The notes under the pieces are model-generated. The model ran no database searches and was not told the DNA's origin. It worked only from the letters and a program-made list of their open reading frames with translations. This document shows positions 1 through 64,000 of a stretch of DNA of 64,000 nt, in pieces. The position numbers and the translations under genes were made by a program. Within the stretch, counting starts at the first letter, position 1. Every line of letters starts with the position of its first letter. The DNA lies in the NCBI GenBank assembly GCA_013697915.1, contig JACCVY010000107.1, positions 1 to 64,000 of the forward strand. Reading direction: 5' to 3'. Source of the stretch: Blastocatellia bacterium (GTDB lineage: Bacteria > Acidobacteriota > Blastocatellia > Pyrinomonadales > Pyrinomonadaceae).

Positions 1-185
1 GGTTCATGCGCACGCTCAAGTACGAAGAGGTTTACATGAACGACTACGAAACGCTCGCTGAGGTCCTTGCCTCGGTCCAGCATTTCATCGAAGCGGTCTA
101 TAATCGCAAGCGACTTCATTCGGCCATTGGCTACTTGCCGCCGGTTGAGTTTGAAGCTTCGCTTTCGCAACCAATACTTTCTTAA
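1..185 (+). CDS. IS3-family transposase OrfB, C-terminal end (partial)
   Basis: The gene runs in from the left edge, and the visible frame starts at base 3. The roughly 60 visible residues contain RTLKYEEVY and YNRKRLHSAIGYLPP, a hallmark of the C-terminal end of the IS3-family DDE integrase (rve) domain. It normally cuts and joins IS ends as an OrfAB fusion made by frameshifting. The frame ends at TAA 183-185. Catalytic residues and the start lie outside the window, so intactness cannot be judged. No promoter for downstream genes is evident here. Confidence 0.85.
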   Translation, partial: FMRTLKYEEVYMNDYETLAEVLASVQHFIEAVYNRKRLHSAIGYLPPVEFEASLSQPILS

Positions 186-210
186 CTTTCTGTGTCATTT
201 CAGGGGTTCA
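1..210 (+). mobile_element. Right end of an IS3-family insertion sequence
   Basis: After the transposase stop, bases 194-210 read as a plausible terminal repeat ending in GGGGTTCA; IS3-family ends typically begin TGA and finish TCA. The exact boundary is inferred because the left inverted repeat and target duplication are outside the window. Confidence 0.55.
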
Positions 211-248
211 CTACATCTCCTTGACTATTCGCCACTAATTAAAGGTAC

Positions 249-320
249 GTCTCGCTCCTCGGAGCGAAGTTATTTAAGCTTGCCGCTGGTCTATAAACAT
301 CTCGCCCCTATGGAGCGAAA
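249..320. repeat. Two copies of a GGAGCGA palindrome
   Basis: Bases 253-266 form the palindrome CGCTCCTCGGAGCG. A related copy, CGCCCCTATGGAGCG, lies at about 303-317. The pair fills the gap between the IS end and the ABC transporter and belongs to the many short palindromic repeats of this window. Confidence 0.5.
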
Positions 321-372
321 ACTATTATCAAAGTTGCGCTTCAAACTTGAATCCACCACATATATTCAGCAA

Positions 373-2223
373 TTACAAATTTGATGACAGCGCCGGCGTT
401 ACAACTTTCGCCGGCTCGGGCGTAAAGTCTTCACCTGGGTTGATGAATTGATTTCTCTCAAAGTTGTATTGCTTGTCGTATAGCTGCTTATAACGGCCGC
501 CGGCGCCCAGCAATTCATCGTGCGTGCCGCGCTCTACAATCTCGCCGGCTTCCAACACCAGAATTTGATCCGCGCTGCGTATTGTCGACAGCCGGTGTGC
601 AATCACAAAAGTGGTGCGCCCGCGACGCAACGACTGCAATCCATCCTGAATCAGCGCTTCGCTCTCGCTGTCCAGGCTCGAGGTCGCTTCGTCCAGGATA
701 AGAATCCGAGGCTCGGCCAGAATCGCGCGCGCAATCGCCACGCGCTGCCGTTGACCGCCCGACAACTTCACGCCGCGTTCGCCGACGATAGTGTCGTAGC
801 TGTCGGCAAAGCCGTTGATGAACTCTTCGCAGTGTGCGATGCGACTAGCAGCGACGATCTCTGAGCGCGTGGCGTGCGGATTTGAGAAGCCAATGTTCTC
901 GGCAATCGAGCCATCGAAAAGAAAGTTGTCCTGCAAGACCACGCCCAGTTGGTTGCGATAATCCTTCAAGCGAATCGAGGCGAGGTCGCATCCATCCACC
1001 AACACCACGCCCGACAGCGGACGATTGAACGCCATCACCAAACTAATCAGTGTTGACTTGCCCGATCCACTCGAACCGACCAGCGCAGTTGTAGAACCCG
1101 GCGGCGCAGTGAAGGACACGTGTTTCAAGACGGGCGTGTTTTCGTTGTATTCAAAGCTCACGTCCTGAAACGCAATCTCGCCGACGATCGCCGGACACGT
1201 TTGCCGCTGGAAATCGTTTTCATCTTCAGTCGCCATCTGCTTGAGGTCGCGTATGCGGTCGAGGCCTGCAAAGGCTTCCGTGATCTGCGTGCCGATGTTT
1301 GCGATTTCGACTAGCGGCATGGCCACCAGGCCGGTGAAAATCATGTACATGAAAAAGTCGCCGAGCGTCATCTGCCCGTTAAGAATGTCGCGCCCGCCAA
1401 CCAGAATTAGGATGACGCCGATGGCGCCCACAATGATGGTGGAAAAGGCCGTCACGCCGGAAACCGCAGTCATCGAGCGGGCGACGTTACGAAACAGACG
1501 ATGCGCGCCGCGGGCGAACACGAGCTCTTCACGCTTCTCCGCCGCGTAAGCTTTGACGATGCGAATGCCACCCAGCGACTCGGTCAAGCGGCCGGTGACT
1601 TCCGCGTTGATCTGCCCGCGTTCGCGGAACAGCGGGCGTAGTTTTTTAAAGGCGAGCGCCATGCAAATGCCAAACGCTCCGAGCGCCAGCAGCGTGACCG
1701 CGGTCAATTTCCAATTCAAATAAAAGAGCACCGCGAGCGCCAGCGCGGCTGTCACCAGACTGCCGACAAGTTGGACCAGACCGGTGCCGACGAGGTTACG
1801 TATGCCTTCAGCGTCGGTCATGATGCGTGAAATGAGTATGCCGGTTTGCGTCGAGTCGAAATATCTGACCGGCAAACGAGCGACGTGTTCCTGCACGCTC
1901 TTGCGCATTTCGGTAATGGCGCGTTGCGCGGCCACGCCGAGCACTTGCGAAAGCGCAAACGAGCTAAACGCCTGGACCAGCGTTGCCGCGCCGGCGATCA
2001 GCGCCAGCGGCACAAGCAATCCGCTTTGATGTTTTAAGACGACGTTATCGATCAGGTATTTCGAACTAGCCGGCAACACCAGACCGACAAGTCGGTTGAC
2101 GATCATTAAAGACATTCCCAGCGCGAGCCGATAACGATGCGCCCAAATCAACTCGCGCGCGTCGCGCCAGGCTGTGGCGGGCGTGATCTTCTTCTTTTTT
2201 TCTTTGTCGATGCTTGCGCTCAT
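373..2223 (-). CDS. ABC exporter, fused permease and ATPase (MsbA/ABCB type)
   Basis: This 616-residue protein is a half-transporter: an N-terminal six-helix ABC exporter membrane domain (about residues 30-320) followed by an ATPase domain. Walker A (GSSGSGKS), the ABC signature (LSGGQRQR) and Walker B (ILILDEATSSLD) are all intact, and an H-loop (AHRLST) follows. Proteins of this layout form homodimers in the inner membrane and flip lipids or export hydrophobic compounds. The neighbours are LPS-core sugar genes, so export of lipid A-core (an MsbA role) is the best inference, although the family also includes drug exporters. Start ATG is at 2223. It ends just after the repeat-bearing gap next to the IS3 tail. 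Confidence 0.9.
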   Translation of the reverse strand: MSASIDKEKKKKITPATAWRDARELIWAHRYRLALGMSLMIVNRLVGLVLPASSKYLIDNVVLKHQSGLLVPLALIAGAATLVQAFSSFALSQVLGVAAQRAITEMRKSVQEHVARLPVRYFDSTQTGILISRIMTDAEGIRNLVGTGLVQLVGSLVTAALALAVLFYLNWKLTAVTLLALGAFGICMALAFKKLRPLFRERGQINAEVTGRLTESLGGIRIVKAYAAEKREELVFARGAHRLFRNVARSMTAVSGVTAFSTIIVGAIGVILILVGGRDILNGQMTLGDFFMYMIFTGLVAMPLVEIANIGTQITEAFAGLDRIRDLKQMATEDENDFQRQTCPAIVGEIAFQDVSFEYNENTPVLKHVSFTAPPGSTTALVGSSGSGKSTLISLVMAFNRPLSGVVLVDGCDLASIRLKDYRNQLGVVLQDNFLFDGSIAENIGFSNPHATRSEIVAASRIAHCEEFINGFADSYDTIVGERGVKLSGGQRQRVAIARAILAEPRILILDEATSSLDSESEALIQDGLQSLRRGRTTFVIAHRLSTIRSADQILVLEAGEIVERGTHDELLGAGGRYKQLYDKQYNFERNQFINPGEDFTPEPAKVVTPALSSNL

Positions 2224-2245
2224 TTCGGTGGCGATAGAGTAGATG

Positions 2246-3043
2246 CTAACTTTTTTCAGTCTGGCTGTCTGACGTCTTGCGATTTTGCATTTCCCACAAT
2301 TGCAAGTGTTTCAAAAAGGCGTGGTGCGCAGCAAAGGTGGCAATACTCAAGCCGGCGAGTCCGTCACGAAAACCACCTTTCAGAATAAAATTCCGGATGA
2401 AAGTAGCAGGACCAATCGTGGCGATCTTCAAAGGCGATGTACGTCGCCCCTGTTCCAGCATTTTACGCGCACCCAGCGGCGCGTATCGCTCGCCGATCAT
2501 GCGGTGGTGCTCGGCAGCATTGCGCACAGTGTAGTGCAGCAGATCGCCGGTCAGTATTTCGACGCTCGCTTCGGGGTTCATCTTGACTGACTCATGAATG
2601 TGGGCGCCTTCCCAGCGCCCCTTGGTTTTCCGATACAGACGCAGTTGCCGATCCGGATACCAACCGCCGCCGCGTATCCAGCGTCCCATATAGAAAGCAC
2701 GACGAGGAATCAGATAACCGTCGGCAAGATCGCCGGCTGATTGCGACATGTGACTAACAATGGAAGCACGCAGCTCTTCCGAAACGCGCTCGTCAGCGTC
2801 GAGGCTGAAGATCCATTCGTGCGTTGCCTGTTCAGCGGCAAACTGTTTCTGCGCTGCAAAGCCAGGCCACGGGTTTTCCAAAACACGCGCGCCGCATTCC
2901 GCCGCAATTTCTCTGGTGCGATCGGTTGAGCCGGAATCGACTACCACTACTTCGTCGGCCCAGGAAACAGACTCACAAGCCGCACGAATGTGGTCCTCTT
3001 CGTTGAGCGTGATGATGCAGACTGAAATTTTGAGCTTATCCAT
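2246..3043 (-). CDS. Glycosyltransferase family 2, WaaE/KdtX-like
   Basis: The protein begins MDKLKISVCIITLNEE and carries the GT-A fold signatures VVVDSGSTDRT (nucleotide binding) and SLDADERV (DxD-like metal site), then a family-typical GGWYPDRQLRLY segment. This matches the LPS-core beta-glycosyltransferases of the WaaE/KdtX group, which add a hexose to inner-core heptose or Kdo at the cytoplasmic face. It lies 22 bases upstream of the ABC exporter on the same strand, so co-transcription is likely. I prefer the ATG at 3043. ATG at 3061 and GTG at 3187 are also in frame, but the latter would add a low-complexity N-terminus encoded by repeat-like sequence. Confidence 0.85.
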   Translation of the reverse strand: MDKLKISVCIITLNEEDHIRAACESVSWADEVVVVDSGSTDRTREIAAECGARVLENPWPGFAAQKQFAAEQATHEWIFSLDADERVSEELRASIVSHMSQSAGDLADGYLIPRRAFYMGRWIRGGGWYPDRQLRLYRKTKGRWEGAHIHESVKMNPEASVEILTGDLLHYTVRNAAEHHRMIGERYAPLGARKMLEQGRRTSPLKIATIGPATFIRNFILKGGFRDGLAGLSIATFAAHHAFLKHLQLWEMQNRKTSDSQTEKS

Positions 3044-3274
3044 GCGAGTCCGCACGAGCATAGAAGGGCGCGGTTGACCCGTCAACCGAGACAGCCGCCG
3101 GGATTCTCGATTTCCGATTGCCAATTGGCTTTGTCGGCACCCGCCAATCGAAACCGGCAATTCACAATCGGCAACAATGAGACCCACCCGCTACCGCCAG
3201 GTGGTACTGACATCATTCCACTAGGACGACCCATTAGACAGCTTCATAAGGCCAGCTTACAATTGACCCTTCTT

Positions 3275-3925
3275 ATGGACGAACAGCTCTCCATCATCAG
3301 GCTCGAGGCGCTGCGCGATGCGCCACTTAACGACGATCCGTTTCCTTTCGTGGTTATCGAGAATTTCCTGCGGCCTGAATATGCCGCGGAGGTGGCGAAA
3401 GATTTTCCGGCGATTAATTCTCGCGGCAGCTTTCCCTTAAGCGAAGTCAGCGGCGGCGCAACATTTCAGCGCCTGGTGGCTGAATTGAACAGCGCCGAGT
3501 TGAAAGCGGCTATCGCAAACAAGTTCGCGGTCAACCTCGACGATCGCTCAACCATGATTACCGTTCGCGGTCAGGCCAGTGCACGCGACGGCCGCATACA
3601 CACGGACACGAAATCCAAGTTTCTGACGATGCTGCTCTACCTCAATCCGGTCTGGGAAGCTGAAGGCGGTTGGCTGCGCATTCTTAAAAACGGCAAGAGT
3701 CTTGACGATTATGTTGCTGAGATTCCCCCAACGTTTGGTACTTGCCTGCTGTTCAAAGTCACGGACAACTGCTGGCACGGCCACAAGCCCTTCAAGGGAA
3801 CGCGAAAAGTTTTGCAACTGAATTACGTGACCGATGACGCCGCGCTTCACCGTCACTTGCTGCGACACAGTCTAACCGCCAAATTGAAGAACCTGCGCGA
3901 AGTCTTCGTGAAAGGCGCCGCCTAA
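3275..3925 (+). CDS. 2-oxoglutarate/Fe(II)-dependent oxygenase family protein
   Basis: This 216-residue protein has the double-stranded beta-helix iron site of prolyl 4-hydroxylase-like oxygenases: an HxD pair in GRIHTDTKSKFLTML, a distal His in CWHGHKPFKGTRK, and an Arg that would hold the 2-oxoglutarate carboxylate. Such enzymes couple 2-oxoglutarate decarboxylation to hydroxylation. The substrate is unknown. Its position 9 bases before waaC suggests an envelope sugar or lipid, possibly a Kdo hydroxylase-type modification, but this is inference. Start ATG 3275 is chosen because translation further upstream reads through non-conserved, repeat-like DNA. Confidence 0.75.
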   Translation: MDEQLSIIRLEALRDAPLNDDPFPFVVIENFLRPEYAAEVAKDFPAINSRGSFPLSEVSGGATFQRLVAELNSAELKAAIANKFAVNLDDRSTMITVRGQASARDGRIHTDTKSKFLTMLLYLNPVWEAEGGWLRILKNGKSLDDYVAEIPPTFGTCLLFKVTDNCWHGHKPFKGTRKVLQLNYVTDDAALHRHLLRHSLTAKLKNLREVFVKGAA

Positions 3926-3934
3926 ATTTCTTCC

Positions 3935-4996
3935 ATGCGAGTATTAATCGTCAGGCTTTCTTCAATGGGCGACCTCGTCCAAACTCTGCCGGCGCTCAGC
4001 GACGCGGCGCGAGCCATTCCCGGAATCAGTTTCGATTGGATTGTTGACGAATCGTTTGCGCAGGTGCCCGGCTGGCACCGCAATGTTGAGACAGTGATAC
4101 CGAGCGCTTTCCGGAGATGGAGAAAGAACTGGGGCCGTGCCTTCAAGAGTGGCGAGCCGCAAAGTTTTTTAAGAAAAGTACGCGCCCAAAAGTACGATTT
4201 CGTAATCGACGTTCAATGCGAACTGAAAAGCGCGCTGGCAACGCGGCTGGCAAGAGGGCCACGCTACGGCTACGACCATCGCACAGTTCACGAATGGGGC
4301 GCTCAGTTCGCTTATCAGAAAAAATTCTTCGTGCCGAAAGACCGGCACTCCCTGCAGCGTATGCGGCAATTGTTGGCCGGCGCGTTGGGCTATGAATACG
4401 AAGAGGAGAGTTTGGATTACGGCATTGATCGCTCGCGACTGGGTCCGGTGCTAATCGACTTACCGGAACGGTTTGTTGTCTTCATTCACAGTACGAGCTG
4501 GACTTCAAAAGTTTGGCCGGAATTCTGTTGGCAGGATCTGCTCAGCAAAGTGACCAGCGATGGATACGCGGTGCTTTTGCCGTGGGGCGATGAAGCTGAA
4601 CGCCAACGTGCCGTCCGCATAGCTGCAGGGAACAACAAAGCGATCGTGCTGCCCGCACTTTCCATTTCCGAAAAGGCCGCGATTATCAATCGTGCCTCGG
4701 CGACGGTGGGTTTGGACACCGGGTTGAGTCACATCGCGGCGGCGCTCGACATTCCCTCGATAACAATTTATGGCGCCACCGATCCGCTGTTGGTCGGCGC
4801 GACAGGCCAGCATCAGTTGCACCTGGCTTCAACTTTCGAATGTGTCGGCTGCCATGAGGTCGAATGCAAATACAGCGGCCCGGCAGACTTCAAGCCCGCT
4901 TGTCTGGTTGAGATCAAACCCGAGCACGTTTGGCAAAAACTCAAACATCTTTCGCCCGGTGTCGCTTCGGAAGTTGTCAGCCTGGGAGCGAACTAA
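3935..4996 (+). CDS. waaC: LPS heptosyltransferase I (glycosyltransferase family 9)
   Basis: The 353-residue protein opens with MRVLIVRLSSMGDLVQTLPAL, the GT9 N-terminal motif, and has the donor-site signature near VGLDTGLSHIAAALDIPSITIYGATDP. WaaC transfers the first L-glycero-D-manno-heptose from the ADP-sugar to Kdo of the LPS inner core in the cytoplasm. The size and the RRWRKN segment fit WaaC better than WaaF. It sits between the oxygenase and a Trm112-like gene, with a second GT9 gene and the heptose kinase downstream, forming a heptose-core set. Confidence 0.88.
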   Translation: MRVLIVRLSSMGDLVQTLPALSDAARAIPGISFDWIVDESFAQVPGWHRNVETVIPSAFRRWRKNWGRAFKSGEPQSFLRKVRAQKYDFVIDVQCELKSALATRLARGPRYGYDHRTVHEWGAQFAYQKKFFVPKDRHSLQRMRQLLAGALGYEYEEESLDYGIDRSRLGPVLIDLPERFVVFIHSTSWTSKVWPEFCWQDLLSKVTSDGYAVLLPWGDEAERQRAVRIAAGNNKAIVLPALSISEKAAIINRASATVGLDTGLSHIAAALDIPSITIYGATDPLLVGATGQHQLHLASTFECVGCHEVECKYSGPADFKPACLVEIKPEHVWQKLKHLSPGVASEVVSLGAN

Positions 4997-5102
4997 ATCT
5001 TTGGTTGCTTGCTGCTGACGCGTTGCATCTTTGTGATAAGCTTTGCCCTCCAAACGCGCGTCCTTCCCGAGCCTAGCGAAACTGCAATGTGAAAGGTCTG
5101 CC

Positions 5103-5291
5103 ATGGCAATCAGCGAAGATTTATTGGAAATACTTGCCTGTCCCCTGTGCAAAGCAAAGGTGGAGTTGAAACCCGACGGCAGCGGTTTGAAATGCGTCGA
5201 GTGCCACCGCGTCTTTCCCGTTCGCGAAGATATTCCAGTCATGCTTGTCGACGAAGCAACGGTTGAAGACGAACAACCTGAGCGAAGTTAA
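5103..5291 (+). CDS. Trm112 family zinc-binding protein
   Basis: This 62-residue protein has two Cys pairs (ACPLCKAK and KCVECHRVF) followed by FPVREDIPVMLVDEA, the classic Trm112/YcaR pattern. Members are small zinc proteins that activate methyltransferases in eukaryotes and archaea; in bacteria they often sit next to lpxK or kdsB. Placement between two heptosyltransferase genes repeats that envelope association. ATG 5103 places the first Cys pair where the family expects it, while the in-frame start at 5043 would add unrelated residues. Confidence 0.85.
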   Translation: MAISEDLLEILACPLCKAKVELKPDGSGLKCVECHRVFPVREDIPVMLVDEATVEDEQPERS

Positions 5292-5353
5292 AACTGCTCC
5301 AGTTAGTTGCCGCTTTGAATAGTTTACGCGACATAGTTGAACAGTCTCCGCAA

Positions 5354-6457
5354 ATGCGGAATCTGGCGATGCATAGCCTGCGCGGCGAGGAATCGCCGCA
5401 ACCCCTTGCGCCCGCGCGTTGGGATTGGGAAAAGGTAGAACGAGTTCTGGTTGTCAGGCTGCGTTCGATTGGCGATACCGTGTTGTCGACTCCTTCCCTC
5501 GCGGCGCTAAAACGATTTCTACCGCACGCTGAGATCGATATCTTGTTGGAAGACTGGGTGGCGCCGGTGCTCGAAGGATCGCCGCAGGTCGATAAGGTAA
5601 TCACCATGGAGCGTGGCAGCGTGGCTGCGAAAGCACGAGTAGCGTCTCGCCTGCGAGCCAGGCGCTACGACGTTGTCTACAATCTGCACGGCGGCACAAC
5701 AGCAACATTGTTGACGCGGGCGACAGGCGCAACTCATCGAGTTGGTTACGAAACTTATCAATATTCGTGGCTGCACAATCATCAGTCGCCGGCGTCGTCA
5801 TTTCTTTGGGGCCGAAACAAAACTCATTCGGTCGAACAGCAACTGGCATTGCTTGGATGGACCGGCGTTCCCGTCAGCGATCGCCCGCCGACACATCTGG
5901 AAGTGACCGAAGCGGCGGACACTAAGATTGCAGAGCACCTGCGCGCGCAGGGAATAGAGAGTGCGCCTTTTGTCGTCATTCATCCGGCTGCCGCTTTTGA
6001 TACCAAGCAATGGGCGGCGAGTAATTTCGCTAGTGTGGCCGATGCACTCGCCGCACAGAATTTGAATATCGTAGCTATTAGCAGAGCGAATGAACTGGCT
6101 GTTGTCGAAGCGCTGAAGCAACATTCAACTGCGGAGATTTTGCCGCTAACGAATTTGAGTTTGCCGGAAGTGACGGCCCTGCTCGCGCGCGCGCGTCTGT
6201 TTGTCGGCAACGACAGCGGCATCGCGCACATGGCGGCCGCGTTGAAGACCCCGGCAGTGGTAGTTTTCGGATCGTCCAACACTGCGCACTGGCAGCCTTG
6301 GGCTCGCGCTCCCGCTGAATTCGTTCTGGAAGAGATGGATTGCCAGCCCTGTCATGGCTATTTTTGCGAAAAGTTTGAGCAGCCGGAATGCATCAAGCGG
6401 GTGCCGGTGGACCGGGTGCTGGCGGCGGTCGAACGAGTGTTAAGAGAAAGCGCTTGA
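5354..6457 (+). CDS. Heptosyltransferase, glycosyltransferase family 9 (WaaF/WaaQ type)
   Basis: The core starts VERVLVVRLRSIGDTVLSTPSL, the GT9 motif, and continues to VGNDSGIAHMAAALKTPAVVVFGSSNT, the ADP-heptose binding region, and a Cys-rich end (CQPCHGYFCEKFEQPEC). It should add a later heptose to the LPS inner core. WaaF (heptosyltransferase II) and WaaQ (III) cannot be separated by eye. The start is uncertain: ATG 5354 is used, with TTG 5315 and ATG 5369 as options, none having a clear ribosome binding site. It follows the Trm112-like gene by about 60 bases. Confidence 0.82.
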   Translation: MRNLAMHSLRGEESPQPLAPARWDWEKVERVLVVRLRSIGDTVLSTPSLAALKRFLPHAEIDILLEDWVAPVLEGSPQVDKVITMERGSVAAKARVASRLRARRYDVVYNLHGGTTATLLTRATGATHRVGYETYQYSWLHNHQSPASSFLWGRNKTHSVEQQLALLGWTGVPVSDRPPTHLEVTEAADTKIAEHLRAQGIESAPFVVIHPAAAFDTKQWAASNFASVADALAAQNLNIVAISRANELAVVEALKQHSTAEILPLTNLSLPEVTALLARARLFVGNDSGIAHMAAALKTPAVVVFGSSNTAHWQPWARAPAEFVLEEMDCQPCHGYFCEKFEQPECIKRVPVDRVLAAVERVLRESA

Positions 6458-6487
6458 GTTCCTGCGCTTCGCCGCTTTCCGTCTTTT

Positions 6488-6607
6488 GCGGCTTTGCCGC
6501 CTTCCGTGCGTAAGGCTTTGCCTTACCGGGAGTGCTTTTTTGATCTTTGGGGAGTACATGCCTAACGGTAAGGCTGAGCCTTACCGCACGGAAGGAGGCA
6601 AAGCCGC
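6488..6607. repeat. MITE-like inverted repeat between waaF-type gene and rfaE1
   Basis: Two arms of about 40 bases, 6488-6527 and 6566-6607, are near-perfect reverse complements (arm start GCGGCTTTGCCGCCTTCC). Each arm itself holds a smaller palindrome around GTAAGGC..GCCTTAC. Between them lie about 38 unrelated bases. The whole would fold into a long hairpin in RNA and occupies most of the 180-base gap. Confidence 0.75.
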
Positions 6608-6637
6608 GGATTTCGAGAACTAGTCAAACCCATAATC

Positions 6638-7621
6638 ATGCCCCAACTAACCAAACAACGCGCCGGCGAGATCATTCGTGCCATGAGCGATCGCAGGATT
6701 CTCGTACTCGGCGATGTCATGCTCGATGAGTTTGTTTGGGGCGACGTTACGCGCATCTCGCCTGAAGCGCCGGTGCCCGTCGTTGATATTCGCCGCGAGT
6801 CCGTTCATCTGGGCGGCGCCGCGAATGTGTTGGCCAATGTCGTCGCCCTGGGCGGGGGCTGTGCCGTAGTTGGCGTGGTGGGGAACGATTCGGCCGGCGA
6901 ACGAATCAAGACGACCCTGCGCGAGGTCAGCTCGCAAGCAGATGAATATCTGGCCGTGGATGAGCAGCGCCCGACGACGACGAAGACGCGCATAATCGCG
7001 CATAGTCAACTCGTCGTCCGAGCCGATCGCGAAAATCGTAAGCCTGTGAACGGTAAGGTTGAGCAACGAATCATCGAGATTCTGAAAGAAGCCATTCAGA
7101 GCGCGGACGCTTTCGTCGTTTCTGATTACGACAAAGGTGTCGTCACACCGAGCATTCTTGGCGAGATTCTGAAGCTCGCTTATGAAAAGGTTCCGGTGCT
7201 GATCGATCCGAAGATTAGAAATTTTTCATATTACCGCCCGGCGTCCTTAATCACACCTAATCATTTTGAAGCGTTGCGCATGACCAATCTGGAGCAGGAT
7301 TCCGACGACGGGCTGCACCAGGCGGCGTGTTTGATCCAGGAAAAACTCGATTGCGATGCGGTGCTGATTACTCGCGGCGAACGCGGCATCATGTTGCTGG
7401 AACGTCGGCAGGATCCGGTTTTTGTTGAGACTGCCGCGCGCGAAGTCTATGACGTGACTGGAGCCGGCGATACAGTTATCGCCACCCTGGCAGCCGCAAT
7501 GGCCGCCGGTGCATCAACGTTAGAGGCGGCGAATCTCGCGAATCATGCGGCGGGAATTGTGGTTGGCAAAGTTGGCACAGCAACCGCGAGCGCTGAAGAG
7601 TTGCTCGCAACGTTTGAGTGA
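6638..7621 (+). CDS. rfaE1: D-glycero-beta-D-manno-heptose-7-phosphate kinase
   Basis: This 327-residue PfkB-family kinase has ILVLGDVMLDEFVWGDVTRISPEAPVPVV at its N-terminus, the substrate-binding LGGAANVLANVVALGG, and the catalytic DVTGAGDTVIATLAAAMAAG near residue 275. It phosphorylates heptose 7-phosphate at C1 on the way to ADP-heptose, the donor for the two heptosyltransferases upstream. The second (adenylyltransferase) domain of the bifunctional HldE is absent, so a separate rfaE2/hldC must lie elsewhere. The frame ends four bases before the kinase gene start. Confidence 0.92.
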   Translation: MPQLTKQRAGEIIRAMSDRRILVLGDVMLDEFVWGDVTRISPEAPVPVVDIRRESVHLGGAANVLANVVALGGGCAVVGVVGNDSAGERIKTTLREVSSQADEYLAVDEQRPTTTKTRIIAHSQLVVRADRENRKPVNGKVEQRIIEILKEAIQSADAFVVSDYDKGVVTPSILGEILKLAYEKVPVLIDPKIRNFSYYRPASLITPNHFEALRMTNLEQDSDDGLHQAACLIQEKLDCDAVLITRGERGIMLLERRQDPVFVETAAREVYDVTGAGDTVIATLAAAMAAGASTLEAANLANHAAGIVVGKVGTATASAEELLATFE

Positions 7622-7625
7622 AATA

Positions 7626-10130
7626 ATGATCGGAAAGTTTCTACGCAATTATAAGATTCTCGAAAAGCTCGGCGTGGGCGGGCAAGGCACAGTTTACAAA
7701 GCCACCGATGGAAAACTCGGCCGCACCGTTGTCGTTAAAGTTTTGCCGCCAGAGCTGACTGCAAGAGAGGCAAACCTGAGACGCTTTGAACGCGAGGCAC
7801 GACTGGCATCGTCGCTCGATCATCCAAACATCTGCACAATATTCGATCTCGATGAAGTTGACGGAGTTCACTTTATCGCCATGCAGTACGTCGAAGGCCG
7901 CAATGTGCGCCAGCTGGTGGGTGGTCATCCGCTGGAATTGAAAAGCGCGTTGCTGATCGGCGTCCAGGTTACTGACGCACTCGCCGCCGCTCATTCACGC
8001 GGCATCATCCACCGCGATATCAAGAGCGGCAATGTGATGGTGACCCCATCGGGCCAGGTGAAGATATTGGATTTTGGTCTCGCAAAATTGCTTGACGATT
8101 CTGAAGCGACTCCCAGGAGCGCGGTGCACCGCACCGATTTAACTGAAGTTGGTGTTCCCTATGGCACCGCAACCTATGCCGCGCCGGAACAAGCTCGCGG
8201 CGATCGCGTCGATAAGCGCGCCGACGTTTTTTCCACCGGCGTATTGCTTTATGAAATGCTGACCGGCACCTGGCCTTTTCGTGGCCAGACGACAATCGAC
8301 GTTCGTTACGCCGTGCTTCACGACGCGCCCCGTCCGGTTGCCGAGCTTCGCAACGAACCACTGCCGGCAAGCTTGCAGCAGATTTTAGATCGCTGTTTGG
8401 CGAAGGAGCCGCGCCATCGTTATCAGAAAATGGAAGAGCTGCGTGACGATTTGCGTGGTGTGTTGCAGGAAGTGTCAAGGAGTGAAACAACGGGCCAGCC
8501 GTTTACCAGTGTGATACCGGAACCGGCGCGCCACCTGCCCGGAGCAAGTCCTGTTTCACGCGCAATGCGCTGGCTGAAAGGCCAGAAAGTTGATTCCACT
8601 TCCGCGCCCGGAGCTGCGACTCCAACCAGACCCACAATTCACGAGACTCCGTTCACAACGATCGCGGATCAGGAAAAAAAGAGTCTTGCCATTCTCTGCT
8701 TCCGCAATTTGAGTAACGATCCTGCTACCAGCTTTTATGAATTCTCGCTTGCTGACGCCGTCATTACCGAACTCGCGCGCGTGCGTTCGTTGGTCGTGCG
8801 GCCATCTTCGGTGATTGCGAAATATCAGGGCGGGCAAATGGATCCGCGCGAAATCGGCCACGAATTGAACGTAAGTGCGGTGCTGACGGCGGGGTTCATG
8901 CATGCGGGCGGACGCTTTCGCGTGACCGCGCAACTGCTCGACGTTGATACGGGTGACATACTCTGGAGCGATCGCATCGACACTTCTGACGCCGACATTA
9001 TCGCGGTGCAGGACACGATAGCGCAGCAAATCGTCGCCGGCTTGCGCCTTGAGCTTAGTCCAGCCGAACAGGACGGAATCGCGAAACCCTCAACGCAAAA
9101 CGCCGCCGCTTACGAACAATTTTTGCGCGGACGCGATTTGTTTGCTCGTTTCATTTTCCGCACCATTGCCCCCGAAGATTGCGCCGCCGCCATCGAACAT
9201 TTTCAGCGCGCCATCGAATTGGATCCAAACTTCGCGTTGGCCCACGACGGCCTGGGCGCCGCTTATGTCAATAGAGTCTTCAAGGGATTTGGCGGCGCCG
9301 AAGATTATGAACGAGCGGAAGTTGCTTTCCAGAAAGCGCTGTCGATCGATCCGCAGTTGATCGAGGCACGCATGCTGATGGTTTTTATCTATCTGTGGCG
9401 CGGTCAAAAACAGAAGGCGCGTGAGGAAGTTGCCCGCGCGCGGCGTGAAGCGCCGGACGAACCGGTGGTCCATTTTGTAAAAGCGACACTGCATCGGCTC
9501 GATGGCGAATACGGTCGTGCCTTGAGTAGTTATGAACGATTGATGCGTTTGGACCCGGCTGCGCATATTGTCGCCAGCTACAATCGCGCGCTGGTCTACA
9601 TGTACATGGGAAATTTTGAAGAGACAGCGCGGCAATTGGACCATGCGGGCGATCCGGACAATCCGCTGGTAAAAACTTTTCGCGCGCTGGCTTTGTACTA
9701 CACCGGCAAGACTGATGCTGCCGCCGAGCTGATGCAGCAAAACGTTGCGACGCATCCGAACATGCACGGCATTCGTCCGTTCATGGCGATGTTTCTCAGC
9801 GCGCAAGGCAAACACGAAGAGGCGCGCGCGCAGTTGACCCCGGACGTCATCCGCAACGCGGAGGTTGATGCCGATATTGCTTATTCAGTCGCTTCGGTTT
9901 ACGCGCTCGAGGGAATGGAAGATGAAGCATTCGAGTGGTTGGCGCGGGCGATTGCTTTGGGAAATGAGAACCAACCATGCTTTGAACACGATCCAAACTG
10001 GTCCGCGCTGAAAGACACCGCGCGGTTCCAGGAGTTGATGGCCCAGGTTAGCGCCCAACACAACGCCGATGGGCTCAAGGCTCAAGCTGCCAGGCAAACC
10101 GGCACCGAGAACAAATCACCTGATGTTTAG
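7626..10130 (+). CDS. Ser/Thr protein kinase with TolB-like and TPR domains
   Basis: The 834-residue protein starts with a Hanks-type kinase: glycine loop LGVGGQGTVYKA, VVVKVL lysine, catalytic HRDIKSGN, DFGLAKL and the APEQARG activation segment, all intact. About residues 355-480 match the TolB/FlgO-like N-terminal domain often paired with TPRs (LAILCFRNLSND..FYEFSLADAVITELA). The C-terminal half contains several TPRs. I see no transmembrane segment, so it is probably cytoplasmic. This domain order is common in Acidobacteriota. ATG 7626 is used because the kinase fold begins there, four bases after rfaE1. Confidence 0.88.
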   Translation: MIGKFLRNYKILEKLGVGGQGTVYKATDGKLGRTVVVKVLPPELTAREANLRRFEREARLASSLDHPNICTIFDLDEVDGVHFIAMQYVEGRNVRQLVGGHPLELKSALLIGVQVTDALAAAHSRGIIHRDIKSGNVMVTPSGQVKILDFGLAKLLDDSEATPRSAVHRTDLTEVGVPYGTATYAAPEQARGDRVDKRADVFSTGVLLYEMLTGTWPFRGQTTIDVRYAVLHDAPRPVAELRNEPLPASLQQILDRCLAKEPRHRYQKMEELRDDLRGVLQEVSRSETTGQPFTSVIPEPARHLPGASPVSRAMRWLKGQKVDSTSAPGAATPTRPTIHETPFTTIADQEKKSLAILCFRNLSNDPATSFYEFSLADAVITELARVRSLVVRPSSVIAKYQGGQMDPREIGHELNVSAVLTAGFMHAGGRFRVTAQLLDVDTGDILWSDRIDTSDADIIAVQDTIAQQIVAGLRLELSPAEQDGIAKPSTQNAAAYEQFLRGRDLFARFIFRTIAPEDCAAAIEHFQRAIELDPNFALAHDGLGAAYVNRVFKGFGGAEDYERAEVAFQKALSIDPQLIEARMLMVFIYLWRGQKQKAREEVARARREAPDEPVVHFVKATLHRLDGEYGRALSSYERLMRLDPAAHIVASYNRALVYMYMGNFEETARQLDHAGDPDNPLVKTFRALALYYTGKTDAAAELMQQNVATHPNMHGIRPFMAMFLSAQGKHEEARAQLTPDVIRNAEVDADIAYSVASVYALEGMEDEAFEWLARAIALGNENQPCFEHDPNWSALKDTARFQELMAQVSAQHNADGLKAQAARQTGTENKSPDV

Positions 10131-11805
10131 AAACTTTCGGGGACCCATCGCCGTCAGCTTATTGCTGACATTTTCGATCATTGAGCCGCTTTCTTCGATT
10201 GGTGTTGCGCAGCAACAGCCGCAACGCGAACGGCGAGTCGCGCCCACAGCTTCACCAACTCCAAGCCCAACGCCGAGTGAGATTCCTGCCGCCACTCCTG
10301 GGCCACCGCAGCAAGTCCAACCGGGACGCCAACAGCGCCCAACAACGTTCACGACGAGAACGACTGCGGAGTTGCAAGCACGCATCTCAGAAATCCTGCG
10401 CCGCCCGGAACTGGCGCCGGCAATGATTGGCATCAAGGTCGCTTCGCTCGACACGGGAAAAGTACTTTTCGAGCAGAACGCGAACAAGCTGCTGAGTCCG
10501 GCTTCGAACATGAAGCTTTACACGGTGGCGGCGGGACTCGATCGGCTCTCGCCCGATTATCATTTTGTGACCTCCGTGTATGCGGTGGCGAAGCCGGATG
10601 CTTCCGGAATCGTTCACGGCGATCTGACGATTTATGGCCGCGGCGATCCGTCGATCGCGGCGCGCTTCAATGGCGATTACTTCAAAGGCATCGACGATCT
10701 GGCTGCGCGCATTGCCGCGGCCGGGGTGAAACAGGTTGCAGGCGATTTGGTGGGCGATGAAAGTTATTTCAGTGGTCCAGCTTACGGCTCGGGTTGGCAG
10801 TGGGAAGATTTGCAATGGGGCTTTGGCGCCGAAGTCAGTGCGTTGAGCATTAACGACAATCTGGTAAATCTTTCGATTAGCCCGGGACGGCAAGTTGGCG
10901 CGTCCGTGGTTGTGTCTGCAGAACCATCCGACCCATTGCTCGCCATCAACAACCACGCAACCACGACGGCAAAAGGGACTAGAAGAAATTTGCTGGTCCA
11001 TCGCGGGCTCGATTCAGATATGGTGGAAGTACAGGGATCGATGGCGTTGGACGATGCCGGGTTTTCGGGGCGCTTGGGCGTCGCCCATCCGGCTCTGCTG
11101 TTTGTATACCTGCTGCGCTCATCGCTGGCGAAAAAGGGTGTGATTGTTTCAGGAAAGACGCGAACCATTGCGCCTTCTTTATCCGTGGTTCCGGCGAACA
11201 CCAACGCGGCTACAGGACTGGTCGAGCTAACGAATCTGCAATCGCCGCCGTTTAGTATGATTGCGGCGTCGACCTTGAAGCCCAGTCAAAATCTGTATGC
11301 TGAATTAATCTTGCGAACGCTGGGAAGAGTTGCCGCTTCATCGAGTCCCAACTTGTCCGACATCGCACGAACAAGTGAAAGTAACGGTGTCGAAGTTGTT
11401 AGGGCTTTTCTGCGCGAGGCCGGTGTCGATGCTTCGTCGCTGTCATTGACTGACGGTTCCGGTCTTTCGCGGGACGACATGGTGACAGCTGAAGCAACTC
11501 TTCAGTTGCTCACCTACATGCGCCGGCATCGTTACGCAAACGCATTTCGGGAAGCTTTGCCAATCGCCGGAGTTGACGGCACGATCCGCAATCGCATGAA
11601 AGGCACGCCGGCGCAAAATAATCTTCGCGCGAAGACCGGCGAGCTGCAGAGCGCATCCAGTCTTTCAGGATTTGTTGTAACCGCGTCCGGTGAAGAGCTT
11701 GTTTTTTCGATCATGGTTAACAATTATCCGGATGGAGTTAATCCGCCGTCAGTTTGCATCGATCCGATTGCCGTGCTGCTGGCGTCGTTTGCCGGGCACT
11801 CGTAA
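10123..11805 (+). CDS. dacB: D-alanyl-D-alanine carboxypeptidase/endopeptidase (PBP4, peptidase S13)
   Basis: This 560-residue protein has an N-terminal signal/anchor (LLLTFSIIEPL), a Pro/Ser-rich linker, then the S13 penicillin-binding fold. Active-site motifs are S128-N-M-K131 (LSPASNMKLYT), the SGLSRDD segment standing for SxN, and KTG near residue 504 (AKTGELQSASSLSG). It trims the terminal D-Ala and cuts cross-links of peptidoglycan in the periplasm. ATG 10123 overlaps the end of the kinase gene by eight bases, which suggests coupled translation. Confidence 0.9.
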   Translation: MFRNFRGPIAVSLLLTFSIIEPLSSIGVAQQQPQRERRVAPTASPTPSPTPSEIPAATPGPPQQVQPGRQQRPTTFTTRTTAELQARISEILRRPELAPAMIGIKVASLDTGKVLFEQNANKLLSPASNMKLYTVAAGLDRLSPDYHFVTSVYAVAKPDASGIVHGDLTIYGRGDPSIAARFNGDYFKGIDDLAARIAAAGVKQVAGDLVGDESYFSGPAYGSGWQWEDLQWGFGAEVSALSINDNLVNLSISPGRQVGASVVVSAEPSDPLLAINNHATTTAKGTRRNLLVHRGLDSDMVEVQGSMALDDAGFSGRLGVAHPALLFVYLLRSSLAKKGVIVSGKTRTIAPSLSVVPANTNAATGLVELTNLQSPPFSMIAASTLKPSQNLYAELILRTLGRVAASSSPNLSDIARTSESNGVEVVRAFLREAGVDASSLSLTDGSGLSRDDMVTAEATLQLLTYMRRHRYANAFREALPIAGVDGTIRNRMKGTPAQNNLRAKTGELQSASSLSGFVVTASGEELVFSIMVNNYPDGVNPPSVCIDPIAVLLASFAGHS

Positions 11806-11806
11806 C

Positions 11807-11970
11807 GCAAAAGTGTTGGTTTGCGCGTTCTCGTAAAGCAAACTGTTAGTTTGCGTACGTCCGGGAAAGTCAACATGCAGAAACTTGATCCAATCATGAA
11901 TCTTTTGTACCACCGCAAACTAACAGTTTGCTTTACTCTCTTTTGCACCACCGCAAACTAACAGTTTGCT
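11807..11970. repeat. Cluster of GCAAACT(N3)AGTTTGC palindromes (family A)
   Basis: Three clean 17-base palindromes lie at 11838-11854 (GCAAACTGTTAGTTTGC), 11915-11931 and 11953-11969 (reverse orientation), plus a decayed copy at 11807-11826. Flanking bases GTAAA/TTTAC are also shared. The same family recurs at 49763-49838 and inside the gene at 27591-27637. The cluster ends 11 bases before dapF. Confidence 0.85.
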
Positions 11971-11980
11971 TCACTAAACG

Positions 11981-12841
11981 ATGTCTCTTAATTTCATCAA
12001 GTTTCATGGCTTTGGCAACGATTACATCGTTATCGATGCGAACCAGTTTCCGGATCTGAACGGCTTGGGCGAATTCGCGCGCCGCATCTGCAATCGCCAC
12101 TACGGCGCAGGCGCGGATGGCATCGCAGTCGTCAGTCCTTCGCAAGATCAAGCGGCGGATTTCCAGGTCCGCATCTTCAATCCCGACGGCAGCGAGGCTG
12201 CACTCTCCGGAAACGGAACTCGTTGCGCGGCTGCCTATCTCCATTACCAACAACTGTGGCAGGCAGAACAGCTGCGCTTGAGCACACGGGCGGGCGTGAA
12301 GCGATACGTTTTGCGCGAAAACGATGGCCATGGCCGGTTTGTGTTCGATTCAGAACTAGGCCAGCCAAAATTCAATTCAGCGTCGATCCCAATGTTGACT
12401 GATCCTGAGTTGGACCAGGTTGTCGATTACGAGCTTGATGTCGCTGGTGAGGTTCTCAAGGTCACGGCGTTGCAAATGGGAAATCCGAACTGCTGTTTGT
12501 TTGTTGACGATTTCGCGGCGCTTGATTGGCGCCGGATTGGGCCGGCAATAGAGAACCATCGACAATTTCCCGACCGTACCAACGTCGTTTTTGTTCGCGT
12601 GAAGGATCGCAAGAACATCGAACTGCGCATCTGGGAACGGGGTGTGGGCGAGACTACCGCCTCGGGAACCTGCTCATGTGCTGCCGCGGTGGCGGCGATG
12701 GTCAAGAAAGAAACCGAACGGGCCATCGAGGTCGAGATGCCGGGCGGCAACGCGAAAATCCATTGGCGTGACGACGGCGAGGTTGTAATTAACGGCACGG
12801 CTGAAGTAATTTATGCAGGTCAATGGCTGACGGTCCCATAA
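11981..12841 (+). CDS. dapF: Diaminopimelate epimerase family protein, second catalytic Cys replaced
   Basis: This 286-residue protein starts LNFIKFHGFGNDYIVIDA and has the DapF two-domain layout. The family interconverts LL- and meso-diaminopimelate for lysine and peptidoglycan synthesis, using two cysteines. The first is present (SGNGTRC, Cys82). The second motif, normally ACG(S/T)G, reads ASGTCSC: Ser228 is at the catalytic position, with Cys231 and Cys233 nearby. It may be a divergent epimerase or a relative with another substrate. It lies upstream of the PQQ-propeller gene. Confidence 0.82.
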   Translation: MSLNFIKFHGFGNDYIVIDANQFPDLNGLGEFARRICNRHYGAGADGIAVVSPSQDQAADFQVRIFNPDGSEAALSGNGTRCAAAYLHYQQLWQAEQLRLSTRAGVKRYVLRENDGHGRFVFDSELGQPKFNSASIPMLTDPELDQVVDYELDVAGEVLKVTALQMGNPNCCLFVDDFAALDWRRIGPAIENHRQFPDRTNVVFVRVKDRKNIELRIWERGVGETTASGTCSCAAAVAAMVKKETERAIEVEMPGGNAKIHWRDDGEVVINGTAEVIYAGQWLTVP

Positions 12842-12862
12842 GCGGCCCCATAAGGTGACGAA

Positions 12863-12880
12863 CTGGACCATTCGGTCCAG
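12863..12880. terminator. Short hairpin after dapF
   Basis: CTGGACC-ATTC-GGTCCAG is a perfect 7-bp stem with a four-base loop, followed by only a short T run (GTTT). It could weaken transcription between dapF and the next gene, but it lacks a strong U-tract. Confidence 0.35.
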
Positions 12881-12912
12881 GTTTCGGCCAGCATAACCCT
12901 GGAAGTCCCCCA

Positions 12913-14175
12913 ATGAACTCTCCCAAGTCTAGCTGTACCTCTTCCCTCTCCAGTCTCTTTCTGCGCGCTTTTCTCGCAACTATTTCAGTTGCTATGTTGG
13001 CGGCGCTTCCAGCCTGCGGCGGCAAACTAGTTAAAGAAACTTCCGCTGAACCATTAGTCGAACGCCCAGCGCCGGCTCCCGTTGATTTTCCAACCTGGTT
13101 TGGCAATCCCGCGCGCAACTTTTACGGCACTGGGCCATGGACAGATAAACCGCTCGAAGTCGTTTGGGATTTCAAGACTGATTGGTCCAGCGGACGTCTG
13201 CATAAAGATCCATGGGCCGGCTCGGGGTGGCCAGGTCAACCAGCCGTCGTCGGCGACCGGATCTATTTTGGTTCGGCGGGCGCGCGCGTCTACGCCTTGA
13301 ACTCTAAAGACGGCTCAGTGATTTGGAGTTACAAAACCGGAGACGGCGCCAAGTCGTCGCCGGCAGTGGCGGGCGATCGTCTCGTAATCGGCAACTTAGA
13401 CAACAGCATCTATTGTTTGAATGCAAACGACGGCACGCTGATTTGGAAGGTCAAGACAGGATTTGAAACCGATTCGTCCCCGGCCATTATTGACGATCGC
13501 GTGTACATTGGCGGCGAAGACGGCTTCTATTATTGTTTAAGTCTCGCAGACGGCGCCGTTATTTATAAACAACCCCTGGCGGGATCCGTCGAAGGCGGTT
13601 CGACAATCGTTGCCGGGAAGATTTTTGTCGGCACCGAAGCGGGTGATCTTTATTGCCTGAACCAGACTGACGGCACGGTGGTTTGGAAAGCGCGCATCGG
13701 TTCGGATTCGAATTCGACACCCGCAGTCGCCAACGGCTTCGTTTACACGGCGGCTGAAGATGGAATCGTCAGGGCCTTCAAACAGGAAGATGGCGCGCCC
13801 GTCTGGACGCACAAAGTCGAGGGCGGTCTTAACTTGAAGACAGAAGAGAAGACCGGCTTCTGGTCCAGTCCAATCGTTTACCGCGGCAAAGTCTTCCTCG
13901 GTTCTAACAATGGCTATATGTATTGCCTGTCAGCCATCGATGGGCGGCAAGTTTGGGCTCACCTGGCGCGCGCGGCGATTTGGGGAAGTTCGCCGGTGGT
14001 TGAAGGCCGGGTTATTGTTGGTGACAAGGCCGGTTGGATTTATGCCTTGTCCGCAGAAGATGGAAAGCTTATTTCCGAAATTCAGGTCGGCGAAAACATC
14101 GATGCAACTCCCGCGGTTATCAATGGGCGTATCTATGTTGGGGCTTTCAATGGGAAGTTCTATTGTCTGAAGTAA
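12913..14175 (+). CDS. PQQ-binding-like beta-propeller lipoprotein
   Basis: The 420-residue product has a signal peptide ending in a lipobox (LPAC at about residues 33-36), so it should be an exported lipoprotein. The rest is about seven propeller repeats of the form VYALNSKDGSVIWSYKTG, typical of PQQ-like WD (BamB/YncE-like) domains. No quinoprotein dehydrogenase active-site residues are evident, so a scaffold role, possibly BamB-like in outer-membrane assembly, is as likely as an enzymatic one. The stop is directly followed by the amidotransferase gene. Confidence 0.85.
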   Translation: MNSPKSSCTSSLSSLFLRAFLATISVAMLAALPACGGKLVKETSAEPLVERPAPAPVDFPTWFGNPARNFYGTGPWTDKPLEVVWDFKTDWSSGRLHKDPWAGSGWPGQPAVVGDRIYFGSAGARVYALNSKDGSVIWSYKTGDGAKSSPAVAGDRLVIGNLDNSIYCLNANDGTLIWKVKTGFETDSSPAIIDDRVYIGGEDGFYYCLSLADGAVIYKQPLAGSVEGGSTIVAGKIFVGTEAGDLYCLNQTDGTVVWKARIGSDSNSTPAVANGFVYTAAEDGIVRAFKQEDGAPVWTHKVEGGLNLKTEEKTGFWSSPIVYRGKVFLGSNNGYMYCLSAIDGRQVWAHLARAAIWGSSPVVEGRVIVGDKAGWIYALSAEDGKLISEIQVGENIDATPAVINGRIYVGAFNGKFYCLK

Positions 14176-14176
14176 C

Positions 14177-14800
14177 TTGCTGATCTATCTCATCGACAAC
14201 ACCATCGACGGCCGGGGCGACAGCCCGCGCGAATTGCGCGCCGTGCTCGGCCGCATGCGTGAAGGCCTTGAGATATTGACCGAGCCTTTCCACGCAGTTT
14301 CCCTGAAAAGAATAAAGTCGCTCAAACCTTCCCACATCATTCTCAGCGGCCAAAGTCATCCCTGGAATCAATATTCAGCTCAATCACTCGCCGGCGTTTT
14401 TGAAGTCATTAAGAAAGCTGAACAGCCGATACTGGGTGTCTGCGGCGGACACCAGCAGATGGCGCTGGCGTTTGGCGCGCCTGTGGATCTGATGGCGCGC
14501 CTCGAGCCGGGCGAAGGTTACAAAGGCGCGAAACGAGAGCGAGGCTACTTTCCCGTCGAGACTGACGGTAACGGCATCTTCAAGAACTTGCCTCACAAGA
14601 TCACTGTCTGGCATTCCCACTTTGATGAAGTGAAGCAACTGCCAAAAGATTTTCGCGCAACCGCGTGGAACGAGAACTCTCCGATTCAAGCCATGGAACA
14701 CAGCAGCCGGCCCCTTTTTGGTGTCCAGTTTCATCCCGAGCTTTTCGACGACAAGCATCCCGAGGGTCGCCGAGTTATTGAGAACTTTCTCTCAATTTAG
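14177..14800 (+). CDS. Class I glutamine amidotransferase-like protein
   Basis: This 207-residue protein carries a complete class I amidotransferase triad: nucleophile Cys in LGVCGGHQQMA and His/Glu in FGVQFHPELFD. Such domains release ammonia from glutamine for a partner synthase, or act as gamma-glutamyl peptidases. No partner gene is adjacent, so its substrate is unknown. The start is TTG 14177, one base after the previous stop, implying translational coupling to the PQQ-propeller gene. Confidence 0.75.
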   Translation: MLIYLIDNTIDGRGDSPRELRAVLGRMREGLEILTEPFHAVSLKRIKSLKPSHIILSGQSHPWNQYSAQSLAGVFEVIKKAEQPILGVCGGHQQMALAFGAPVDLMARLEPGEGYKGAKRERGYFPVETDGNGIFKNLPHKITVWHSHFDEVKQLPKDFRATAWNENSPIQAMEHSSRPLFGVQFHPELFDDKHPEGRRVIENFLSI

Positions 14801-14950
14801 CCAGCAACTGGTCCGCCCATGGTTTTTGTCCCCTCCGCCTAACTCATATTATTTCACTATTTAAGCTGAATCCTGAATAATTGCCCTGGTTTCGGGCTCC
14901 CTCTCGCCTGGACTGGCTTTGAAGGCCTGTGCTAGTTTCCTTGCCATCAA

Positions 14951-14976
14951 GCGGGGGGGTTTTACCCCCGCTTTTT
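14951..14976 (+). terminator. Intrinsic terminator after the amidotransferase gene
   Basis: GCGGGGG (14951-14957) pairs with CCCCCGC (14965-14971) around a 7-base loop and is followed by TTTTT, then a further T-rich stretch. It lies about 150 bases after the amidotransferase stop; the bases between show no gene. Confidence 0.8.
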
Positions 14977-14994
14977 CTTTTTGGTGGGCCTGGG

Positions 14995-15104
14995 AGTTTT
15001 CAGCGCATGCATCAAGGATGCAAGCGCCCAAGCGGGGTCCCCGTGCGGGCAGCCCGTGGGTGGCAGTCTTAGGAAAGAACAGACTCGCGCACTCGCTGAA
15101 AACT
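14995..15104 (+). ncRNA. Candidate structured 5' leader of the 3D-domain gene
   Basis: AGTTTTCAGCG (14995-15005) is the exact reverse complement of CGCTGAAAACT (15094-15104), an 11-bp closing stem. Inside are a hairpin TGCATC-AAG-GATGCA (15008-15022), a GC-rich repeat-like segment (15032-15060) and AGTCT...AGACT (15065-15085). A second small hairpin, CGGG-AGA-CCCG (15125-15135), covers the GGGAG ribosome binding site. The form suggests a multi-stem regulatory leader. I cannot match it to a known riboswitch, and part could be an inserted palindromic repeat. Confidence 0.4.
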
Positions 15105-15139
15105 TATCTAAAACAAAAATCGGACGGGAGACCCGACGG

Positions 15140-15655
15140 ATGAAAGCAATAATCGGCCGAAGCGCAGTCATTGCGTTTGCGTTTCTATTCGGCTTAATAG
15201 TTTTTTCAGCAACGCCTTCAATAGCAGAAACCCTCCTTTCGCAATTCAAAGAACCAAAAGAGGACGCTGGTCAGACACAGGGGAAAGTTCCCACGACTGC
15301 AGATTCCGCCTCCTCGAAGAAAACGGGTGACGACAACCTTGTGGCCGGTCCAGCCAGTAGCTACCTGGCCACGGCCTATAGCCTGAGAGGCCGGACGGCA
15401 AGCGGCAGAATGGTGAGCCGAGGTTTGATCGCTGCTGACCCGCGGGTTTTGCCGCTCGGTTCCCGGGTTAGAGTTGAGCATCCCGGTTATTCAGGCGAGT
15501 ACCTGGTTGCCGACACCGGGGGTGCAATTCGCGGGCGCCACATCGATATCTGGATTCCCAGCTCAAGCGAAGCAATGCGATTTGGCAAGCGCACCGTTAA
15601 GTTGACTGTCCTGAGCTACGGTGGGCGGCGAGCCAAAAAGCAGGGAAAGATTTAG
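15140..15655 (+). CDS. 3D (Asp-Asp-Asp) domain exported protein
   Basis: This 171-residue protein has an N-terminal signal or anchor (VIAFAFLFGLIVFSATPSIA), a low-complexity linker, and a C-terminal 3D domain with the three conserved aspartates in LIAADPRVLPLG, LVADTGGAIRG and HIDIWIPS. The domain is a double-psi beta-barrel related to MltA and YuiC/Rpf-type lytic transglycosylases, which cut peptidoglycan glycan strands. ATG 15140 has GGGAG ten bases upstream, itself within a small hairpin. A strong terminator follows. Confidence 0.85.
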   Translation: MKAIIGRSAVIAFAFLFGLIVFSATPSIAETLLSQFKEPKEDAGQTQGKVPTTADSASSKKTGDDNLVAGPASSYLATAYSLRGRTASGRMVSRGLIAADPRVLPLGSRVRVEHPGYSGEYLVADTGGAIRGRHIDIWIPSSSEAMRFGKRTVKLTVLSYGGRRAKKQGKI

Positions 15656-15687
15656 ACCTATTTGAGTCTTTTCCCGGAATTTGATGC

Positions 15688-15715
15688 GGCAGAAGGAAAA
15701 CCTTCTGCCTTTTTT
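15688..15715 (+). terminator. Intrinsic terminator after the 3D-domain gene
   Basis: GGCAGAAGG-AAAA-CCTTCTGCC (15688-15709) forms a perfect 9-bp stem, followed by six T. Confidence 0.9.
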
Positions 15716-15805
15716 GTTGTGGCATTTTCTTAACAGTCAAACTTTCGAATATCATCGTGTTAACATGCCGTCCGTTCCCTGAGCAAGCGCACAGAGCGAA
15801 GGTTT

Positions 15806-16900
15806 ATGCAGGTTAGTCGACAACCGTCTGCAAACAATCTGGTAGTCCCTGCCGCCGAGCCTCTGGTGGAGGTAACACGCGGCGCAATCACCGAATCGCG
15901 CCATCGCGGACATGTGGTCGCGGTTGAGCCGGATGGAACGATTCTGGCCCATCTGGGCGCGCCCGAAACTGTTACTTTCCTTCGTTCTTCAGCCAAACCT
16001 CATCAAGCCATTCCCTTAATTACTTCGGGCGCCGCGGATCGTTTTGGCTTCACTGAAAGAGAGATTGCGCTCGCCTGCGCGTCACATAGCGGCGAACCAA
16101 TGCACACGGAAATCGCTGCTTCGATGCTCAAGAAAATTGGCTTGGGACCCGAAGCTTTGAAGTGCGGTACCCATGAACCTTTTAGTCCTGAGGTGATCCG
16201 AGAACTGCGCGCACGCGGCGAAGCACCAAACGTCTTGCAGAACAACTGTTCGGGCAAGCACGCCGGCATGCTGGCGCTGGCGTTGCATCTGGGTGCGCCC
16301 ACGGAAACGTATTACGAGGTGAGTAACCCAGCGCAACTGGCAATCGGCCATGTCATTTCGCAATTTTCCGACATTGCCATCGAAGATATTTCGGTGGGCG
16401 TCGATGGCTGCGGAGTGCCGGTGTTCGGCGTAACGGTCAAGGCAATGGCGTTGATGTATGCGCGGTTGGTTTCGCCGCCCAACGAATTCGATGAGCAGAC
16501 GAAAGCCGCCTGCGCCCGCATAGTTTCCGCGATGACGACTTACCCGGAATTGATCGGCGGCTCTACCGAACGCCTGGATACGGAAATGATGCGTGCCGCC
16601 GCCGGCCGCTTGATTTCAAAGGTTGGCGCGGAAGGGGTTTACACAGTTGGCGTTTTGCCCTGTGACGATTGGCCGCACGGCTTTGGGCTGGCGCTGAAGA
16701 TTGAGGATGGCGACGATCATCGCGCGCGGCCGACGGTGGTGATTGAATCACTGCGGCAACTCGGCGTGCTGGTTGATGAATCGCTCGAGGCAGTTGCGCG
16801 TTACGCGTTTTTCCCGGTTCTTAACCGGCGCGGCGAAGTGGTCGGAGAAGTCAGAGCCGGCTTTGAACTAAACCGTCCGGGGCATTCAGCCGTGAAATGA
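15806..16900 (+). CDS. Asparaginase family protein (L-asparaginase II type)
   Basis: The 364-residue sequence matches the PF06089 asparaginase II family: EVTRGAITESRHRGHVVAVEPDG near the start, the conserved LRSSAKPHQAIPLI, and NCSGKHAGMLALA near residue 150. The family hydrolyses L-asparagine to aspartate and ammonia and is unrelated in sequence to the E. coli AnsA/AnsB group. No signal peptide is visible, so it is probably cytoplasmic. Its TGA overlaps the ATG of the next gene. Confidence 0.88.
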   Translation: MQVSRQPSANNLVVPAAEPLVEVTRGAITESRHRGHVVAVEPDGTILAHLGAPETVTFLRSSAKPHQAIPLITSGAADRFGFTEREIALACASHSGEPMHTEIAASMLKKIGLGPEALKCGTHEPFSPEVIRELRARGEAPNVLQNNCSGKHAGMLALALHLGAPTETYYEVSNPAQLAIGHVISQFSDIAIEDISVGVDGCGVPVFGVTVKAMALMYARLVSPPNEFDEQTKAACARIVSAMTTYPELIGGSTERLDTEMMRAAAGRLISKVGAEGVYTVGVLPCDDWPHGFGLALKIEDGDDHRARPTVVIESLRQLGVLVDESLEAVARYAFFPVLNRRGEVVGEVRAGFELNRPGHSAVK

Positions 16901-17484
16901 TTCCCATGAGTACTCCTGAAGTTTCCCAGGCAAGTCCAGGCAATGGCGATGGCGAGAACGCTGGGCCGCCCGCCCTCGGCCGTGATACTGGCGGCAGAAT
17001 CGATCTCGATTCAGTTCCCGATGTCATTCAGTGGTTTTTGGATTTCGATCAGCGCGTTGCGATCGTCAAACATCGCAACGTGGAAGAGGTTTTTCAATGG
17101 AAACAACAGCACAGCCAGGCGGCCGGTGAACAAGTCTTCGCTTTCAACCGCGCTGAGGATCGTCTGGCCATCGGAATAATTCAGGCGTTGGCAGAACATG
17201 CTACGGAGCGCGAGCTTCACACCTGGATCAGCCAGCTTCTGAATGCGCTCGACTCTGCCACGAAAGCTACCGAGGCGGCCACTACCGCCTATCAACTCGA
17301 TTTGCAATCACGCGGTTCGGTTGTGAACGAGGCCAAAAAGATTCCGTCAGCACGAGGCCGCGAAGAATTCCTTATCAACTGCTGGATCGAAACACTTTGC
17401 ACTGCTGAAGCGCGCGTGCTCGGCTGGTTATACAAAGAATTGTACGGCCGTCCTTACGTCCCCGATTCAACCTTCACAAAATAG
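16897..17484 (+). CDS. Hypothetical protein, helical
   Basis: I do not recognise this 195-residue protein. It has a disordered Gly/Pro/Ser-rich N-terminus and then a helix-rich region with VPDVIQWFLDFDQRVAIVKHRNVEEVFQWKQQ. There is no signal peptide or membrane segment. Its ATG overlaps the asparaginase stop (ATGA), and it ends three bases before the aminotransferase, so the three genes probably form one operon. ATG 16906 is an alternative start. Confidence 0.7.
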   Translation: MIPMSTPEVSQASPGNGDGENAGPPALGRDTGGRIDLDSVPDVIQWFLDFDQRVAIVKHRNVEEVFQWKQQHSQAAGEQVFAFNRAEDRLAIGIIQALAEHATERELHTWISQLLNALDSATKATEAATTAYQLDLQSRGSVVNEAKKIPSARGREEFLINCWIETLCTAEARVLGWLYKELYGRPYVPDSTFTK

Positions 17485-17487
17485 ACT

Positions 17488-18612
17488 ATGAACGATGCCT
17501 TGCGCGCGCTGTTTCCGGTAACCGAGCGCGTTAACTATCTGAATCACGCCGCTGTCTCACCGCCTCCCGCCGCTACGATCGCCGCAATACAAAGTCAGCT
17601 AAGAGACGTTTCCGAGAACGGTTCGGTTAACTTTCCCAGTTGGATCGCAACGAAAGAAAGGACGCGAACACTGCTTGCGACGATGCTGGGCGCCCGTCCG
17701 GAGCAAGTCGCGTTCATGCGCAATACTTCCGACGGCTTGTCGACAGTTGCCAATGGTCTGCGCTGGCAGCCGGGTGACAATCTGGTAACTTTCCGCAACG
17801 AGTTTCCTTCGAACATCTATCCCTGGCTGCGACTGCGCGACGCATTTGGCGTCGAAGTGCGCATGGCCCAAGAGCGCGACGGCAGAATTGATCTAAACGA
17901 ACTGATTGGACTGATAGAGGCGAGGACGCGACTGGTTGCGATCAGCCAGGTGCAATACGCGTCCGGCTTCCGCACCGACCTGGAGCGTCTGGGCCGTGCC
18001 GCTCGCGCAGTTGACGCATTGCTTGTCGTGGATGTCATTCAGGCGTTGGGAGTGGTTCCGATCGATGTGCAAGCGGAGTTCGTTGACGTCGCCGCTGGCG
18101 CCTGCCACAAGTGGCTCTTGACGCCGGAGGGTGTCGGATTTCTTTATCTCTCGGATCGAGCCCGCGAGCGAATCCAACCAACCCTCGTTGGCTGGATCAG
18201 TGTTCCGGACCCGGATGACTACGCAAACTTTTCCCAGGGTTGGAACCGCGGCACGCTTGCCTGGGAAACCGGCACGGGACCAGCGGCACTGATTCACGGG
18301 CTTGAACAGAGTCTGAAACTTCTCACCGAAACCGGAATCGATCGCATACAGAGACATCTGGAAATGCTCACTGACTATCTTTGCGAACGTTTGGTAAACA
18401 AGGCTTATCTGATCGTTAGTTCCAGACATTGCAGTGAAAAATCTCAGATTGTCTGCATTCAACACACAGGCGGCCTGAGCGCGATGAACTTGTACGCTCA
18501 TCTAAAGGACCGCAGGATCATTACCGCCCCACGAGGCGATCGGTTACGCATCTCGCCCCACCTTTACAACACCTCTGAAGACATCGATGTGTTAGTCAAC
18601 GCCCTTCCTTAG
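17488..18612 (+). CDS. PLP-dependent aminotransferase class V (cysteine desulfurase-like fold)
   Basis: This 374-residue protein starts VNYLNHAAVSPPPAATIAAIQ, has the PLP phosphate region MRNTSDGLSTVANGL, an Asp in LLVVDVIQALG, and the PLP lysine in AGACHKWLLTPEGVGFLYL. This is the fold of isopenicillin N epimerase and selenocysteine lyase/desulfurase homologues. The active-site Cys loop of true desulfurases is not obvious, so an aminotransferase, lyase or racemase role on an amino acid is likely. It is the third gene of the asparaginase operon. Confidence 0.82.
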   Translation: MNDALRALFPVTERVNYLNHAAVSPPPAATIAAIQSQLRDVSENGSVNFPSWIATKERTRTLLATMLGARPEQVAFMRNTSDGLSTVANGLRWQPGDNLVTFRNEFPSNIYPWLRLRDAFGVEVRMAQERDGRIDLNELIGLIEARTRLVAISQVQYASGFRTDLERLGRAARAVDALLVVDVIQALGVVPIDVQAEFVDVAAGACHKWLLTPEGVGFLYLSDRARERIQPTLVGWISVPDPDDYANFSQGWNRGTLAWETGTGPAALIHGLEQSLKLLTETGIDRIQRHLEMLTDYLCERLVNKAYLIVSSRHCSEKSQIVCIQHTGGLSAMNLYAHLKDRRIITAPRGDRLRISPHLYNTSEDIDVLVNALP

Positions 18613-18881
18613 GTTTCCAGGGACCGGAAGACAGATGGTTCGCAGTTTGGCGAGCGATTTTCGTTCGCGCGTGTGGGCGCGATGTATTGAAGATGTACGA
18701 GCTGACATTGTCTTAAGGTCGCTTCGGCTGGGCGAACACAGATGGTCCGCTGTTTTTCCTAGGGAAAAGAAAGCAAGCGCGACGCGCCTATTGCCGCAAA
18801 GATTGTTGGCACAGTCGTTGCTAAAAGAGAACCGAAACAAGAAGGGTAAAAGGGTAAATCGGGTCAGGCTCAAAGATTGTG

Positions 18882-19115
18882 GTGAGTGGAAGCTTTGGGG
18901 GAGGCGTCCTCTCACGATTGAAAAGCAGGCGGTGGCTCTTTCGGGGGAACGGAGTTAACGCTGGCGCACAGTTGATGAGCATCCATTGCGAGGCTGCTGA
19001 TTTCCGTCCTGAAGGGGCTTGGGGGAGCCTCCCAGGAAGATCAGCAGCCCGCATTATTTGTTTAAGGTTAGGGGATAATAAAGAAGCGCGGGTCGAATTC
19101 GGTCCCGCGCTTTTT
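18882..19115 (+). ncRNA. Candidate structured small RNA ending in a terminator
   Basis: The 525-base gap between convergent genes holds no convincing protein frame but shows nested stems: GTGAG...CTCAC (18882-18915), then a long hairpin from GGCTGCTGAT (18992-19001) to ATCAGCAGCC (19040-19049) with inner stems TTCC/GGAA and GGGGCT/AGCCTC, then a strong intrinsic terminator. The layout is that of a free-standing bacterial small RNA. It does not show the conserved cores of tmRNA, RNase P RNA or SRP RNA; 6S-like RNA is possible. The 5' end is unknown. Confidence 0.45.
19086..19115 (+). terminator. Intrinsic terminator
   Basis: GCGCGGG (19086-19092) pairs with CCCGCGC (19104-19110), followed by TTTTT. 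It lies between the convergent aminotransferase and membrane-protein genes, about 475 bases from the former, so it probably ends a separate transcript. Confidence 0.88.
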
Positions 19116-19138
19116 CATTGCACTTGGGAAGCGCGAGA

Positions 19139-20320
19139 CTAGCGCAAGCCCGGGCCAATCAGCCGCGACGGATCTGTCTCCGGCGTCATCTCATCAAGAT
19201 TCAGACGCAGCATGCCACCTGCGTCGCTGTAAGCTTCCACCTTCCGTTGCCGGGTGCGTCTGCGGCTGAACAAGAGCGCGCCAAAGAAGCCGCCCACCCC
19301 TAAACAGGTAACCAGAGCCAGACCTGAAGCTTTAACTACCGAGACAAAGACTCCCAATGTCGTTTCAGTAAATTCACGCGTGGCCCGTTCGTAAGCATAA
19401 GGATCATTCCCAAGCCATTGCACTACCTGCTGATACTTAACCTGATCGATTAATTCATTCGCCACCGGTTCGCTCGGGGCACCAAATACAAGCACCGAAT
19501 AGTTTCCTACACGGCGATAAGCTGAAGGCAGCGCGTTCGCATTCTCTCCGGCACTGCGCAGTTCGTTGATTTTGGTTTTGATGTTCCAGTCGTTGTCACT
19601 TGCTATCCGGGCGGTATTGAATTCAATGATCAGGAGTTTGCCGGCGTCATAATTCGCCAGCGCCGCTTCTGCGCTGCCTTCAAACGAAATCACATCCAAG
19701 ACCCGTTGTTGCGGCAACAAATTCTTCAATGCCTGCAAGCTGACAACGTAGGCAGCGCGCAGTTGCACTGTTTCCCAGTTTGGAAGGTGTTTGACCAGGA
19801 CCGGGATATCGTTTTCGCCGTTGCTGAGTTGTCCAGCCAGAGCGCCGGCCAGGCCATTGAGTTCAACTTCCGCGGGGTTATTTGGCGCGGCTGAATCAGC
19901 CGGTGTGATTTTGACGAAGTTGTTGCCTTTGAAGAAAACAACTGTGCTCGGATCAGCAACGCTCGCGGTTCCGATTGCGCCTAACTTCATTTGCTGACCA
20001 GCGGGCACCGCAGCAGTCAGCAGCGAGTAGGCTGCGGAATCCATTTTGGTTTGCGTCAGAACGACTACAAAGGTGTTACCCGTGCGCGAAATGTAAGTCC
20101 TGGTGGTGCGTGAAACTATCGATTCTTCAGTTTCTTTAGCGCCGTTTGGGGTCGAGGAGGGCAACCCGCGAGCGCGAAAGTCCGCGAGATTATCAGGCAA
20201 ACTCTTAGCAGCCCCGGCGCTTGAGTTTTCAGGCGCAGCGAAAGACGGGGCAAGAGAAGCCGCAGCCAGTAAAACCGACGAGAATAGTTTGAAAAACGAG
20301 CGTCGCAAGCTGAACCTCAA
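19139..20320 (-). CDS. Exported protein with C-terminal membrane anchor, unknown function
   Basis: The 393-residue protein has a signal peptide (LFSSVLLAAASLAPSFA), a large periplasmic region and one C-terminal transmembrane helix (SGLALVTCLGVGGFFGALLF) followed by a basic cytoplasmic tail. The middle resembles Acidobacteriota-restricted DUF6599-type proteins in a general way (LPDNLADFRARG), but I am not sure of that. No catalytic motif is visible. It is followed upstream by the zinc-ribbon/PH gene on the same strand, about 90 bases away. Confidence 0.7.
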   Translation of the reverse strand: MRFSLRRSFFKLFSSVLLAAASLAPSFAAPENSSAGAAKSLPDNLADFRARGLPSSTPNGAKETEESIVSRTTRTYISRTGNTFVVVLTQTKMDSAAYSLLTAAVPAGQQMKLGAIGTASVADPSTVVFFKGNNFVKITPADSAAPNNPAEVELNGLAGALAGQLSNGENDIPVLVKHLPNWETVQLRAAYVVSLQALKNLLPQQRVLDVISFEGSAEAALANYDAGKLLIIEFNTARIASDNDWNIKTKINELRSAGENANALPSAYRRVGNYSVLVFGAPSEPVANELIDQVKYQQVVQWLGNDPYAYERATREFTETTLGVFVSVVKASGLALVTCLGVGGFFGALLFSRRRTRQRKVEAYSDAGGMLRLNLDEMTPETDPSRLIGPGLR

Positions 20321-20408
20321 GAATACGCTGGACAGTATTGCTTAGAACCCAATGTCCTTTGGATGTTCCGCGCTTTGGACTGGTTGGAAATAAAAGGACT
20401 AGCAAAGT

Positions 20409-20993
20409 CTAATGCCGGAGTCTGAGTTGACGCAAAAGCAGGTCGGCAAAGTGGCGTGGGTTGCTGATGTTATGCAGGACTATCGTGCCGCCGAGTTCGC
20501 TCGCGTTGTCCACGATTAAGTCTCCGAATCCGAGCACTCGCTGGGGAATGCTGGCAGACACCGTGACGTCCTGAATCTTGCTAAGGGGGATGTTGCGCGT
20601 GGTGCGCGCGATTAGGCCGGTGTCGATTTCGAGTTTTGAGTCGGTCAGCGTGTAGCGAACCATATTGCGCCGGAGGTGGTAATAGGCCGGGACCAGCAGC
20701 AGCGCCAGACCAATAGGAACGGAAATAAGAGCCGGCACATCGATCCAGGCCAACAAGAGAACCAGGGCAAACCCCGCGAGTACTGCCAGTGCGTAACCCA
20801 GTTTGATGAAGATCATCGTAGGGCGAACAGTGAAGATCACTTGCTCGAGATCTTCATTTAACTCGTGCTGGACCGGTAGGCCACTTTGCACGCGCGCAAT
20901 GCGCGTCACTTCCGGATCGCCGGCGGGTGAGCCACAGTTTGAACAGAAGCGCACGCCCGGAGGAATATAGGAACCACAGTTAGAACAGTGCAT
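20409..20993 (-). CDS. Zinc-ribbon and bacterial PH-like domain membrane protein
   Basis: This 194-residue protein begins with a four-Cys zinc ribbon (HCSNCGSYIPPGVRFCSNCG), then two membrane segments (about residues 62-108), then a YdbS-like bacterial PH domain (bPH2) with TLTDSKLEIDTGLIARTTRNIPLSKIQDVTV. Such proteins are integral inner-membrane proteins of unknown biochemical role. The fused ribbon suggests a regulatory or assembly function. Confidence 0.85.
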   Translation of the reverse strand: MHCSNCGSYIPPGVRFCSNCGSPAGDPEVTRIARVQSGLPVQHELNEDLEQVIFTVRPTMIFIKLGYALAVLAGFALVLLLAWIDVPALISVPIGLALLLVPAYYHLRRNMVRYTLTDSKLEIDTGLIARTTRNIPLSKIQDVTVSASIPQRVLGFGDLIVDNASELGGTIVLHNISNPRHFADLLLRQLRLRH

Positions 20994-21075
20994 TCGTTTT
21001 AGACTAAATACGAGGGGACACCCGGCCAGTTAGTTCTGCTGGACTTTGTTCTTTCTGACTACTGCCTACTGCCTT

Positions 21076-21534
21076 CTACTCTTTCTTATCAACTGGTAAA
21101 CCGGAACTTTGCCAGGCGGCAAAACCACCTAGCAGCGCAGCCGCGTTATCAATTCCTTTTGCTTTGAGGTCGACCACCGCACGGGCGGACGTATGTTCGC
21201 TTGGTCAAGAACAGTAGGTGACGATGAGCTTGTCCTTTGGCAGCTCGCTCAGATGATTCGGAATGTCTGCTTCGGGAATTAACTTTGCGCCGTGAATGTG
21301 ACCGGCGTTGTAAGAAGCTTCATTGCGCACATCAATCACAACCGCCTGATTTTTAGCGAGCAAATCCTGGAGCTCGGCGGTAGTTATGCGGCGCGCGCCA
21401 TCACTGGGCGCGGGCGCGACAGGCGACCCACTTGCGACTGGGCCGCTTTTGTTTTTCTGTTCAGCAGAATTACAGCCGCTTTGCGCGACCGCGCCGAGAA
21501 GACTTAAAGCGAGGAAAGAAATAATAAGACGCAC
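21076..21534 (-). CDS. Rhodanese-domain lipoprotein with in-frame UGA (candidate selenoprotein)
   Basis: Translation from GTG 21534, which has GGAGG at 7-11 bases upstream, gives an N-terminal signal with a Cys near residue 21, a Pro/Ser linker, then a rhodanese domain (AVVIDVRNEASYNAGHIHGA). At codon 110 (21205-21207) the frame has TGA; reading on gives 42 more residues with the normal C-terminal half of the fold (SARAVVDLKAKGI, LLGGFAAWQSSGLP) and a TAG at 21076-21078. The active loop reads YC-S-U-P-S-E-H, where relatives have CSCPNE. Selenocysteine is therefore the best explanation; a Cys-to-stop mutation is the alternative. It is divergent from the oxidoreductase genes. A SECIS-like hairpin follows the UGA. 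Confidence 0.75.
21172..21206 (-). promoter_or_regulatory. Possible SECIS element after the UGA codon
   Basis: On the minus strand, directly after TGA, CCGC-CCGT-GCGG forms an apical hairpin whose loop lies 21-24 bases past the UGA, and GACCA (starting within the UGA) can pair with TGGTC. Bacterial SECIS elements sit immediately 3' of the UGA with an apical loop at a similar distance. The stem is short, and the 5' side has a large bulge, so this is a plausible but unproven match. Confidence 0.45.
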
Positions 21535-21657
21535 TGATAAACCTCCAGAAGACTCGTGAAACAGATAAACCACAGCTAATTTCTTACGGCCACGTGGTTT
21601 TGTCAATGCTGCCGTTCGTCGCTGACACCGCCAAGCTGGGGTGAATAATGAAATTAG

Positions 21658-21801
21658 GCCGCGGATTAACGCCAATAGCCTCGTATCTGAAAAACGATTA
21701 TTAAGAAAGGGGCGTGTGCCAATTGAATCTGGCCCTGACTTTATTTGAGTTCTCAATTTGAATATTGTTTGATCAGCGTTTATCCGCGTGAATCCGCGGC
21801 C
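21658..21801. repeat. MITE-like inverted repeat in the divergent promoter region
   Basis: GGCCGCGGATT (21658-21668) is the exact inverse of AATCCGCGGCC (21791-21801), and the bases inside the ends (AACGCC, GATCAGCG) are also partly complementary. The element is 144 bases and lies between the rhodanese gene and the ferredoxin/NrfD gene. Confidence 0.65.
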
Positions 21802-21860
21802 ATTCTTCTTACCCCCATGGTATAGTTCGCCCTCATCAACGAAATCCGAATTCGAGATTG

Positions 21861-23435
21861 ATGCACGAAGAGTCACAAAACCAGCCGGTGAAGTGGGCCA
21901 AGGTCATCGACCACACGCGTTGCATTGGCTGTCACGCGTGCACGACGGCCTGTAAATCTGAAAACCTGGTGCCGCTTTCGGTCACGCGCACTTACGTAAA
22001 GCACGTTGACGTGGGTGTGTTTCCCACTGTGCGCCGCGCGCATCAGGTCACCCGCTGCAATCAATGCGCGCATGCGCCGTGCGTCACCGCCTGCCCGACG
22101 ACCGCGATGTTTAACCGCGGCGACGGCATAGTCGATTTCGACAAATCAATCTGCATTGGCTGCAAGGCCTGTATGGCGGCCTGCCCTTACGACGCAATCT
22201 TTATCAATCCGGAAGATCATTCCGCTGAGAAATGTAACTTCTGCGCGCACCGCATCGACGTAGGTCTCGAGCCGGCGTGCGTAGTTGTTTGCCCGACGCA
22301 GGCGATTCTGATTGGCGATATGAACGATACTGAGTCGTACGTTTCACAAATCATTAATCGCGAAGCGGTCGCGGTTCGGCGACCCGAAAAAGAGACGCTG
22401 CCAAAACTTTTTTACAAAGGCGCGCACCAGGCGACGCTGGATCCGCTTGCGGCCCGGCGCCCCGACGGCGGACTTTTCATGTGGAGCGAGCAACAATGCA
22501 ATTCGGGTACGGTCGTATCAGGTAATCCGAACTACAACAACAGCTCGGCAGCGGCGTTGCTTTCTTATGACGTCGCACACGCAATTCCCTGGGACTGGAA
22601 AGTCAGCCTTTACACATGGACCAAAGGAATCGCGAGCGGCGTTTATCTTGTCGCCGCATTGCTGGTGCTATTTGGTTTTCTGAACGTAAACAATTCGATT
22701 TGGTTGTGGGCGACGCCGATCGTTTCCGGAGTATTTCTCGCGATCACCGGCGGGTTGTTGATTTGGGACCTGGAACATCCGGAACGCTTCTATCTGATCT
22801 TTACTCGACCGCAGTGGCGCAGTTGGCTGGTGAAAGGCGCGTTCATCATTGCGGGCTACACATTGGTGCTGGCGTTGCACTTCTTTGCAAGTTGGTTTGG
22901 ATCGCGAACTTTTCAGACCTGGCTGATGGTCGCAGGGATTCCCTTGTCGATAATGACCGCGGTGTACACGGCGTACCTTTTCGCGCAGGCGAAGGCGCGC
23001 GACATGTGGCAAAACCCGCTGCTACCTCCCCACCTGCTGGTGCAGGCATTACTGCTGGGTTCGGCCGTGCTGTTGCCATTGGCGATGTATCTTGAACTGA
23101 ACTCGACGCGTTCGGTTTCGATCATCTTGCCGTTGACCTGGTTGTTCGCAAGCGCGAGTTTGATTCACGTGTTGATGATCTGGGGCGAGGTGTCGTTGAC
23201 GCACCCGACCGCGCACGCGCGTTTGGCAATTTGGGAAATGGTGCGCGGCCGTTACAAAAGTGATTTCTGGATGGGAACGGTGCTTTCTCTGGTTGGGGGA
23301 CTGATTCCCTGGCTCGCTCTTCTCGGTGTCTTGTCACCGACCATGGGAGTCGCCGGCGCGCCGCTCGCGTTGATTGGCTTGATGCTATTCGAGAATGCTT
23401 ACGTGCAGGCGGGACAGTCAGTACCGTTAGCGTGA
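21861..23435 (+). CDS. Fused 4Fe-4S ferredoxin subunit and NrfD-type membrane subunit (SoeB-SoeC like)
   Basis: The N-terminal 200 residues hold four cysteine clusters (CIGCHACTTAC, CNQCAHAPCVTAC, CIGCKACMAAC, CNFCAH..CVVVC) that would bind four [4Fe-4S] centres. From about residue 245 come eight or more membrane helices of the NrfD/PsrC type, the quinone-reactive anchor. In most organisms these are two proteins; here they are one 525-residue chain. It should pass electrons between the molybdoenzyme encoded next and the quinone pool. ATG 21861 is used. There is no Tat signal, as expected for a subunit facing the cytoplasm. Confidence 0.88.
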   Translation: MHEESQNQPVKWAKVIDHTRCIGCHACTTACKSENLVPLSVTRTYVKHVDVGVFPTVRRAHQVTRCNQCAHAPCVTACPTTAMFNRGDGIVDFDKSICIGCKACMAACPYDAIFINPEDHSAEKCNFCAHRIDVGLEPACVVVCPTQAILIGDMNDTESYVSQIINREAVAVRRPEKETLPKLFYKGAHQATLDPLAARRPDGGLFMWSEQQCNSGTVVSGNPNYNNSSAAALLSYDVAHAIPWDWKVSLYTWTKGIASGVYLVAALLVLFGFLNVNNSIWLWATPIVSGVFLAITGGLLIWDLEHPERFYLIFTRPQWRSWLVKGAFIIAGYTLVLALHFFASWFGSRTFQTWLMVAGIPLSIMTAVYTAYLFAQAKARDMWQNPLLPPHLLVQALLLGSAVLLPLAMYLELNSTRSVSIILPLTWLFASASLIHVLMIWGEVSLTHPTAHARLAIWEMVRGRYKSDFWMGTVLSLVGGLIPWLALLGVLSPTMGVAGAPLALIGLMLFENAYVQAGQSVPLA

Positions 23436-23450
23436 ATGTGGCATCTTTGA

Positions 23451-23616
23451 AGAGCGGGGGCATGCCCCCTTCCTGACCCTGAGACTTTCATAGTTCAGCA
23501 GGTTCGTCAGCTTGATCGGTTCTCAGGCTCTAAATGAATTCGCAGCTTTCAATGTCCGAAGTCGAAATCAACATTCACAACCTCAAGGGTTGGGAAGGGG
23601 GCATGCCCCCGCTCTT
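23451..23616. repeat. Family B inverted repeat between the two oxidoreductase genes
   Basis: The left arm AGAGCGGGGGCATGCCCC (from 23451) and right arm GGGGCATGCCCCCGCTCTT (to 23616) are inverse copies, continuing inward with CCTTCC/GGAAGG-type bases. This is the longest copy (166 bases) of a family seen at 26656, 29901, 37953 and 41832. Confidence 0.85.
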
Positions 23617-23636
23617 CAACTGAACTGTTCGGTCCT

Positions 23637-26627
23637 ATGAAAAACGACGAAAGCGCCAGTGAAACTTTCTATCCCGGCCCGAGCCGCAGTCATCTCGCGG
23701 CGTTTCCGCCGAAGGAGCGCTGGGACAATTGGACTGAGCTTGATTCTCAAGCGTGGCCTAAACGCAAAGAGCGCCATTATTCATTAGTTCCCACCACCTG
23801 TTTCAACTGCGAATCCGCCTGCGGCCTGCTGGCCTACATCGACAAGGTCACCGGCGAGGTGCAGAAGTTTGAAGGGAATCCCGAGCATCCTGGTTCGCGC
23901 GGACGCAACTGCGCCAAAGGTCCGGCAACCCTCAACCAGATTCACGATCCCGACCGTATTCTTTATCCACTTAAACGCAGCGGCAAACGCGGCGAAGGAA
24001 AATGGGAACAGACAACGTGGGACGCAGCTCTTGATGACATTGCCGCACGCATTCGCAAAGCGATCGTCGAAAATCGCCGCAACGAGATCATGTATCACGT
24101 CGGCCGTCCCGGTGAAGATGGTTTCACCGAACGCATCCTCGCCGCGTGGGGCGTTGACGGTCACAACTCGCACACAAACATTTGTTCATCCGGCAGCCGC
24201 GAAGGTTACCAACTCTGGATGGGACTCGATCGTCCCAGTCCCGATCACGCCAACGCGAAAGTCATACTGCTGATCAGCGCTCACCTCGAGTCTGGTCATT
24301 ACTTCAACCCACACGCGCAACGTGTCATCGACGGCAAAGCCAACGGCGCGAAGTTGATCGTGTTCGACACGCGCCTGTCACACACAGCCACCCATGCCGA
24401 CTACTGGGTCGCGCCCTACCCAGGTTCGGAAGGCGCGATGCTGCTCGCGATCGCGAACTACCTGATTCAGAACGATATATACAATCGCGAGTTTGTGAAG
24501 CGCTGGTGGAACTGGGAGGAATGCCTTGAAAGCAGTTCCGAGTTTCGAGTTCCGAGTTCCAAGTTCGAGCCGACCATTGCAGAAGGGGTTAAAGAACACC
24601 AGGATTCGCGCGCTGATTCGCAGGTCGGGAAGGGCGGCTTGCCCCCGCCAACCTTTGAACAATTTGAAGATCAACTAAAGCAACTCTACTCCGAATACAC
24701 TTTTGAATTCGCAGCCCAGGAATCGGGTGTTGACGCCAAAACAATCGAAGAGATCGCAAAACTAGTCGCGACGGCAGGCACGCGTTTTTCCAGTCACAAC
24801 TGGCGCAGCGTTACGTCCGGCGTCAGCGGCGGCTGGGCGGTGGCGCGGGCGGTCTTTATGTTGAACGCTTTGCTGGGCGCGGTGGCGACCGAGGGCGGCG
24901 TGTTTCCCAATGCCTGGAACAAGTTTGTGCCTAAGCCGATCTACACGCCGCCGCATCCGCAGATGTGGAACGAGACGCAATGGCCGCGCGAGTACCCACT
25001 GTCTATGCATGAGATGTCGTTTCTGTTGCCGCATTTCCTGAAAGACGGGCGCGCCAAGCTCGACGTTTATTTCACGCGAGTATACAACCCGGTATGGACC
25101 AATCCCGACGGGTTTTCATGGATCGAAATGTTGACCGATCCCGATCTGGTCGGCTGTTATGTCGCGCTGACGCCGACGTGGAACGAGACGTCGTATTTCG
25201 CCGATTATGTCCTGCCGATGGGCCATGGCTCGGAACGCCACGACATTCATTCTTATGAGACTCACGATGCGCAATGGCTCGGCTTTCGCCAGCCGGTGAA
25301 AAAAGCGGACAAGCAGCGCGAGGGCGAAGAAATCGATGATACACGTCAGGTCAATCCGGGTGAGGTTTGGGAAGAGAACGAGTTTTGGATGGAACTGACG
25401 TGGCGCATCGATCCCGACGGCAGTCTCGGCATTCGCCAATACGTTGAATCGAAAAAGAATCCCGGCACGCGGCTGAGTGTGGATGAATACTACGAATGGA
25501 TTTTTGACAACTCGGTTCCGGGTTTGCCGGCCAAAGCTGCGGCTGAAGGTTTGACGCCGCTGGAATTCATGAGGCGCTACGGCGCGTATGAAGTGAAGCA
25601 AAAGGTCGGGAAGATATACGACGAGCTTGTTCCCGAAACCGAGCTCGAAGACATACGCGAGGATGCGCGCGGTCGTGTGTTCACGCGCGCCGCCAAGCCC
25701 GCTTCACCAAACGTCGTTCCCGTTCCCAGTCCCGATGGCGACGATGAGGGACGACGGCTCGTCGGCGTAAAAGTTGGGAACGAAATCAAACGCGGATTTC
25801 CGACGCCGAGCGGCAAGCTGGAATTCTATTCGCGCACCCTCGCTGATTGGGGCTGGCCAGAGTTTGCTTTGCCAACCTACATCAAGAGTCACGTTCATCC
25901 GGATAATCTTGAACCGGATCAAACAATCCTGATTTCAACGTTTCGTTTGCCGGTGCAGATTCATACGCGCAGCGCCAACGCCAAGTGGCTTGACGAGATT
26001 GCGCACACGAATCCGTTGTGGATACATACGAGCCATGCGGCAAGACTCGGTGTGCGCACCGGCGATCTGCTGCGGGTAGAAACTGAAATTGGTTACTACG
26101 TGGTGCGCGCCTGGGTTACGGAAGGCATTCGGCCCGGAATCGTTGCCTGCAGCCATCACATGGGCCGCTGGAAAACGGGCGAACAAGCTGAGCAGGGACA
26201 ACGCCAGCTAATGGCCACCGTGAAGTTGGCCCATGAAGGAACCGAGTGGGGACTCAAACGCGAAAAGGGCGCCGAGCCTTACGAGTCGAGCGACCCTGAC
26301 ACAATGCGCATTTGGTGGAGCGACGTCGGAGTTCACCAGAACATGACTTTTCCAGTTCACCCCGATCCGATCTCCGGAATGCACTGCTGGCACCAGGCAG
26401 TGCGCGTCACGCGTGCAAAGGAAGGCGACAACACGGGCGATGTGTTCGTTGACACCGCTAAGTCGCGCGAGGTTTATCGAAAGTGGCTGGCCCTGACACG
26501 GCCCGCGGACCAGTTTTCACCTGACGGAACGCGCCGGCCTTACTGGATGCTGCGGCCCTTGAAGCCGGCGCGCGAGTATTATAGATTGCCGGACCAAGAG
26601 CCCGACTTGCTCAAGAGTCTCGTCTAA
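23637..26627 (+). CDS. Molybdopterin (bis-MGD) oxidoreductase catalytic subunit, SoeA-like
   Basis: This 996-residue DMSO-reductase-family protein binds one [4Fe-4S] cluster through C55, C58, C62 and C92 (CFNCESACG..GRNCAKGP). The segment HTNICSSGSREGYQLW holds the probable Mo ligand region (Cys183 or a neighbouring Ser). There is no Tat signal, so the enzyme is probably cytoplasmic. Length, N-terminus and linkage to ferredoxin and NrfD parts resemble SoeABC sulfite dehydrogenase, which oxidises sulfite to sulfate; polysulfide or other sulfur substrates cannot be excluded. Residues about 300-338 are a repeat-derived insertion absent from relatives as I know them. Neighbouring rhodanese genes support a sulfur role. 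Confidence 0.82.
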   Translation: MKNDESASETFYPGPSRSHLAAFPPKERWDNWTELDSQAWPKRKERHYSLVPTTCFNCESACGLLAYIDKVTGEVQKFEGNPEHPGSRGRNCAKGPATLNQIHDPDRILYPLKRSGKRGEGKWEQTTWDAALDDIAARIRKAIVENRRNEIMYHVGRPGEDGFTERILAAWGVDGHNSHTNICSSGSREGYQLWMGLDRPSPDHANAKVILLISAHLESGHYFNPHAQRVIDGKANGAKLIVFDTRLSHTATHADYWVAPYPGSEGAMLLAIANYLIQNDIYNREFVKRWWNWEECLESSSEFRVPSSKFEPTIAEGVKEHQDSRADSQVGKGGLPPPTFEQFEDQLKQLYSEYTFEFAAQESGVDAKTIEEIAKLVATAGTRFSSHNWRSVTSGVSGGWAVARAVFMLNALLGAVATEGGVFPNAWNKFVPKPIYTPPHPQMWNETQWPREYPLSMHEMSFLLPHFLKDGRAKLDVYFTRVYNPVWTNPDGFSWIEMLTDPDLVGCYVALTPTWNETSYFADYVLPMGHGSERHDIHSYETHDAQWLGFRQPVKKADKQREGEEIDDTRQVNPGEVWEENEFWMELTWRIDPDGSLGIRQYVESKKNPGTRLSVDEYYEWIFDNSVPGLPAKAAAEGLTPLEFMRRYGAYEVKQKVGKIYDELVPETELEDIREDARGRVFTRAAKPASPNVVPVPSPDGDDEGRRLVGVKVGNEIKRGFPTPSGKLEFYSRTLADWGWPEFALPTYIKSHVHPDNLEPDQTILISTFRLPVQIHTRSANAKWLDEIAHTNPLWIHTSHAARLGVRTGDLLRVETEIGYYVVRAWVTEGIRPGIVACSHHMGRWKTGEQAEQGQRQLMATVKLAHEGTEWGLKREKGAEPYESSDPDTMRIWWSDVGVHQNMTFPVHPDPISGMHCWHQAVRVTRAKEGDNTGDVFVDTAKSREVYRKWLALTRPADQFSPDGTRRPYWMLRPLKPAREYYRLPDQEPDLLKSLV
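24535..24648. repeat. In-frame repeat insertion inside the SoeA-like gene
   Basis: Bases 24535-24570 are a run of AGTTCCGAGTT/TCGAGTTCC units, and 24623-24648 (GGTCGGGAAGGGCGGCTT then GCCCCCGC) match the right arm of the intergenic family B repeats. Together they encode about 38 low-complexity residues (SSSEFRVPSSKFE ... VGKGGLPPP) without breaking the frame. Confidence 0.75.
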
Positions 26628-26655
26628 CTGGAAGTGACGACTTTATAAAATTGCA

Positions 26656-26748
26656 GTCAGGAAGGCGGACTTGCCCCCGCTGATTGATTTGGAGGAAACA
26701 TTTTTCGTGAGAATATTGCGACGAAGAGCGGGGGCAAGCCCACCTTCC
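26656..26748. repeat. Family B inverted repeat after the SoeA-like gene
   Basis: GTCAGGAAGGCGGACTTGCC...CCGC (26656-26680) and AGAGCGGGGGCAAGCCCACC..TTCC (26725-26748) are inverse arms separated by about 45 bases. The arms are in the opposite order to the other copies, so this copy is turned inside out. Confidence 0.8.
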
Positions 26749-26790
26749 TTACCTGTGAGACAACGAGCTTGAGAGGCGATTTCGGAAAGT

Positions 26791-28230
26791 ATGTACTTCA
26801 AACAATTCTATCTTGGCTGTTTAGCCCACGCTTCGTACCTGCTCGGTTCGGAAGGCGAGGCGGCGGTAGTCGATCCGCAACGCGATGTAGACGACTACAT
26901 CAATGAAGCCGTCGCGCACGGTTTCAAAATCAAATACATTTTTGAGACTCATCTCCACGCTGATTTTGTTAGCGGCCATCGCGAACTCGCAGCCCGCACC
27001 GGCGCCGAGATTGTTTTCAGCCGGACAGCTCAAGCGACGTTTAAGCATCACGCTGTCAAAGAAGATGACGAGATCAAATTCGGCAAAGTGATTCTGCGCA
27101 TCATGGAAACTCCCGGGCACACGCCCGAAAGCGTTTGCATTCTGGTGACCGACACCGAGGTTTCAGATCAGCCGCAGAAAATTTTGACCGGAGATACGCT
27201 GTTCATTGGCGATGTTGGTCGACCCGACCTTGCCGGCGGCAAAGGTTACACGCCGCAGATAATGGCCGCGATGATGTACGACACGTTGCACGAAAAACTT
27301 TTGCAGCTCGCAGATGATGTAGAAGTTTATCCAGCGCATGGCGCCGGTTCGATGTGCGGCAAGAGCATGTCAAATGAGAGATCTTCAACAATAGGTCTGC
27401 AGCGCAAGTTTAACTATGCGCTCAAGCCAATGGCCAAAGACGAGTTCGTTCACATGATGACTGCTGATCTGGCCGAAGCGCCTGCTTATTTTCCTAAAGA
27501 CGCAGAAATTAACCGCACTGGGGCGCAAGCTTTAAGTCACTTACACAAGCCCGAACCGTTAACGCCCGAACAGGTTCGGGACCTGACGTCGCGAACTAAC
27601 AGTTTGCTATACGACGATTCGCAAACTGACAGTTTGCGCTACGTCGTTCTCGATGTGCGTACGGCCGCAGAGTTTGGCGCAGGTCATGTACCCGGCTCGC
27701 TGAACGTTGGTTTGGGGGGACAGTTTGCGATGTGGGCCGGCACGCTGATTCCTCTGCCGGCGCCCATCGTGATCGTGGCAGAAGGGGAGTCGCAGGTTGA
27801 AGAAGCGCAAATGCGTCTGGCGCGGGTCGGCAGCGAGAATGTCAAAGGCTATCTCGCGGGTGGCGTTTACGAGTGGCAACGTTCCGGGTTTGAACTCGCG
27901 ACCGTTCCGCAAATTACTGTCGATGAATTGAGCGCGCTAATTTTAGAACAACCCCGGTTGCAGATACTCGACGTGCGCCGTCCGCCCGAGTACGCCAGCG
28001 GACACGTGCCGCGCGCGCTTCATGCGCCACTTTCAACCCTCTCACAAACCTTCAAAAACCTAACCCTCGATCCCGCCAAACTAACTGCTGTGATTTGTGC
28101 CGGCGGGTTTCGCTCAAGCGCGGCCACCAGCATCCTTCAGCAAAATGGCTTCGCGAATCTAGTGAACGTCGCCGGCGGTACAACTGCCTGGATCAACGCG
28201 GGCCACCCCGTGCAGATACCCAACTCGTAA
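26791..28230 (+). CDS. Metallo-beta-lactamase hydrolase with two rhodanese domains
   Basis: The first 250 residues are an ETHE1/BlhA-type metallo-beta-lactamase domain with metal ligands in ETHLHADFVSGH, TPGHTPES, GDTLFIGDVGRPDL and YPAHGAGS. Two rhodanese domains follow (about 285-365 and 375-479); only the second has an active-site Cys (VICAGGFRSS), while the first appears inactive. Proteins of this design are persulfide dioxygenase-like enzymes that oxidise glutathione persulfide to sulfite, which would feed the adjacent sulfite-type oxidoreductase. Residues about 267-283, between the lactamase and first rhodanese domain, derive from two family A palindromes. Confidence 0.88.
   Translation: MYFKQFYLGCLAHASYLLGSEGEAAVVDPQRDVDDYINEAVAHGFKIKYIFETHLHADFVSGHRELAARTGAEIVFSRTAQATFKHHAVKEDDEIKFGKVILRIMETPGHTPESVCILVTDTEVSDQPQKILTGDTLFIGDVGRPDLAGGKGYTPQIMAAMMYDTLHEKLLQLADDVEVYPAHGAGSMCGKSMSNERSSTIGLQRKFNYALKPMAKDEFVHMMTADLAEAPAYFPKDAEINRTGAQALSHLHKPEPLTPEQVRDLTSRTNSLLYDDSQTDSLRYVVLDVRTAAEFGAGHVPGSLNVGLGGQFAMWAGTLIPLPAPIVIVAEGESQVEEAQMRLARVGSENVKGYLAGGVYEWQRSGFELATVPQITVDELSALILEQPRLQILDVRRPPEYASGHVPRALHAPLSTLSQTFKNLTLDPAKLTAVICAGGFRSSAATSILQQNGFANLVNVAGGTTAWINAGHPVQIPNS
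27591..27637. repeat. Two family A palindromes inside the MBL-rhodanese gene
   Basis: GCGAACTAACAGTTTGC (27591-27607) and GCAAACTGACAGTTTGC (27621-27637) match the intergenic family A repeats at 11838-11969 and 49763-49838. They encode part of TSRTNSLLYDDSQTDSLRY in the interdomain linker and leave the frame open. Confidence 0.85.
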
Positions 28231-28285
28231 ATTGTAAATCGGTTCGTTTTACTATTCACTATTTACCATTTACGATTCACCCGCT

Positions 28286-29887
28286 TTGGATCCATTTACC
28301 TTCAAACTTCTGATCTCGATCGCCATCGTTGTCATCGCCACCATTCACGGTTATGGCGCGGCCTGGTTGGCGATCTGGATGTTGTTTCACCCTTACCATC
28401 CGGTAAAACTTTTCGGCATCACCATCTGGCCGCAAGGCATGATCCCGCGTCATCGAGAGAAACTGGCGCAGTCGATCGGCAATGCAGTAGGCAACGAGCT
28501 GGTTTCGCAGGAAACAGTTTTTGATGCGTTGTTTGAAACAAGTTTTTTCGAGCGCAAGGTGGAGGATTTCGTCGGCGTCTATACCGGCGAGTTGTTGTCA
28601 ACAGTTTACCCGTCATTCATCGAGGCCCTGCCTGCACAGGTGCGCGCGCCAATTCTCGACACCATCTCAGCGTTGCAGTACCGGCTGGCCGAATACATCG
28701 CTGCCATGTTGAGAAGTGAAGAGACTGCGGTGGCCATCGGGCGTTTTGTCGACGCTCGGGCGGACGAATTGCTGGCGCGCCGGATTGAAAACACGTTGAG
28801 TGAGGACCTGTTTCAGGAGATAGCCGGTTTCGCGCAGGCCCGCTTCAGACGACTGGTTAATGAAGAAGGGTTTGAACGGAAGATTGGCGACTTTGTTTCC
28901 GGACGTCTGGACGATCTGGCGAAAAGCACCGAGACACTGGCCGAGACCTTTACTCCCGAAACTGTCGCTTTTCTGAAAGAGCGTATTGACAGCCAGGTCC
29001 CGCCCATCGTTCATCATCTCGCCGACATCGCCACCAGTCAGAACACTCGGAAACAAATCGGCGCGCTAATCAAACGCGAAGTTGATGATTACTACGAGCA
29101 GCTTTCGCTGATTAAGAAAATCTTTATCTCGCGCGAGCGTATTCACCGCGAAGTTGATGAGCTGGTAAACAAAACTCTACCGACAAGAATCGAAGAATAC
29201 CTGCGCGGTCCGGCGTTTGAGCAGGAAGCTGAAGCCTTTTTGAATGCGACCATCGACAATGTGCTGGCGCGGCCGTTGAATGTTTTGCTGGGCCAGATCG
29301 AGTCGGAAAAGTTTGATTCGATCAAAGATCAGATCACAAAACGCATTGTCGAGATGGCGAAGAGCGACGAGCTGACGGAATCGGTTTCCAATTACTTTAA
29401 TGATGCTTTCAGCCGGCTCCGGACACAAACATTGGGCGATGCCCTGGTGCAACTAGACCCCGACGCAGTCGGCCGCGCCAAAGAATTTCTAACCAGGAGC
29501 TTGCTGGGATTGTTGTCGCGCGACGACACGGCACAAACAATCAACTTGATCCTCAGCTCGCAGATCGAGCGGCTACTGATTTCACCGATTGGCAGGCTGG
29601 GCAATCACGTCTCAGAGCATTCAATGAAACGAGCCAGCGCGGCGCTGGTGGAACGCATTACAACAGCAGCGCGTGAGCGACTGCCAAATGCGATTGCTGA
29701 GTTTGATGTGGGCGGGCTGGTGCGAAAGAAGGTGTCAGACTATCCAATCGAGAAACTTGAAGTGCTGGTGTTGTCGGTGGCGCAACATCACCTGAAAACA
29801 ATCGAGTTGTTCGGAGCCGCTATTGGGTTCTTTATCGGAGTGGCGCAGGCAATCTATTTCTGGCTGACATATGTGCCCGGGCGGTGA
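28286..29887 (+). CDS. DUF445 family membrane protein
   Basis: This 533-residue protein has an N-terminal membrane helix (ISIAIVVIATIHGYGAAWLAIWMLF), the DUF445 signature (MLFHPYHPVKLFGITIWPQGMIPRHREKLA), a long helical region with repeated AEYIAAMLRSEETAVAIGRF-type segments, and a C-terminal membrane helix. The family (YheB/YjiN-like) is of unknown function. Both ends in the membrane suggest a large loop on one side. The start is TTG 28286, preceded by AT-rich repeat-like DNA; no ATG fits. Confidence 0.82.
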   Translation: MDPFTFKLLISIAIVVIATIHGYGAAWLAIWMLFHPYHPVKLFGITIWPQGMIPRHREKLAQSIGNAVGNELVSQETVFDALFETSFFERKVEDFVGVYTGELLSTVYPSFIEALPAQVRAPILDTISALQYRLAEYIAAMLRSEETAVAIGRFVDARADELLARRIENTLSEDLFQEIAGFAQARFRRLVNEEGFERKIGDFVSGRLDDLAKSTETLAETFTPETVAFLKERIDSQVPPIVHHLADIATSQNTRKQIGALIKREVDDYYEQLSLIKKIFISRERIHREVDELVNKTLPTRIEEYLRGPAFEQEAEAFLNATIDNVLARPLNVLLGQIESEKFDSIKDQITKRIVEMAKSDELTESVSNYFNDAFSRLRTQTLGDALVQLDPDAVGRAKEFLTRSLLGLLSRDDTAQTINLILSSQIERLLISPIGRLGNHVSEHSMKRASAALVERITTAARERLPNAIAEFDVGGLVRKKVSDYPIEKLEVLVLSVAQHHLKTIELFGAAIGFFIGVAQAIYFWLTYVPGR

Positions 29888-29900
29888 CAATCCCGATCCC

Positions 29901-30044
29901 AAGAGCGGGGGCAAGCCCACCTTCCCAACCCTGAGATGATCGCGGTTGTCCTGATAATTCTTGAATGAAGGGCTCTCAACGGCGAGCTACTAGCAAGTGA
30001 GAGAACCTCTCAGGTCAGGAAGGCGGGCTTGCCCCCGCTCTTTT
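29901..30044. repeat. Family B inverted repeat after DUF445 gene
   Basis: The left arm AAGAGCGGGGGCAAGCCCAC (29901-29920) and the right arm ending GGGCTTGCCCCCGCTC (30025-30040) pair over about 36 bases each. This copy is 144 bases, like those at 37953 and 41832, with a different centre. It lies between convergent genes and could serve as a bidirectional terminator. Confidence 0.88.
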
Positions 30045-30074
30045 TGTTTGACGAGTCTATTCACGATTCACGAT

Positions 30075-30554
30075 TTACTGCTCTTTAGAATACGCTTCCA
30101 TGCGCCGCTGCATCTCTTCGGGCGCGACATCTTCGACGTGCGTCGAGACCAGCCAAACATGACCAAACGGATCCTCAAGTCTCCCAGAGCGATCGCCATA
30201 AAACTGATCGGCGATGGGAAGCAGAACCTTCGCGCCGGCTGCCACCGCTTTTTCAAAGAATGCGTCCACGTCCTCGACATACATGTGCAGGCGCACTGCT
30301 GACCCGCCGAGAGTCTTTGGGCTGAGATTGCCATAGTCAGGAAATTCATCCGCAAGCATAACCAGCGCGTCGCCGATTTTGATTTCAGCATGGCCGAGCG
30401 TTCCATCAGGCCCGGGCAGGCGCATCAACTCAGTTGCGCCGAAAGCTTTTTTGTAAAACTCGATCGCATCAGCGGCGCCCTTGACTGACAGGTATGGGGT
30501 TATGCCTGGGTAATCCGCGGGTATCGGATTCACTTTCTTTTGGGGAGTACTCAT
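30075..30554 (-). CDS. VOC superfamily protein (PhnB/glyoxalase-like)
   Basis: This 159-residue protein has paired beta-alpha-beta-beta-beta modules typical of the vicinal oxygen chelate fold: GITPYLSVKGAADAIEFYKKAFGATELMR and the C-terminal QFYGDRSGRLEDPFGHVWLVST. This is the PhnB/YesU-like glyoxalase-bleomycin resistance group, often without a known substrate. ATG 30554 has GGAG nine bases upstream, which favours it over longer in-frame starts. Confidence 0.87.
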   Translation of the reverse strand: MSTPQKKVNPIPADYPGITPYLSVKGAADAIEFYKKAFGATELMRLPGPDGTLGHAEIKIGDALVMLADEFPDYGNLSPKTLGGSAVRLHMYVEDVDAFFEKAVAAGAKVLLPIADQFYGDRSGRLEDPFGHVWLVSTHVEDVAPEEMQRRMEAYSKEQ

Positions 30555-30615
30555 AACGTTGCTCCTTGATGATTGGAAGGAATTACTTGGATTTCTGATT
30601 TCAGTTTTCTCTGTG

Positions 30616-30747
30616 TAATCTTTGTGCTTTCTGTGTCTCTGTCCGGGGTCCCCGCGCGGGCAGCCCGCGTGGGGTGGTGGTGGTGAATCTTTATCAACCA
30701 TTGGCTACCACAGAGACACAGAGAACACTGATGACGCACAGAGATTA
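30616..30747. repeat. Inverted repeat with CTGTGTCTCTG arms
   Basis: Arm 30616-30641 (TAATCTTTGTGCTTTCTGTG...) is the near inverse of 30711-30747 (CAGAGACACAGAGAACAC...GATTA). Between them is a GC-rich palindromic word (GGGGTCCCCGCGCGGGCAGC at 30646-30665) that recurs in similar form at 15035-15060. The 325-base gap holds no gene. Confidence 0.7.
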
Positions 30748-30879
30748 ATTCAAACTAGAATGCTACCAAGAAGTGTGGCTAACTTACTTAGGGCACTAGC
30801 AGTGAACCTTGAGGCAGAGACTGAAAAGAGCGCAAAGTTGCGCGAATAATCAAGACTGGCCAAGGGTCGTCGCTATCAT

Positions 30880-32937
30880 CTAATTCCCTGGGGACATCAG
30901 TTCGGCTGACTGCGCAGCCTTGGGGTCAAAAGGCGTCGCCAGAAACTTCTTAGCGGTCGCCATGGCGTTGTCGTAATTGATTCCGGATTGGACAGCTTTA
31001 TTGTATTCCGCCACGGCGCGATTGCGTTCGCCCTTGGCATCATAAGCATTGCCTTTCTTGATGTGGGCCCAAACCTCAATCCACGAAGGCTTGACGGTGC
31101 CGTTAAGCGAGGCCTCAAAATTGTCGAGCGCGAGCTGCCAGTTGCGCTGTTCCAGATAAAGCAGGCCCAGATTGTAATAGACCCATGAATTCGAGCGGTC
31201 CAATTTCAGCGCCGCCTCAAACTGCTGTTGCGCTTCCGCGTACTGACCTTCCTTCATCTGCTCGATGCCGCGGCGCGCAATAATGGAAATACGCAAATCG
31301 TCGGACATGCGCAGAATTTTGTAGTTGGGATCGACGACCACTTCAATCGGCTGGCCATTCGACTCGAAATCAAAATCTTCGCTGCGGCCTTCAATCGTGG
31401 TTACCATTGTTTGACTGTCGCCTTCCGAGCGCAACATTAACTGCACCGGCAGGCGCAGGTTCTCCAACGTTTGTTTGACAGTGCCGCGCGTGCGGAATTT
31501 ACCCGCGCGCGTGCGAATGATTTGGTAGTCAACGGTAAACTCGGGGACGCCGGTGCCTTCGACCCACTGCGCAAAGAAATAGCGCATGTTCTGAGCGGCA
31601 ATTTGCGCGGTTAAGTGCTCAAAGTCGTCGATGGAAGCGTTCTTGCCGCGATACTGCTCGAGAAAGTTATGCAGCAGCAGGTCAAATTTATCTTTGCCCA
31701 CCGTTTCGCGCAGCATGCGAAAAACCATGGCGCCTTTGTGAAAGACGATCGATTGATAAGCGGCGGACTGATCGTCCAGGGCGCTGGGCGCGCGTGCAAT
31801 CGAAGCCGTCTGTTCAAAAGTCAGCGCGCGTTCCTGCTGCTCACGCTGCGCCGCCTCGAGCGCACCGCCAGTCAAGTTTGATTCACGAAACGCAAATGAA
31901 CTCCACTCAGCCAGCCCCTGCGAAATCCAGGCATCGTCAAATGACTTTAAGCCAACTGTTTGTCCCCACCATTGGTAGGCGACCTCGCGTTGCAATTTCT
32001 CTTCGGGCAACGACCGCGACGAGTCGAATAACTTTGAAGCCAGAAAAATAATTCCCGGTCCTGAGTAAGTGTCCACACTGTCGTCGTCAACTTGGGCTAT
32101 CACCAGGCGACTGCCGAAGAGTGGCGCGCCGTATTGCTTCGAATAGAATTCCAACACCTGGCCCATCAGTTCGGCATAACTATTAATGCGGCTTTCGCTG
32201 CCAGGCTTGGCATAGAACTGAATCTCGTACTTCCCGAAATGAAGATTGCGATTGATGTACTGCCCGGCGGCGAAGTTTCCAATCAGCACTGGCTGGCGGT
32301 GAACAAAGTGATAGCGAGTTGCGCCTTCTTTCGGCGATGGCTGAGCGGTCACCGCATCGTCGCTGGTGCCGGCCACCTGAAGGCCGGTGGGAACGATCAA
32401 AGTGATATCAGAAGTGGCGCGGTCCGCAGCATAGTCGTGGAAGGGAAACCAACGGGAGGCGTACAGCAAGTAGGAACCTTCCGGACCAACATAAGCGAGC
32501 CGCTTGGTGGCCAGCGGTCCGCCCTCTGGTGAAACCAATGCGCCGCTCCAACGAAACCGCAAAGTCACCGGTTGATTGGCCGGTACGACCTGCCCCAAAT
32601 CCACGCGCACGCTTGGTCCAAGTGAACCAACCCCGACTGCATCCTGGACAAAGGTCAGCGTTTGCCCGCTGCGATCGATGCTTTCCACCTTTAACGAACC
32701 GTTCAGCTCGAAAACGAGAGATCGCGTCGCATCCAGCGGGGTCAGGGTGATGTCGGCTCCGGCCCGTAACATGTGTTGCTCGGGAATTAACTGGGCCTCA
32801 ATGCGATAGTTCGTAATATCAAAACGGTTGGCTTTTGGCTGCGGTGCGGGTTGCTGTGCACTCGCCGCCGAAGCAAAAACCAGAACCGCGGACACGATTA
32901 GAAAGAATTGGAGAAAGATGGGCCCGAATGTCTTCAT
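30880..32937 (-). CDS. M1 aminopeptidase-like protein with TPRs, zinc site lost
   Basis: The 685-residue product has a signal peptide ending ASAASAQQ, an M1-type N-terminal beta domain (FDITNYRIEAQLIPEQHMLRA), and a gluzincin-like region. Where active M1 enzymes have HExxH...E, this reads REVAYQWWG (about residue 315) and WISQGLAEW (about 338): both zinc His and the distal Glu are replaced. It should not be a peptidase. The C-terminal 130 residues contain about three TPRs (NSWVYYNLGLLYLEQRNWQLALDNFEASL). A role in binding or scaffolding in the periplasm is inferred. The start is ATG 32937, before the signal peptide. Confidence 0.82.
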   Translation of the reverse strand: MKTFGPIFLQFFLIVSAVLVFASAASAQQPAPQPKANRFDITNYRIEAQLIPEQHMLRAGADITLTPLDATRSLVFELNGSLKVESIDRSGQTLTFVQDAVGVGSLGPSVRVDLGQVVPANQPVTLRFRWSGALVSPEGGPLATKRLAYVGPEGSYLLYASRWFPFHDYAADRATSDITLIVPTGLQVAGTSDDAVTAQPSPKEGATRYHFVHRQPVLIGNFAAGQYINRNLHFGKYEIQFYAKPGSESRINSYAELMGQVLEFYSKQYGAPLFGSRLVIAQVDDDSVDTYSGPGIIFLASKLFDSSRSLPEEKLQREVAYQWWGQTVGLKSFDDAWISQGLAEWSSFAFRESNLTGGALEAAQREQQERALTFEQTASIARAPSALDDQSAAYQSIVFHKGAMVFRMLRETVGKDKFDLLLHNFLEQYRGKNASIDDFEHLTAQIAAQNMRYFFAQWVEGTGVPEFTVDYQIIRTRAGKFRTRGTVKQTLENLRLPVQLMLRSEGDSQTMVTTIEGRSEDFDFESNGQPIEVVVDPNYKILRMSDDLRISIIARRGIEQMKEGQYAEAQQQFEAALKLDRSNSWVYYNLGLLYLEQRNWQLALDNFEASLNGTVKPSWIEVWAHIKKGNAYDAKGERNRAVAEYNKAVQSGINYDNAMATAKKFLATPFDPKAAQSAELMSPGN

Positions 32938-32973
32938 TTTAGTCTCTGCTTTGTGGTTGGGCTGGTTGTTCGA

Positions 32974-32979
32974 ATTATA
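32974..32979 (-). promoter_or_regulatory. Possible -10 box for the M1-like gene
   Basis: On the minus strand, TATAAT lies 37 bases before ATG 32937. No good -35 box is found at 17 bases, so this is only a weak promoter candidate. The rest of 32938-33239 shows no other feature. Confidence 0.3.
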
Positions 32980-33239
32980 CAGCCGCCCTCTTCTGACAGC
33001 ACAGCTCTGGCTCTTGTTTCGGGCATCCGTGTGGGTTGTCCGGAACCAATTGAAGCTTTCTGCGTCGGGATTTTGGATGGTGGGAAGTTGCGCGCGGTTG
33101 GCTGGATGATCCCGCTCTTCACCGGCAAAAAAGCGAGGAAGAGCAAAAGCAAGCTTCAGAAGTCGCGACTTGACAGGGTCCGAATCAACCAAATACAGTT
33201 GGGTTCTTCCCAGTTTTCCAGACAAAATTGTTTTCTGAA

Positions 33240-36200
33240 TTATTGCTTACGGCTGGGGGCCGCGACGAAATTCAGTTCTTTCAGGTCACTGCTAACAGCA
33301 GGCAAAATTTTGTCTACTGGTTCAAAGCTGAATCCATCGCTCGAGGGAATAATTCTAAACCCGTGATCAGACGGCGCGACCGTGAACGAGTAGTTTCCCA
33401 AATCGTCGGTCGTGGTTGTCAGCACGGTGCCTTGCGAACTGATTAATAAGACTACGACATTCGCGAGCGCATTATTGGTGGCGTCTTTGACGGAGCCACT
33501 GACGGAAAAGGTTGATGGCGTTGTTGCTGGGGTCTCCACTGGTTTTATTTCGGGACTCGGCGCCGCGGGGGAGGGTATTTCCGCAGTGGGTGTGGGGCTG
33601 GGAGCGGCAGCAGCAGGAGTTGGCGTAGGCGACGGCTCTGTCTTTACTTCCGGCGATGGCGTGGGCGTCGCCGTTAGCACTTCCGGAGTTGGCGTCGGTT
33701 GGTTTACCGGCGCCGCTGTCTCTGGTGTCGCGGCAGGTTTCGTAGCAATGGGCTCGTCCGCTGCCGGGGTTGTCTCTCCAACCACCGCACTGCTTGCTCC
33801 ATTAAGTCGTTCGTCCAACCCCGCCAGCGAACCATTCACTCGCCGGTAGAGTTTTTCAATTACGGCGCGGCGCACCGGATCGGACGCACCGGCGCCGTAG
33901 CTTCTTATGTAATTAGAGATCGCTTCTTCATTCTTGCCCTGCCGTTCGAGAGCGGCGCCCAGATGCCATTGCGACGCGCGCATTCCGGGCGTCCCGGCAG
34001 GCAAAATGTTGACTGCGCGATTGAGATGGTCCACCGCCTCATCAAGTTTGTCTAAGTTGAATAGCGCCCAACCCGAGGTGTCTTCAATGTGCCCCCGCAA
34101 AATATTGGACAAGATATTCGGCGGGGCTTCTTCAATGTCGGGCGTACCGCCGGCCGCGATAGCCCGCGCGCGAATCTCCCGGTATTCATCCGCCTGCACC
34201 GCAACTGTTACCGCCGGTACGGTCAACGCGGCATCAGCGCTGGTGCGGGCTGCTTCAGCCAGTTCATAAGCCGTCTGAAAGCCAACTCGTTTTTGCAGCA
34301 ATCTACTGGCTGCATAAAGCTCGCGATGTGCGAGTGCCGCGTCATTCCCTGAAGCAAACTCTTTCGCCGCGGCCACGGCTGCCTGCTCGTTAATCGTTTC
34401 TGTTGGCGGATTGAGTGCAGTCGCAAACACCAGCAAGTCCTTAAGAACTTTGCTGCTACTTTCCGAGTCTGCGGCCGTCGACTGAAACAGACTTGCCTGC
34501 CGCTCTGGTGTGAGTAGCTCGATGAAGTTAGCAGCTTTCGCCGCTATCCGGCCGCCGAGTCGCGTTTCGATCTTGTCGTTATTGAAACGAAAAGTTTGGG
34601 TCAGAACTTCGGCTGCTTCGTCGTATAGCCCGGCCGAGACCAGGGCGTTGGCCAATTCATAATCGAGCGTGGGAAATTTTCCATACTGTCGCGCGAAGCG
34701 GAGCACGCCTTCAGCCGCCAGCGGGTTGCGTTGCGCAATCAGCGCCCGGGCCACTGCAACATGCGACCAGGTATAACGCGGTTCGATTTCGACAGCCTTG
34801 TTTCCCAGGACGATGGCCAGGTCATTTTCCTTGTGCGCCGCAAACCAATAAGCCGCGGACGAAAGCAGCGGCAGGTTTTGCGGATCAGCCTTTAAGGTGG
34901 AATCCAGTTCGGTCCTGGCTTCGTCGGTACGACCAAGATCCAGAAGTGAGATAACCGCGCCGGCGCGCGCTGCTTTATCAGTGGCGTCTGCGGCCAGTTG
35001 TTCTCGATAAAGCGCCAACGCCTCTTCATCTTTACCGAAAGCGCGCCGAAGATCAGCTAGCCCTCGTCGCGCAGCCTTTGATTTTGGGTCGAGTTCGAGC
35101 GCACGTTTGTATTCGGCTGCGGCTTCATCCAGGCGTAGCGAAACATGCAGCGCTAATCCCAGGGATTGATGCGCCGCGGCCAAATCCGGAGCAAGTTTCA
35201 GCGCCTGCATTGCGATTAGCCTTGCTTCTTCCCCACGCTCAATCGCAATGTAAAATCCGGCAACCGCCAGCAATCTATTCGGGTCGGCGCCAAACTTGGC
35301 AACAATATTTCGTGCCGCAGTATCAGCGGCGGCGCGCTCGCCACGCAGATAAAGATTCAAGGGGATCTGCGAAATAACTCCCGCAAACAATTTATCGGAA
35401 GCCGTAAGCGGCGCCTCGCTGATCGCGCGCAGTAATTGTTCGACGCCGCCGGCACTGTCGCCTTTTTTCAACAGTTCGTCGCCAGAGGCCGCATACGAGC
35501 TAATGAGCAACTCGAGCGCGCGTGTTTTCGCGCTTGAATCAGGATGTGCGTCGAGAAACTTTTTTAGAGCGAGCACGCGAGCTGCAATAGGCAAAGTCAG
35601 CGTCAGTTCAACTTCTTCGGCTTCGTCTTCACCACTCGCGGTAGTCCCAACCGCGCGTGGTCTCACGATTGGCGGAGCAGTTGGCAGGTCACGAGGTGTA
35701 ACAACTGCTACTGCTTCCGGAGAAACTTGCGGCGAAGGTGCAACGTCTGACTGTGTCCCGCTAGCAGCAGGACTCGGAGCTGCTGACGCCACGGGCGCAT
35801 TCAAATCCTCGACACTTAGCCCGCGATTACGCGCAATGGTCGCAACAAAATAATCGACCGCAGCGCTGACCCCTTCGGCAAAGCGTCCCGATCTGAGATG
35901 GCCACGCAGGCGTTGAGCGATTTCGCCCAGCACGCCCTCGGGTAGCTCTCTCTGTGCCTCCTTGCTGAATTGCGTGAACGAAATCTCTTCCTTAACAGAC
36001 AAGACCAGCAGCAAACTCTTACCGATCGAGCCGCGACCAACAATTTTCCAATTCTGCGCCAGTTGTTGTGAGAAATCGAAAATGTCCTGTCCGCGAGTTG
36101 TCTCGACTATTACCACGTCAAATTGAATGCCGGTTTTCTGTTTTAGATTTTGGAGGGTGTTTTCGAGTCGCTGACGCGTAGTCTCGTCAATCACCTGGGC

Positions 36201-36341
36201 AAAGTCGTTCATGTGCCCCGTGCGCGCCGGCAGTTGCGGAGAAGTCTGCGCCTTTTGAGTCACAGCAGACGCCAGTAACAATGCAGCGGTGGTGCAACTT
36301 ACAAACAACAGCGCTGCCTTACGATAGAGTTGTAATTTCAT
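33240..36341 (-). CDS. TPM domain, TPR and Cna-B-like domain exported protein
   Basis: The 1033-residue protein has a signal peptide (LFVSCTTAALLLASAVTQKA), then a TPM domain (residues 42-190: HMNDFAQVIDETTRQRLENTLQNL, FDVVIVETT), a Pro/Ala-rich linker, about ten TPRs (for example AAHQSLGLALHVSLRLDEAAAEYKRALELDP), a second Pro/Thr-rich linker of PTPTP type, and a final carboxypeptidase-regulatory-like beta-sandwich (VSGSVKDATNNALANVVVLL). TPM domains occur in a chloroplast PSII repair phosphatase and bacterial membrane proteins. The combination suggests an exported interaction platform. The start gives 3 bases from the next ORF's first codon, but that gene probably starts later. Confidence 0.8.
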   Translation of the reverse strand: MKLQLYRKAALLFVSCTTAALLLASAVTQKAQTSPQLPARTGHMNDFAQVIDETTRQRLENTLQNLKQKTGIQFDVVIVETTRGQDIFDFSQQLAQNWKIVGRGSIGKSLLLVLSVKEEISFTQFSKEAQRELPEGVLGEIAQRLRGHLRSGRFAEGVSAAVDYFVATIARNRGLSVEDLNAPVASAAPSPAASGTQSDVAPSPQVSPEAVAVVTPRDLPTAPPIVRPRAVGTTASGEDEAEEVELTLTLPIAARVLALKKFLDAHPDSSAKTRALELLISSYAASGDELLKKGDSAGGVEQLLRAISEAPLTASDKLFAGVISQIPLNLYLRGERAAADTAARNIVAKFGADPNRLLAVAGFYIAIERGEEARLIAMQALKLAPDLAAAHQSLGLALHVSLRLDEAAAEYKRALELDPKSKAARRGLADLRRAFGKDEEALALYREQLAADATDKAARAGAVISLLDLGRTDEARTELDSTLKADPQNLPLLSSAAYWFAAHKENDLAIVLGNKAVEIEPRYTWSHVAVARALIAQRNPLAAEGVLRFARQYGKFPTLDYELANALVSAGLYDEAAEVLTQTFRFNNDKIETRLGGRIAAKAANFIELLTPERQASLFQSTAADSESSSKVLKDLLVFATALNPPTETINEQAAVAAAKEFASGNDAALAHRELYAASRLLQKRVGFQTAYELAEAARTSADAALTVPAVTVAVQADEYREIRARAIAAGGTPDIEEAPPNILSNILRGHIEDTSGWALFNLDKLDEAVDHLNRAVNILPAGTPGMRASQWHLGAALERQGKNEEAISNYIRSYGAGASDPVRRAVIEKLYRRVNGSLAGLDERLNGASSAVVGETTPAADEPIATKPAATPETAAPVNQPTPTPEVLTATPTPSPEVKTEPSPTPTPAAAAPSPTPTAEIPSPAAPSPEIKPVETPATTPSTFSVSGSVKDATNNALANVVVLLISSQGTVLTTTTDDLGNYSFTVAPSDHGFRIIPSSDGFSFEPVDKILPAVSSDLKELNFVAAPSRKQ

Positions 36342-36482
36342 AGAATGCTGATTTCTATCCGGGAGAATTTAACTGTCGGGGAGCAAGTCGAGCGGCAATA
36401 CCGCTGTTGCATGAAAGACGCTTTGAAAAGCCATGATAACATCGCCTGCTTTGGCCAGCGAATGGCGCAAACCGCAAATCTT

Positions 36483-37058
36483 ATGTCCGATAGCGAAACT
36501 CCCGCGCCAGCATTTAGCGACCTGGACGAAACCTGGGCCACTGAACTCCGCGACGCCGAGGCGCGAGCCCGCGCCGCCGGTCGCGCAGACATCGCGGAAT
36601 ACCTCGCACTTCGCAAATCAAACGATCGGCTGCGCAAAACTGCCTGCGATTGGTTGCTGGAAACCTTTCGGAACGTGGCCGGCGAAATGAACCGAGCCGG
36701 TGCCTCGCTGCAAATATCCAACGACGACAATTATCAATTCACGGTTGCGAACGCCGCGCTGGTGGGCAAACTTTTGAAACTCGAAAATGGTGTCAGACAG
36801 TTGCTGGTTGAAGTCGGCTGGCCACGGGTTCCGGCACATGGTTTCATAAGCGGGGGCGGCATCGCGCTCGGACGTCTAAGGCATCTCGGAATTAAGTCGG
36901 CCAGCGATCAGATTCGCCTGGTGATATCGCCTGAAGGATCGCCGCGCTGGATAGTTGAAAATAAACCTGAACCGGTCGATGAAATTCGCGAAGCAAACAT
37001 CAGACATCACATCTCAATCCTGCTCGACAGCTCGCGCGTTGACCAGAATCACTTCTGA
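36483..37058 (+). CDS. Hypothetical protein
   Basis: I do not recognise this protein. From ATG 36483 it has about 191 residues, begins MSDSETPAPAFSDLDETWATELRDAEARARAAGRADIAEYLALR, and has no signal or membrane helix. The C-terminal half includes VSPEGSPRWIVENKPEP-like sequence and a GFISGGGIALGRL segment. ATG 36411 and 36462 are alternative starts; the first would add a short segment with little conservation expected. It is divergent from the TPM/TPR gene and lies 52 bases before rsmI. Confidence 0.6.
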   Translation: MSDSETPAPAFSDLDETWATELRDAEARARAAGRADIAEYLALRKSNDRLRKTACDWLLETFRNVAGEMNRAGASLQISNDDNYQFTVANAALVGKLLKLENGVRQLLVEVGWPRVPAHGFISGGGIALGRLRHLGIKSASDQIRLVISPEGSPRWIVENKPEPVDEIREANIRHHISILLDSSRVDQNHF

Positions 37059-37110
37059 CTTCTTCTCGCTCTAGCTTTCAGATGTTCTCCCTTGATGACA
37101 GAATAGCGGC

Positions 37111-37953
37111 ATGCCGGGAACGCTCTACGTCGTTGCCACGCCCATTGGCAATCTGGAAGACATCACTCATCGCGCGCTGAGAGTGCTGCGCGAAGTTGAC
37201 CTCATTGCTTGCGAAGACACACGGCACACCAGAAAACTGCTGAACCATTACGGCATCAAAACAAAGGTCACCAGCTATCACGATCACAACGAGCGCGAAC
37301 GCACAGTTGAACTGCTGCAAGCCCTGGCGTCGGGTCGGAATGTAGCGATTGTTTCCGATGCCGGCACGCCGAGCATCAGCGACCCCGGCTTTCGCCTGGT
37401 CAGTGACGCAGGAGCGCAAGGTATACCGGTGGTTGCTTTGCCGGGACCGACGGCGCTAATCGCGGCCCTGGTGGCTTCAGGATTGCCGACCGACGAATTC
37501 TTTTTTGCCGGCTTTCTGCCGGCGCGCTCAGGAGAGCGGCGCGCACGTCTGACGAAGTTGCGCGAACTTCCCGCGACTTTGATTTTTTACGAAGCGCCGC
37601 ATCGCATCGCCGCCGCACTACGCGACGCGCGCGAAATTCTCGGCGAGCGCAAGGCTGTGGTCGCACGCGAGTTGACTAAGATTCATGAAGAGATTGCGCG
37701 CGGGCGTTTGAGTGAACTCGCCGAACAGTTTGGTTCAGACGAGAGAGCACGGGGAGAAATCGTATTGCTAATCGATCGCACGCCGATGGAAAGTGAGAAG
37801 GATGTTGGCGAGGTTCGCACCATCGCGACCTTGGTCGCCGGCTTTGAAGAAGAGGGCCTGGACCATCGCGCCGCTCTCAAGAAAGCTGCGCGCGAGCTGG
37901 GACTTTCACGCGACGAAGCGTACCGCCGCCTGGTTGCGGAACGCGGCAACTAA
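37111..37953 (+). CDS. rsmI: 16S rRNA (cytidine(1402)-2'-O)-methyltransferase
   Basis: The 280-residue sequence has all RsmI landmarks: GTLYVVATPIGNLEDITHRALRVL at the N-terminus, ACEDTRHTRKLL, the SAM-binding SDAGTPSISDPGFRLV and the LPGPTALIAALVASGLPTD loop. RsmI 2'-O-methylates C1402 in the decoding centre of 16S rRNA. The stop codon TAA (37951-37953) runs directly into a family B repeat, whose conserved AA it shares. Confidence 0.95.
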   Translation: MPGTLYVVATPIGNLEDITHRALRVLREVDLIACEDTRHTRKLLNHYGIKTKVTSYHDHNERERTVELLQALASGRNVAIVSDAGTPSISDPGFRLVSDAGAQGIPVVALPGPTALIAALVASGLPTDEFFFAGFLPARSGERRARLTKLRELPATLIFYEAPHRIAAALRDAREILGERKAVVARELTKIHEEIARGRLSELAEQFGSDERARGEIVLLIDRTPMESEKDVGEVRTIATLVAGFEEEGLDHRAALKKAARELGLSRDEAYRRLVAERGN

Positions 37954-38096
37954 GAGCGGGGGCATGCCCATCTTCCTGACCACGAGACATTCAGAGCTGA
38001 GTGTGGAGGTTTTGCATTGAAAGGCGTTTAATGCAAATGCAACCGATCAGGCCGAGTAACCTCATGGTCAGGAAGGCGGGCTTGCCCCCGCTCTTT
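37953..38096. repeat. Family B inverted repeat between rsmI and the M28 gene
   Basis: The left arm begins AGAGCGGGGGCATGCCCATC (37953) and the right arm ends GCGGGCTTGCCCCCGCTCTT (to 38096). It is 144 bases, the same length as copies at 29901 and 41832, and lies between convergent genes whose stops flank it within 3 bases. Confidence 0.88.
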
Positions 38097-38098
38097 AG

Positions 38099-39799
38099 TT
38101 AACCTCCAGTCAACAGAACCGGTAGTTGTTTATCAACCTTAGGTCGGACGGCACGGTTAGCTACATCCCACAACAGCATGTAAACCGTGCGCGTGATCTT
38201 TTCCATCTTCTGAAAATCAATCTTTTGCACTTCGTCGCCGGGCCGGTGATAGTCCTCATGATCGCCGTCAAAAAAGAAAACGATCGGAATGCCTCTCTTA
38301 GCGTAGTTGTAGTGATCGCTGCGGAAGAAAAAGCGGTTCGGATCGGTCTGATCGTCGTAGCGATAGTTGAAAGCAAGGTTCAAATAGTCTTTGTTGACTG
38401 TTTCTGCCAGCTCGCCCAGCTCAGTGCTCATCATCTTTGAGCCGATCACATAAACTTCGTTTGGTCCCGACAGGTTCGCATTGCGCACATTCGTATCGCC
38501 TTCTTTCTTGCTGCGCCCGATCATGTCAATGTTGAGCTGCGTCACGATCTTAGCGAGCGGAATGGTCGGATTCTCAGTGAAATAGCGCGAGCCCCACAAA
38601 CCTTTCTCCTCGCCGGCATGCCACACAAAGAGCACTGAGCGTTTTGGCCGCTGCGGAGCTTTTGCCAACGCCTCGGCCATCGCCAACAGCGCTGTCGTGC
38701 CTGAGCCGTCGTCGTCGGCGCCGTTGTAGATTGCGTCTCCGTTCACCGGCAAGCCGACACCAATGTGATCGTAATGGGCGCCGACCGCAACGTACTCGTC
38801 CTTCAAGACAGGATCGCTTCCTGCAAAAACTGCCACCACGTTTTGTGTTGCCAGCGACTCAGATTTAGTTTTGATCGTGAGCGAAAGTTGCTTTTCAGGA
38901 TTCAGCGCAAAAGAATCAGGAACCTTGCCGGAATAGATCGAATCGAAGATCGCGTTGGCGCTTTGCTTTTCACCCTGGAACAAACCATTCGCCAGCCGCG
39001 GCGCCGCTACGATCTGAGGCAGCAGCACTAAGTTTACTGCCGGGTTGCCGGAAGCTATCGAGGCGGCTGTATTTTGAAACTTCTCGACCCTGATAACGCC
39101 TCGTTCAGTCAGTCGACTTCGATTGCGATCCCAGTTCGCCAGATACTGAAAATCAGGAATGAATACGAGACCGACAACGCCCTGCTTCTGCGCATACTCG
39201 CTGGCGGTCATGTAGTCTTCGCCGCGTTTGCCGGTGAGATCTGCCCGGGTGATGCCGCGCGGCAGTCCGTCCGGCGGCGAAACAATAATGGCAATTTTGC
39301 CTTTCGCATCGATCCCTTTGTAAGCATCGATATTTTTCGACTTAACAAACCAGCCGCTGCCGGCGAACACGAGCGGAGCGGAAATGTTTGCAGGGCGCGA
39401 ATAAGGAATATAGTCATCGCCCATAACCAGGGTTTGGCCGTTGAGCTGCACCGTTGTCTCTGCTTTTTCAAGATAGTCTCTTCGCAGCGCAATCTTTTGA
39501 AAGAATGAACCATCGTCACCCGCAGGTGTGAATCCCCAGCGCGATAAATTCATCGCCAGAAACTTTGCGGTTGTGTCGAGTCCTCGCGAAGGAGTGTCGC
39601 GGCCTTCCATCTCATCGGAAGCGATAAACGAAAGGTAGTCTTTCAGTTCTGCTGCGGTGATGGTGTCCGTGCCTCGTTGGGAGGTAACCGTAACGGGGAC
39701 TATTCTGCTTGATTTATTTTTGTTTCGCTGCGCGTAACTTGCCGGAAACGTTACGGTGAGCGCAGTGATCAGCGCTAAGGTGGTCAAAAACTTTCGCAT
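38099..39799 (-). CDS. M28 family zinc peptidase, exported
   Basis: This 566-residue protein has a signal peptide (TTLALITALTVTFPASYAQ), an inserted PA-type domain (about residues 135-300, DYIPYSRPANISAPLVFAGSG) and the M28 catalytic core. Metal and catalytic residues are visible in GAHYDHIGVG, NGADDDGSGT, WHAGEEKGLWGS and the late His of FFFDGDHEDYHRPGDE. Members are periplasmic di-zinc aminopeptidases or carboxypeptidases. ATG 39799 has GGAGG five bases upstream. Confidence 0.92.
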   Translation of the reverse strand: MRKFLTTLALITALTVTFPASYAQRNKNKSSRIVPVTVTSQRGTDTITAAELKDYLSFIASDEMEGRDTPSRGLDTTAKFLAMNLSRWGFTPAGDDGSFFQKIALRRDYLEKAETTVQLNGQTLVMGDDYIPYSRPANISAPLVFAGSGWFVKSKNIDAYKGIDAKGKIAIIVSPPDGLPRGITRADLTGKRGEDYMTASEYAQKQGVVGLVFIPDFQYLANWDRNRSRLTERGVIRVEKFQNTAASIASGNPAVNLVLLPQIVAAPRLANGLFQGEKQSANAIFDSIYSGKVPDSFALNPEKQLSLTIKTKSESLATQNVVAVFAGSDPVLKDEYVAVGAHYDHIGVGLPVNGDAIYNGADDDGSGTTALLAMAEALAKAPQRPKRSVLFVWHAGEEKGLWGSRYFTENPTIPLAKIVTQLNIDMIGRSKKEGDTNVRNANLSGPNEVYVIGSKMMSTELGELAETVNKDYLNLAFNYRYDDQTDPNRFFFRSDHYNYAKRGIPIVFFFDGDHEDYHRPGDEVQKIDFQKMEKITRTVYMLLWDVANRAVRPKVDKQLPVLLTGG

Positions 39800-39837
39800 A
39801 TGGCCTCCGAAATAAATAATCGCTCCTGGTTTTTAAA

Positions 39838-39868
39838 AAGATAACAGCTCGATAATATCAGTTGTCAA
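39838..39868 (-). promoter_or_regulatory. Possible sigma-70-like promoter of the M28 gene
   Basis: On the minus strand, TTGACA (39863-39868) is followed by TATCTT (39838-39843) with a 19-base spacer, about 40 bases before the ATG. The -35 box is perfect, but the -10 box matches only four of six bases. Confidence 0.35.
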
Positions 39869-39966
39869 TTCGCAAGGCTTTTTGCGAACGCCTGTTCTCT
39901 TCGATTCGATTCGCAGACACTGATCATAACTGAAAGTCCTGGCGGTGAGTCAACAGGTACCGCAGC

Positions 39967-40335
39967 TTATTTTTGAGCCGCCAACGTTCGGGGTAACCCC
40001 CGAAAATATCGATAACACGCGTGATAGGTGATTACTGCAACATATGCGCGGAAGTCGCCTATCGCTTTTCTACCAGAAGCGTTCTTAAGTCTTCTTAATT
40101 CGTCAACGAGTGTTGTCTGAACATCGGAAAGGATCTCAAGTGCTTCCTGATTCGTGTAGCTTCCGTCGGCAGGATCGAGAATCACACGCAGCTTATTGCG
40201 AATGATATTTCTTGCTGTTGGCATGGCATGTCCGGAAATCAGCTCATCAAGAAGACAGTCGGAATCTGATTCAGTTGCCGCCTGTAGGAAGCCGGCCAAA
40301 GAACCGTCATTCTTATCTGTTCCCTGCAATGTCAT
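39967..40335 (-). CDS. Hypothetical protein, possibly the N-terminal remnant of a larger protein
   Basis: The 122-residue frame ends FRAYVAVITYHACYRYFRGLPRTLAAQK. The segment VDELRRLK...AIGDFRAYVAVITYHACYRYFRG resembles the N-terminal region of large sigma-factor-like regulatory proteins common in Acidobacteriota, where several hundred residues would follow. Here the frame stops soon after, so it is either a truncated gene or a short independent protein. The flanking 167 and 97 bases show no repeat of the main families, only a TTCGCAA..TTGCGAA hairpin at 39869-39888. Confidence 0.55.
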   Translation of the reverse strand: MTLQGTDKNDGSLAGFLQAATESDSDCLLDELISGHAMPTARNIIRNKLRVILDPADGSYTNQEALEILSDVQTTLVDELRRLKNASGRKAIGDFRAYVAVITYHACYRYFRGLPRTLAAQK

Positions 40336-40432
40336 CGGGAAACTCGTCTTGCTGACTTATGGGGCGGCGCGATTAATTAGCGACCTTGGAAGTTTACCTC
40401 GTCGTACTGAACATGCGAATGGTGCCTTGTAG

Positions 40433-41809
40433 TTACGCCTGTTGCACTGCCCGAATCAAGCGTGTGAGAGTTTCTTTGGCATCGCCGTAGAGCATTCCGG
40501 TCACTGGCTTGAAGAACAGCGGGTTCTCGAGGCCGGAAAAGCCTTTACCCTGTCCGCGTTTCAAGACTACGACTGATTTCGCGTGATCCACTTCCAGGAT
40601 TGGCATGCCCGCAATCGGACTGCCCGGATTGTCGCGCGCATCGGGATTGACGACGTCGTTCGCGCCAATCACAACCGCGACGTCGGTTTGCGGAAACTCC
40701 GGATTGATCTGTTCCAATTCATAGAGCGACGAGTAAGGCACGTTTGCTTCGGCAAGCAACACGTTCATGTGGCCGGGCATGCGGCCGGCAACGGGATGAA
40801 TTCCATATTTGACCGTGACGCCGCGCTTCTCGAGTGTGTCTGCCAATTCGCGGACTGCGTGTTGCGCTTGAGCGGTCGCCATGCCATAACCGGGAACGAA
40901 CACGACCTGTTTTGCATAAGCCATCTGCGTGGCGATGTCTTCCATACTAACTTCACGCATTGTGCCAGTCTGTTCAGCACCGGCGGTGGAAACTGCAGCA
41001 CTTCCAAAAGCGCCGAACAGTACGTTTGTCATCGAACGATTCATCGCCCGACACATCAAGATCGAAAGAATGAACCCGGAAAAACCATCGAGCGTGCCCG
41101 CAATGATCAAAACGTTGTTTGATAAAACAAAGCCAGTCGCCGCCGAAGCAAGGCCGGCATAAGAATTTAGCAGCGACATCACTACGGGCATATCTGCCGC
41201 GCCGATGGGCATGACGAGCAACAGTCCGAAGATAAATGCCAGCCCGACCATCGTGAAGAACAGCGGCATCGAGCCGGGCACAAAGATCAAATAAACAAAA
41301 ATGCCGACCGTCGTGGCCAGCAATGCCATGTTGAAAATGTTCTGGCCTTTGTACGTGAACGGCGTGCCACGCACCAGCCCCTGCAACTTCGCGAACGCCA
41401 GCAAGCTTCCGGTTGTAGTCAACGCGCCGAGCATCACTTCAAAGCCAAGCGCGGCCATCGTTATTGTTTCGAGGTGGCCGCCGTGACGATAGAACTCGGA
41501 AATCCCGACCAGTGCGGCGGCGAAAGCGCCGAACGCGTGCGACAGCGCGGTCCGTTGCGGCATCGCCGTCATCGGCACCCAAAGACCCATTGCCAAACCA
41601 ACCAGCGAGCCGAGCACCAGACCGGTAATGATCCAGGTGAAGGTGACGATCTCGTAATGCATCAGCGTGCCGATGATGGCCATCAACATGCCAAACTCCG
41701 CCAGATGCATGCCGCGCTTGGCAGATTCCGGATGGCTCAATCCTTTTAGCCCGAGAATGAAAAGGACGGAGGCCAGCAGGTAACTTAGTTCGATGAAGTA
41801 GGTGCGCAA
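40433..41809 (-). CDS. pntB: NAD(P) transhydrogenase subunit beta
   Basis: This 458-residue protein starts with nine or so membrane helices and ends with the NADP(H)-binding domain III: VFVPGYGMATAQAQHAVRELAD, YGIHPVAGRMPGHMNVLLAEANVPY, and VVIGANDVVNPDAR...GMPILEVDHAKSVVVLKRGQGKGFSG. PntB couples hydride transfer between NADH and NADP+ to proton flow across the inner membrane. It is the last gene of the pnt operon and is separated from the small subunit by a 144-base family B repeat. Confidence 0.95.
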   Translation of the reverse strand: MRTYFIELSYLLASVLFILGLKGLSHPESAKRGMHLAEFGMLMAIIGTLMHYEIVTFTWIITGLVLGSLVGLAMGLWVPMTAMPQRTALSHAFGAFAAALVGISEFYRHGGHLETITMAALGFEVMLGALTTTGSLLAFAKLQGLVRGTPFTYKGQNIFNMALLATTVGIFVYLIFVPGSMPLFFTMVGLAFIFGLLLVMPIGAADMPVVMSLLNSYAGLASAATGFVLSNNVLIIAGTLDGFSGFILSILMCRAMNRSMTNVLFGAFGSAAVSTAGAEQTGTMREVSMEDIATQMAYAKQVVFVPGYGMATAQAQHAVRELADTLEKRGVTVKYGIHPVAGRMPGHMNVLLAEANVPYSSLYELEQINPEFPQTDVAVVIGANDVVNPDARDNPGSPIAGMPILEVDHAKSVVVLKRGQGKGFSGLENPLFFKPVTGMLYGDAKETLTRLIRAVQQA

Positions 41810-41831
41810 TGTTTTGTTTTGACTAACTTAG

Positions 41832-41975
41832 AAGAGCGGGGGCAAGCCCACCTTCCCAACCTGAGAGACATCGATCGATGATGCTTTATCTGTCGATTGA
41901 ATGGTCATAAAGTGAAATTCGATCAGCTACCTGGAAGCAGCTCGGGGTCAGGAAGGCGGGCTTGCCCCCGCTCTT
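41832..41975. repeat. Family B inverted repeat inside the pnt operon
   Basis: Arms AAGAGCGGGGGCAAGCCCAC (41832-41851) and GGGCTTGCCCCCGCTCTT (to 41975) enclose about 70 variable bases. It lies between pntB and the small PntA subunit gene, which are expected to be co-transcribed. Confidence 0.88.
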
Positions 41976-41977
41976 GC

Positions 41978-42289
41978 TTACTTCTTAATCTCCTGTTTCG
42001 CCGCTGGTTTTCGCTTGAACATCCTCAACATGCGATCGGTGATAACGAATCCGCCCACGACGTTTGTAGTCGAACAAAACACCGCGGTGAAACCAAGAAT
42101 GGTGCTCACCGTGTTGTAGTGCGCACCGGCAGTAACAATAGAACCCACCAGCGAAATTCCCGAGATGGCATTCGTCGCAGACATCAGCGGCGTATGCAAA
42201 AGCGGCGGCACGCGCGAAATAACCTGGTAGCCGAGAAATGCGGCGAGCGCGAAAACGTAAAACGCGGAGATTAAGGTTGCTGCAGTCAT
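41978..42289 (-). CDS. NAD(P) transhydrogenase alpha subunit, membrane part
   Basis: The 103-residue product starts MTAATLISAFYVFALAAFLGYQVISRVPPLLHTPLMSATNAISGI and has about four membrane helices, the C-terminal membrane portion of PntA as a separate protein (often called PntAB or PntA2). It pairs with PntB to form the proton channel. ATG 42289 is used. The separate-gene arrangement (NAD-binding part, membrane part, beta) is common in bacteria outside Enterobacteria. Confidence 0.92.
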   Translation of the reverse strand: MTAATLISAFYVFALAAFLGYQVISRVPPLLHTPLMSATNAISGISLVGSIVTAGAHYNTVSTILGFTAVFCSTTNVVGGFVITDRMLRMFKRKPAAKQEIKK

Positions 42290-42323
42290 TGAGTCCTCTC
42301 TCAAGCAGCCTGCGGTAGCAGGC

Positions 42324-42506
42324 GGAAGCATAAAGCCCAGGGTGGAGCAAAGCGGAACCCTGGGTTACCACGTCTCAATCATCACGAGCCCGCGGAGCGG
42401 GCGGCAGAGCCGACCAACCAAATCTGTCGCCCGTTTCACGGGCTTTGAACCTTCTTCACAAGCTACCCGGGGTTCCGCTTCGCTCCACCATGGGCTTTAT
42501 GCTTCC
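42324..42506. repeat. Large inverted repeat inside the pnt operon
   Basis: Arm 42324-42364 (GGAAGCATAAAGCCCAGGGT...) is the near inverse of 42466-42506 (...GGGCTTTATGCTTCC). Between lie two smaller palindromes (GAGCCCGCGGAGCGGGC; GCCCGTTTCACGGGC). The repeat fills most of the 260-base gap between the two alpha-subunit genes and is unrelated to family B. Confidence 0.82.
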
Positions 42507-42549
42507 GTCTGCTCCGCAGACTCGTTGAATCACGTAACCAGGTTGGCGT

Positions 42550-43695
42550 TCACGTACTTGAACCAGCGCTCAGCGCTGCGCCTACTCTTTGATTCACAAC
42601 TTTCCCCTGATGCGTCACGCACGATGGACCAACCACGTCATCGTTCATATCGACGTTTAGTTCACCATCTTTGATCAGCAAACCTAAGAACGCCGTAACG
42701 TTGCGTGAATACAACTGACTAGCGTGCACGGGAACCGTCGCCGCCAAATTCGTCGGCGCCATGATTGTCACGCCACTGCGTTCGACAATCTCATCAGCTT
42801 TGCTTAAGGCGCAGTTGCCGCCGGTTGCGCCTGCAAGATCGATAATTACCGAGCCTCGCTTCATTCCGTTTACAGCCTCTTCAGTTACTAACAGTGGCGC
42901 CCGGCGGCCGGGAACCTGCGCAGTTGTTATGACCACGTCTGCGGTTATGGCATGCTCCGCGATCAAGTCGCGACCACGCTGCAAAGCTTCGTCTGACAAC
43001 TCAACCGCGTAACCGCCAGCGTCTTCTGTTTTAAGTCCACCCAGATCGACTTCCAAAAATGTTGCGCCCAGCGAACGCACTTGTTCGCCGGCCGCGGCAC
43101 GCACGTCATAACCTTCGACGACCGCGCCAAGTCGTCGCGCGGTTGCTATCGCTTGTAAGCCCGCCACGCCCGCGCCCAACACAAGCACGCGCGCGGGCGG
43201 CACAGTGCCCGCCGCAGTCATCAACAACGGAAACATTCGCGGAATGTGAGACGCTCCAACTATCACGGCTTTGTAACCCGCGACGGTGGCCATTGACGAC
43301 AGCGCATCCATCGCTTGCGCGCGCGTAATGCGCGGCACCAGTTCCATCGCAAACGTGGTGAGACCCTGCTCGAGCGCCGGCGCTAAAGCTTCAGGCTCGT
43401 CCAACGGTCGCAGAAAACCAAGCACGACTGCCTCTTTTTTGAGTTGGGAAAAGACTTCTTTAGGCGGGCGGTTGACTGTGACTAAAACATCGGCTGCGGC
43501 AAGCAACGCATTTCGGTCCGAAGAAATTTCCGCGCCGGCGGCTGCGTATTCATCGTCAGTGCGTGCCGCGCCTAACCCGGCGCCGCTTTCAATCGAAAGT
43601 GAGGCTTTCAACGCCACGAGTTTCCGTACTGAGTCGGGCATTAAAGCGATTCGCGCTTCGCCTGCTCCGCTCTCACGCAACACCGCAATGTTCAT
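42550..43695 (-). CDS. pntA: NAD(P) transhydrogenase alpha subunit, NAD-binding part
   Basis: The 381-residue protein has the alanine dehydrogenase/PntA fold: MNIAVLRESGAGEARIALMPDSVRKL, RITRAQAMDALSSMATVAGYKAV, the NAD loop VLGAGVAGLQAIATARRLGA and TTAQVPGRRAPLLVTEEAV. It binds NAD(H) and works with the two membrane subunits encoded downstream. A TGTGA-N6-TCACG sequence lies 85 bases upstream of the ATG. The C-terminal tail (VVNQRVGAALSAGSST) abuts the large palindromic repeat. Confidence 0.94.
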   Translation of the reverse strand: MNIAVLRESGAGEARIALMPDSVRKLVALKASLSIESGAGLGAARTDDEYAAAGAEISSDRNALLAAADVLVTVNRPPKEVFSQLKKEAVVLGFLRPLDEPEALAPALEQGLTTFAMELVPRITRAQAMDALSSMATVAGYKAVIVGASHIPRMFPLLMTAAGTVPPARVLVLGAGVAGLQAIATARRLGAVVEGYDVRAAAGEQVRSLGATFLEVDLGGLKTEDAGGYAVELSDEALQRGRDLIAEHAITADVVITTAQVPGRRAPLLVTEEAVNGMKRGSVIIDLAGATGGNCALSKADEIVERSGVTIMAPTNLAATVPVHASQLYSRNVTAFLGLLIKDGELNVDMNDDVVGPSCVTHQGKVVNQRVGAALSAGSST

Positions 43696-43779
43696 TTGTT
43701 TTCTGGGCGAGTATTACCGATCAAGATGAAGAGCTGAATTCGAGAAGGCGAAGTATAGCACGGGCTAGCGGCAACGAGA

Positions 43780-43795
43780 TGTGACGAAGCTCACG
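43780..43795. promoter_or_regulatory. Candidate Crp/Fnr-family binding site
   Basis: TGTGA-CGAAGC-TCACG is a near match to the TGTGA-N6-TCACA palindrome recognised by Crp-type regulators. It lies 85-100 bases upstream of pntA (minus strand), a usual place for activation. No regulator gene is in the window. Confidence 0.4.
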
Positions 43796-43866
43796 TTGGC
43801 AAGTTTGCCCAGAGGGAGTCGGGAACGCGGTTGAGGAAATCACGGTTCGCCGCAGGCTGCACCAGT

Positions 43867-45169
43867 CTATGGCATCTGTTCAACCTGCACGTAGAGTGTG
43901 TAGTGGCCGCCTAACTCAGGCGCGTCGGCATAGACGATCGTAGCTGGCTTGCCGCTTCCTTGCGCACTCTGCACTGCCATCCGCAAAGCTTCGTCGTAAG
44001 TTAGAATTAGCACTTGGGGCCGAAAACGATAATCGTCGCTATACCCGCGCATTCGGGGCTGATCCGTGATGCCGACTCCCAGGTGATCGTTAACGATTGA
44101 AGTCTTGGAAAAAGTCTCGCCACCATCAAATCGAGACGAGCAGGGCAACAAGATCGGGATAAGCCGGGCATGGGGCGGCAGGCCCGGGTGTGCAAGGAAG
44201 TTTGTCGGCGAGCGTAACCATTGCCACCATGCCTGGGCGCGGTAGGGCGACAATAGATAGATCACCGCGATAGGAATTGAAAGGTGAAGTCGGATTATCT
44301 AACGCTCCTCCTGCAGGACCGCCGTTGGTTCTGTCGAATTGTCTCCAGTTGCGACCCTGGTCGGTGGTTATAGCCCAATTGAGGAAACCAGTTGGGCCGC
44401 TGCCATTGAAACCCATTATGAGGCGTGCCTCGTGGGGCCCCGCAACGTCCGTCCATCTTGGCACAAATGCAATGGTCGTCTCTGCGCCGCGGCGCTCGGG
44501 TGAGTTCCCTGGCAGGTCTGGACTGATCCCTTCATAAAATCCGCTCTGAACGCTGGTAATTGAGGAGTCGCGGTTACAACCATCCGCTACGGATGAAGTG
44601 CCGCTAGCTGGCACGCGCTGTTCTCCATACAATCGACAAGGTTGCGCTTCCGTGACTCGAGGCGTCTGTTCGCGTATTGGAGCAGTCGCCATTTGTCCGC
44701 TTCCCTGCGCCGCGCAGGTAATACTGAACGAGCCTGTCTCATGGCTCGATTCAATTTCGTTTGGAGCGAGAATCCTAAGCGCCCGCCATCCTTCGAACCG
44801 CGGAAGCGCGCTGGCGTCGCCCAATGTCCATTCGGTGCTCACCGACTGTCGGCCAGCTTCTTTGAATACCATTTCAAAGGTGGGACCTGTGGCTCCATCA
44901 CTGCGCGTGAACGTGTAACGAACCGTGCCTGGGCCGTCTGTTGCAATATAACCATTGAAGACGACGTTTATGGGACATGGCCCGCTCACCTGTGCTTTGT
45001 CCGACGTGAGCGACGCTTCGGTCACGCGAAAGTCCGGCTGTTGCGCCGACACTATGAACGTTAAGGCGAAGATCGAGAGCAGGCATGCGATTACCAACGC
45101 TTTGTTAGTTGAATAGTGAAACACCTTTTTTAGCTCCGTGATCGCTGACTTGGTTGGACGCTGCTTCAA
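43867..45169 (-). pseudogene. Asp-box (sialidase-like) exported protein, frameshifted
   Basis: The upstream frame (45169-44126) starts at a weak TTG, has a signal-like segment (ALVIACLLSIFALTFIVSAQQ) and an Asp-box repeat (TTDQGRNW), then stops after LVALLVSI. The downstream frame (open to 43867) resumes with SRFDGGETFSKTSI, another Asp box, so a one-base deletion near 44130-44145 joins the two logically. The C-terminus is LGGHYTLYVQVEQMP. Asp-box propellers occur in sialidases and other glycan-binding proteins. It may be a true pseudogene or a sequencing error. Function and start are uncertain. Confidence 0.6.
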
Positions 45170-45455
45170 ATGTGCCCAATGGTCGTTGTGCCCGAATCAA
45201 ACCTCGAAATTTTGGAAAGGGCTAATAGTCCGGTCCGAAAATTGATCCTTCAACGGGGCGCATGCTACGTAAAGTAACTTATGGGTTGTATATGGCGGGC
45301 ACACTAATTCTCGCCCTAATACTGGATTAGGGACAGTTAATCCGCGGCGAAGGTGTCTGTCTGTTCGGTAACACACATAAACGTCCATCTCTATTCAGTT
45401 GGAAATGAGCGCTACTGAGGTGGTCGAGGCAAATCATACATCGCAAGGCACGAGT

Positions 45456-45485
45456 TTGCCAACATTCAATTTTGCCGCCTATAAT
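45456..45485 (+). promoter_or_regulatory. Sigma-70-type promoter of tRNA-Glu
   Basis: TTGCCA (45456-45461) and a perfect TATAAT (45480-45485) are spaced by 18 bases, and the tRNA starts 17 bases further on, so transcription would begin just before it. The remainder of 45170-45455 shows no gene. Confidence 0.7.
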
Positions 45486-45501
45486 CAATCTCGTTTAGCA
45501 C

Positions 45502-45578
45502 GGCGCATTGGTGTAGTTGGTTAACACGCTGCCCTCTCAAGGCAGAGATCACGGGTTCGAGTCCCGTATGCGCTACCA
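45502..45578 (+). tRNA. tRNA-Glu (anticodon CUC)
   Basis: A complete cloverleaf is visible: acceptor GGCGCAT/ATGCGCT (first pair G-U), D-arm GTGT..ACAC, anticodon stem CTGCC/GGCAG with loop CTCTCAA (anticodon CTC), T-arm ACGGG-TTCGAGT-CCCGT, discriminator A and encoded CCA (45576-45578). A terminator follows immediately. Confidence 0.93.
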
Positions 45579-45585
45579 AGTAATG

Positions 45586-45621
45586 AAACGGCCACCGTCG
45601 TTAGCGACAGCGGCCGTTTTT
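45586..45621 (+). terminator. Intrinsic terminator of the tRNA-Glu gene
   Basis: AAACGGCC (45586-45593) pairs with GGCCGTTT (45612-45619), with an inner GTCG/CGAC stem, and is followed by a T run. Confidence 0.85.
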
Positions 45622-45660
45622 CGCTTTCTGCTTCTTTCAGTTTGCTGCCTTCTGCCTTTC

Positions 45661-48490
45661 TCAGAAAATCAACCGCGCTGCCAGTTGAATGTTGCGTGGG
45701 CCGCCGCCGCCTAAGAATGGATTGCCAATGCCGACGTCGGGCGTGACTGTAATCGGCAGCAACGGATTTGAAAAATTTGGATGGTTGAAGATGTTGAAGA
45801 TTTCGGCGCGCAATTGGATCTTCACGCCTTCAGTGATTGGCGTGTCCTTGAAGATTGAAAAGTCGACATTCCGGTAACCAGGACCACGCAACGCGTTGCG
45901 ACCCAGTGAACCGAAGTGCCAGGTTCCGGGAAGACAGGAAGCGGCGCTGCAATCACCAGCGGGATCAAGCGTGCAGGGAACTTTGAACGCCGACAGATTG
46001 ATGAACCGGTCGGGCGCGTGCGTGCCGGCGTAGGGATCACCAATGATGTCCGGCCGCGGGAAAAACTCGCCGGTGTTGTTGTAGTCGTCGAACAAAGTGA
46101 GATGAAAAGGATTGCCACTGCGCAACGTTACGACAGTATTAAGTTGCCAGCCCTGGCCCAGACGCGGATGGCCCTTGGCAAAGTTTGGGATGTTGTAACT
46201 GGCAGAAGCAACGAAGCGGTGCCGGCTATCAAAGTTTGAATTGCCACGTTCGAGATCGGCGCGATAACTGTTGTCGGGTTGCGTTGCGTTCGCCACGTAG
46301 TCCTGACCATCCGACGCGTTATCAATCGAGTGTGACCAGGTGTAGTTGATCGCCGCGGACCAACCGTGGCTGTTGCGCAAGGTAAAGCTGGTTTGCAACG
46401 CGTTGTAATTCGAGTTAGCAGTTGTCTCGAGTTGATTGACGTAAAAGAAGGCGCCGCCTGATGGTGCGAATGGTCCATTATCAAATGGCCGCGCCGCGGA
46501 TACGCTTGGGTTTACCGGTTGGTTGATGTCGCGATAGCGAAACAACTTGGTGCCGTGCGAGCCGACGTAACCCACCTGCAGCACGCCGTTCTTGAACAGC
46601 TCGCGTTGCAGATTCAGATTAAAGTTTTGCACGTAAGGCGTGGCCAGTTTTGGATCGACCGAGAACACGTCTGTGTCGCCAAAGCCGCTGAATATCGGCA
46701 CGCCGTTCTGTATGGTGCCTACCGTGGAAAATGAAAACAATATCGGCGCCGGGCCGACTGGATTGAAAGCCGGACCGGGATTGAAAGTGTTGAAAGGCAA
46801 TTGACCGGCGAAGAAGTCCTGCGAAAACGCGTCGTAAAACAGGCCCCAGCCAGCGCGCACGACGGTCTTGCCTTTACCACCTAAGTCCCACGCCAAACCA
46901 AGGCGTGGTGAAAAGTTATTGAAGTCACGCTTGTACAAACGTGGCAGACCAGCCGAGCCGACCTGCACCAGTCCCCTCACGCGATCAAAGGTACTGAGCA
47001 AGTTGTTCTTCTCGCGGATGACACCAAAGTAATCCCAACGCAAGCCGAGATTGAGAGTCAGGCGCGCGTTCCAGCGAAAAGTATCCTGTGCATAACCTGC
47101 ATACGAGTTTTGAAATGTGTTGCGATTCGAGTTGCCGCGCGCCGAGCGACCACCGCCGAGATTGCCTGCAAGAAAATCCGCGAGCGTGTCGAAGTCCAGG
47201 CGGCCGCGATAACCGGCGTCAAAGAACTGGCTGACAGAGGTGCGACGAAACTCATAACCGAATTTCAAATCGTGGCGCGTGCGCTTTAACGAAAGGTTGT
47301 CGATCCATTGATAGTTTATGTCGGTGCGCGCGCGCGGCACGGAGAGCGTGGCGCCAATGTTTGCGATACCCAGGTCGTCATGTATGCGAATGAGCGGGAG
47401 ACCGAAATCCTGCGAGTTAGTGATGCCGGTATTCAGTCCGATCGAGCTGGGATCGAACGCGCGGTCTTCCGGGAAAAAGCCCTCCTTGAAACGGTTGTAG
47501 CCAAACCGCACTTCGTTCACTACGGTGGGCGACATGATCTTTAGATAAGAAAGCGAAAGCAGGTGAACTTTTGTGGGTGTGACAGTGTTGTATCCCGGCA
47601 AGACGTTGCCGGCCAGTATTGCAAGCGGAAACGATTGATTACTCGTGCCATAAAAATAGCGGCCGGTGAGCTGAGTGTTTTTATTAAAGGAGTGATCGAT
47701 CTTGCCGATAAAACTGTCGACGTCGTTCAGTGCTCGTGTGGTCACGAAAACATTCGGCGCGCCCGTGTTGTCAAATAGTGGCAGCGGACGATTCGGCGCT
47801 GGCCAGGGATTGCGTGCCAGCAATCTGGTGATGACGGGATTAGTTGGTCCACCGAGAGCAGCGATTTCGCGTGGATCGGGAACGCGCGCAGTTGAGTTTA
47901 GTCCCACCCGCTCGCGTTGCCCTTCGTAAGCAGCGTAGAAAAATGTGCGATTGCGCACGATTGGACCACCCAACGCACCGCCGAACTGGTTATTTCGAAA
48001 CGCAGTTTGCGGGTCGGGCTTGGGATTGAAAAAGTTTCGCGCGTCGAGTGCGTTGTTGCGAAAGAATTCAAACAGCGAGCCGTGAAAATCGTTGGTGCCG
48101 GATTTGGTGACGATGTTCACGATAGCGCCCGAGTTCCGACCGTATTCGGCTTCGAAGTTTGAAAGGATGGCGGCTTCGGCGATCGCTTCAATGGGCAGGA
48201 TAGTCGCCGGCGTGCCAAACACTCCGGCCTCGTTAATCGCCGGCAAATTACGATAGCCGTCATTCATGTCGGTGCCGTCGAGCAGAAAGTTGTTCGCGCG
48301 ACCGCGATTTCCATTCGAACTAAACAAGCCAAACGATCCGGGCGAATCGGTGGCGCCAGATGGATCTCCGGTTGCGCCGGGAACCATCACCAGAAACTTT
48401 GTGAAGTCACGACCGTTGACCGGAAGGTCTGCGACCTCTTTAGTGCTGATCGTGCCGCCCAGCGTGTTGTTGGTGGTTTCGACTTGCGTG
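45661..48490 (-). CDS. TonB-dependent receptor, Oar-like, 5'-truncated
   Basis: The frame is open from about 48490 to TGA 45661 (about 940 residues), starting inside STQVETTNNTLGGTISTKEV, then ADLPVNGRDFTKFLVMVPG, the plug-domain signature of Acidobacteriota Oar-like outer-membrane receptors. Beta-barrel strands follow, ending in an aromatic-rich GPRNIQLAARLIF C-terminus fit for BamA recognition. The usual N-terminal signal peptide and carboxypeptidase-regulatory domain are missing: upstream bases instead belong to an oppositely oriented gene. It is therefore a partial gene, by rearrangement or misassembly. Full-length relatives are near 1100 residues. Confidence 0.82.
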
Positions 48491-48491
48491 C

Positions 48492-49562
48492 TATGAAAGC
48501 GACGACATCTGGCTGCGGAAAGCGCAGGATGCGGCGCACGCTTTTGCTCATATTACTGAGAACGCGGAGTACCGCACTGGAACCTCGAATCCAAATTACG
48601 TCTACGTGGATGTTCGGAATAGAGGAGCAGCATCGAGTGCGGGCACGGAACAACTGACTCTCTATTGGGCCAAGGCAGGCGCGGGACTCAGTTGGCCCAA
48701 TCCGTGGAATGGCGGAATCTATTTTGATCCTGGGCCAAACACGATGCTGATGGGAGGAGTGATCGGAACGGTTACGCTACCGGTCATAACTGCCGGAGGT
48801 GAGAGTATTCAGGAGTTTGCCTGGAACCCCCCGGACCCAAGCGTGTACGCCGCGGCTTTCGGCGGCGATACAAATCACTTCTGTTTGTTGGCGCGCGTTA
48901 CTACCAGCACCACGGCGCCCTTCGGCATGACGTTTCCGGAAACCACAAATCTCTACGCGAACGTCCAAAAAAATAATCACGTCGCGTGGAAAAACATCGG
49001 AGTGTATGACCTGTTGCCTGGTACCAGCGCGCCGGCCCATGCCGTCCTTGCGAATCTGACCACGCAGAAGATGATTGTTAAGGTAAAGTTCTCGGCGCTT
49101 GACGCCGCCGGGAACGCCGTGCTGCTCGATAAAGGGATGCTGAAGATAACTCCAGGCACCAGGCTGAGAGAAATCTTGCAGCGGAACCGGCCAACGGGCG
49201 AGGGTTACAAGGATGTGGGCGACGGAACCTTCCAACTCGTCAAGGAGGGCGGGTTCCTGGGGAACATCCCCCTTGAGCCGGGCGTATTCGCCACGCTGGA
49301 AGTTGTCTTTGTTCCTAACAATCCTGCCGAGCAACTGAAAGGATATGCGATCAGGGTCGAGCAAGTGGACCAGACCGATGGAACAGATCACATTGTTGGC
49401 GGACAAACATTTGTATTTGGCATGGTGCAGGGCTTTGGCACCAGCGGAGGAGGCGGCGGGGGTGGTGGGACTGCGGGCCATTGGCCGTGGTGGTGGTGGC
49501 TGCTGGCTCTTCTGATCCTGCTCATAATTTTGTGGCTGCTCTGGAGGCTGCTGAAGAAATAA
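48492..49562 (+). CDS. Hypothetical repeat-domain protein with C-terminal anchor, 5'-truncated
   Basis: The coding frame is already in a conserved region at its left end (YESDDIWLRKAQD), and PNYVYVDVRNRGAASSAGTEQLTLYWAKAGAGLSWPNPWNGG follows, a domain found in bacterial surface or contractile-system-like proteins where it is normally preceded by several hundred residues. No start fits; GTG 48606 is inside the domain. The C-terminus is a Gly-rich linker and one membrane helix with a WPWWWWLLALLILLIILWLL pattern. The left end abuts the truncated TonB receptor at about 48490. Confidence 0.65.
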   Translation, partial: YESDDIWLRKAQDAAHAFAHITENAEYRTGTSNPNYVYVDVRNRGAASSAGTEQLTLYWAKAGAGLSWPNPWNGGIYFDPGPNTMLMGGVIGTVTLPVITAGGESIQEFAWNPPDPSVYAAAFGGDTNHFCLLARVTTSTTAPFGMTFPETTNLYANVQKNNHVAWKNIGVYDLLPGTSAPAHAVLANLTTQKMIVKVKFSALDAAGNAVLLDKGMLKITPGTRLREILQRNRPTGEGYKDVGDGTFQLVKEGGFLGNIPLEPGVFATLEVVFVPNNPAEQLKGYAIRVEQVDQTDGTDHIVGGQTFVFGMVQGFGTSGGGGGGGGTAGHWPWWWWLLALLILLIILWLLWRLLKK

Positions 49563-49618
49563 CTATTTACCCTTAAGAAACTTGAGGCTGAGGGGTCACC
49601 TCACGTTTCAATTAACTT

Positions 49619-49662
49619 ACTCGACGTTAGTGTTTGGCGCCTTGCTGACACTAACGTCGAGT
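49619..49662. terminator. Perfect 15-bp hairpin after the truncated hypothetical gene
   Basis: ACTCGACGTTAGTGT (49619-49633) is the exact inverse of ACACTAACGTCGAGT (49648-49662) with a 14-base loop. The T run after it is short (GTTTG), so termination or a recombination/attachment-like role are both possible. Confidence 0.5.
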
Positions 49663-49762
49663 TTGCCTCGCGAATTCACTCACGCCGGGTTTTTCCTTAC
49701 TTTTACTTTCCTGCAACCTGTAATAAAGTCACTTCCAAAAGCGAAAGGGAAAAGCCCGTAAA

Positions 49763-49838
49763 GCAAACTGTTAGTTTGCGGTGGCGGGACAATATTCATC
49801 GTTGAGTACAGCGAACCATCAGCAAACTAACAGTTTGC
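49763..49838. repeat. Pair of family A palindromes before the aldolase-like gene
   Basis: GCAAACTGTTAGTTTGC (49763-49779) and GCAAACTAACAGTTTGC (49822-49838), with shared flanks CCCGTAAA / TTTACGGG, form an inverted pair of about 95 bases. It is the same family as at 11838-11969 and within 27591-27637. Confidence 0.88.
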
Positions 49839-49861
49839 TTTACGGGCCAACGGTTTAAAAC

Positions 49862-51310
49862 ATGAAAACGTCTCTGACTGAGAGCGCGATCCGAGATCTC
49901 TCGGCCAAACTGCAGCAAGCGACCAGCGATTTCGTCGTTAAATATCCCGGCGAGACGGGCAAGCGCCAGCCGGTGCACACCGTCTATGGCGGCGCGCATC
50001 TTTTCAAATCTGATTCAGCTTCGCGCCTGGGTGCGCTGGCACGTCGCTCGCTCGATCAGTTTGCTCCTGACTTCATTGCCTTCGCGAAAGCTATTGGCTT
50101 GCCCGGCGCTGAGGAGTTACCCGAATCAGCGGAAGAAGGCAACGGCCTGCGCGCGGATCTTGAAAACAATTCCGAGACGGTGCGACAGAAAAACAAAACG
50201 GCATGGCTGGCCCATACAATTTACAACCGCGTCAACGAGAAACTGCGCCGCGAGCCGGTCGAGGATTTTCGCATCGACTTTGAGGATGGCTACGGCAATC
50301 GTCCGGATGAGGAAGAAGATGGCCACGCTGCCGCGGCTGCAGCAGAAGTCGCCCAGGGCATCCTGAACAGCACACTACCGCCGTTCATCGGCATCCGTAT
50401 TAAGCCGTTGACCGAAGAGTTGCGCGCGCGCAGCATGCGCACGCTCGATATTTTTGTTTCCACCCTGGTGGAGAAATCGGGAGGCAAACTTCCTGACAAC
50501 TTCGTTGTAACGCTGCCAAAGATTACGATCCCGGAACAGGTCAGCGCGCTCGCCGACCTGTTTGAATCACTAGAGCAATCGACTGGTCTTGCTTCCAATT
50601 CACTCAAACTCGAAATGATGATCGAGACAACGCAGTCGATCATTAACAGTAGTGGTGAAATCAATTTGCCGTTGCTGTTGGCAGCCGCGCGCGGTCGTTG
50701 TGTAGCGGCGCATTTTGGAACCTACGACTACACCGCAAGTTGCAGCATCACCGCCGCGCACCAGCACATGATGCATCCGGCCTGTGACTTTGCTAAGAAC
50801 ATCATGCAGGTTTCATTTGCCGGCACCGGCATTTGGCTTTCCGATGGCGCGACGAACATTATGCCAGTTGCGCCTCATCGTTTCAGCGAAGGTGGTACGC
50901 CGTTGACCGCGGAGCAGATTAACGAAAATCGCGAGGTGGTCCATCGCGCCTGGAAGCTGCATTACCGTCACATTCAACATTCGCTCGAAACCGCTTTTTA
51001 TCAGGGCTGGGATTTGCATCCGGCGCAACTACCGACCCGCTATGCCGCAGTCTATTCATTTTTTCTGGATAGCCTCGATGCGGCTTCCGAAAGGTTGAAG
51101 AATTTTGTAGAGAAGGCCGCGAAGGCGACTTTGGTGGGAGACGTTTTCGACGACGCCGCCACCGGCCAGGGTTTGTTGAATTACTTCCTGCGCGCGATTA
51201 ATAGCGGCGCGTTGACGGAAGAAGAAGCCGTCGAACTTTCCGGATTGACTGTCGCCGAATTACGCTCCGGCTCATTCGTAAAGATTCTGAACAATCGGCA
51301 AAGCTTGTAG
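49862..51310 (+). CDS. Aldolase/citrate lyase-like protein (DUF6986 type)
   Basis: This 482-residue protein is of the HpcH/HpaI aldolase superfamily, DUF6986-type: HTVYGGAHLFKSD, FRIDFEDGYGNRPDEEEDGHA (metal-binding acidic loop), GIRIKPLTEE, LKLEMMIETTQSI and CVAAHFGTYDYTASCSI are typical. This superfamily includes malate synthase and HpcH aldolases; members of this group often sit in purine catabolism clusters, so glyoxylate condensation is a reasonable but unproved role. It is on the opposite strand to the purine genes, with the M49 gene following. Confidence 0.82.
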   Translation: MKTSLTESAIRDLSAKLQQATSDFVVKYPGETGKRQPVHTVYGGAHLFKSDSASRLGALARRSLDQFAPDFIAFAKAIGLPGAEELPESAEEGNGLRADLENNSETVRQKNKTAWLAHTIYNRVNEKLRREPVEDFRIDFEDGYGNRPDEEEDGHAAAAAAEVAQGILNSTLPPFIGIRIKPLTEELRARSMRTLDIFVSTLVEKSGGKLPDNFVVTLPKITIPEQVSALADLFESLEQSTGLASNSLKLEMMIETTQSIINSSGEINLPLLLAAARGRCVAAHFGTYDYTASCSITAAHQHMMHPACDFAKNIMQVSFAGTGIWLSDGATNIMPVAPHRFSEGGTPLTAEQINENREVVHRAWKLHYRHIQHSLETAFYQGWDLHPAQLPTRYAAVYSFFLDSLDAASERLKNFVEKAAKATLVGDVFDDAATGQGLLNYFLRAINSGALTEEEAVELSGLTVAELRSGSFVKILNNRQSL

Positions 51311-51335
51311 TTCAGAGTTCAGAATCAAGCGGTTT

Positions 51336-51481
51336 AGAGTACAAGCTTTAGCTTGAGTTGTTACGTGTCAGCAACCTGAAGGTTGGACTCTGAACTTCTT
51401 GAGTTGGTTTCAAGCAGCTCAGAGTACAAGCTTTAGCTTGAGTTGTTACGTGTCAGCAACCTGAAGGTTGTACTCTGAACT
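51336..51481. repeat. Two tandem units of family C repeat
   Basis: A 60-base unit (AGAGTACAAGCTTTAGCTTG ... GGTTGGACTCTGAACT) lies at 51336-51395 and 51420-51481, 84 bases apart, each made of the palindromes AAGCTTTAGCTT and AACCTGAAGGTT. A third decayed unit follows to about 51535. A related copy lies at 56839-56899. Confidence 0.85.
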
Positions 51482-51548
51482 GTTTGAGTTTTACCAACCC
51501 GCACCTGAAGGCTGTCCTCTAAACTGCTTAAATCTTTTGGAGAATGAA

Positions 51549-53225
51549 ATGAAAATCGTCGTTAGTCTGCTGCTTTTATCGACACTTTTGATGACCGGTA
51601 TTTCAGGAATGCAAAGACGCGGTAATGGAAAGCTGACTGGAGATCCGGAGTTGGCAAAGAAGATCGCCCGCTTCGCGCCCACGATTTTGACAGCGGATGT
51701 CTCAAAATTGTCCGCGCGAGATCGCCAGGCACTTGCGAAAATCATCGCCGCGGCAAAGCTTTTGGATCCGCTGTTTCTGCGTCAAGTGTGGAGCGGCAAC
51801 GATGCTTTGCAAGCAAAGCTGGAGGCCGACAAAACTGCGCTTGGCCGCCAACGGCTGCATTATTTCCTGATTAACGATGGACCATGGTCGCGGCTTGACA
51901 ACAATGAACCGTTTATCGAAGGCGTGCCCCACGAGAAACCGCCACACGCAAATTTTTACCCTGATGACATCACCAAGGACGAATTCAATTCCTGGCTCGC
52001 GGGTTTGCCGGGTTCCGAGAAGGAAAAAGCGACCGGTTACTTTTATACCATTCGCCGCGACGCGTCAGGCAAGTTAACGAGCGTGCCTTACGGTCAGGAG
52101 TATCGCGAGTTTCTCGAACCCGCAGCCAAACTCTTGCACGAGGCCGCGGGATTGACTACCAACCGCACGCTGAAAGATTTTCTGAGCAAGCGCGCTGAGG
52201 CGTTTACTTCAAATGACTACTACGCCAGCGATGTCGCCTGGATGGATCTCGATGCGCCTATCGATGTGACCATCGGTCCATACGAAACATACGAAGACGA
52301 ACTCTTCGGTTACAAGGCGGCGTTCGAGGCGTACGTAACGCTTACCGATGCAGTCGAATCTGAAAAGCTGAAGAAATTCAGCCAGCACCTTCAGGGGCTG
52401 GAAAACAATCTGCCGCTCGATGCGCAGTATCGGAATCCGAAACTCGGTGCGTCGTCGCCGATGCGCGTCGTAAATGAGGTGTTCGCCTCCGGCGAGGGAA
52501 ACAACGGCGTGCAGACCGCGGCTTTCAATCTTCCCAATGACGAGCGCGTAGTTAAGGAAAAAGGCTCCGCGCGAATCATGTTGAAGAACGTGCAGGACGC
52601 GAAATTCAACAAGGTGTTGATTCCGATTACGCGTGAAGTACTGACCGTTGCCCAGCAGCGCGATATCGCCTTCGATTCGTTCTTCACCCACATACTGATG
52701 CACGAGCTGATGCACGGACTTGGACCACACAACATCACGGTTGGCGGACAGGCCACGACGGTCCGTTTGCAACTCAAGGATAAATACTCCGCGATTGAGG
52801 AAGCGAAAGCAGACGTGACCGGCTTGTGGGCGCTGCAATATTTAATCGACAAGGGCGTCATTGACAAACAAATGCAGCGCACGCTGTACACCACTTATCT
52901 GGCGAGCATGTTTCGTTCAGTCCGTTTTGGACTAACTGAATCGCACGCGCGCGGGGTGGCGATGCAGTTCAACTACTTCACAGACGAAGGTGCAATCAAG
53001 TTTGACGAACGCACCAACAAGTTCAGCGTCGATAACGCAAAGATAAAAGACGCGGTGCGCAAGCTGACTCATGATCTGTTGACGATTGAAGCGGAAGGGT
53101 CCTACGAGAAGGCGAAGGCGATACTCGATAAGTATTCGTTGATTCGCCCGCCGATGAAGGGCGCGCTTGACCGGTTGGTGAACGTGCCCGTCGATATCGA
53201 GCCGATCTTCCCGCTCGCGAAGTAA
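51549..53225 (+). CDS. M49 (dipeptidyl peptidase III)-like metallopeptidase, exported
   Basis: The 559-residue product has a signal peptide (VVSLLLLSTLLMTGISG) and resembles DPP III: the active site HELMHGLGPH near residue 384 and the downstream EEAKADVTGLW give three zinc ligands. Classic M49 enzymes have a HExxGH spacing one residue longer (HELLGH), whereas this reads HELMH, so it is a variant subgroup. DPP III-like enzymes release N-terminal dipeptides. ATG 51549 has GGAG at 51539-51542; the longer frame from 51468 runs through repeat DNA. Confidence 0.8.
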   Translation: MKIVVSLLLLSTLLMTGISGMQRRGNGKLTGDPELAKKIARFAPTILTADVSKLSARDRQALAKIIAAAKLLDPLFLRQVWSGNDALQAKLEADKTALGRQRLHYFLINDGPWSRLDNNEPFIEGVPHEKPPHANFYPDDITKDEFNSWLAGLPGSEKEKATGYFYTIRRDASGKLTSVPYGQEYREFLEPAAKLLHEAAGLTTNRTLKDFLSKRAEAFTSNDYYASDVAWMDLDAPIDVTIGPYETYEDELFGYKAAFEAYVTLTDAVESEKLKKFSQHLQGLENNLPLDAQYRNPKLGASSPMRVVNEVFASGEGNNGVQTAAFNLPNDERVVKEKGSARIMLKNVQDAKFNKVLIPITREVLTVAQQRDIAFDSFFTHILMHELMHGLGPHNITVGGQATTVRLQLKDKYSAIEEAKADVTGLWALQYLIDKGVIDKQMQRTLYTTYLASMFRSVRFGLTESHARGVAMQFNYFTDEGAIKFDERTNKFSVDNAKIKDAVRKLTHDLLTIEAEGSYEKAKAILDKYSLIRPPMKGALDRLVNVPVDIEPIFPLAK

Positions 53226-53258
53226 TCAACGAAGTAATCACTTCGGTCTCGCTTGGCC

Positions 53259-53495
53259 ATGAAGACTAACTACATCCGGACCACTCTCAAGGAGGCTCAA
53301 GCCAACTTTGAAAAGCTTTGCAATGCAGTGGTCGCTAATCGAGACGTGGTGATCATCAAACGACCCACAGGTCCGGACGCCGCTCTTGTTGCCGCGGACG
53401 AACTGTCAGGCTTGATCGAAACTTTGTATCTGCTCAGATCACCGAGAAATGCTGAGCGTCTAGTTGGCGCGCTTAGAAGTGCAAAGCGCCGATGA
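53259..53495 (+). CDS. YefM/Phd-like antitoxin, apparently orphan
   Basis: This 78-residue protein starts MKTNYIRTTLKEAQANFEKLCNAVVANRDVVIIKRPTGPDAALVAADEL, typical of Phd/YefM antitoxins that bind DNA through the N-terminus and neutralise a YoeB/RelE toxin with the C-terminus. A toxin normally follows with a small overlap; here the next frame (ATG at 53492) has no YoeB-like sequence and puuD ends convergently 12 bases on, so the toxin is lost. The -35/-10 elements are not clear. Confidence 0.8.
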   Translation: MKTNYIRTTLKEAQANFEKLCNAVVANRDVVIIKRPTGPDAALVAADELSGLIETLYLLRSPRNAERLVGALRSAKRR

Positions 53496-53506
53496 TGCTG
53501 GAATGC

Positions 53507-54331
53507 TTACGCTCTTCTAATAAACCTCGCCGCGATCCAGCCCGCAGGAACGAGCACAGCGAGATGAAGCCAGTCATATCCGCCGGTGGTGCTTCCACCG
53601 AAGTGGGAGCCACTGAGCATTAAAAAAACAAGGGGCACCGCCATGAACGTGTTTTGTTTTGAGCGAAACTTTGCCTGGGCGGCGAGTGCCTCGTCGGGCT
53701 TCCTGCCTTCCTTGATGGCCACAATCATTTTCTTTTGCGCGGGCAGGATACGCATCCAGACGTTGCCCGCCATGATCGTGCCAAACAGTGCCCCGATGTG
53801 TATGTAAGTCGCCCGGCCGCTTATTCCTCGTGTAAGAGCATAGGTGGTCGCGACAATCAATACATAAGCTACCGCTGCGAAGACCTTTTCGTTCTTGCCC
53901 AGCGGCGACTTCACCATTAGATCATAAACGAACCATCCGACCACGAGCACACCAACGCCGAGAGCAGCCGCCTGTGTGACGGTGATATCCGCGACGTCTC
54001 TATCGATCATGGCTCCGCCGCCGATGTAGTAAACTAGAATCAATAGCATCATTCCGCTGATCCAGGTTGTGCCGGCTTCCCAACGAAACCAATGCAGTGT
54101 GCGTGAAGCCAAATCAGGAATCTTGCGTTTCTCGACCACATAAAACCCGCCGCTATGGACCATCCAAATCTGCGCCGCGTCCCCTGTATTCGCCATGGCT
54201 TTTTCTTCTTCGGTCAGGCGTGCGTCGAGCCAGGTGAAGTAGTAAGTAGTGCCGACCCACATGATGCCCGCAAAGACGTGTATCCAGCGGAAGATTAGGT
54301 TCAGCCACTCGCTGATGGTTGGATTGAGCAT
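53507..54331 (-). CDS. puuD: Urate hydroxylase PuuD-like membrane protein, no cytochrome domain
   Basis: This 274-residue protein has about eight membrane helices, beginning LNLIFRWIHVFAGIMWVGTTYYFTWLD and including HTLHWFRWEAGTTWISGMMLLILVYY and RATYIHIGALFGTIMAGNVWMRILPAQKKM, all PuuD signatures with conserved His. PuuD converts urate to 5-hydroxyisourate at the membrane. The usual C-terminal cytochrome c domain is missing: the frame ends right after the last helix, so an external electron acceptor would be needed. The start is ATG 54331, directly next to a CACAGACTTTAG palindrome. Confidence 0.85.
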   Translation of the reverse strand: MLNPTISEWLNLIFRWIHVFAGIMWVGTTYYFTWLDARLTEEEKAMANTGDAAQIWMVHSGGFYVVEKRKIPDLASRTLHWFRWEAGTTWISGMMLLILVYYIGGGAMIDRDVADITVTQAAALGVGVLVVGWFVYDLMVKSPLGKNEKVFAAVAYVLIVATTYALTRGISGRATYIHIGALFGTIMAGNVWMRILPAQKKMIVAIKEGRKPDEALAAQAKFRSKQNTFMAVPLVFLMLSGSHFGGSTTGGYDWLHLAVLVPAGWIAARFIRRA

Positions 54332-54340
54332 TTTCTGTGG

Positions 54341-54402
54341 CACAGACTTTAGTCTGTGTTGCTTCATATTTATCGTAGGTGCACAGACTAAAGGCTATGC
54401 TA
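54341..54402. repeat. Palindromic repeat between puuD and uraH
   Basis: CACAGACTTTAGTCTGTG (54341-54358) is a perfect palindrome, and GCACAGACTAAAGGCTATGC (54381-54400) is an inverted partner. It begins ten bases before the puuD start codon and ends two bases before the uraH stop. Confidence 0.75.
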
Positions 54403-54403
54403 C

Positions 54404-54748
54404 TTAACTGCCGCGATAGGTTGAATAACCGTACGGACTGATCAAAAGCGGAATGTGATAGTGCTGCGCGGTATCTTCAACGCGGAAGACAACCGCGACC
54501 TGCGGATAAAAGCATTCGACATTTAGACTGGAGAAATAAGCTTCGGTGTCGAAAACAAGCCGGTAAGTTCCGCGCTCGATAGGTTCACCCACCAGAAAGA
54601 AAGGTTTCACGCGACCATCCGTGTCGGTCGAGGCGTGACTCAGCTCGGTCCAACTTTCGTCAGTGTTTTGAATTGCCAGCGAGACAGCAACGCCACTGGC
54701 CGGCGCGCCACGCGCGATGTCGAGAATGTGCGTTGAGATGGTGCTCAT
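54404..54748 (-). CDS. uraH: 5-hydroxyisourate hydrolase (transthyretin-like)
   Basis: The 114-residue protein begins with STHILDIARGAPASGVAVSLA and ends YHIPLLISPYGYSTYRGS, the diagnostic HIUase C-terminal YRGS and N-terminal THILD segments. It hydrolyses 5-hydroxyisourate to OHCU, which UraD, encoded upstream in the same direction, then decarboxylates. The stop codon abuts the palindromic repeat at 54341-54402. Confidence 0.95.
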   Translation of the reverse strand: MSTISTHILDIARGAPASGVAVSLAIQNTDESWTELSHASTDTDGRVKPFFLVGEPIERGTYRLVFDTEAYFSSLNVECFYPQVAVVFRVEDTAQHYHIPLLISPYGYSTYRGS

Positions 54749-54756
54749 TGGATCGG

Positions 54757-54844
54757 GTCAGTGGTTAGTTGTCAGTTGTCAGTTGCCAATTCCGGCGCCG
54801 GCAGTTTAGCAGACAACTGACTACGGACCACTGACAACTGACTA
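54757..54844. repeat. Inverted GTCAGTTGTCAG repeat reaching the uraD stop
   Basis: GTCAGTGGTTAGTTGTCAGT (from 54757) and the inverse ...ACCACTGACAACTGACTA (to 54844) are imperfect inverse arms. The uraD stop codon TAG (54842-54844) is part of the right arm. Confidence 0.75.
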
Positions 54845-55345
54845 CCATCCTAACAACTTCTTCAACCTTAGTTCTGTAATCTTTGCTTGTTCGGCCGCGG
54901 CGATGCGCAACTCCTCATCCGGATCATTTTCTAAGCGACTGCGAAGAATTCCCAGCATCTCGTCAGAACTCTTGCCGCTGGCGCAAACAATGAAGATGTA
55001 ACCAAACTTGTCTTCATATTTCTGATTAAGCTCGGCGAGCGTAGCCGAGGTGCCGTTGGCGGCCGCACCGATGCCGGCTTGTTCCGCGTCAGACCATTGC
55101 TTGGATTGTTCCGAAGTAACGGCTGCCGCTTTTTTCTCGCCGATTTTTGGGTGACTGCGAAAAGCTTCCAGCCAATCGCCGGGCTTCAGCGACCACCAAA
55201 TGCGATCTGCTTTCGCGATCAAGTCGTCAACGTCTTCAAATGGCCGGCAGGAATTCAATCGCTCAGCCCATCGTCTTGAGCCGCAGCACTTCAAGAGTTC
55301 ATTTTCGGCTTCGGCAGCAGGAAGCGAGTTCAGGCGTTGGACCAT
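54842..55345 (-). CDS. uraD: 2-oxo-4-hydroxy-4-carboxy-5-ureidoimidazoline decarboxylase
   Basis: The protein (167 residues) has the OHCU decarboxylase family signatures LLKCCGSRRWAERLNSCRPF, DWLEAFRSHPKIGEK (catalytic His), TSEQSKQWSDAEQAGI and FIVCASGKSSDEMLGILRSRL. It makes S-allantoin from OHCU. ATG 55345 has AAGGA upstream; GTG 55360 would be a poorer start. The stop sits in a repeat arm. Confidence 0.94.
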   Translation of the reverse strand: MVQRLNSLPAAEAENELLKCCGSRRWAERLNSCRPFEDVDDLIAKADRIWWSLKPGDWLEAFRSHPKIGEKKAAAVTSEQSKQWSDAEQAGIGAAANGTSATLAELNQKYEDKFGYIFIVCASGKSSDEMLGILRSRLENDPDEELRIAAAEQAKITELRLKKLLGW

Positions 55346-55494
55346 CGATTCCTTTCGCACTCTTTGAAGCTCGTTTTCGTTCCCCGCTTATGTTCTGTTT
55401 GCTCAAACATTGTTCGCGCTTCGCACTCATTGCGGGCGGGACGCCCGCGGTCCCAGTCAATCACTTGATGCCTGATTCTCAAATCGGTGGTTAA

Positions 55495-56496
55495 TTAAGC
55501 GAGCTTGCCATACACACGCAAACGGCTGACACCACCGTCGGGAAAAATATTGAAGCGCAAATGCGAAACCTGACCAGCATCAAGAATTTCGTTTTCAAAA
55601 AAGTGTCGGGTATGCGCCTGTAACTTTGTGCGCGAAAGAATACTTTTCCACACGATCGACAAATCAGTCAGTTTCTCTTCCGGTAAATCACGGGCGTTCG
55701 TTGCTTCCAGGGAACAGCTCTCGGGAAAATTTCCTTTGAACCAAGCCGTGTCAACTTCGAGACGCCGCACCTGTCCCACCGCGCCGAGTTTTATAATCAC
55801 CCAATCATGACCGGGGCCGCGCCGACGTTTGGTTTCCCAGCCGTCGCTCATGTTTGCGGCTCGGCCCGGCATGATCAGGTTGTGACGATGCCCAAAAAAC
55901 ATGTCGCTGCAGGAAATTACGCGACCGCCATTTCCCACCGCCGCGAGATCGACGTCGCCGCCGATTCGCTGCAGACGCTCCCAGTCAGGAAGGACTTCGC
56001 CGTAAACTCGCAAGCGCGCGACCCCGCCATCAGGATAAATTTTGAGACGCAGATGCGTCACGCGCTGGCTTCCTTCAACCGCAAAAGAATTTTGGGTATC
56101 GCCGGCCAACGGCATCTGCGGCAGCAGAGGCATCCAGTTGATCTCATCGCTTTGCAGATCTTCAGCCGTTGGCTGGCCTGGCAGCGCGCAGGCTTCGAGT
56201 AAAAAGTGTTCGGGGTAGTTGCCGCGGAAAAAACTGGTATCAACTACGACGCCGCGAATAATTCCCGGCAGGCCGAGGCGAATAAGGCACCAATCAAAAC
56301 CGGGCGTGCGGCGCCGGCGCGTCTCCCAACCGTCCATCCACTTGCCCAGGTCGGTATACTTGCCTTCGATAAAAATCGGCGCGCTGGGTTTCAGTAAATT
56401 CTCTTTCGGCGCAAAGAATTCATCGTTGGCGACGAGCACAGCGCCGCCTACTTTCTCGGACGCCAGATCCACCAGTTCAGTGAAGTCCATTCCCAT
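55495..56496 (-). CDS. alc: Allantoicase
   Basis: The 333-residue protein has two jelly-roll repeats of the allantoicase family: KWMDGWETRRRRTPGFDWCLIRLG and SDGWETKRRRGPGHDWVIIKLG, each followed by VDTSFFRGNYPE / VDTAWFKGNFPES. It hydrolyses allantoate to ureidoglycolate and urea. It is packed two bases from the cupin gene upstream. ATG 56490 (MDFTEL) is an alternative start. Confidence 0.95.
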   Translation of the reverse strand: MGMDFTELVDLASEKVGGAVLVANDEFFAPKENLLKPSAPIFIEGKYTDLGKWMDGWETRRRRTPGFDWCLIRLGLPGIIRGVVVDTSFFRGNYPEHFLLEACALPGQPTAEDLQSDEINWMPLLPQMPLAGDTQNSFAVEGSQRVTHLRLKIYPDGGVARLRVYGEVLPDWERLQRIGGDVDLAAVGNGGRVISCSDMFFGHRHNLIMPGRAANMSDGWETKRRRGPGHDWVIIKLGAVGQVRRLEVDTAWFKGNFPESCSLEATNARDLPEEKLTDLSIVWKSILSRTKLQAHTRHFFENEILDAGQVSHLRFNIFPDGGVSRLRVYGKLA

Positions 56497-56499
56497 TTC

Positions 56500-56817
56500 C
56501 TAACCCTCGGGATAAAAAACAAAAATCGTGCAGCCTGTTTTTGACTGCGGCACGTGTGCAGAGCCTTTTGGATTGTGAATAAAACTTCCGGCCGGGTAGT
56601 CGCGCACGCCATCGTTGAAGACGCCCGACAGGACATAAACCTCTTCCGGTCCAGGCTCGTGAACATCCAGGCCTTCCCAACACGCGCCTGGATCAAGCTC
56701 GACAACTTGAGCGGTTGGTCCATCGCTTGAGCGCCACAACGTTCGCACGCGCACTGTGCCGCCAAACTTTTCTTTTACCGGCGCGTCTTCAGTGCTGGCC
56801 CATTCGATTTCTGACAT
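56500..56817 (-). CDS. Small cupin-domain protein
   Basis: This 105-residue protein is a single cupin: ACWEGLDVHEPGPEEVYVLSGVFNDG with the metal-binding H-x-GxEE pattern, then HNPKGSAHVPQSKTGC. It resembles ChrR-like or AraC-type cupins. In a purine operon it might act on an ureido compound (single-cupin relatives include ureidoglycolate-related enzymes), but this is only context. ATG 56817 has GGGAG about nine bases upstream. A family C repeat lies between it and allB. Confidence 0.78.
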   Translation of the reverse strand: MSEIEWASTEDAPVKEKFGGTVRVRTLWRSSDGPTAQVVELDPGACWEGLDVHEPGPEEVYVLSGVFNDGVRDYPAGSFIHNPKGSAHVPQSKTGCTIFVFYPEG

Positions 56818-56838
56818 AAGTAGGACTCCCGCAGTTTT

Positions 56839-56899
56839 GAGTTCAAGCTTTAGCTTGTTGCGCCTCGAAAGCGGCAACCTAAAGGTTGGACTCTGAACT
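56839..56899. repeat. Family C repeat supplying the allB stop codon
   Basis: GTTCAAGCTTTAGCTTGTTG ... AACCTAAAGGTTGGACTCTG matches the units at 51336-51481. The last seven codons of allB (SSSESNL) and its TAG stop fall within it. Confidence 0.8.
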
Positions 56900-58336
56900 G
56901 CTTGTGCTTGCGGTTCGAGTCAACAACAGGCCGCGCGGTTCGCCCACGAATTCACCGTCATCATATATCTTCCGGCCCCGAAGAAAAGTTTTCGCGACGA
57001 CACCGGAAAGCGTTTTGCCTTCATAGGGCGTCAATTTATGACGATGATGCAGCTGTTGTCCGGCAACCGTGAATTGCCTCTGCGGATCCCAAATTACCAA
57101 ATCGGCATCGAAGCCGGCGGCGATCTTGCCCTTACGATTTTGCAGACCAACGAGTTGCGCGGGAGCGGCACACAGCCAACGGCTCAAATCTTCGAGGGAA
57201 TGACCACGGCGCTGAGCTTCGGTCCAGACAAGTGGCAAGCGCAACTGCAAAGACGATATGCCACCCCAGGCGGCAAGGAAGTCGCCGCTCTCGCGCAGCT
57301 TCATTTCCGGCGGGCATGGCGAATGATCGGACACGATCATGTCGAGCGTTCCATCCCCGAGCGCGGCCCATAGCTGTTCGCAATTTTCCTGCTCGCGGAT
57401 TGGCGGACAGCACTTGAACTCTGTGGCGCCATCCGGAATATCTTCCGCCGCCAGCGTTAAATAATGCGGACAAGTTTCAGCAGTGATTCTTAATCCCGCA
57501 GTTTTCGCCGCACGTAATTCGCCGAGCGCATCCGCTGACGAGTGGTGAACGATGTGCACGCGCGTGCCAAATTCGCGCGCCAACTTGATCATTAACTCTA
57601 CCGCTTCGTTCTCAGCGGCGCGCGGCCGCGAGGCGAGAAACGTTTCGTACTCAGTAGCACAGACATTTCTGTGTGGAGATATAGGTAAGACACGGTTATC
57701 GTGCGCGGTCGCCGCATTTTCAACTGCGGAGTGATAGGCAGGAATTCCTGTCCTACTGATTGGTCCGGGAACTTCGGCGTGAACAATCAAGATCGCTCCC
57801 AACCGGGTCAGCTCAGGCAGAGCAATCCGCAAATCTTCTTCAGTAACATTAGGAAATTCATCGACGCCGGAGTGAATCAGAAAACATTTAAAACCAACCA
57901 CGCCCGCGCCAAGCAATGCCGCCAGCTCGCTCGTGTTTCCCGGAACCACGCCGCCCCAAAAACCAACATCAACCGAACATTTACTTTTGGCGGCTGCTAA
58001 TTTTTCAGCAAATCCGGCGCGCGTCGTGGTTGGCGGAATCGAATTCAGCGGCATGTCAACGATGGTAGTAATGCCGCCCGCCGCGGCTGCACGCGTCGCT
58101 GTTTCAAATCCTTCCCAGTCAGTGCGGCCCGGTTCGTTGACGTGGACGTGAGAATCGACCAAGCCCGCCATCAGGATCGACGAGTCAGGTGCGTCAACGA
58201 GATCGCAACCGGGCGGACAGTCTTCGTAGTTCGCAACCGTTGTTATCTTATCTTCCAAAATGTGGATCGAAGCCGCCGTGATTCCTTGCGGCAGCACCAC
58301 TTGCTTTGCACGAATGACAAGATTGGGCGCGGTCAT
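56879..58336 (-). CDS. allB: Allantoinase (dihydroorotase/hydantoinase superfamily)
   Basis: This 485-residue amidohydrolase has HVHVNEPGRTDWEGF (metal HxH), VGFKCFLIHSGVDEFP (carbamylated Lys), ILIVHAE, VHIVHHSSADAL and DMIVSDHSPCP (catalytic Asp), all in place. It opens the allantoin ring to allantoate. Residues 191-229 (GPISRTGIPAYHSAVEN...VCATE) are an unusual loop: the DNA for it is a 109-base palindromic element. The C-terminal SSSESNL and stop come from another repeat. ATG 58336 is chosen because the frame to 58489 has an Arg-rich, unconserved extension. Confidence 0.92.
   Translation of the reverse strand: MTAPNLVIRAKQVVLPQGITAASIHILEDKITTVANYEDCPPGCDLVDAPDSSILMAGLVDSHVHVNEPGRTDWEGFETATRAAAAGGITTIVDMPLNSIPPTTTRAGFAEKLAAAKSKCSVDVGFWGGVVPGNTSELAALLGAGVVGFKCFLIHSGVDEFPNVTEEDLRIALPELTRLGAILIVHAEVPGPISRTGIPAYHSAVENAATAHDNRVLPISPHRNVCATEYETFLASRPRAAENEAVELMIKLAREFGTRVHIVHHSSADALGELRAAKTAGLRITAETCPHYLTLAAEDIPDGATEFKCCPPIREQENCEQLWAALGDGTLDMIVSDHSPCPPEMKLRESGDFLAAWGGISSLQLRLPLVWTEAQRRGHSLEDLSRWLCAAPAQLVGLQNRKGKIAAGFDADLVIWDPQRQFTVAGQQLHHRHKLTPYEGKTLSGVVAKTFLRGRKIYDDGEFVGEPRGLLLTRTASTSSSESNL
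57651..57759. repeat. 109-base MITE-like element inside allB
   Basis: Terminal inverted repeats TCAGTAG (57651-57657) and CTACTGA (57753-57759) enclose two palindromes, CACAGACATTTCTGTG (57658-57673) and CAGGAATTCCTG (57739-57750). The reading frame of allB is kept through it, adding about 37 residues. Confidence 0.85.
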
Positions 58337-58340
58337 TTTT

Positions 58341-59087
58341 TCAGGTGAACGTCGGCGGCGGCGGCGGCAAATTCGGCTGCACATCGCCGTCAGCCAGACC
58401 AAAGACTTGTTCGTAAGCGGTCGCAATCGCCGCAAAACCAATTGGCAGGACGAGGAAGGCGCCGACATAACAAAAGAGCAGACCGACAAAACTGAAAAGC
58501 CCGTTGAGCAATAGCATTCCGAGCAATTGCCAGAAGTTTGCCATGGCGGCCCTGATGCTCAGCTTCACTGCATCAAGTCCGGAAAGACGCCGGTCCACAA
58601 TCAATGGATAAGCAAAGGTGAAACCGACGGAAACCAGAATCAAAAGCACCATCATCACGAGCCAGAACACAGCGAATAGACCAAAAAAACCAAATAAAGC
58701 GCCAGGATCCGGCTCGCCGTTCCGAGGCATGAGGAAGAAAAGTCCCATGTAGAAAACAATATAAGAGGGAACAAAAACCACCAGGAGGGGAACCAGGTGC
58801 AGCAAGGTCGCGATGAGGCTGTCGCCAAAATAATCGAAACCTTTGAAGAGATCGCCAAACTCGATCGGCTGCCCCCGTTTGGCTTTGAACAGCGTTAGAT
58901 AGATGCCGCACATCATTGGACCAAGTAGAATGCCGAAAGGCACGATACTCCCCAGTAATATGCCGACGACAGTGAGGCCGACAAAGAGCCAGTATTGACT
59001 TTTGATCAGGTTCCATCCCGCCTTAATACAAACGACCGGCTCGACTGCTTTGCGGCGAAATTCGGGCAGGTCAAAGGAGGCGCTCAT
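58341..59087 (-). CDS. Multi-pass membrane protein, unknown function
   Basis: The 248-residue protein has about six hydrophobic helices (for example YWLFVGLTVVGILLGSIVPFG and NFWQLLGMLLLNGLFSFVGLLF) in a DUF975-like arrangement and a Pro-rich tail (LPPPPPTF). No catalytic motif can be seen. Four bases separate it from the allB start on the same strand, so it is probably part of the purine operon; transport of ureides or purines is a guess. Confidence 0.75.
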   Translation of the reverse strand: MSASFDLPEFRRKAVEPVVCIKAGWNLIKSQYWLFVGLTVVGILLGSIVPFGILLGPMMCGIYLTLFKAKRGQPIEFGDLFKGFDYFGDSLIATLLHLVPLLVVFVPSYIVFYMGLFFLMPRNGEPDPGALFGFFGLFAVFWLVMMVLLILVSVGFTFAYPLIVDRRLSGLDAVKLSIRAAMANFWQLLGMLLLNGLFSFVGLLFCYVGAFLVLPIGFAAIATAYEQVFGLADGDVQPNLPPPPPTFT

Positions 59088-59100
59088 CTATTCTTTCTCC

Positions 59101-60300
59101 TCAGGGAAGCGGTTCTGTTTTGATCTCTCTTCTCCAACCGGACTTGTCGATCATCCACTGCAGATGTCCCTTGATCGCCTCGGTATAAATCAGCGCCCCC
59201 ATTTCATTCGGATGGCCCAGCGAAGCATAACGGCAAACTAGAAGGTGATCCTTGCGAGAACTTTTTTCAGCAGGCGTTTCCTTAACACCTTTCGGCGCTT
59301 TGAAAGTTTCGTTGCAGCTACGAATCCGGCTTTCGCGGACTTCGTCATTTGGTTTATAGGCGGTCGTCCCAAAGGAAAGGATGACAATAAACTTGCGCAA
59401 ACCGGAAAGCTTGGTCGAGCCGAAAACAAAATTCCAGAGCAGCGTATTGTCCGCAGAAAATGAGTGTTCCGGCCAATAATCAATCTCGACGAATGAAACC
59501 CTCGGCTGCAAGCTCCTGGCCGCCAGCTCTGAATTAATCGTCTCGACAGCTTCGCGAATATCCGCAGAGGAAACTCGGTACCAAAGCTCCGAAAGTTTAA
59601 TGAGCCGTTCACGCACCTCCTTGTCGGTCATGCGTCGGGCTTCGGCACTTTCATTATTGAGACTTTTTGCCAGCAACCTGATAAAGGCGTTATCGGCCGT
59701 GCTGTCGGAAACGATCCGGTAATAACTCGGCACAATCACCCGGGCATTTGGGAAACTGTCCGTGACCCGTTTCAACAGATCGCGCATGCCGACCTTACAG
59801 CTCGTATTGATTCGTTCGCGCAGCCAGTTAGGGTCAGTAGTAACATTGAGGAGATTGCTGACGTCGACGTCATTAATACACCCATCAAGCAAGATCAGAT
59901 TTACCTTCGCGTTGCCTGGTCCATAGAAAGCGAGCGCGTGATCGAGTTCCTCATTTATTGACGGATAGGGAAGGTTTACTTCCCCGTCGTTTGACTTGAA
60001 TCTAGGCGCGGCAGCGGGATCGGCAGATAATAGGGCGCCTGAATGAGCGAAGACTTGTTGTCTGACCTCCCTGTTGGTCTTTTCCTGAAGCCAGCATTTT
60101 ATTCGCCAGGTGAATTTTTCCTCCGGCTTAAGACCCTGACCCCACATGATCGAGTCGCCAAGCACGAGCATTTCCAGTGGCTCGCCGGCGGCAGGCTTAA
60201 AGTCGCCAGGACAATTCGCGCGCGCGCTGCTTGCGATAGTAAAGACAAGACTAGCGCCGAATGCGAGGGCCAACGCTTTACTGATTTTCGTTCGGATCAT
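59101..60300 (-). CDS. SGNH/GDSL-like hydrolase, exported
   Basis: The 399-residue protein starts with a signal peptide (ALAFGASLVFTIASSARA), then has the SGNH block I GDS motif (MLVLGDSIMWGQGL), a block III-like LLDGCINDVDV and a late GHPNEMGA (block V, with Asn where Asp is usual). SGNH enzymes are esterases or lipases with broad substrates. The altered last block makes activity uncertain. ATG 60300 is chosen over 60327. It is 13 bases from the membrane gene, on the same strand as the xdh genes. Confidence 0.78.
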   Translation of the reverse strand: MIRTKISKALALAFGASLVFTIASSARANCPGDFKPAAGEPLEMLVLGDSIMWGQGLKPEEKFTWRIKCWLQEKTNREVRQQVFAHSGALLSADPAAAPRFKSNDGEVNLPYPSINEELDHALAFYGPGNAKVNLILLDGCINDVDVSNLLNVTTDPNWLRERINTSCKVGMRDLLKRVTDSFPNARVIVPSYYRIVSDSTADNAFIRLLAKSLNNESAEARRMTDKEVRERLIKLSELWYRVSSADIREAVETINSELAARSLQPRVSFVEIDYWPEHSFSADNTLLWNFVFGSTKLSGLRKFIVILSFGTTAYKPNDEVRESRIRSCNETFKAPKGVKETPAEKSSRKDHLLVCRYASLGHPNEMGALIYTEAIKGHLQWMIDKSGWRREIKTEPLP

Positions 60301-60396
60301 GACCACAAATGTGCTAACTACAACCACCCCAAGCGAGCTGCCGCTGGGACTCCGGTTCCGGGTGGCGTGCTGAAGAGAGGTTTAATAACACGGAAT

Positions 60397-61260
60397 TCAA
60401 GCACGAAGCTGTTGCAGGAAGTCTGCCACCAAATTAAGACTTACTTGATGACGATAATTGCTGGTGGAACGAATATCGTCAATAGGAACTATTTCGTTCG
60501 CCAGCACTGACATGGCTCGATCGATTGCGATTTGATTGGGCGGGCTGCCGCGCAATGCGTCCTCGGTTTGCACGCAGCGAAGCGGAACTGGAGCAATGCT
60601 GCCTAAAGCGATACGCACATCCTGAATCTTTTCCTCGCGAACCTGGGCGGTGCCGGCGAAACAAACTTTCGAGATCGCCTGCGCTTTTCTGGTGCCGACC
60701 TTGCGGTAGTAGTGCTGCAATTTTTCCGTCCGTCGCGGCAAGCGAATGCGCGTCAGCAACTCGTCCGGCCTGATGATCATTTGTTTGTAGGCGGTATGAA
60801 AGCCGTGATAAGGAACCCAGCGCGCGCCTTTTAAAGAAACTAATTCAAGTTCCGCATCATATGCCAGCAAGGCCGGCGGTGAATCGGCGGCGGGCGACGC
60901 ATTCACAATGTTGCCGCCGAGCGTGCCGCGATTTTGAATCGCCAAACCACCCGTTTCACTGGCCGCCTGGCAAAGCATGGGAAAGTCTATTTGAAAAAGT
61001 TTTTCCTGCTGCACCTCGGTGTAGGTGGTCAACGCACCCAGCGTCACGTGTTGGTCCGTTACCTCAATGCCGCGCAGCTCTGTAAGGTTCCAGATGTTGA
61101 GATAGTTCTTGTGCGGCAGTTTGCCGGCCTCCAGCAGAACCATTAGATCGGTGCCCCCGGCAAAGGGCCGCCAAACGCCTGGTTCGGCCGCGATAGTCTT
61201 CAGGACCTCACGCAAATTCCCGGGCGACTCAAGATTGTAGCTTGGAACGTGAGATCTCAT
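60397..61260 (-). CDS. xdhB: Xanthine dehydrogenase FAD-binding subunit
   Basis: This 287-residue protein has the CO dehydrogenase/xanthine dehydrogenase FAD-subunit signatures: WRPFAGGTDLMVLLEAGK and LAIQNRGTLGGNIVNASPAADSPPALLAYDAELELVS. It passes electrons from the iron-sulfur subunit to NAD+. Its ATG overlaps the stop of the small gene upstream (TGA 61257-61259). The motif order and length fit the separate-subunit XdhB. Confidence 0.92.
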   Translation of the reverse strand: MRSHVPSYNLESPGNLREVLKTIAAEPGVWRPFAGGTDLMVLLEAGKLPHKNYLNIWNLTELRGIEVTDQHVTLGALTTYTEVQQEKLFQIDFPMLCQAASETGGLAIQNRGTLGGNIVNASPAADSPPALLAYDAELELVSLKGARWVPYHGFHTAYKQMIIRPDELLTRIRLPRRTEKLQHYYRKVGTRKAQAISKVCFAGTAQVREEKIQDVRIALGSIAPVPLRCVQTEDALRGSPPNQIAIDRAMSVLANEIVPIDDIRSTSNYRHQVSLNLVADFLQQLRA

Positions 61261-61607
61261 TTAGGTTTGTTGGCACTCTTTTCCGGGGTTGCTTGATCGC
61301 GACGTTCCTCAACCTTGCTCTTGTTACCCGCAGCAGAGAACGTAGTCTTTTGCAGTGACAGGCACAGCCTGCGTAACTGCGAAATTCGTCTTAGCCGGGT
61401 GGTAATCGCTGCGGATGACATATAAATTTCGTCATTGAGCTCTTCTCCTGACAACGCCTTGATGTCATCCAAATCCTGTCCACTACCGCGCAGTCGCTTC
61501 AGCGTGATCAACCCTTTTGGCGACACCACCGTTGGTTTGTTACCTTCCCACTCATGGTTGAGCAACACCACTAACCCCCGAAACTCTTCAAAAATATCTA
61601 ACATCAC
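61257..61607 (-). CDS. Nucleotidyltransferase-like remnant lacking its catalytic core
   Basis: This 116-residue frame joins MLDIFEEFRGLVVLLN, the usual start of MNT-type nucleotidyltransferases, directly to their C-terminal half: WEGNKPTVVSPKGLITLKRLRGSGQDLDDIKAL and ITTRLRRISQLRRLCLSL. About 100 or more middle residues, including the GG..DxD metal site, are missing, so it cannot transfer nucleotides. It starts four bases after xdhC and overlaps xdhB, so it sits within the xdh operon as an in-frame deletion derivative. It may be a degenerating toxin-like gene. Confidence 0.65.
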   Translation of the reverse strand: MMLDIFEEFRGLVVLLNHEWEGNKPTVVSPKGLITLKRLRGSGQDLDDIKALSGEELNDEIYMSSAAITTRLRRISQLRRLCLSLQKTTFSAAGNKSKVEERRDQATPEKSANKPK

Positions 61608-61610
61608 TCC

Positions 61611-62093
61611 TCATCTCTGACAGGCACGCACCACAGATTCAAAAATTTTAATGTAGCCGGTGCAGCGACAAAGATTGCCCGCGAGGCCGGTGCGAATTTC
61701 GGCGTCGGTTGGGTTCGCATTGCGTGCCAGCAGATCGACAGCGGCCAACACCATGCCCGGCGTGCAGATTCCGCATTGTGCCCCACCACATTCGATGAAT
61801 GCCTGCTGCACCGCATGAAGTTGATTACCGGTGGCGATGCCTTCAATGGTTTTGATTTCGGCGCCCTCAACCTGCGCGACCGGAACGAGACAACTGTTCA
61901 CAATTTTTCCGTTTATGAAAACTGAACAAGCGCCGCACTCGCCTTCGCCGCAACCTTCCTTCGTTCCCGTCAGATGCAATTGCTCGCGCAACACATCGAG
62001 CAAGCGCGCCATGGGATGCGCCTGCAGGCTTCGGGCTTCTCCATTCACGCTACAGTTAAATTCCGCCTGTTGATTTTTAGACTGCATATTCAC
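61611..62093 (-). CDS. xdhC: Xanthine dehydrogenase 2Fe-2S subunit
   Basis: The 160-residue protein contains two [2Fe-2S] sites, plant-type CGEGECGACSVFINGKIVNSC and the C-terminal CGICTPGMVLA...GNLCRCTGYIKI. It takes electrons from the Mo site and hands them to the FAD subunit. ATG 62087 (MQSKNQ) is a possible alternative start. The remnant nucleotidyltransferase gene interrupts the xdhC-xdhB order. Confidence 0.94.
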   Translation of the reverse strand: MNMQSKNQQAEFNCSVNGEARSLQAHPMARLLDVLREQLHLTGTKEGCGEGECGACSVFINGKIVNSCLVPVAQVEGAEIKTIEGIATGNQLHAVQQAFIECGGAQCGICTPGMVLAAVDLLARNANPTDAEIRTGLAGNLCRCTGYIKIFESVVRACQR

Positions 62094-62132
62094 CTGGGAT
62101 TCTTCTTGCCGCTGCTAACATCGAAGCATATC

Positions 62133-62360
62133 ATGTTCAACATGCTGGATTGGGGCACGTGTAAAGAAGTCGAACGGGTCGCAGGAAAGGTCAGCGGCGC
62201 CTGGGTTTTTCGCGGCAGCCGTGTGCCTGTTCGTGCTTTATTTGAAAACCTGGAATCGGGCGCTTCCATCGATGACTTTCTCAAATGGTTCCCCGGCGTA
62301 ACCCTTGAACAAGTTGTGGCTGTTCTCGCGCACGCTGAACAAAGCCTCGCTGAGGTTTGA
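62133..62360 (+). CDS. DUF433 antitoxin-like protein
   Basis: The 75-residue protein (from ATG 62133, or 62142) has the DUF433 signature KVSGAWVFRGSRVPVRALFENLESGASIDDFLKWFPGVTLEQV. These small DNA-binding-like proteins are the VapB45-type antitoxin partners of PIN-like DUF5615 toxins. Here it is followed 18 bases later by such a gene, which is frameshifted. Both lie on the opposite strand to the flanking xdh genes. Confidence 0.85.
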   Translation: MFNMLDWGTCKEVERVAGKVSGAWVFRGSRVPVRALFENLESGASIDDFLKWFPGVTLEQVVAVLAHAEQSLAEV

Positions 62361-62378
62361 CCTTAAGATGTCTTCAAA

Positions 62379-62695
62379 ATGCGAATTTTGTTCGATCAAG
62401 GAACACCGGCTCCGCTGCGAACTCACCTAATTGACCACATTGTGGAAACCGCATTTGAATTGGGTTGGTCCAATTTGCAAAATGGGGAGTTGCTCGCTAT
62501 GGCGGAGAACTTTTTGATTTGCTCATAACGACTGACCAGCAATTAAACTTCCAACAGAATCTAAGTGGTAGAAAGCTGAGTGTGCTTGTTCTAATGACGA
62601 CAAGTTGGCCTCGCATCCAATTACATATCCCGCGAATCCTGGAGGCAATTGACGCAATCAATCCGGGTGACTATGTCGAACTCACTCTCCACTAA
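62379..62695 (+). pseudogene. DUF5615 PIN-like toxin gene, frameshifted
   Basis: Frame one (ATG 62379) gives MRILFDQGTPAPLRTHLIDHIVETAFELGWSNLQNGELLAMAEN and then meets TAA after FLICS. The other frame continues as LFDLLITTDQQLNFQQNLSGRKLSVLVLMTTSWPRI..., the rest of the DUF5615 fold. A one-base deletion around 62506-62512, near a T run, explains it. The gene is therefore broken, unless a slippage event on the T run restores it. Its end overlaps the end of xdhA by 14 bases (tail to tail). Confidence 0.78.
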
Positions 62696-64000
62696 CCAGA
62701 CTTTCCATTATCGCTTCCGGCATCAATGGCACCTGATTAAAGCTAACGCCGGTCGCGTTCTCAATCGCATTCAAAATGGCCGGCGCTGGTCCATCCATGG
62801 GCAACTCACCGATTCCTTTCGCGCCACCTGGTCCATACGCGTACGGATTCTCTTCAAAGTAAACGCGAATCGGCGGAATGTCCGCGGGCGTAGGCATGAT
62901 GTAGTTTGTCATCTGGTTGTTTGCCATGCGTCCGTTTTGCCAGACGACGTTTTCAAAAAGCGTGAAACCAATACCCTGCGCGACGCCGCCTTCAATTTGC
63001 CCTGTCGCCAGGACTGGATTTATCACCCGGCCAACTTCCTGGACCGCTACAAAGTCGTCGACGTGAGCTTCGTACGTCAACGAATCAACTGAAACTTCGG
63101 CCACGTAAACTGCCCAGGCGTAAGCGCCGTACGCATCGCCCTGGTACTTCTCGTCGTTCCAGTGAATGTTTGGCGGCGCTTGATAGGTGCTGAACGTTTT
63201 CAGGGGCCCAAACTTTTCGATGTGCTTACGGCAGGCCTCTTGAAACTCGCTTTGGCTGTAGTCTTCTTTCAGCAAGCCGCTTCCGACCAGGGTCTGTTTC
63301 AATGCCAGCACCGCCGATTCAACCAGCTTACCGACAACCATGCAGGTGCGCGACGCGACCGTTGGTCCGCTGTTCGGAACTTCGGACGTGTCGGGTTGCG
63401 CAACTTCAATCAACTCGCTGTCAACGCCCAATGCTTCAGAGGCGATTTGCGCAAAAATCGTGTTGGTTCCCTGGCCAATCTCCGTGCTGGCGGCAAGAAT
63501 GCGCACGCGCCCTTCGCGCGTCGCTTCCGCGCCCACCACCGATGCCAGGTAGACTTCGCCCGACCCGGTGAATCCGGCGCCGTGCATGAACGAGGCGAAG
63601 CCGATGCCTTTCTTGATTTGCGCCAACTCGTTCTCTTTCGCGAACCGCTTGCGCTTTTCGTGATAGCCGGTCAATTCAAACGCGCGATCGAGCAGTTGTT
63701 CCATCTCGACTTTCTCGCGGATAACCTGGCTGGTCGCGGTTGTTTGTCCCTGCTGAATGAAGTTGCGGCGACGAAACTCATCGGGAGTTAGCCCGACTGC
63801 TGCGGCAACCTTATCCAGATGGCGCTCGAGCGCGAAAATGCTTTGCGGCGCCCCAAAACCTCGGAACGCACCGTGCGGCGGAATGTTTGTAGCAACCGCG
63901 CTTGAGCGAATGCGCACATTGGGAGAAAAATACGGACCAGCAGCGTGAATTGTCCCGCGCGAAAGGACCACCGGCGAGAGCGTGCAATAGGCGCCGCCAT
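62682..64000 (-). CDS. xdhA: Xanthine dehydrogenase molybdopterin subunit (partial)
   Basis: The gene runs off the right edge; about 439 C-terminal residues are visible, with in-frame GAYCTLSPVVLSRG just before the window end. Signatures are GAFRGFGAPQSIFALE (Mo-cofactor region), GTNTIFAQIASEALG, GGVAQGIGFTLFE and GPGGAKGIGELPMDGPAPAILNAIENA, which carries the conserved Glu. It oxidises hypoxanthine and xanthine to urate. The visible part is intact; the N-terminal aldehyde oxidase domain is outside the window. Confidence 0.92.
   Translation of the reverse strand, partial: GGAYCTLSPVVLSRGTIHAAGPYFSPNVRIRSSAVATNIPPHGAFRGFGAPQSIFALERHLDKVAAAVGLTPDEFRRRNFIQQGQTTATSQVIREKVEMEQLLDRAFELTGYHEKRKRFAKENELAQIKKGIGFASFMHGAGFTGSGEVYLASVVGAEATREGRVRILAASTEIGQGTNTIFAQIASEALGVDSELIEVAQPDTSEVPNSGPTVASRTCMVVGKLVESAVLALKQTLVGSGLLKEDYSQSEFQEACRKHIEKFGPLKTFSTYQAPPNIHWNDEKYQGDAYGAYAWAVYVAEVSVDSLTYEAHVDDFVAVQEVGRVINPVLATGQIEGGVAQGIGFTLFENVVWQNGRMANNQMTNYIMPTPADIPPIRVYFEENPYAYGPGGAKGIGELPMDGPAPAILNAIENATGVSFNQVPLMPEAIMESLVSGE

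Follow-up and report, generated by a model that had tools for sequence, protein, structure and literature searches.

An in-frame TGA on the minus strand of the window, as we call the whole 64,000-nucleotide stretch of DNA analysed here, falls within a gene for a small rhodanese and raises the question of whether it disables the gene, ends it, or is read as selenocysteine (Sec). A sequence-only reading of this locus had proposed a rhodanese lipoprotein that is a probable selenoprotein. Here we report a comparative analysis, from which we conclude that the gene almost certainly encodes a genuine selenoprotein, an exported single-domain rhodanese with Sec at residue 110. On comparative evidence the identity of the UGA as a Sec codon, the SECIS element and the presence of the Sec machinery are all established.

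Gene and protein

The gene occupies positions 21076-21534 on the minus strand (the strand was absent from the sequence-only reading) and specifies an exported rhodanese of 152 residues. It starts with GTG at 21534-21532 and stops with TAG at 21078-21076; its sole in-frame stop is the TGA at 21207-21205, codon 110, after which 42 codons remain, as had been claimed. With the TGA read as a residue the protein is MRLIISFLALSLLGAVAQSGCNSAEQ...IVTYCSUPSEHTSARAVVDLKAKG...ALLGGFAAWQSSGLPVDKKE, and the sequence round the UGA is YCSUPSEHTSA. The ribosome binding site noted earlier at the GTG is a Shine-Dalgarno GGAGG (21542-21546, minus strand) with a spacing of 7 nt. Translation of the plus strand of 21076-21534 revealed no coding sequence.

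Ordinary gene callers stop at the UGA or miss the gene, and misannotation is therefore likely throughout the Pyrinomonadaceae; the window rhodanese is probably misannotated at its start as well as at its end. A plain ORF caller places here an ORF of 223 residues (window 21205-21876, minus strand), which starts at an upstream GTG and ends at the UGA.

Positions 21472-21534 (minus strand) encode a signal peptide, in which Cys21 is the probable lipobox cysteine. A loose lipobox pattern was matched in 24 of 35 relatives; the window copy itself reads AQSG-C21, which is non-canonical against [L][AST][GA]C. We take the protein to be exported and probably held by a lipid anchor.

Rhodanese domain and active-site loop

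The UGA lies inside the rhodanese domain, since Pfam PF00581 spans residues 51-143 (21106-21384, minus strand; 62.4 bits, cut-off 22.2, E 6e-17). AlphaFold2 predicted a confident rhodanese fold over residues 45-152, with a mean pLDDT of 84 overall and values above 95 in most domain blocks, and the PDB structures closest to the model, at Z 16-19, were those of GlpE and of rhodanese domains in persulfide-related enzymes. According to the model and the alignment, the active-site loop comprises residues 108-113, between a strand (103-107) and a helix (114-125). Its first residue, Cys108 (codon at 21211-21213, minus strand), is invariant in 71 of 71 UGA members and in our protein alignment A2, and aligns with the loop cysteine of a solved rhodanese. 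A PF00581 match over the gathering cut-off, a rhodanese fold and a cysteine opening the active-site loop together place the protein in the rhodanese superfamily.

GlpE and the persulfide dioxygenase-rhodanese fusions (1gmx, 5ve3, 3tp9) have the same fold as the window protein, at 24-32% identity in structural alignment, and their catalytic cysteine opens the equivalent loop. They differ from it in having no Sec two residues past that cysteine, where the window protein carries Sec110.

Conservation of the UGA codon

Homologous loci were fetched and aligned with TGA read as a residue, an alignment that the sequence-only reading had proposed for this codon. Either UGA or Cys occurs at exactly the position of codon 110 (21205-21207, minus strand), with the frame intact. 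TGA was found there in 71 distinct genes, or 69 once identical sites are removed. Their carriers are nearly all Blastocatellia (Acidobacteriota), plus one Desulfuromonas, and the closest named relatives of the window protein belong to the Pyrinomonadaceae within the same class and phylum. Matches containing TGA occur in at least 93 of the 145 Acidobacteriota genomes searched and, within the Pyrinomonadaceae-type family, in at least 79 of 89 genomes at one or more per genome, although a few of these matches may be other paralogues. The predicted CxU rhodanese selenoprotein is, by these counts, widespread in the Pyrinomonadaceae. A search of viral contigs for relatives of the window rhodanese found none.

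Viewed singly, a recent nonsense mutation or a miscalled base would look just like this lone TGA in an otherwise open frame. The same-column TGA in 71 distinct genes of many genera, whose frames are intact and whose C-terminal halves are conserved, excludes chance and so refutes a pseudogene or sequencing error, to which we leave virtually no probability.

It could instead be argued that the UGA is a true stop, that a truncated protein of 109 residues is made and that the downstream part is a remnant. TGA is otherwise an ordinary stop in this genome, as 10 of the 29 stop-to-stop frames in the window that reach 300 codons or more end with it, which also makes a general reassignment of TGA unlikely. 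Against a true stop, the 42 codons past the UGA keep their protein conservation in the homologues, including a GG motif, and form the final part of the rhodanese domain; moreover, neither TAA nor TAG was seen at this column in any aligned homologue (0 cases). We consider termination at codon 110 highly improbable.

Where the column does vary, Cys is encoded, by TGC or TGT. The UGA had been said to replace the second Cys of a CSCPNE-type loop; a Cys at this column in relatives is borne out, while the forms actually observed are CSCANE, CSCPAE, CSCKNE and CACPSE, so that CSCPNE describes the type of the family only. In genus g9, the near-complete genomes G085 and G087 lack any SelA or SelB over cut-off, and show only low tRNA-Sec scores, of a level common to every genome. 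Their homologues carry Cys (YCSCGTE and YCSCPAE) at the column where UGA stands in SelB-bearing g9 genomes such as G088. Two further genomes that lack a Sec system, G035 and G055, were rejected as similar cases, since in both the best match is an ordinary CRTGRR rhodanese and not an orthologue.

Within the window's own genus, the syntenic orthologue L028 (G007:C122) has Cys although its genome contains selA, selB and tRNA-Sec, apparently a change from Sec to Cys. Paired UGA rhodanese paralogues, about 700 bases apart or less, occur in four genomes (L031, L032, L045 and L048).

Selenocysteine machinery

The source assembly is 4.5 Mb in size and 97% complete. The sequence-only reading had named selA, selB, selD and tRNA-Sec as the genes to look for, and all four Sec genes, selA, selB, selC and selD, are within this genome. 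SelA scores 541.9 bits (cut-off 268), SelB 356.8 bits (cut-off 242) and SelD 347.4 bits (cut-off 125); the tRNA-Sec scores 67.7 bits and is called SeC by ARAGORN, with anticodon tca (UCA). With the full machinery in the genome, UGA at one codon in 71 homologues and intact frames in the orthologues, both outcomes that would have told against the earlier proposal of a 152-residue Sec protein are absent, and it stands. SelD is itself a selenoprotein, with UGA in its catalytic motif SGU (G000:C265:5983-6912; L082:1984-2913; minus strand).

Some fragmented genomes contain the UGA gene with no SelB over cut-off. All six of those checked have SelA and tRNA-Sec, and hence the missing SelB is likely to reflect assembly gaps. 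One other genome, G015, has four strong tRNA-Sec candidates of 67-69 bits (C15:157847, C6:100783, C6:98652 and C11:35942).

The conserved frame demands read-through as such and nothing more, and would equally be expected if Trp or Cys were inserted through a suppressor tRNA or an altered code. Such a route is opposed by the complete Sec system with its UCA tRNA-Sec, by the presence of Cys where relatives have lost the Sec genes, by the common use of TGA as a stop in the window, and by a SECIS under strong synonymous constraint (described below). We give it a vanishingly small chance, and retain Sec as the residue at codon 110.

The SECIS hairpin

A hairpin with its loop 21-24 bases past the UGA had been put forward as a possible SECIS. 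We located it at 21174-21188 (minus strand), with a stem of 5 bp (CCGCC/GGUGG) and a 5-nt loop CGUGC (21183-21179) that begins after a spacing of 21 nt from the UGA. Bacterial SECIS criteria give a 3-9-nt loop whose first two positions include G, a stem of 4-16 bp, a spacing of 16-37 nt and an energy of -7.5 or lower (PMC13188914); the window hairpin agrees with these at -11.3 kcal/mol for a 48-mer. Its single-sequence folding energy is unexceptional for its composition (z -0.07), and we therefore drew no evidence from energy alone.

Consensus folding of 66 relatives with RNAalifold, from which the window sequence was excluded, returned exactly one stem, with five pairs and a five-base loop, 21 nt past the UGA. 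Across the relatives 95.5% of stem cells are paired, and the pairing is lost when the partner strand of the hairpin is slid along. Compensatory (double-change) cells number 13, as compared with 2.1 in shuffles. On the protein tree the outermost stem base changes twice, each time with compensation on the same branch, the change in this pair being one between the Ser codons AGC and TCC together with a base five codons on. Two further double changes were found at the second stem pair, where base composition may account for part of the covariation; independent compensatory events on the tree number only four.

The strongest sign of a SECIS in these sequences is codon choice. Synonymous diversity, scaled to family-wide codon usage, falls to ratios of 0.00, 0.20, 0.10 and 0.38 at residues 117-120 and 0.52 at Ser116, versus about 0.5-1.2 elsewhere in the gene. 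All 70 genes with Ala at residue 117 use GCC for it, a codon with a 29% share elsewhere, and residue 118 (Arg, Gly or Ser) is encoded by CGT, GGT or AGT in 66 of 71 genes, which supplies the G-U of the loop.

A covariance model built from the relatives without the window sequence found the SECIS site at 58.7 bits (E 1.8e-13), and the next match in the window scored 9.7 bits. The second match in the genome, at 37.6 bits, belongs to a second UGA rhodanese, the sequence of which is among the 66 of the model. Weaker matches on contigs C136 and C261 fall outside coding frames, and we attribute them to chance. Consensus folding, compensatory changes and the local loss of synonymous diversity support the interpretation of the hairpin as a SECIS, on which SelB would deliver Sec-tRNA(UCA) to codon 110.

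The second UGA rhodanese of this genome is encoded at G000:C80:38411-38734 (L081:1512-1835) on the minus strand, with the loop YCTUPHEASSA. It is nearest to the NCBIfam family NF041203, at 92.5 bits.

Relation to known selenoproteins

Selenoproteins of rhodanese type have been predicted since 2005 (PMC1088965, PMC2398784), as the sequence-only reading had noted. The best curated match of the window protein is NF041203 (rhodanese_LYCAU, 'rhodanese-related (seleno)protein'), with which it shares the rhodanese domain and a CxU in the active-site loop, the family having Sec or Cys at this position; the window motif is C-S-U. The match, at 85.4 bits, falls under the cut-off of 115, and among the UGA homologues tested L110 alone passes (125.5 bits), the others scoring 75-103 bits. 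The loop of the window family is Y-C-[STA]-U, compared with the L-Y-C-A-U in the name of NF041203, and in contrast to that family the window protein is predicted to be exported with a probable lipid anchor. It joins the known CxU rhodanese selenoproteins outside the NF041203 equivalog, and the kind of system is not new.

In a review the CxU of NF041203 type is form 3 of the rhodanese-like selenoproteins, next to forms 1, 2 and 4 (UxxS, UxxG) and TsoB, form 5 (UxxxxU) (PMC13188914). These other forms and TsoB have Sec in a rhodanese-like domain, as here, but in a different Sec motif. TsoB is a rhodanese/DsbD fusion, to which the window protein is only weakly matched (33 bits versus a cut-off of 805).

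A 2006 survey recorded only four selenoproteins from three families in the Acidobacteria (PMC1794560), in contrast to which a single family here has TGA matches in at least 79 of 89 Pyrinomonadaceae-type genomes. Our full-text search of papers free of subscription found no paper on a Pyrinomonadaceae selenoprotein or a CSU rhodanese, and the literature searched held neither a description of the breadth of CxU rhodaneses in the Blastocatellia nor biochemistry of a CxU rhodanese. In the Pyrinomonadaceae, a family known from soils, the present gene offers a compact and testable CxU rhodanese case, with a SECIS that has clear evolutionary support.

Gene neighbourhood and proposed function

In the window's genus the rhodanese gene is divergent from three genes on the plus strand: a fusion of a 4Fe-4S ferredoxin and NrfD (21858-23435; type B and C subunits of polysulfide/tetrathionate/DMSO reductases), a molybdopterin oxidoreductase (23637-26627; best NCBIfam match PhsA-type, far under its cut-off) and a persulfide dioxygenase-like protein with a metallo-beta-lactamase fold and two rhodanese domains (26791-28230). 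The joining of the ferredoxin subunit to the NrfD membrane subunit at 21858-23435 is a natural fusion. A partnership with the adjacent sulfur oxidoreductase had been suggested from the window. It has only partial support: where the flanking DNA is long enough, most members of the genus have the NrfD fusion beside the rhodanese gene, as do some other genera; elsewhere among other genera the rhodanese gene is found beside different genes, including selB. From this arrangement a link with the oxidation or reduction of sulfur compounds appears plausible.

Cys108, at the canonical position of the rhodanese cysteine, and Sec110 would form a CxU redox pair acting on sulfane sulfur or disulfides outside the cytoplasm, a role to which we assign about an even chance. 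By way of a selenenylsulfide, Sec110 could speed the attack on a Cys persulfide or its release, with the pair cycling between persulfide, selenenylsulfide and reduced forms, and the rhodanese may serve the divergently encoded molybdopterin/NrfD sulfur-compound oxidoreductase.

With Sec inserted all the same, the protein might act mainly as a peroxide or disulfide reductase, with CxU on a rhodanese scaffold, and not in sulfur transfer. Its loop is without the CxxGxR pattern of thiosulfate-using rhodaneses, and CxC or CxU is typical of thiol-disulfide chemistry. A redox role is also what a review expects of most uncharacterised selenoproteins (PMC9312934). The neighbourhood in its own genus, with a sulfur-compound-type oxidoreductase and a second rhodanese protein, speaks against such a reductase, which we regard as a serious possibility at somewhat below even likelihood.

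The most specific form of the sulfur-handling role, which we hold tentatively and consider rather unlikely in full, would be a Sec-containing protein, held outside the cytoplasm by a lipid anchor, that carries sulfane sulfur or reduces persulfides and feeds the molybdopterin/NrfD oxidoreductase throughout the Pyrinomonadaceae; beside selB in one genus, it may help to keep the Sec system. In three genomes of that genus, g3 (L036/G044, L043/G065 and L047/G074), the UGA rhodanese gene directly follows selB on the same strand, at a distance of 117-374 bp.
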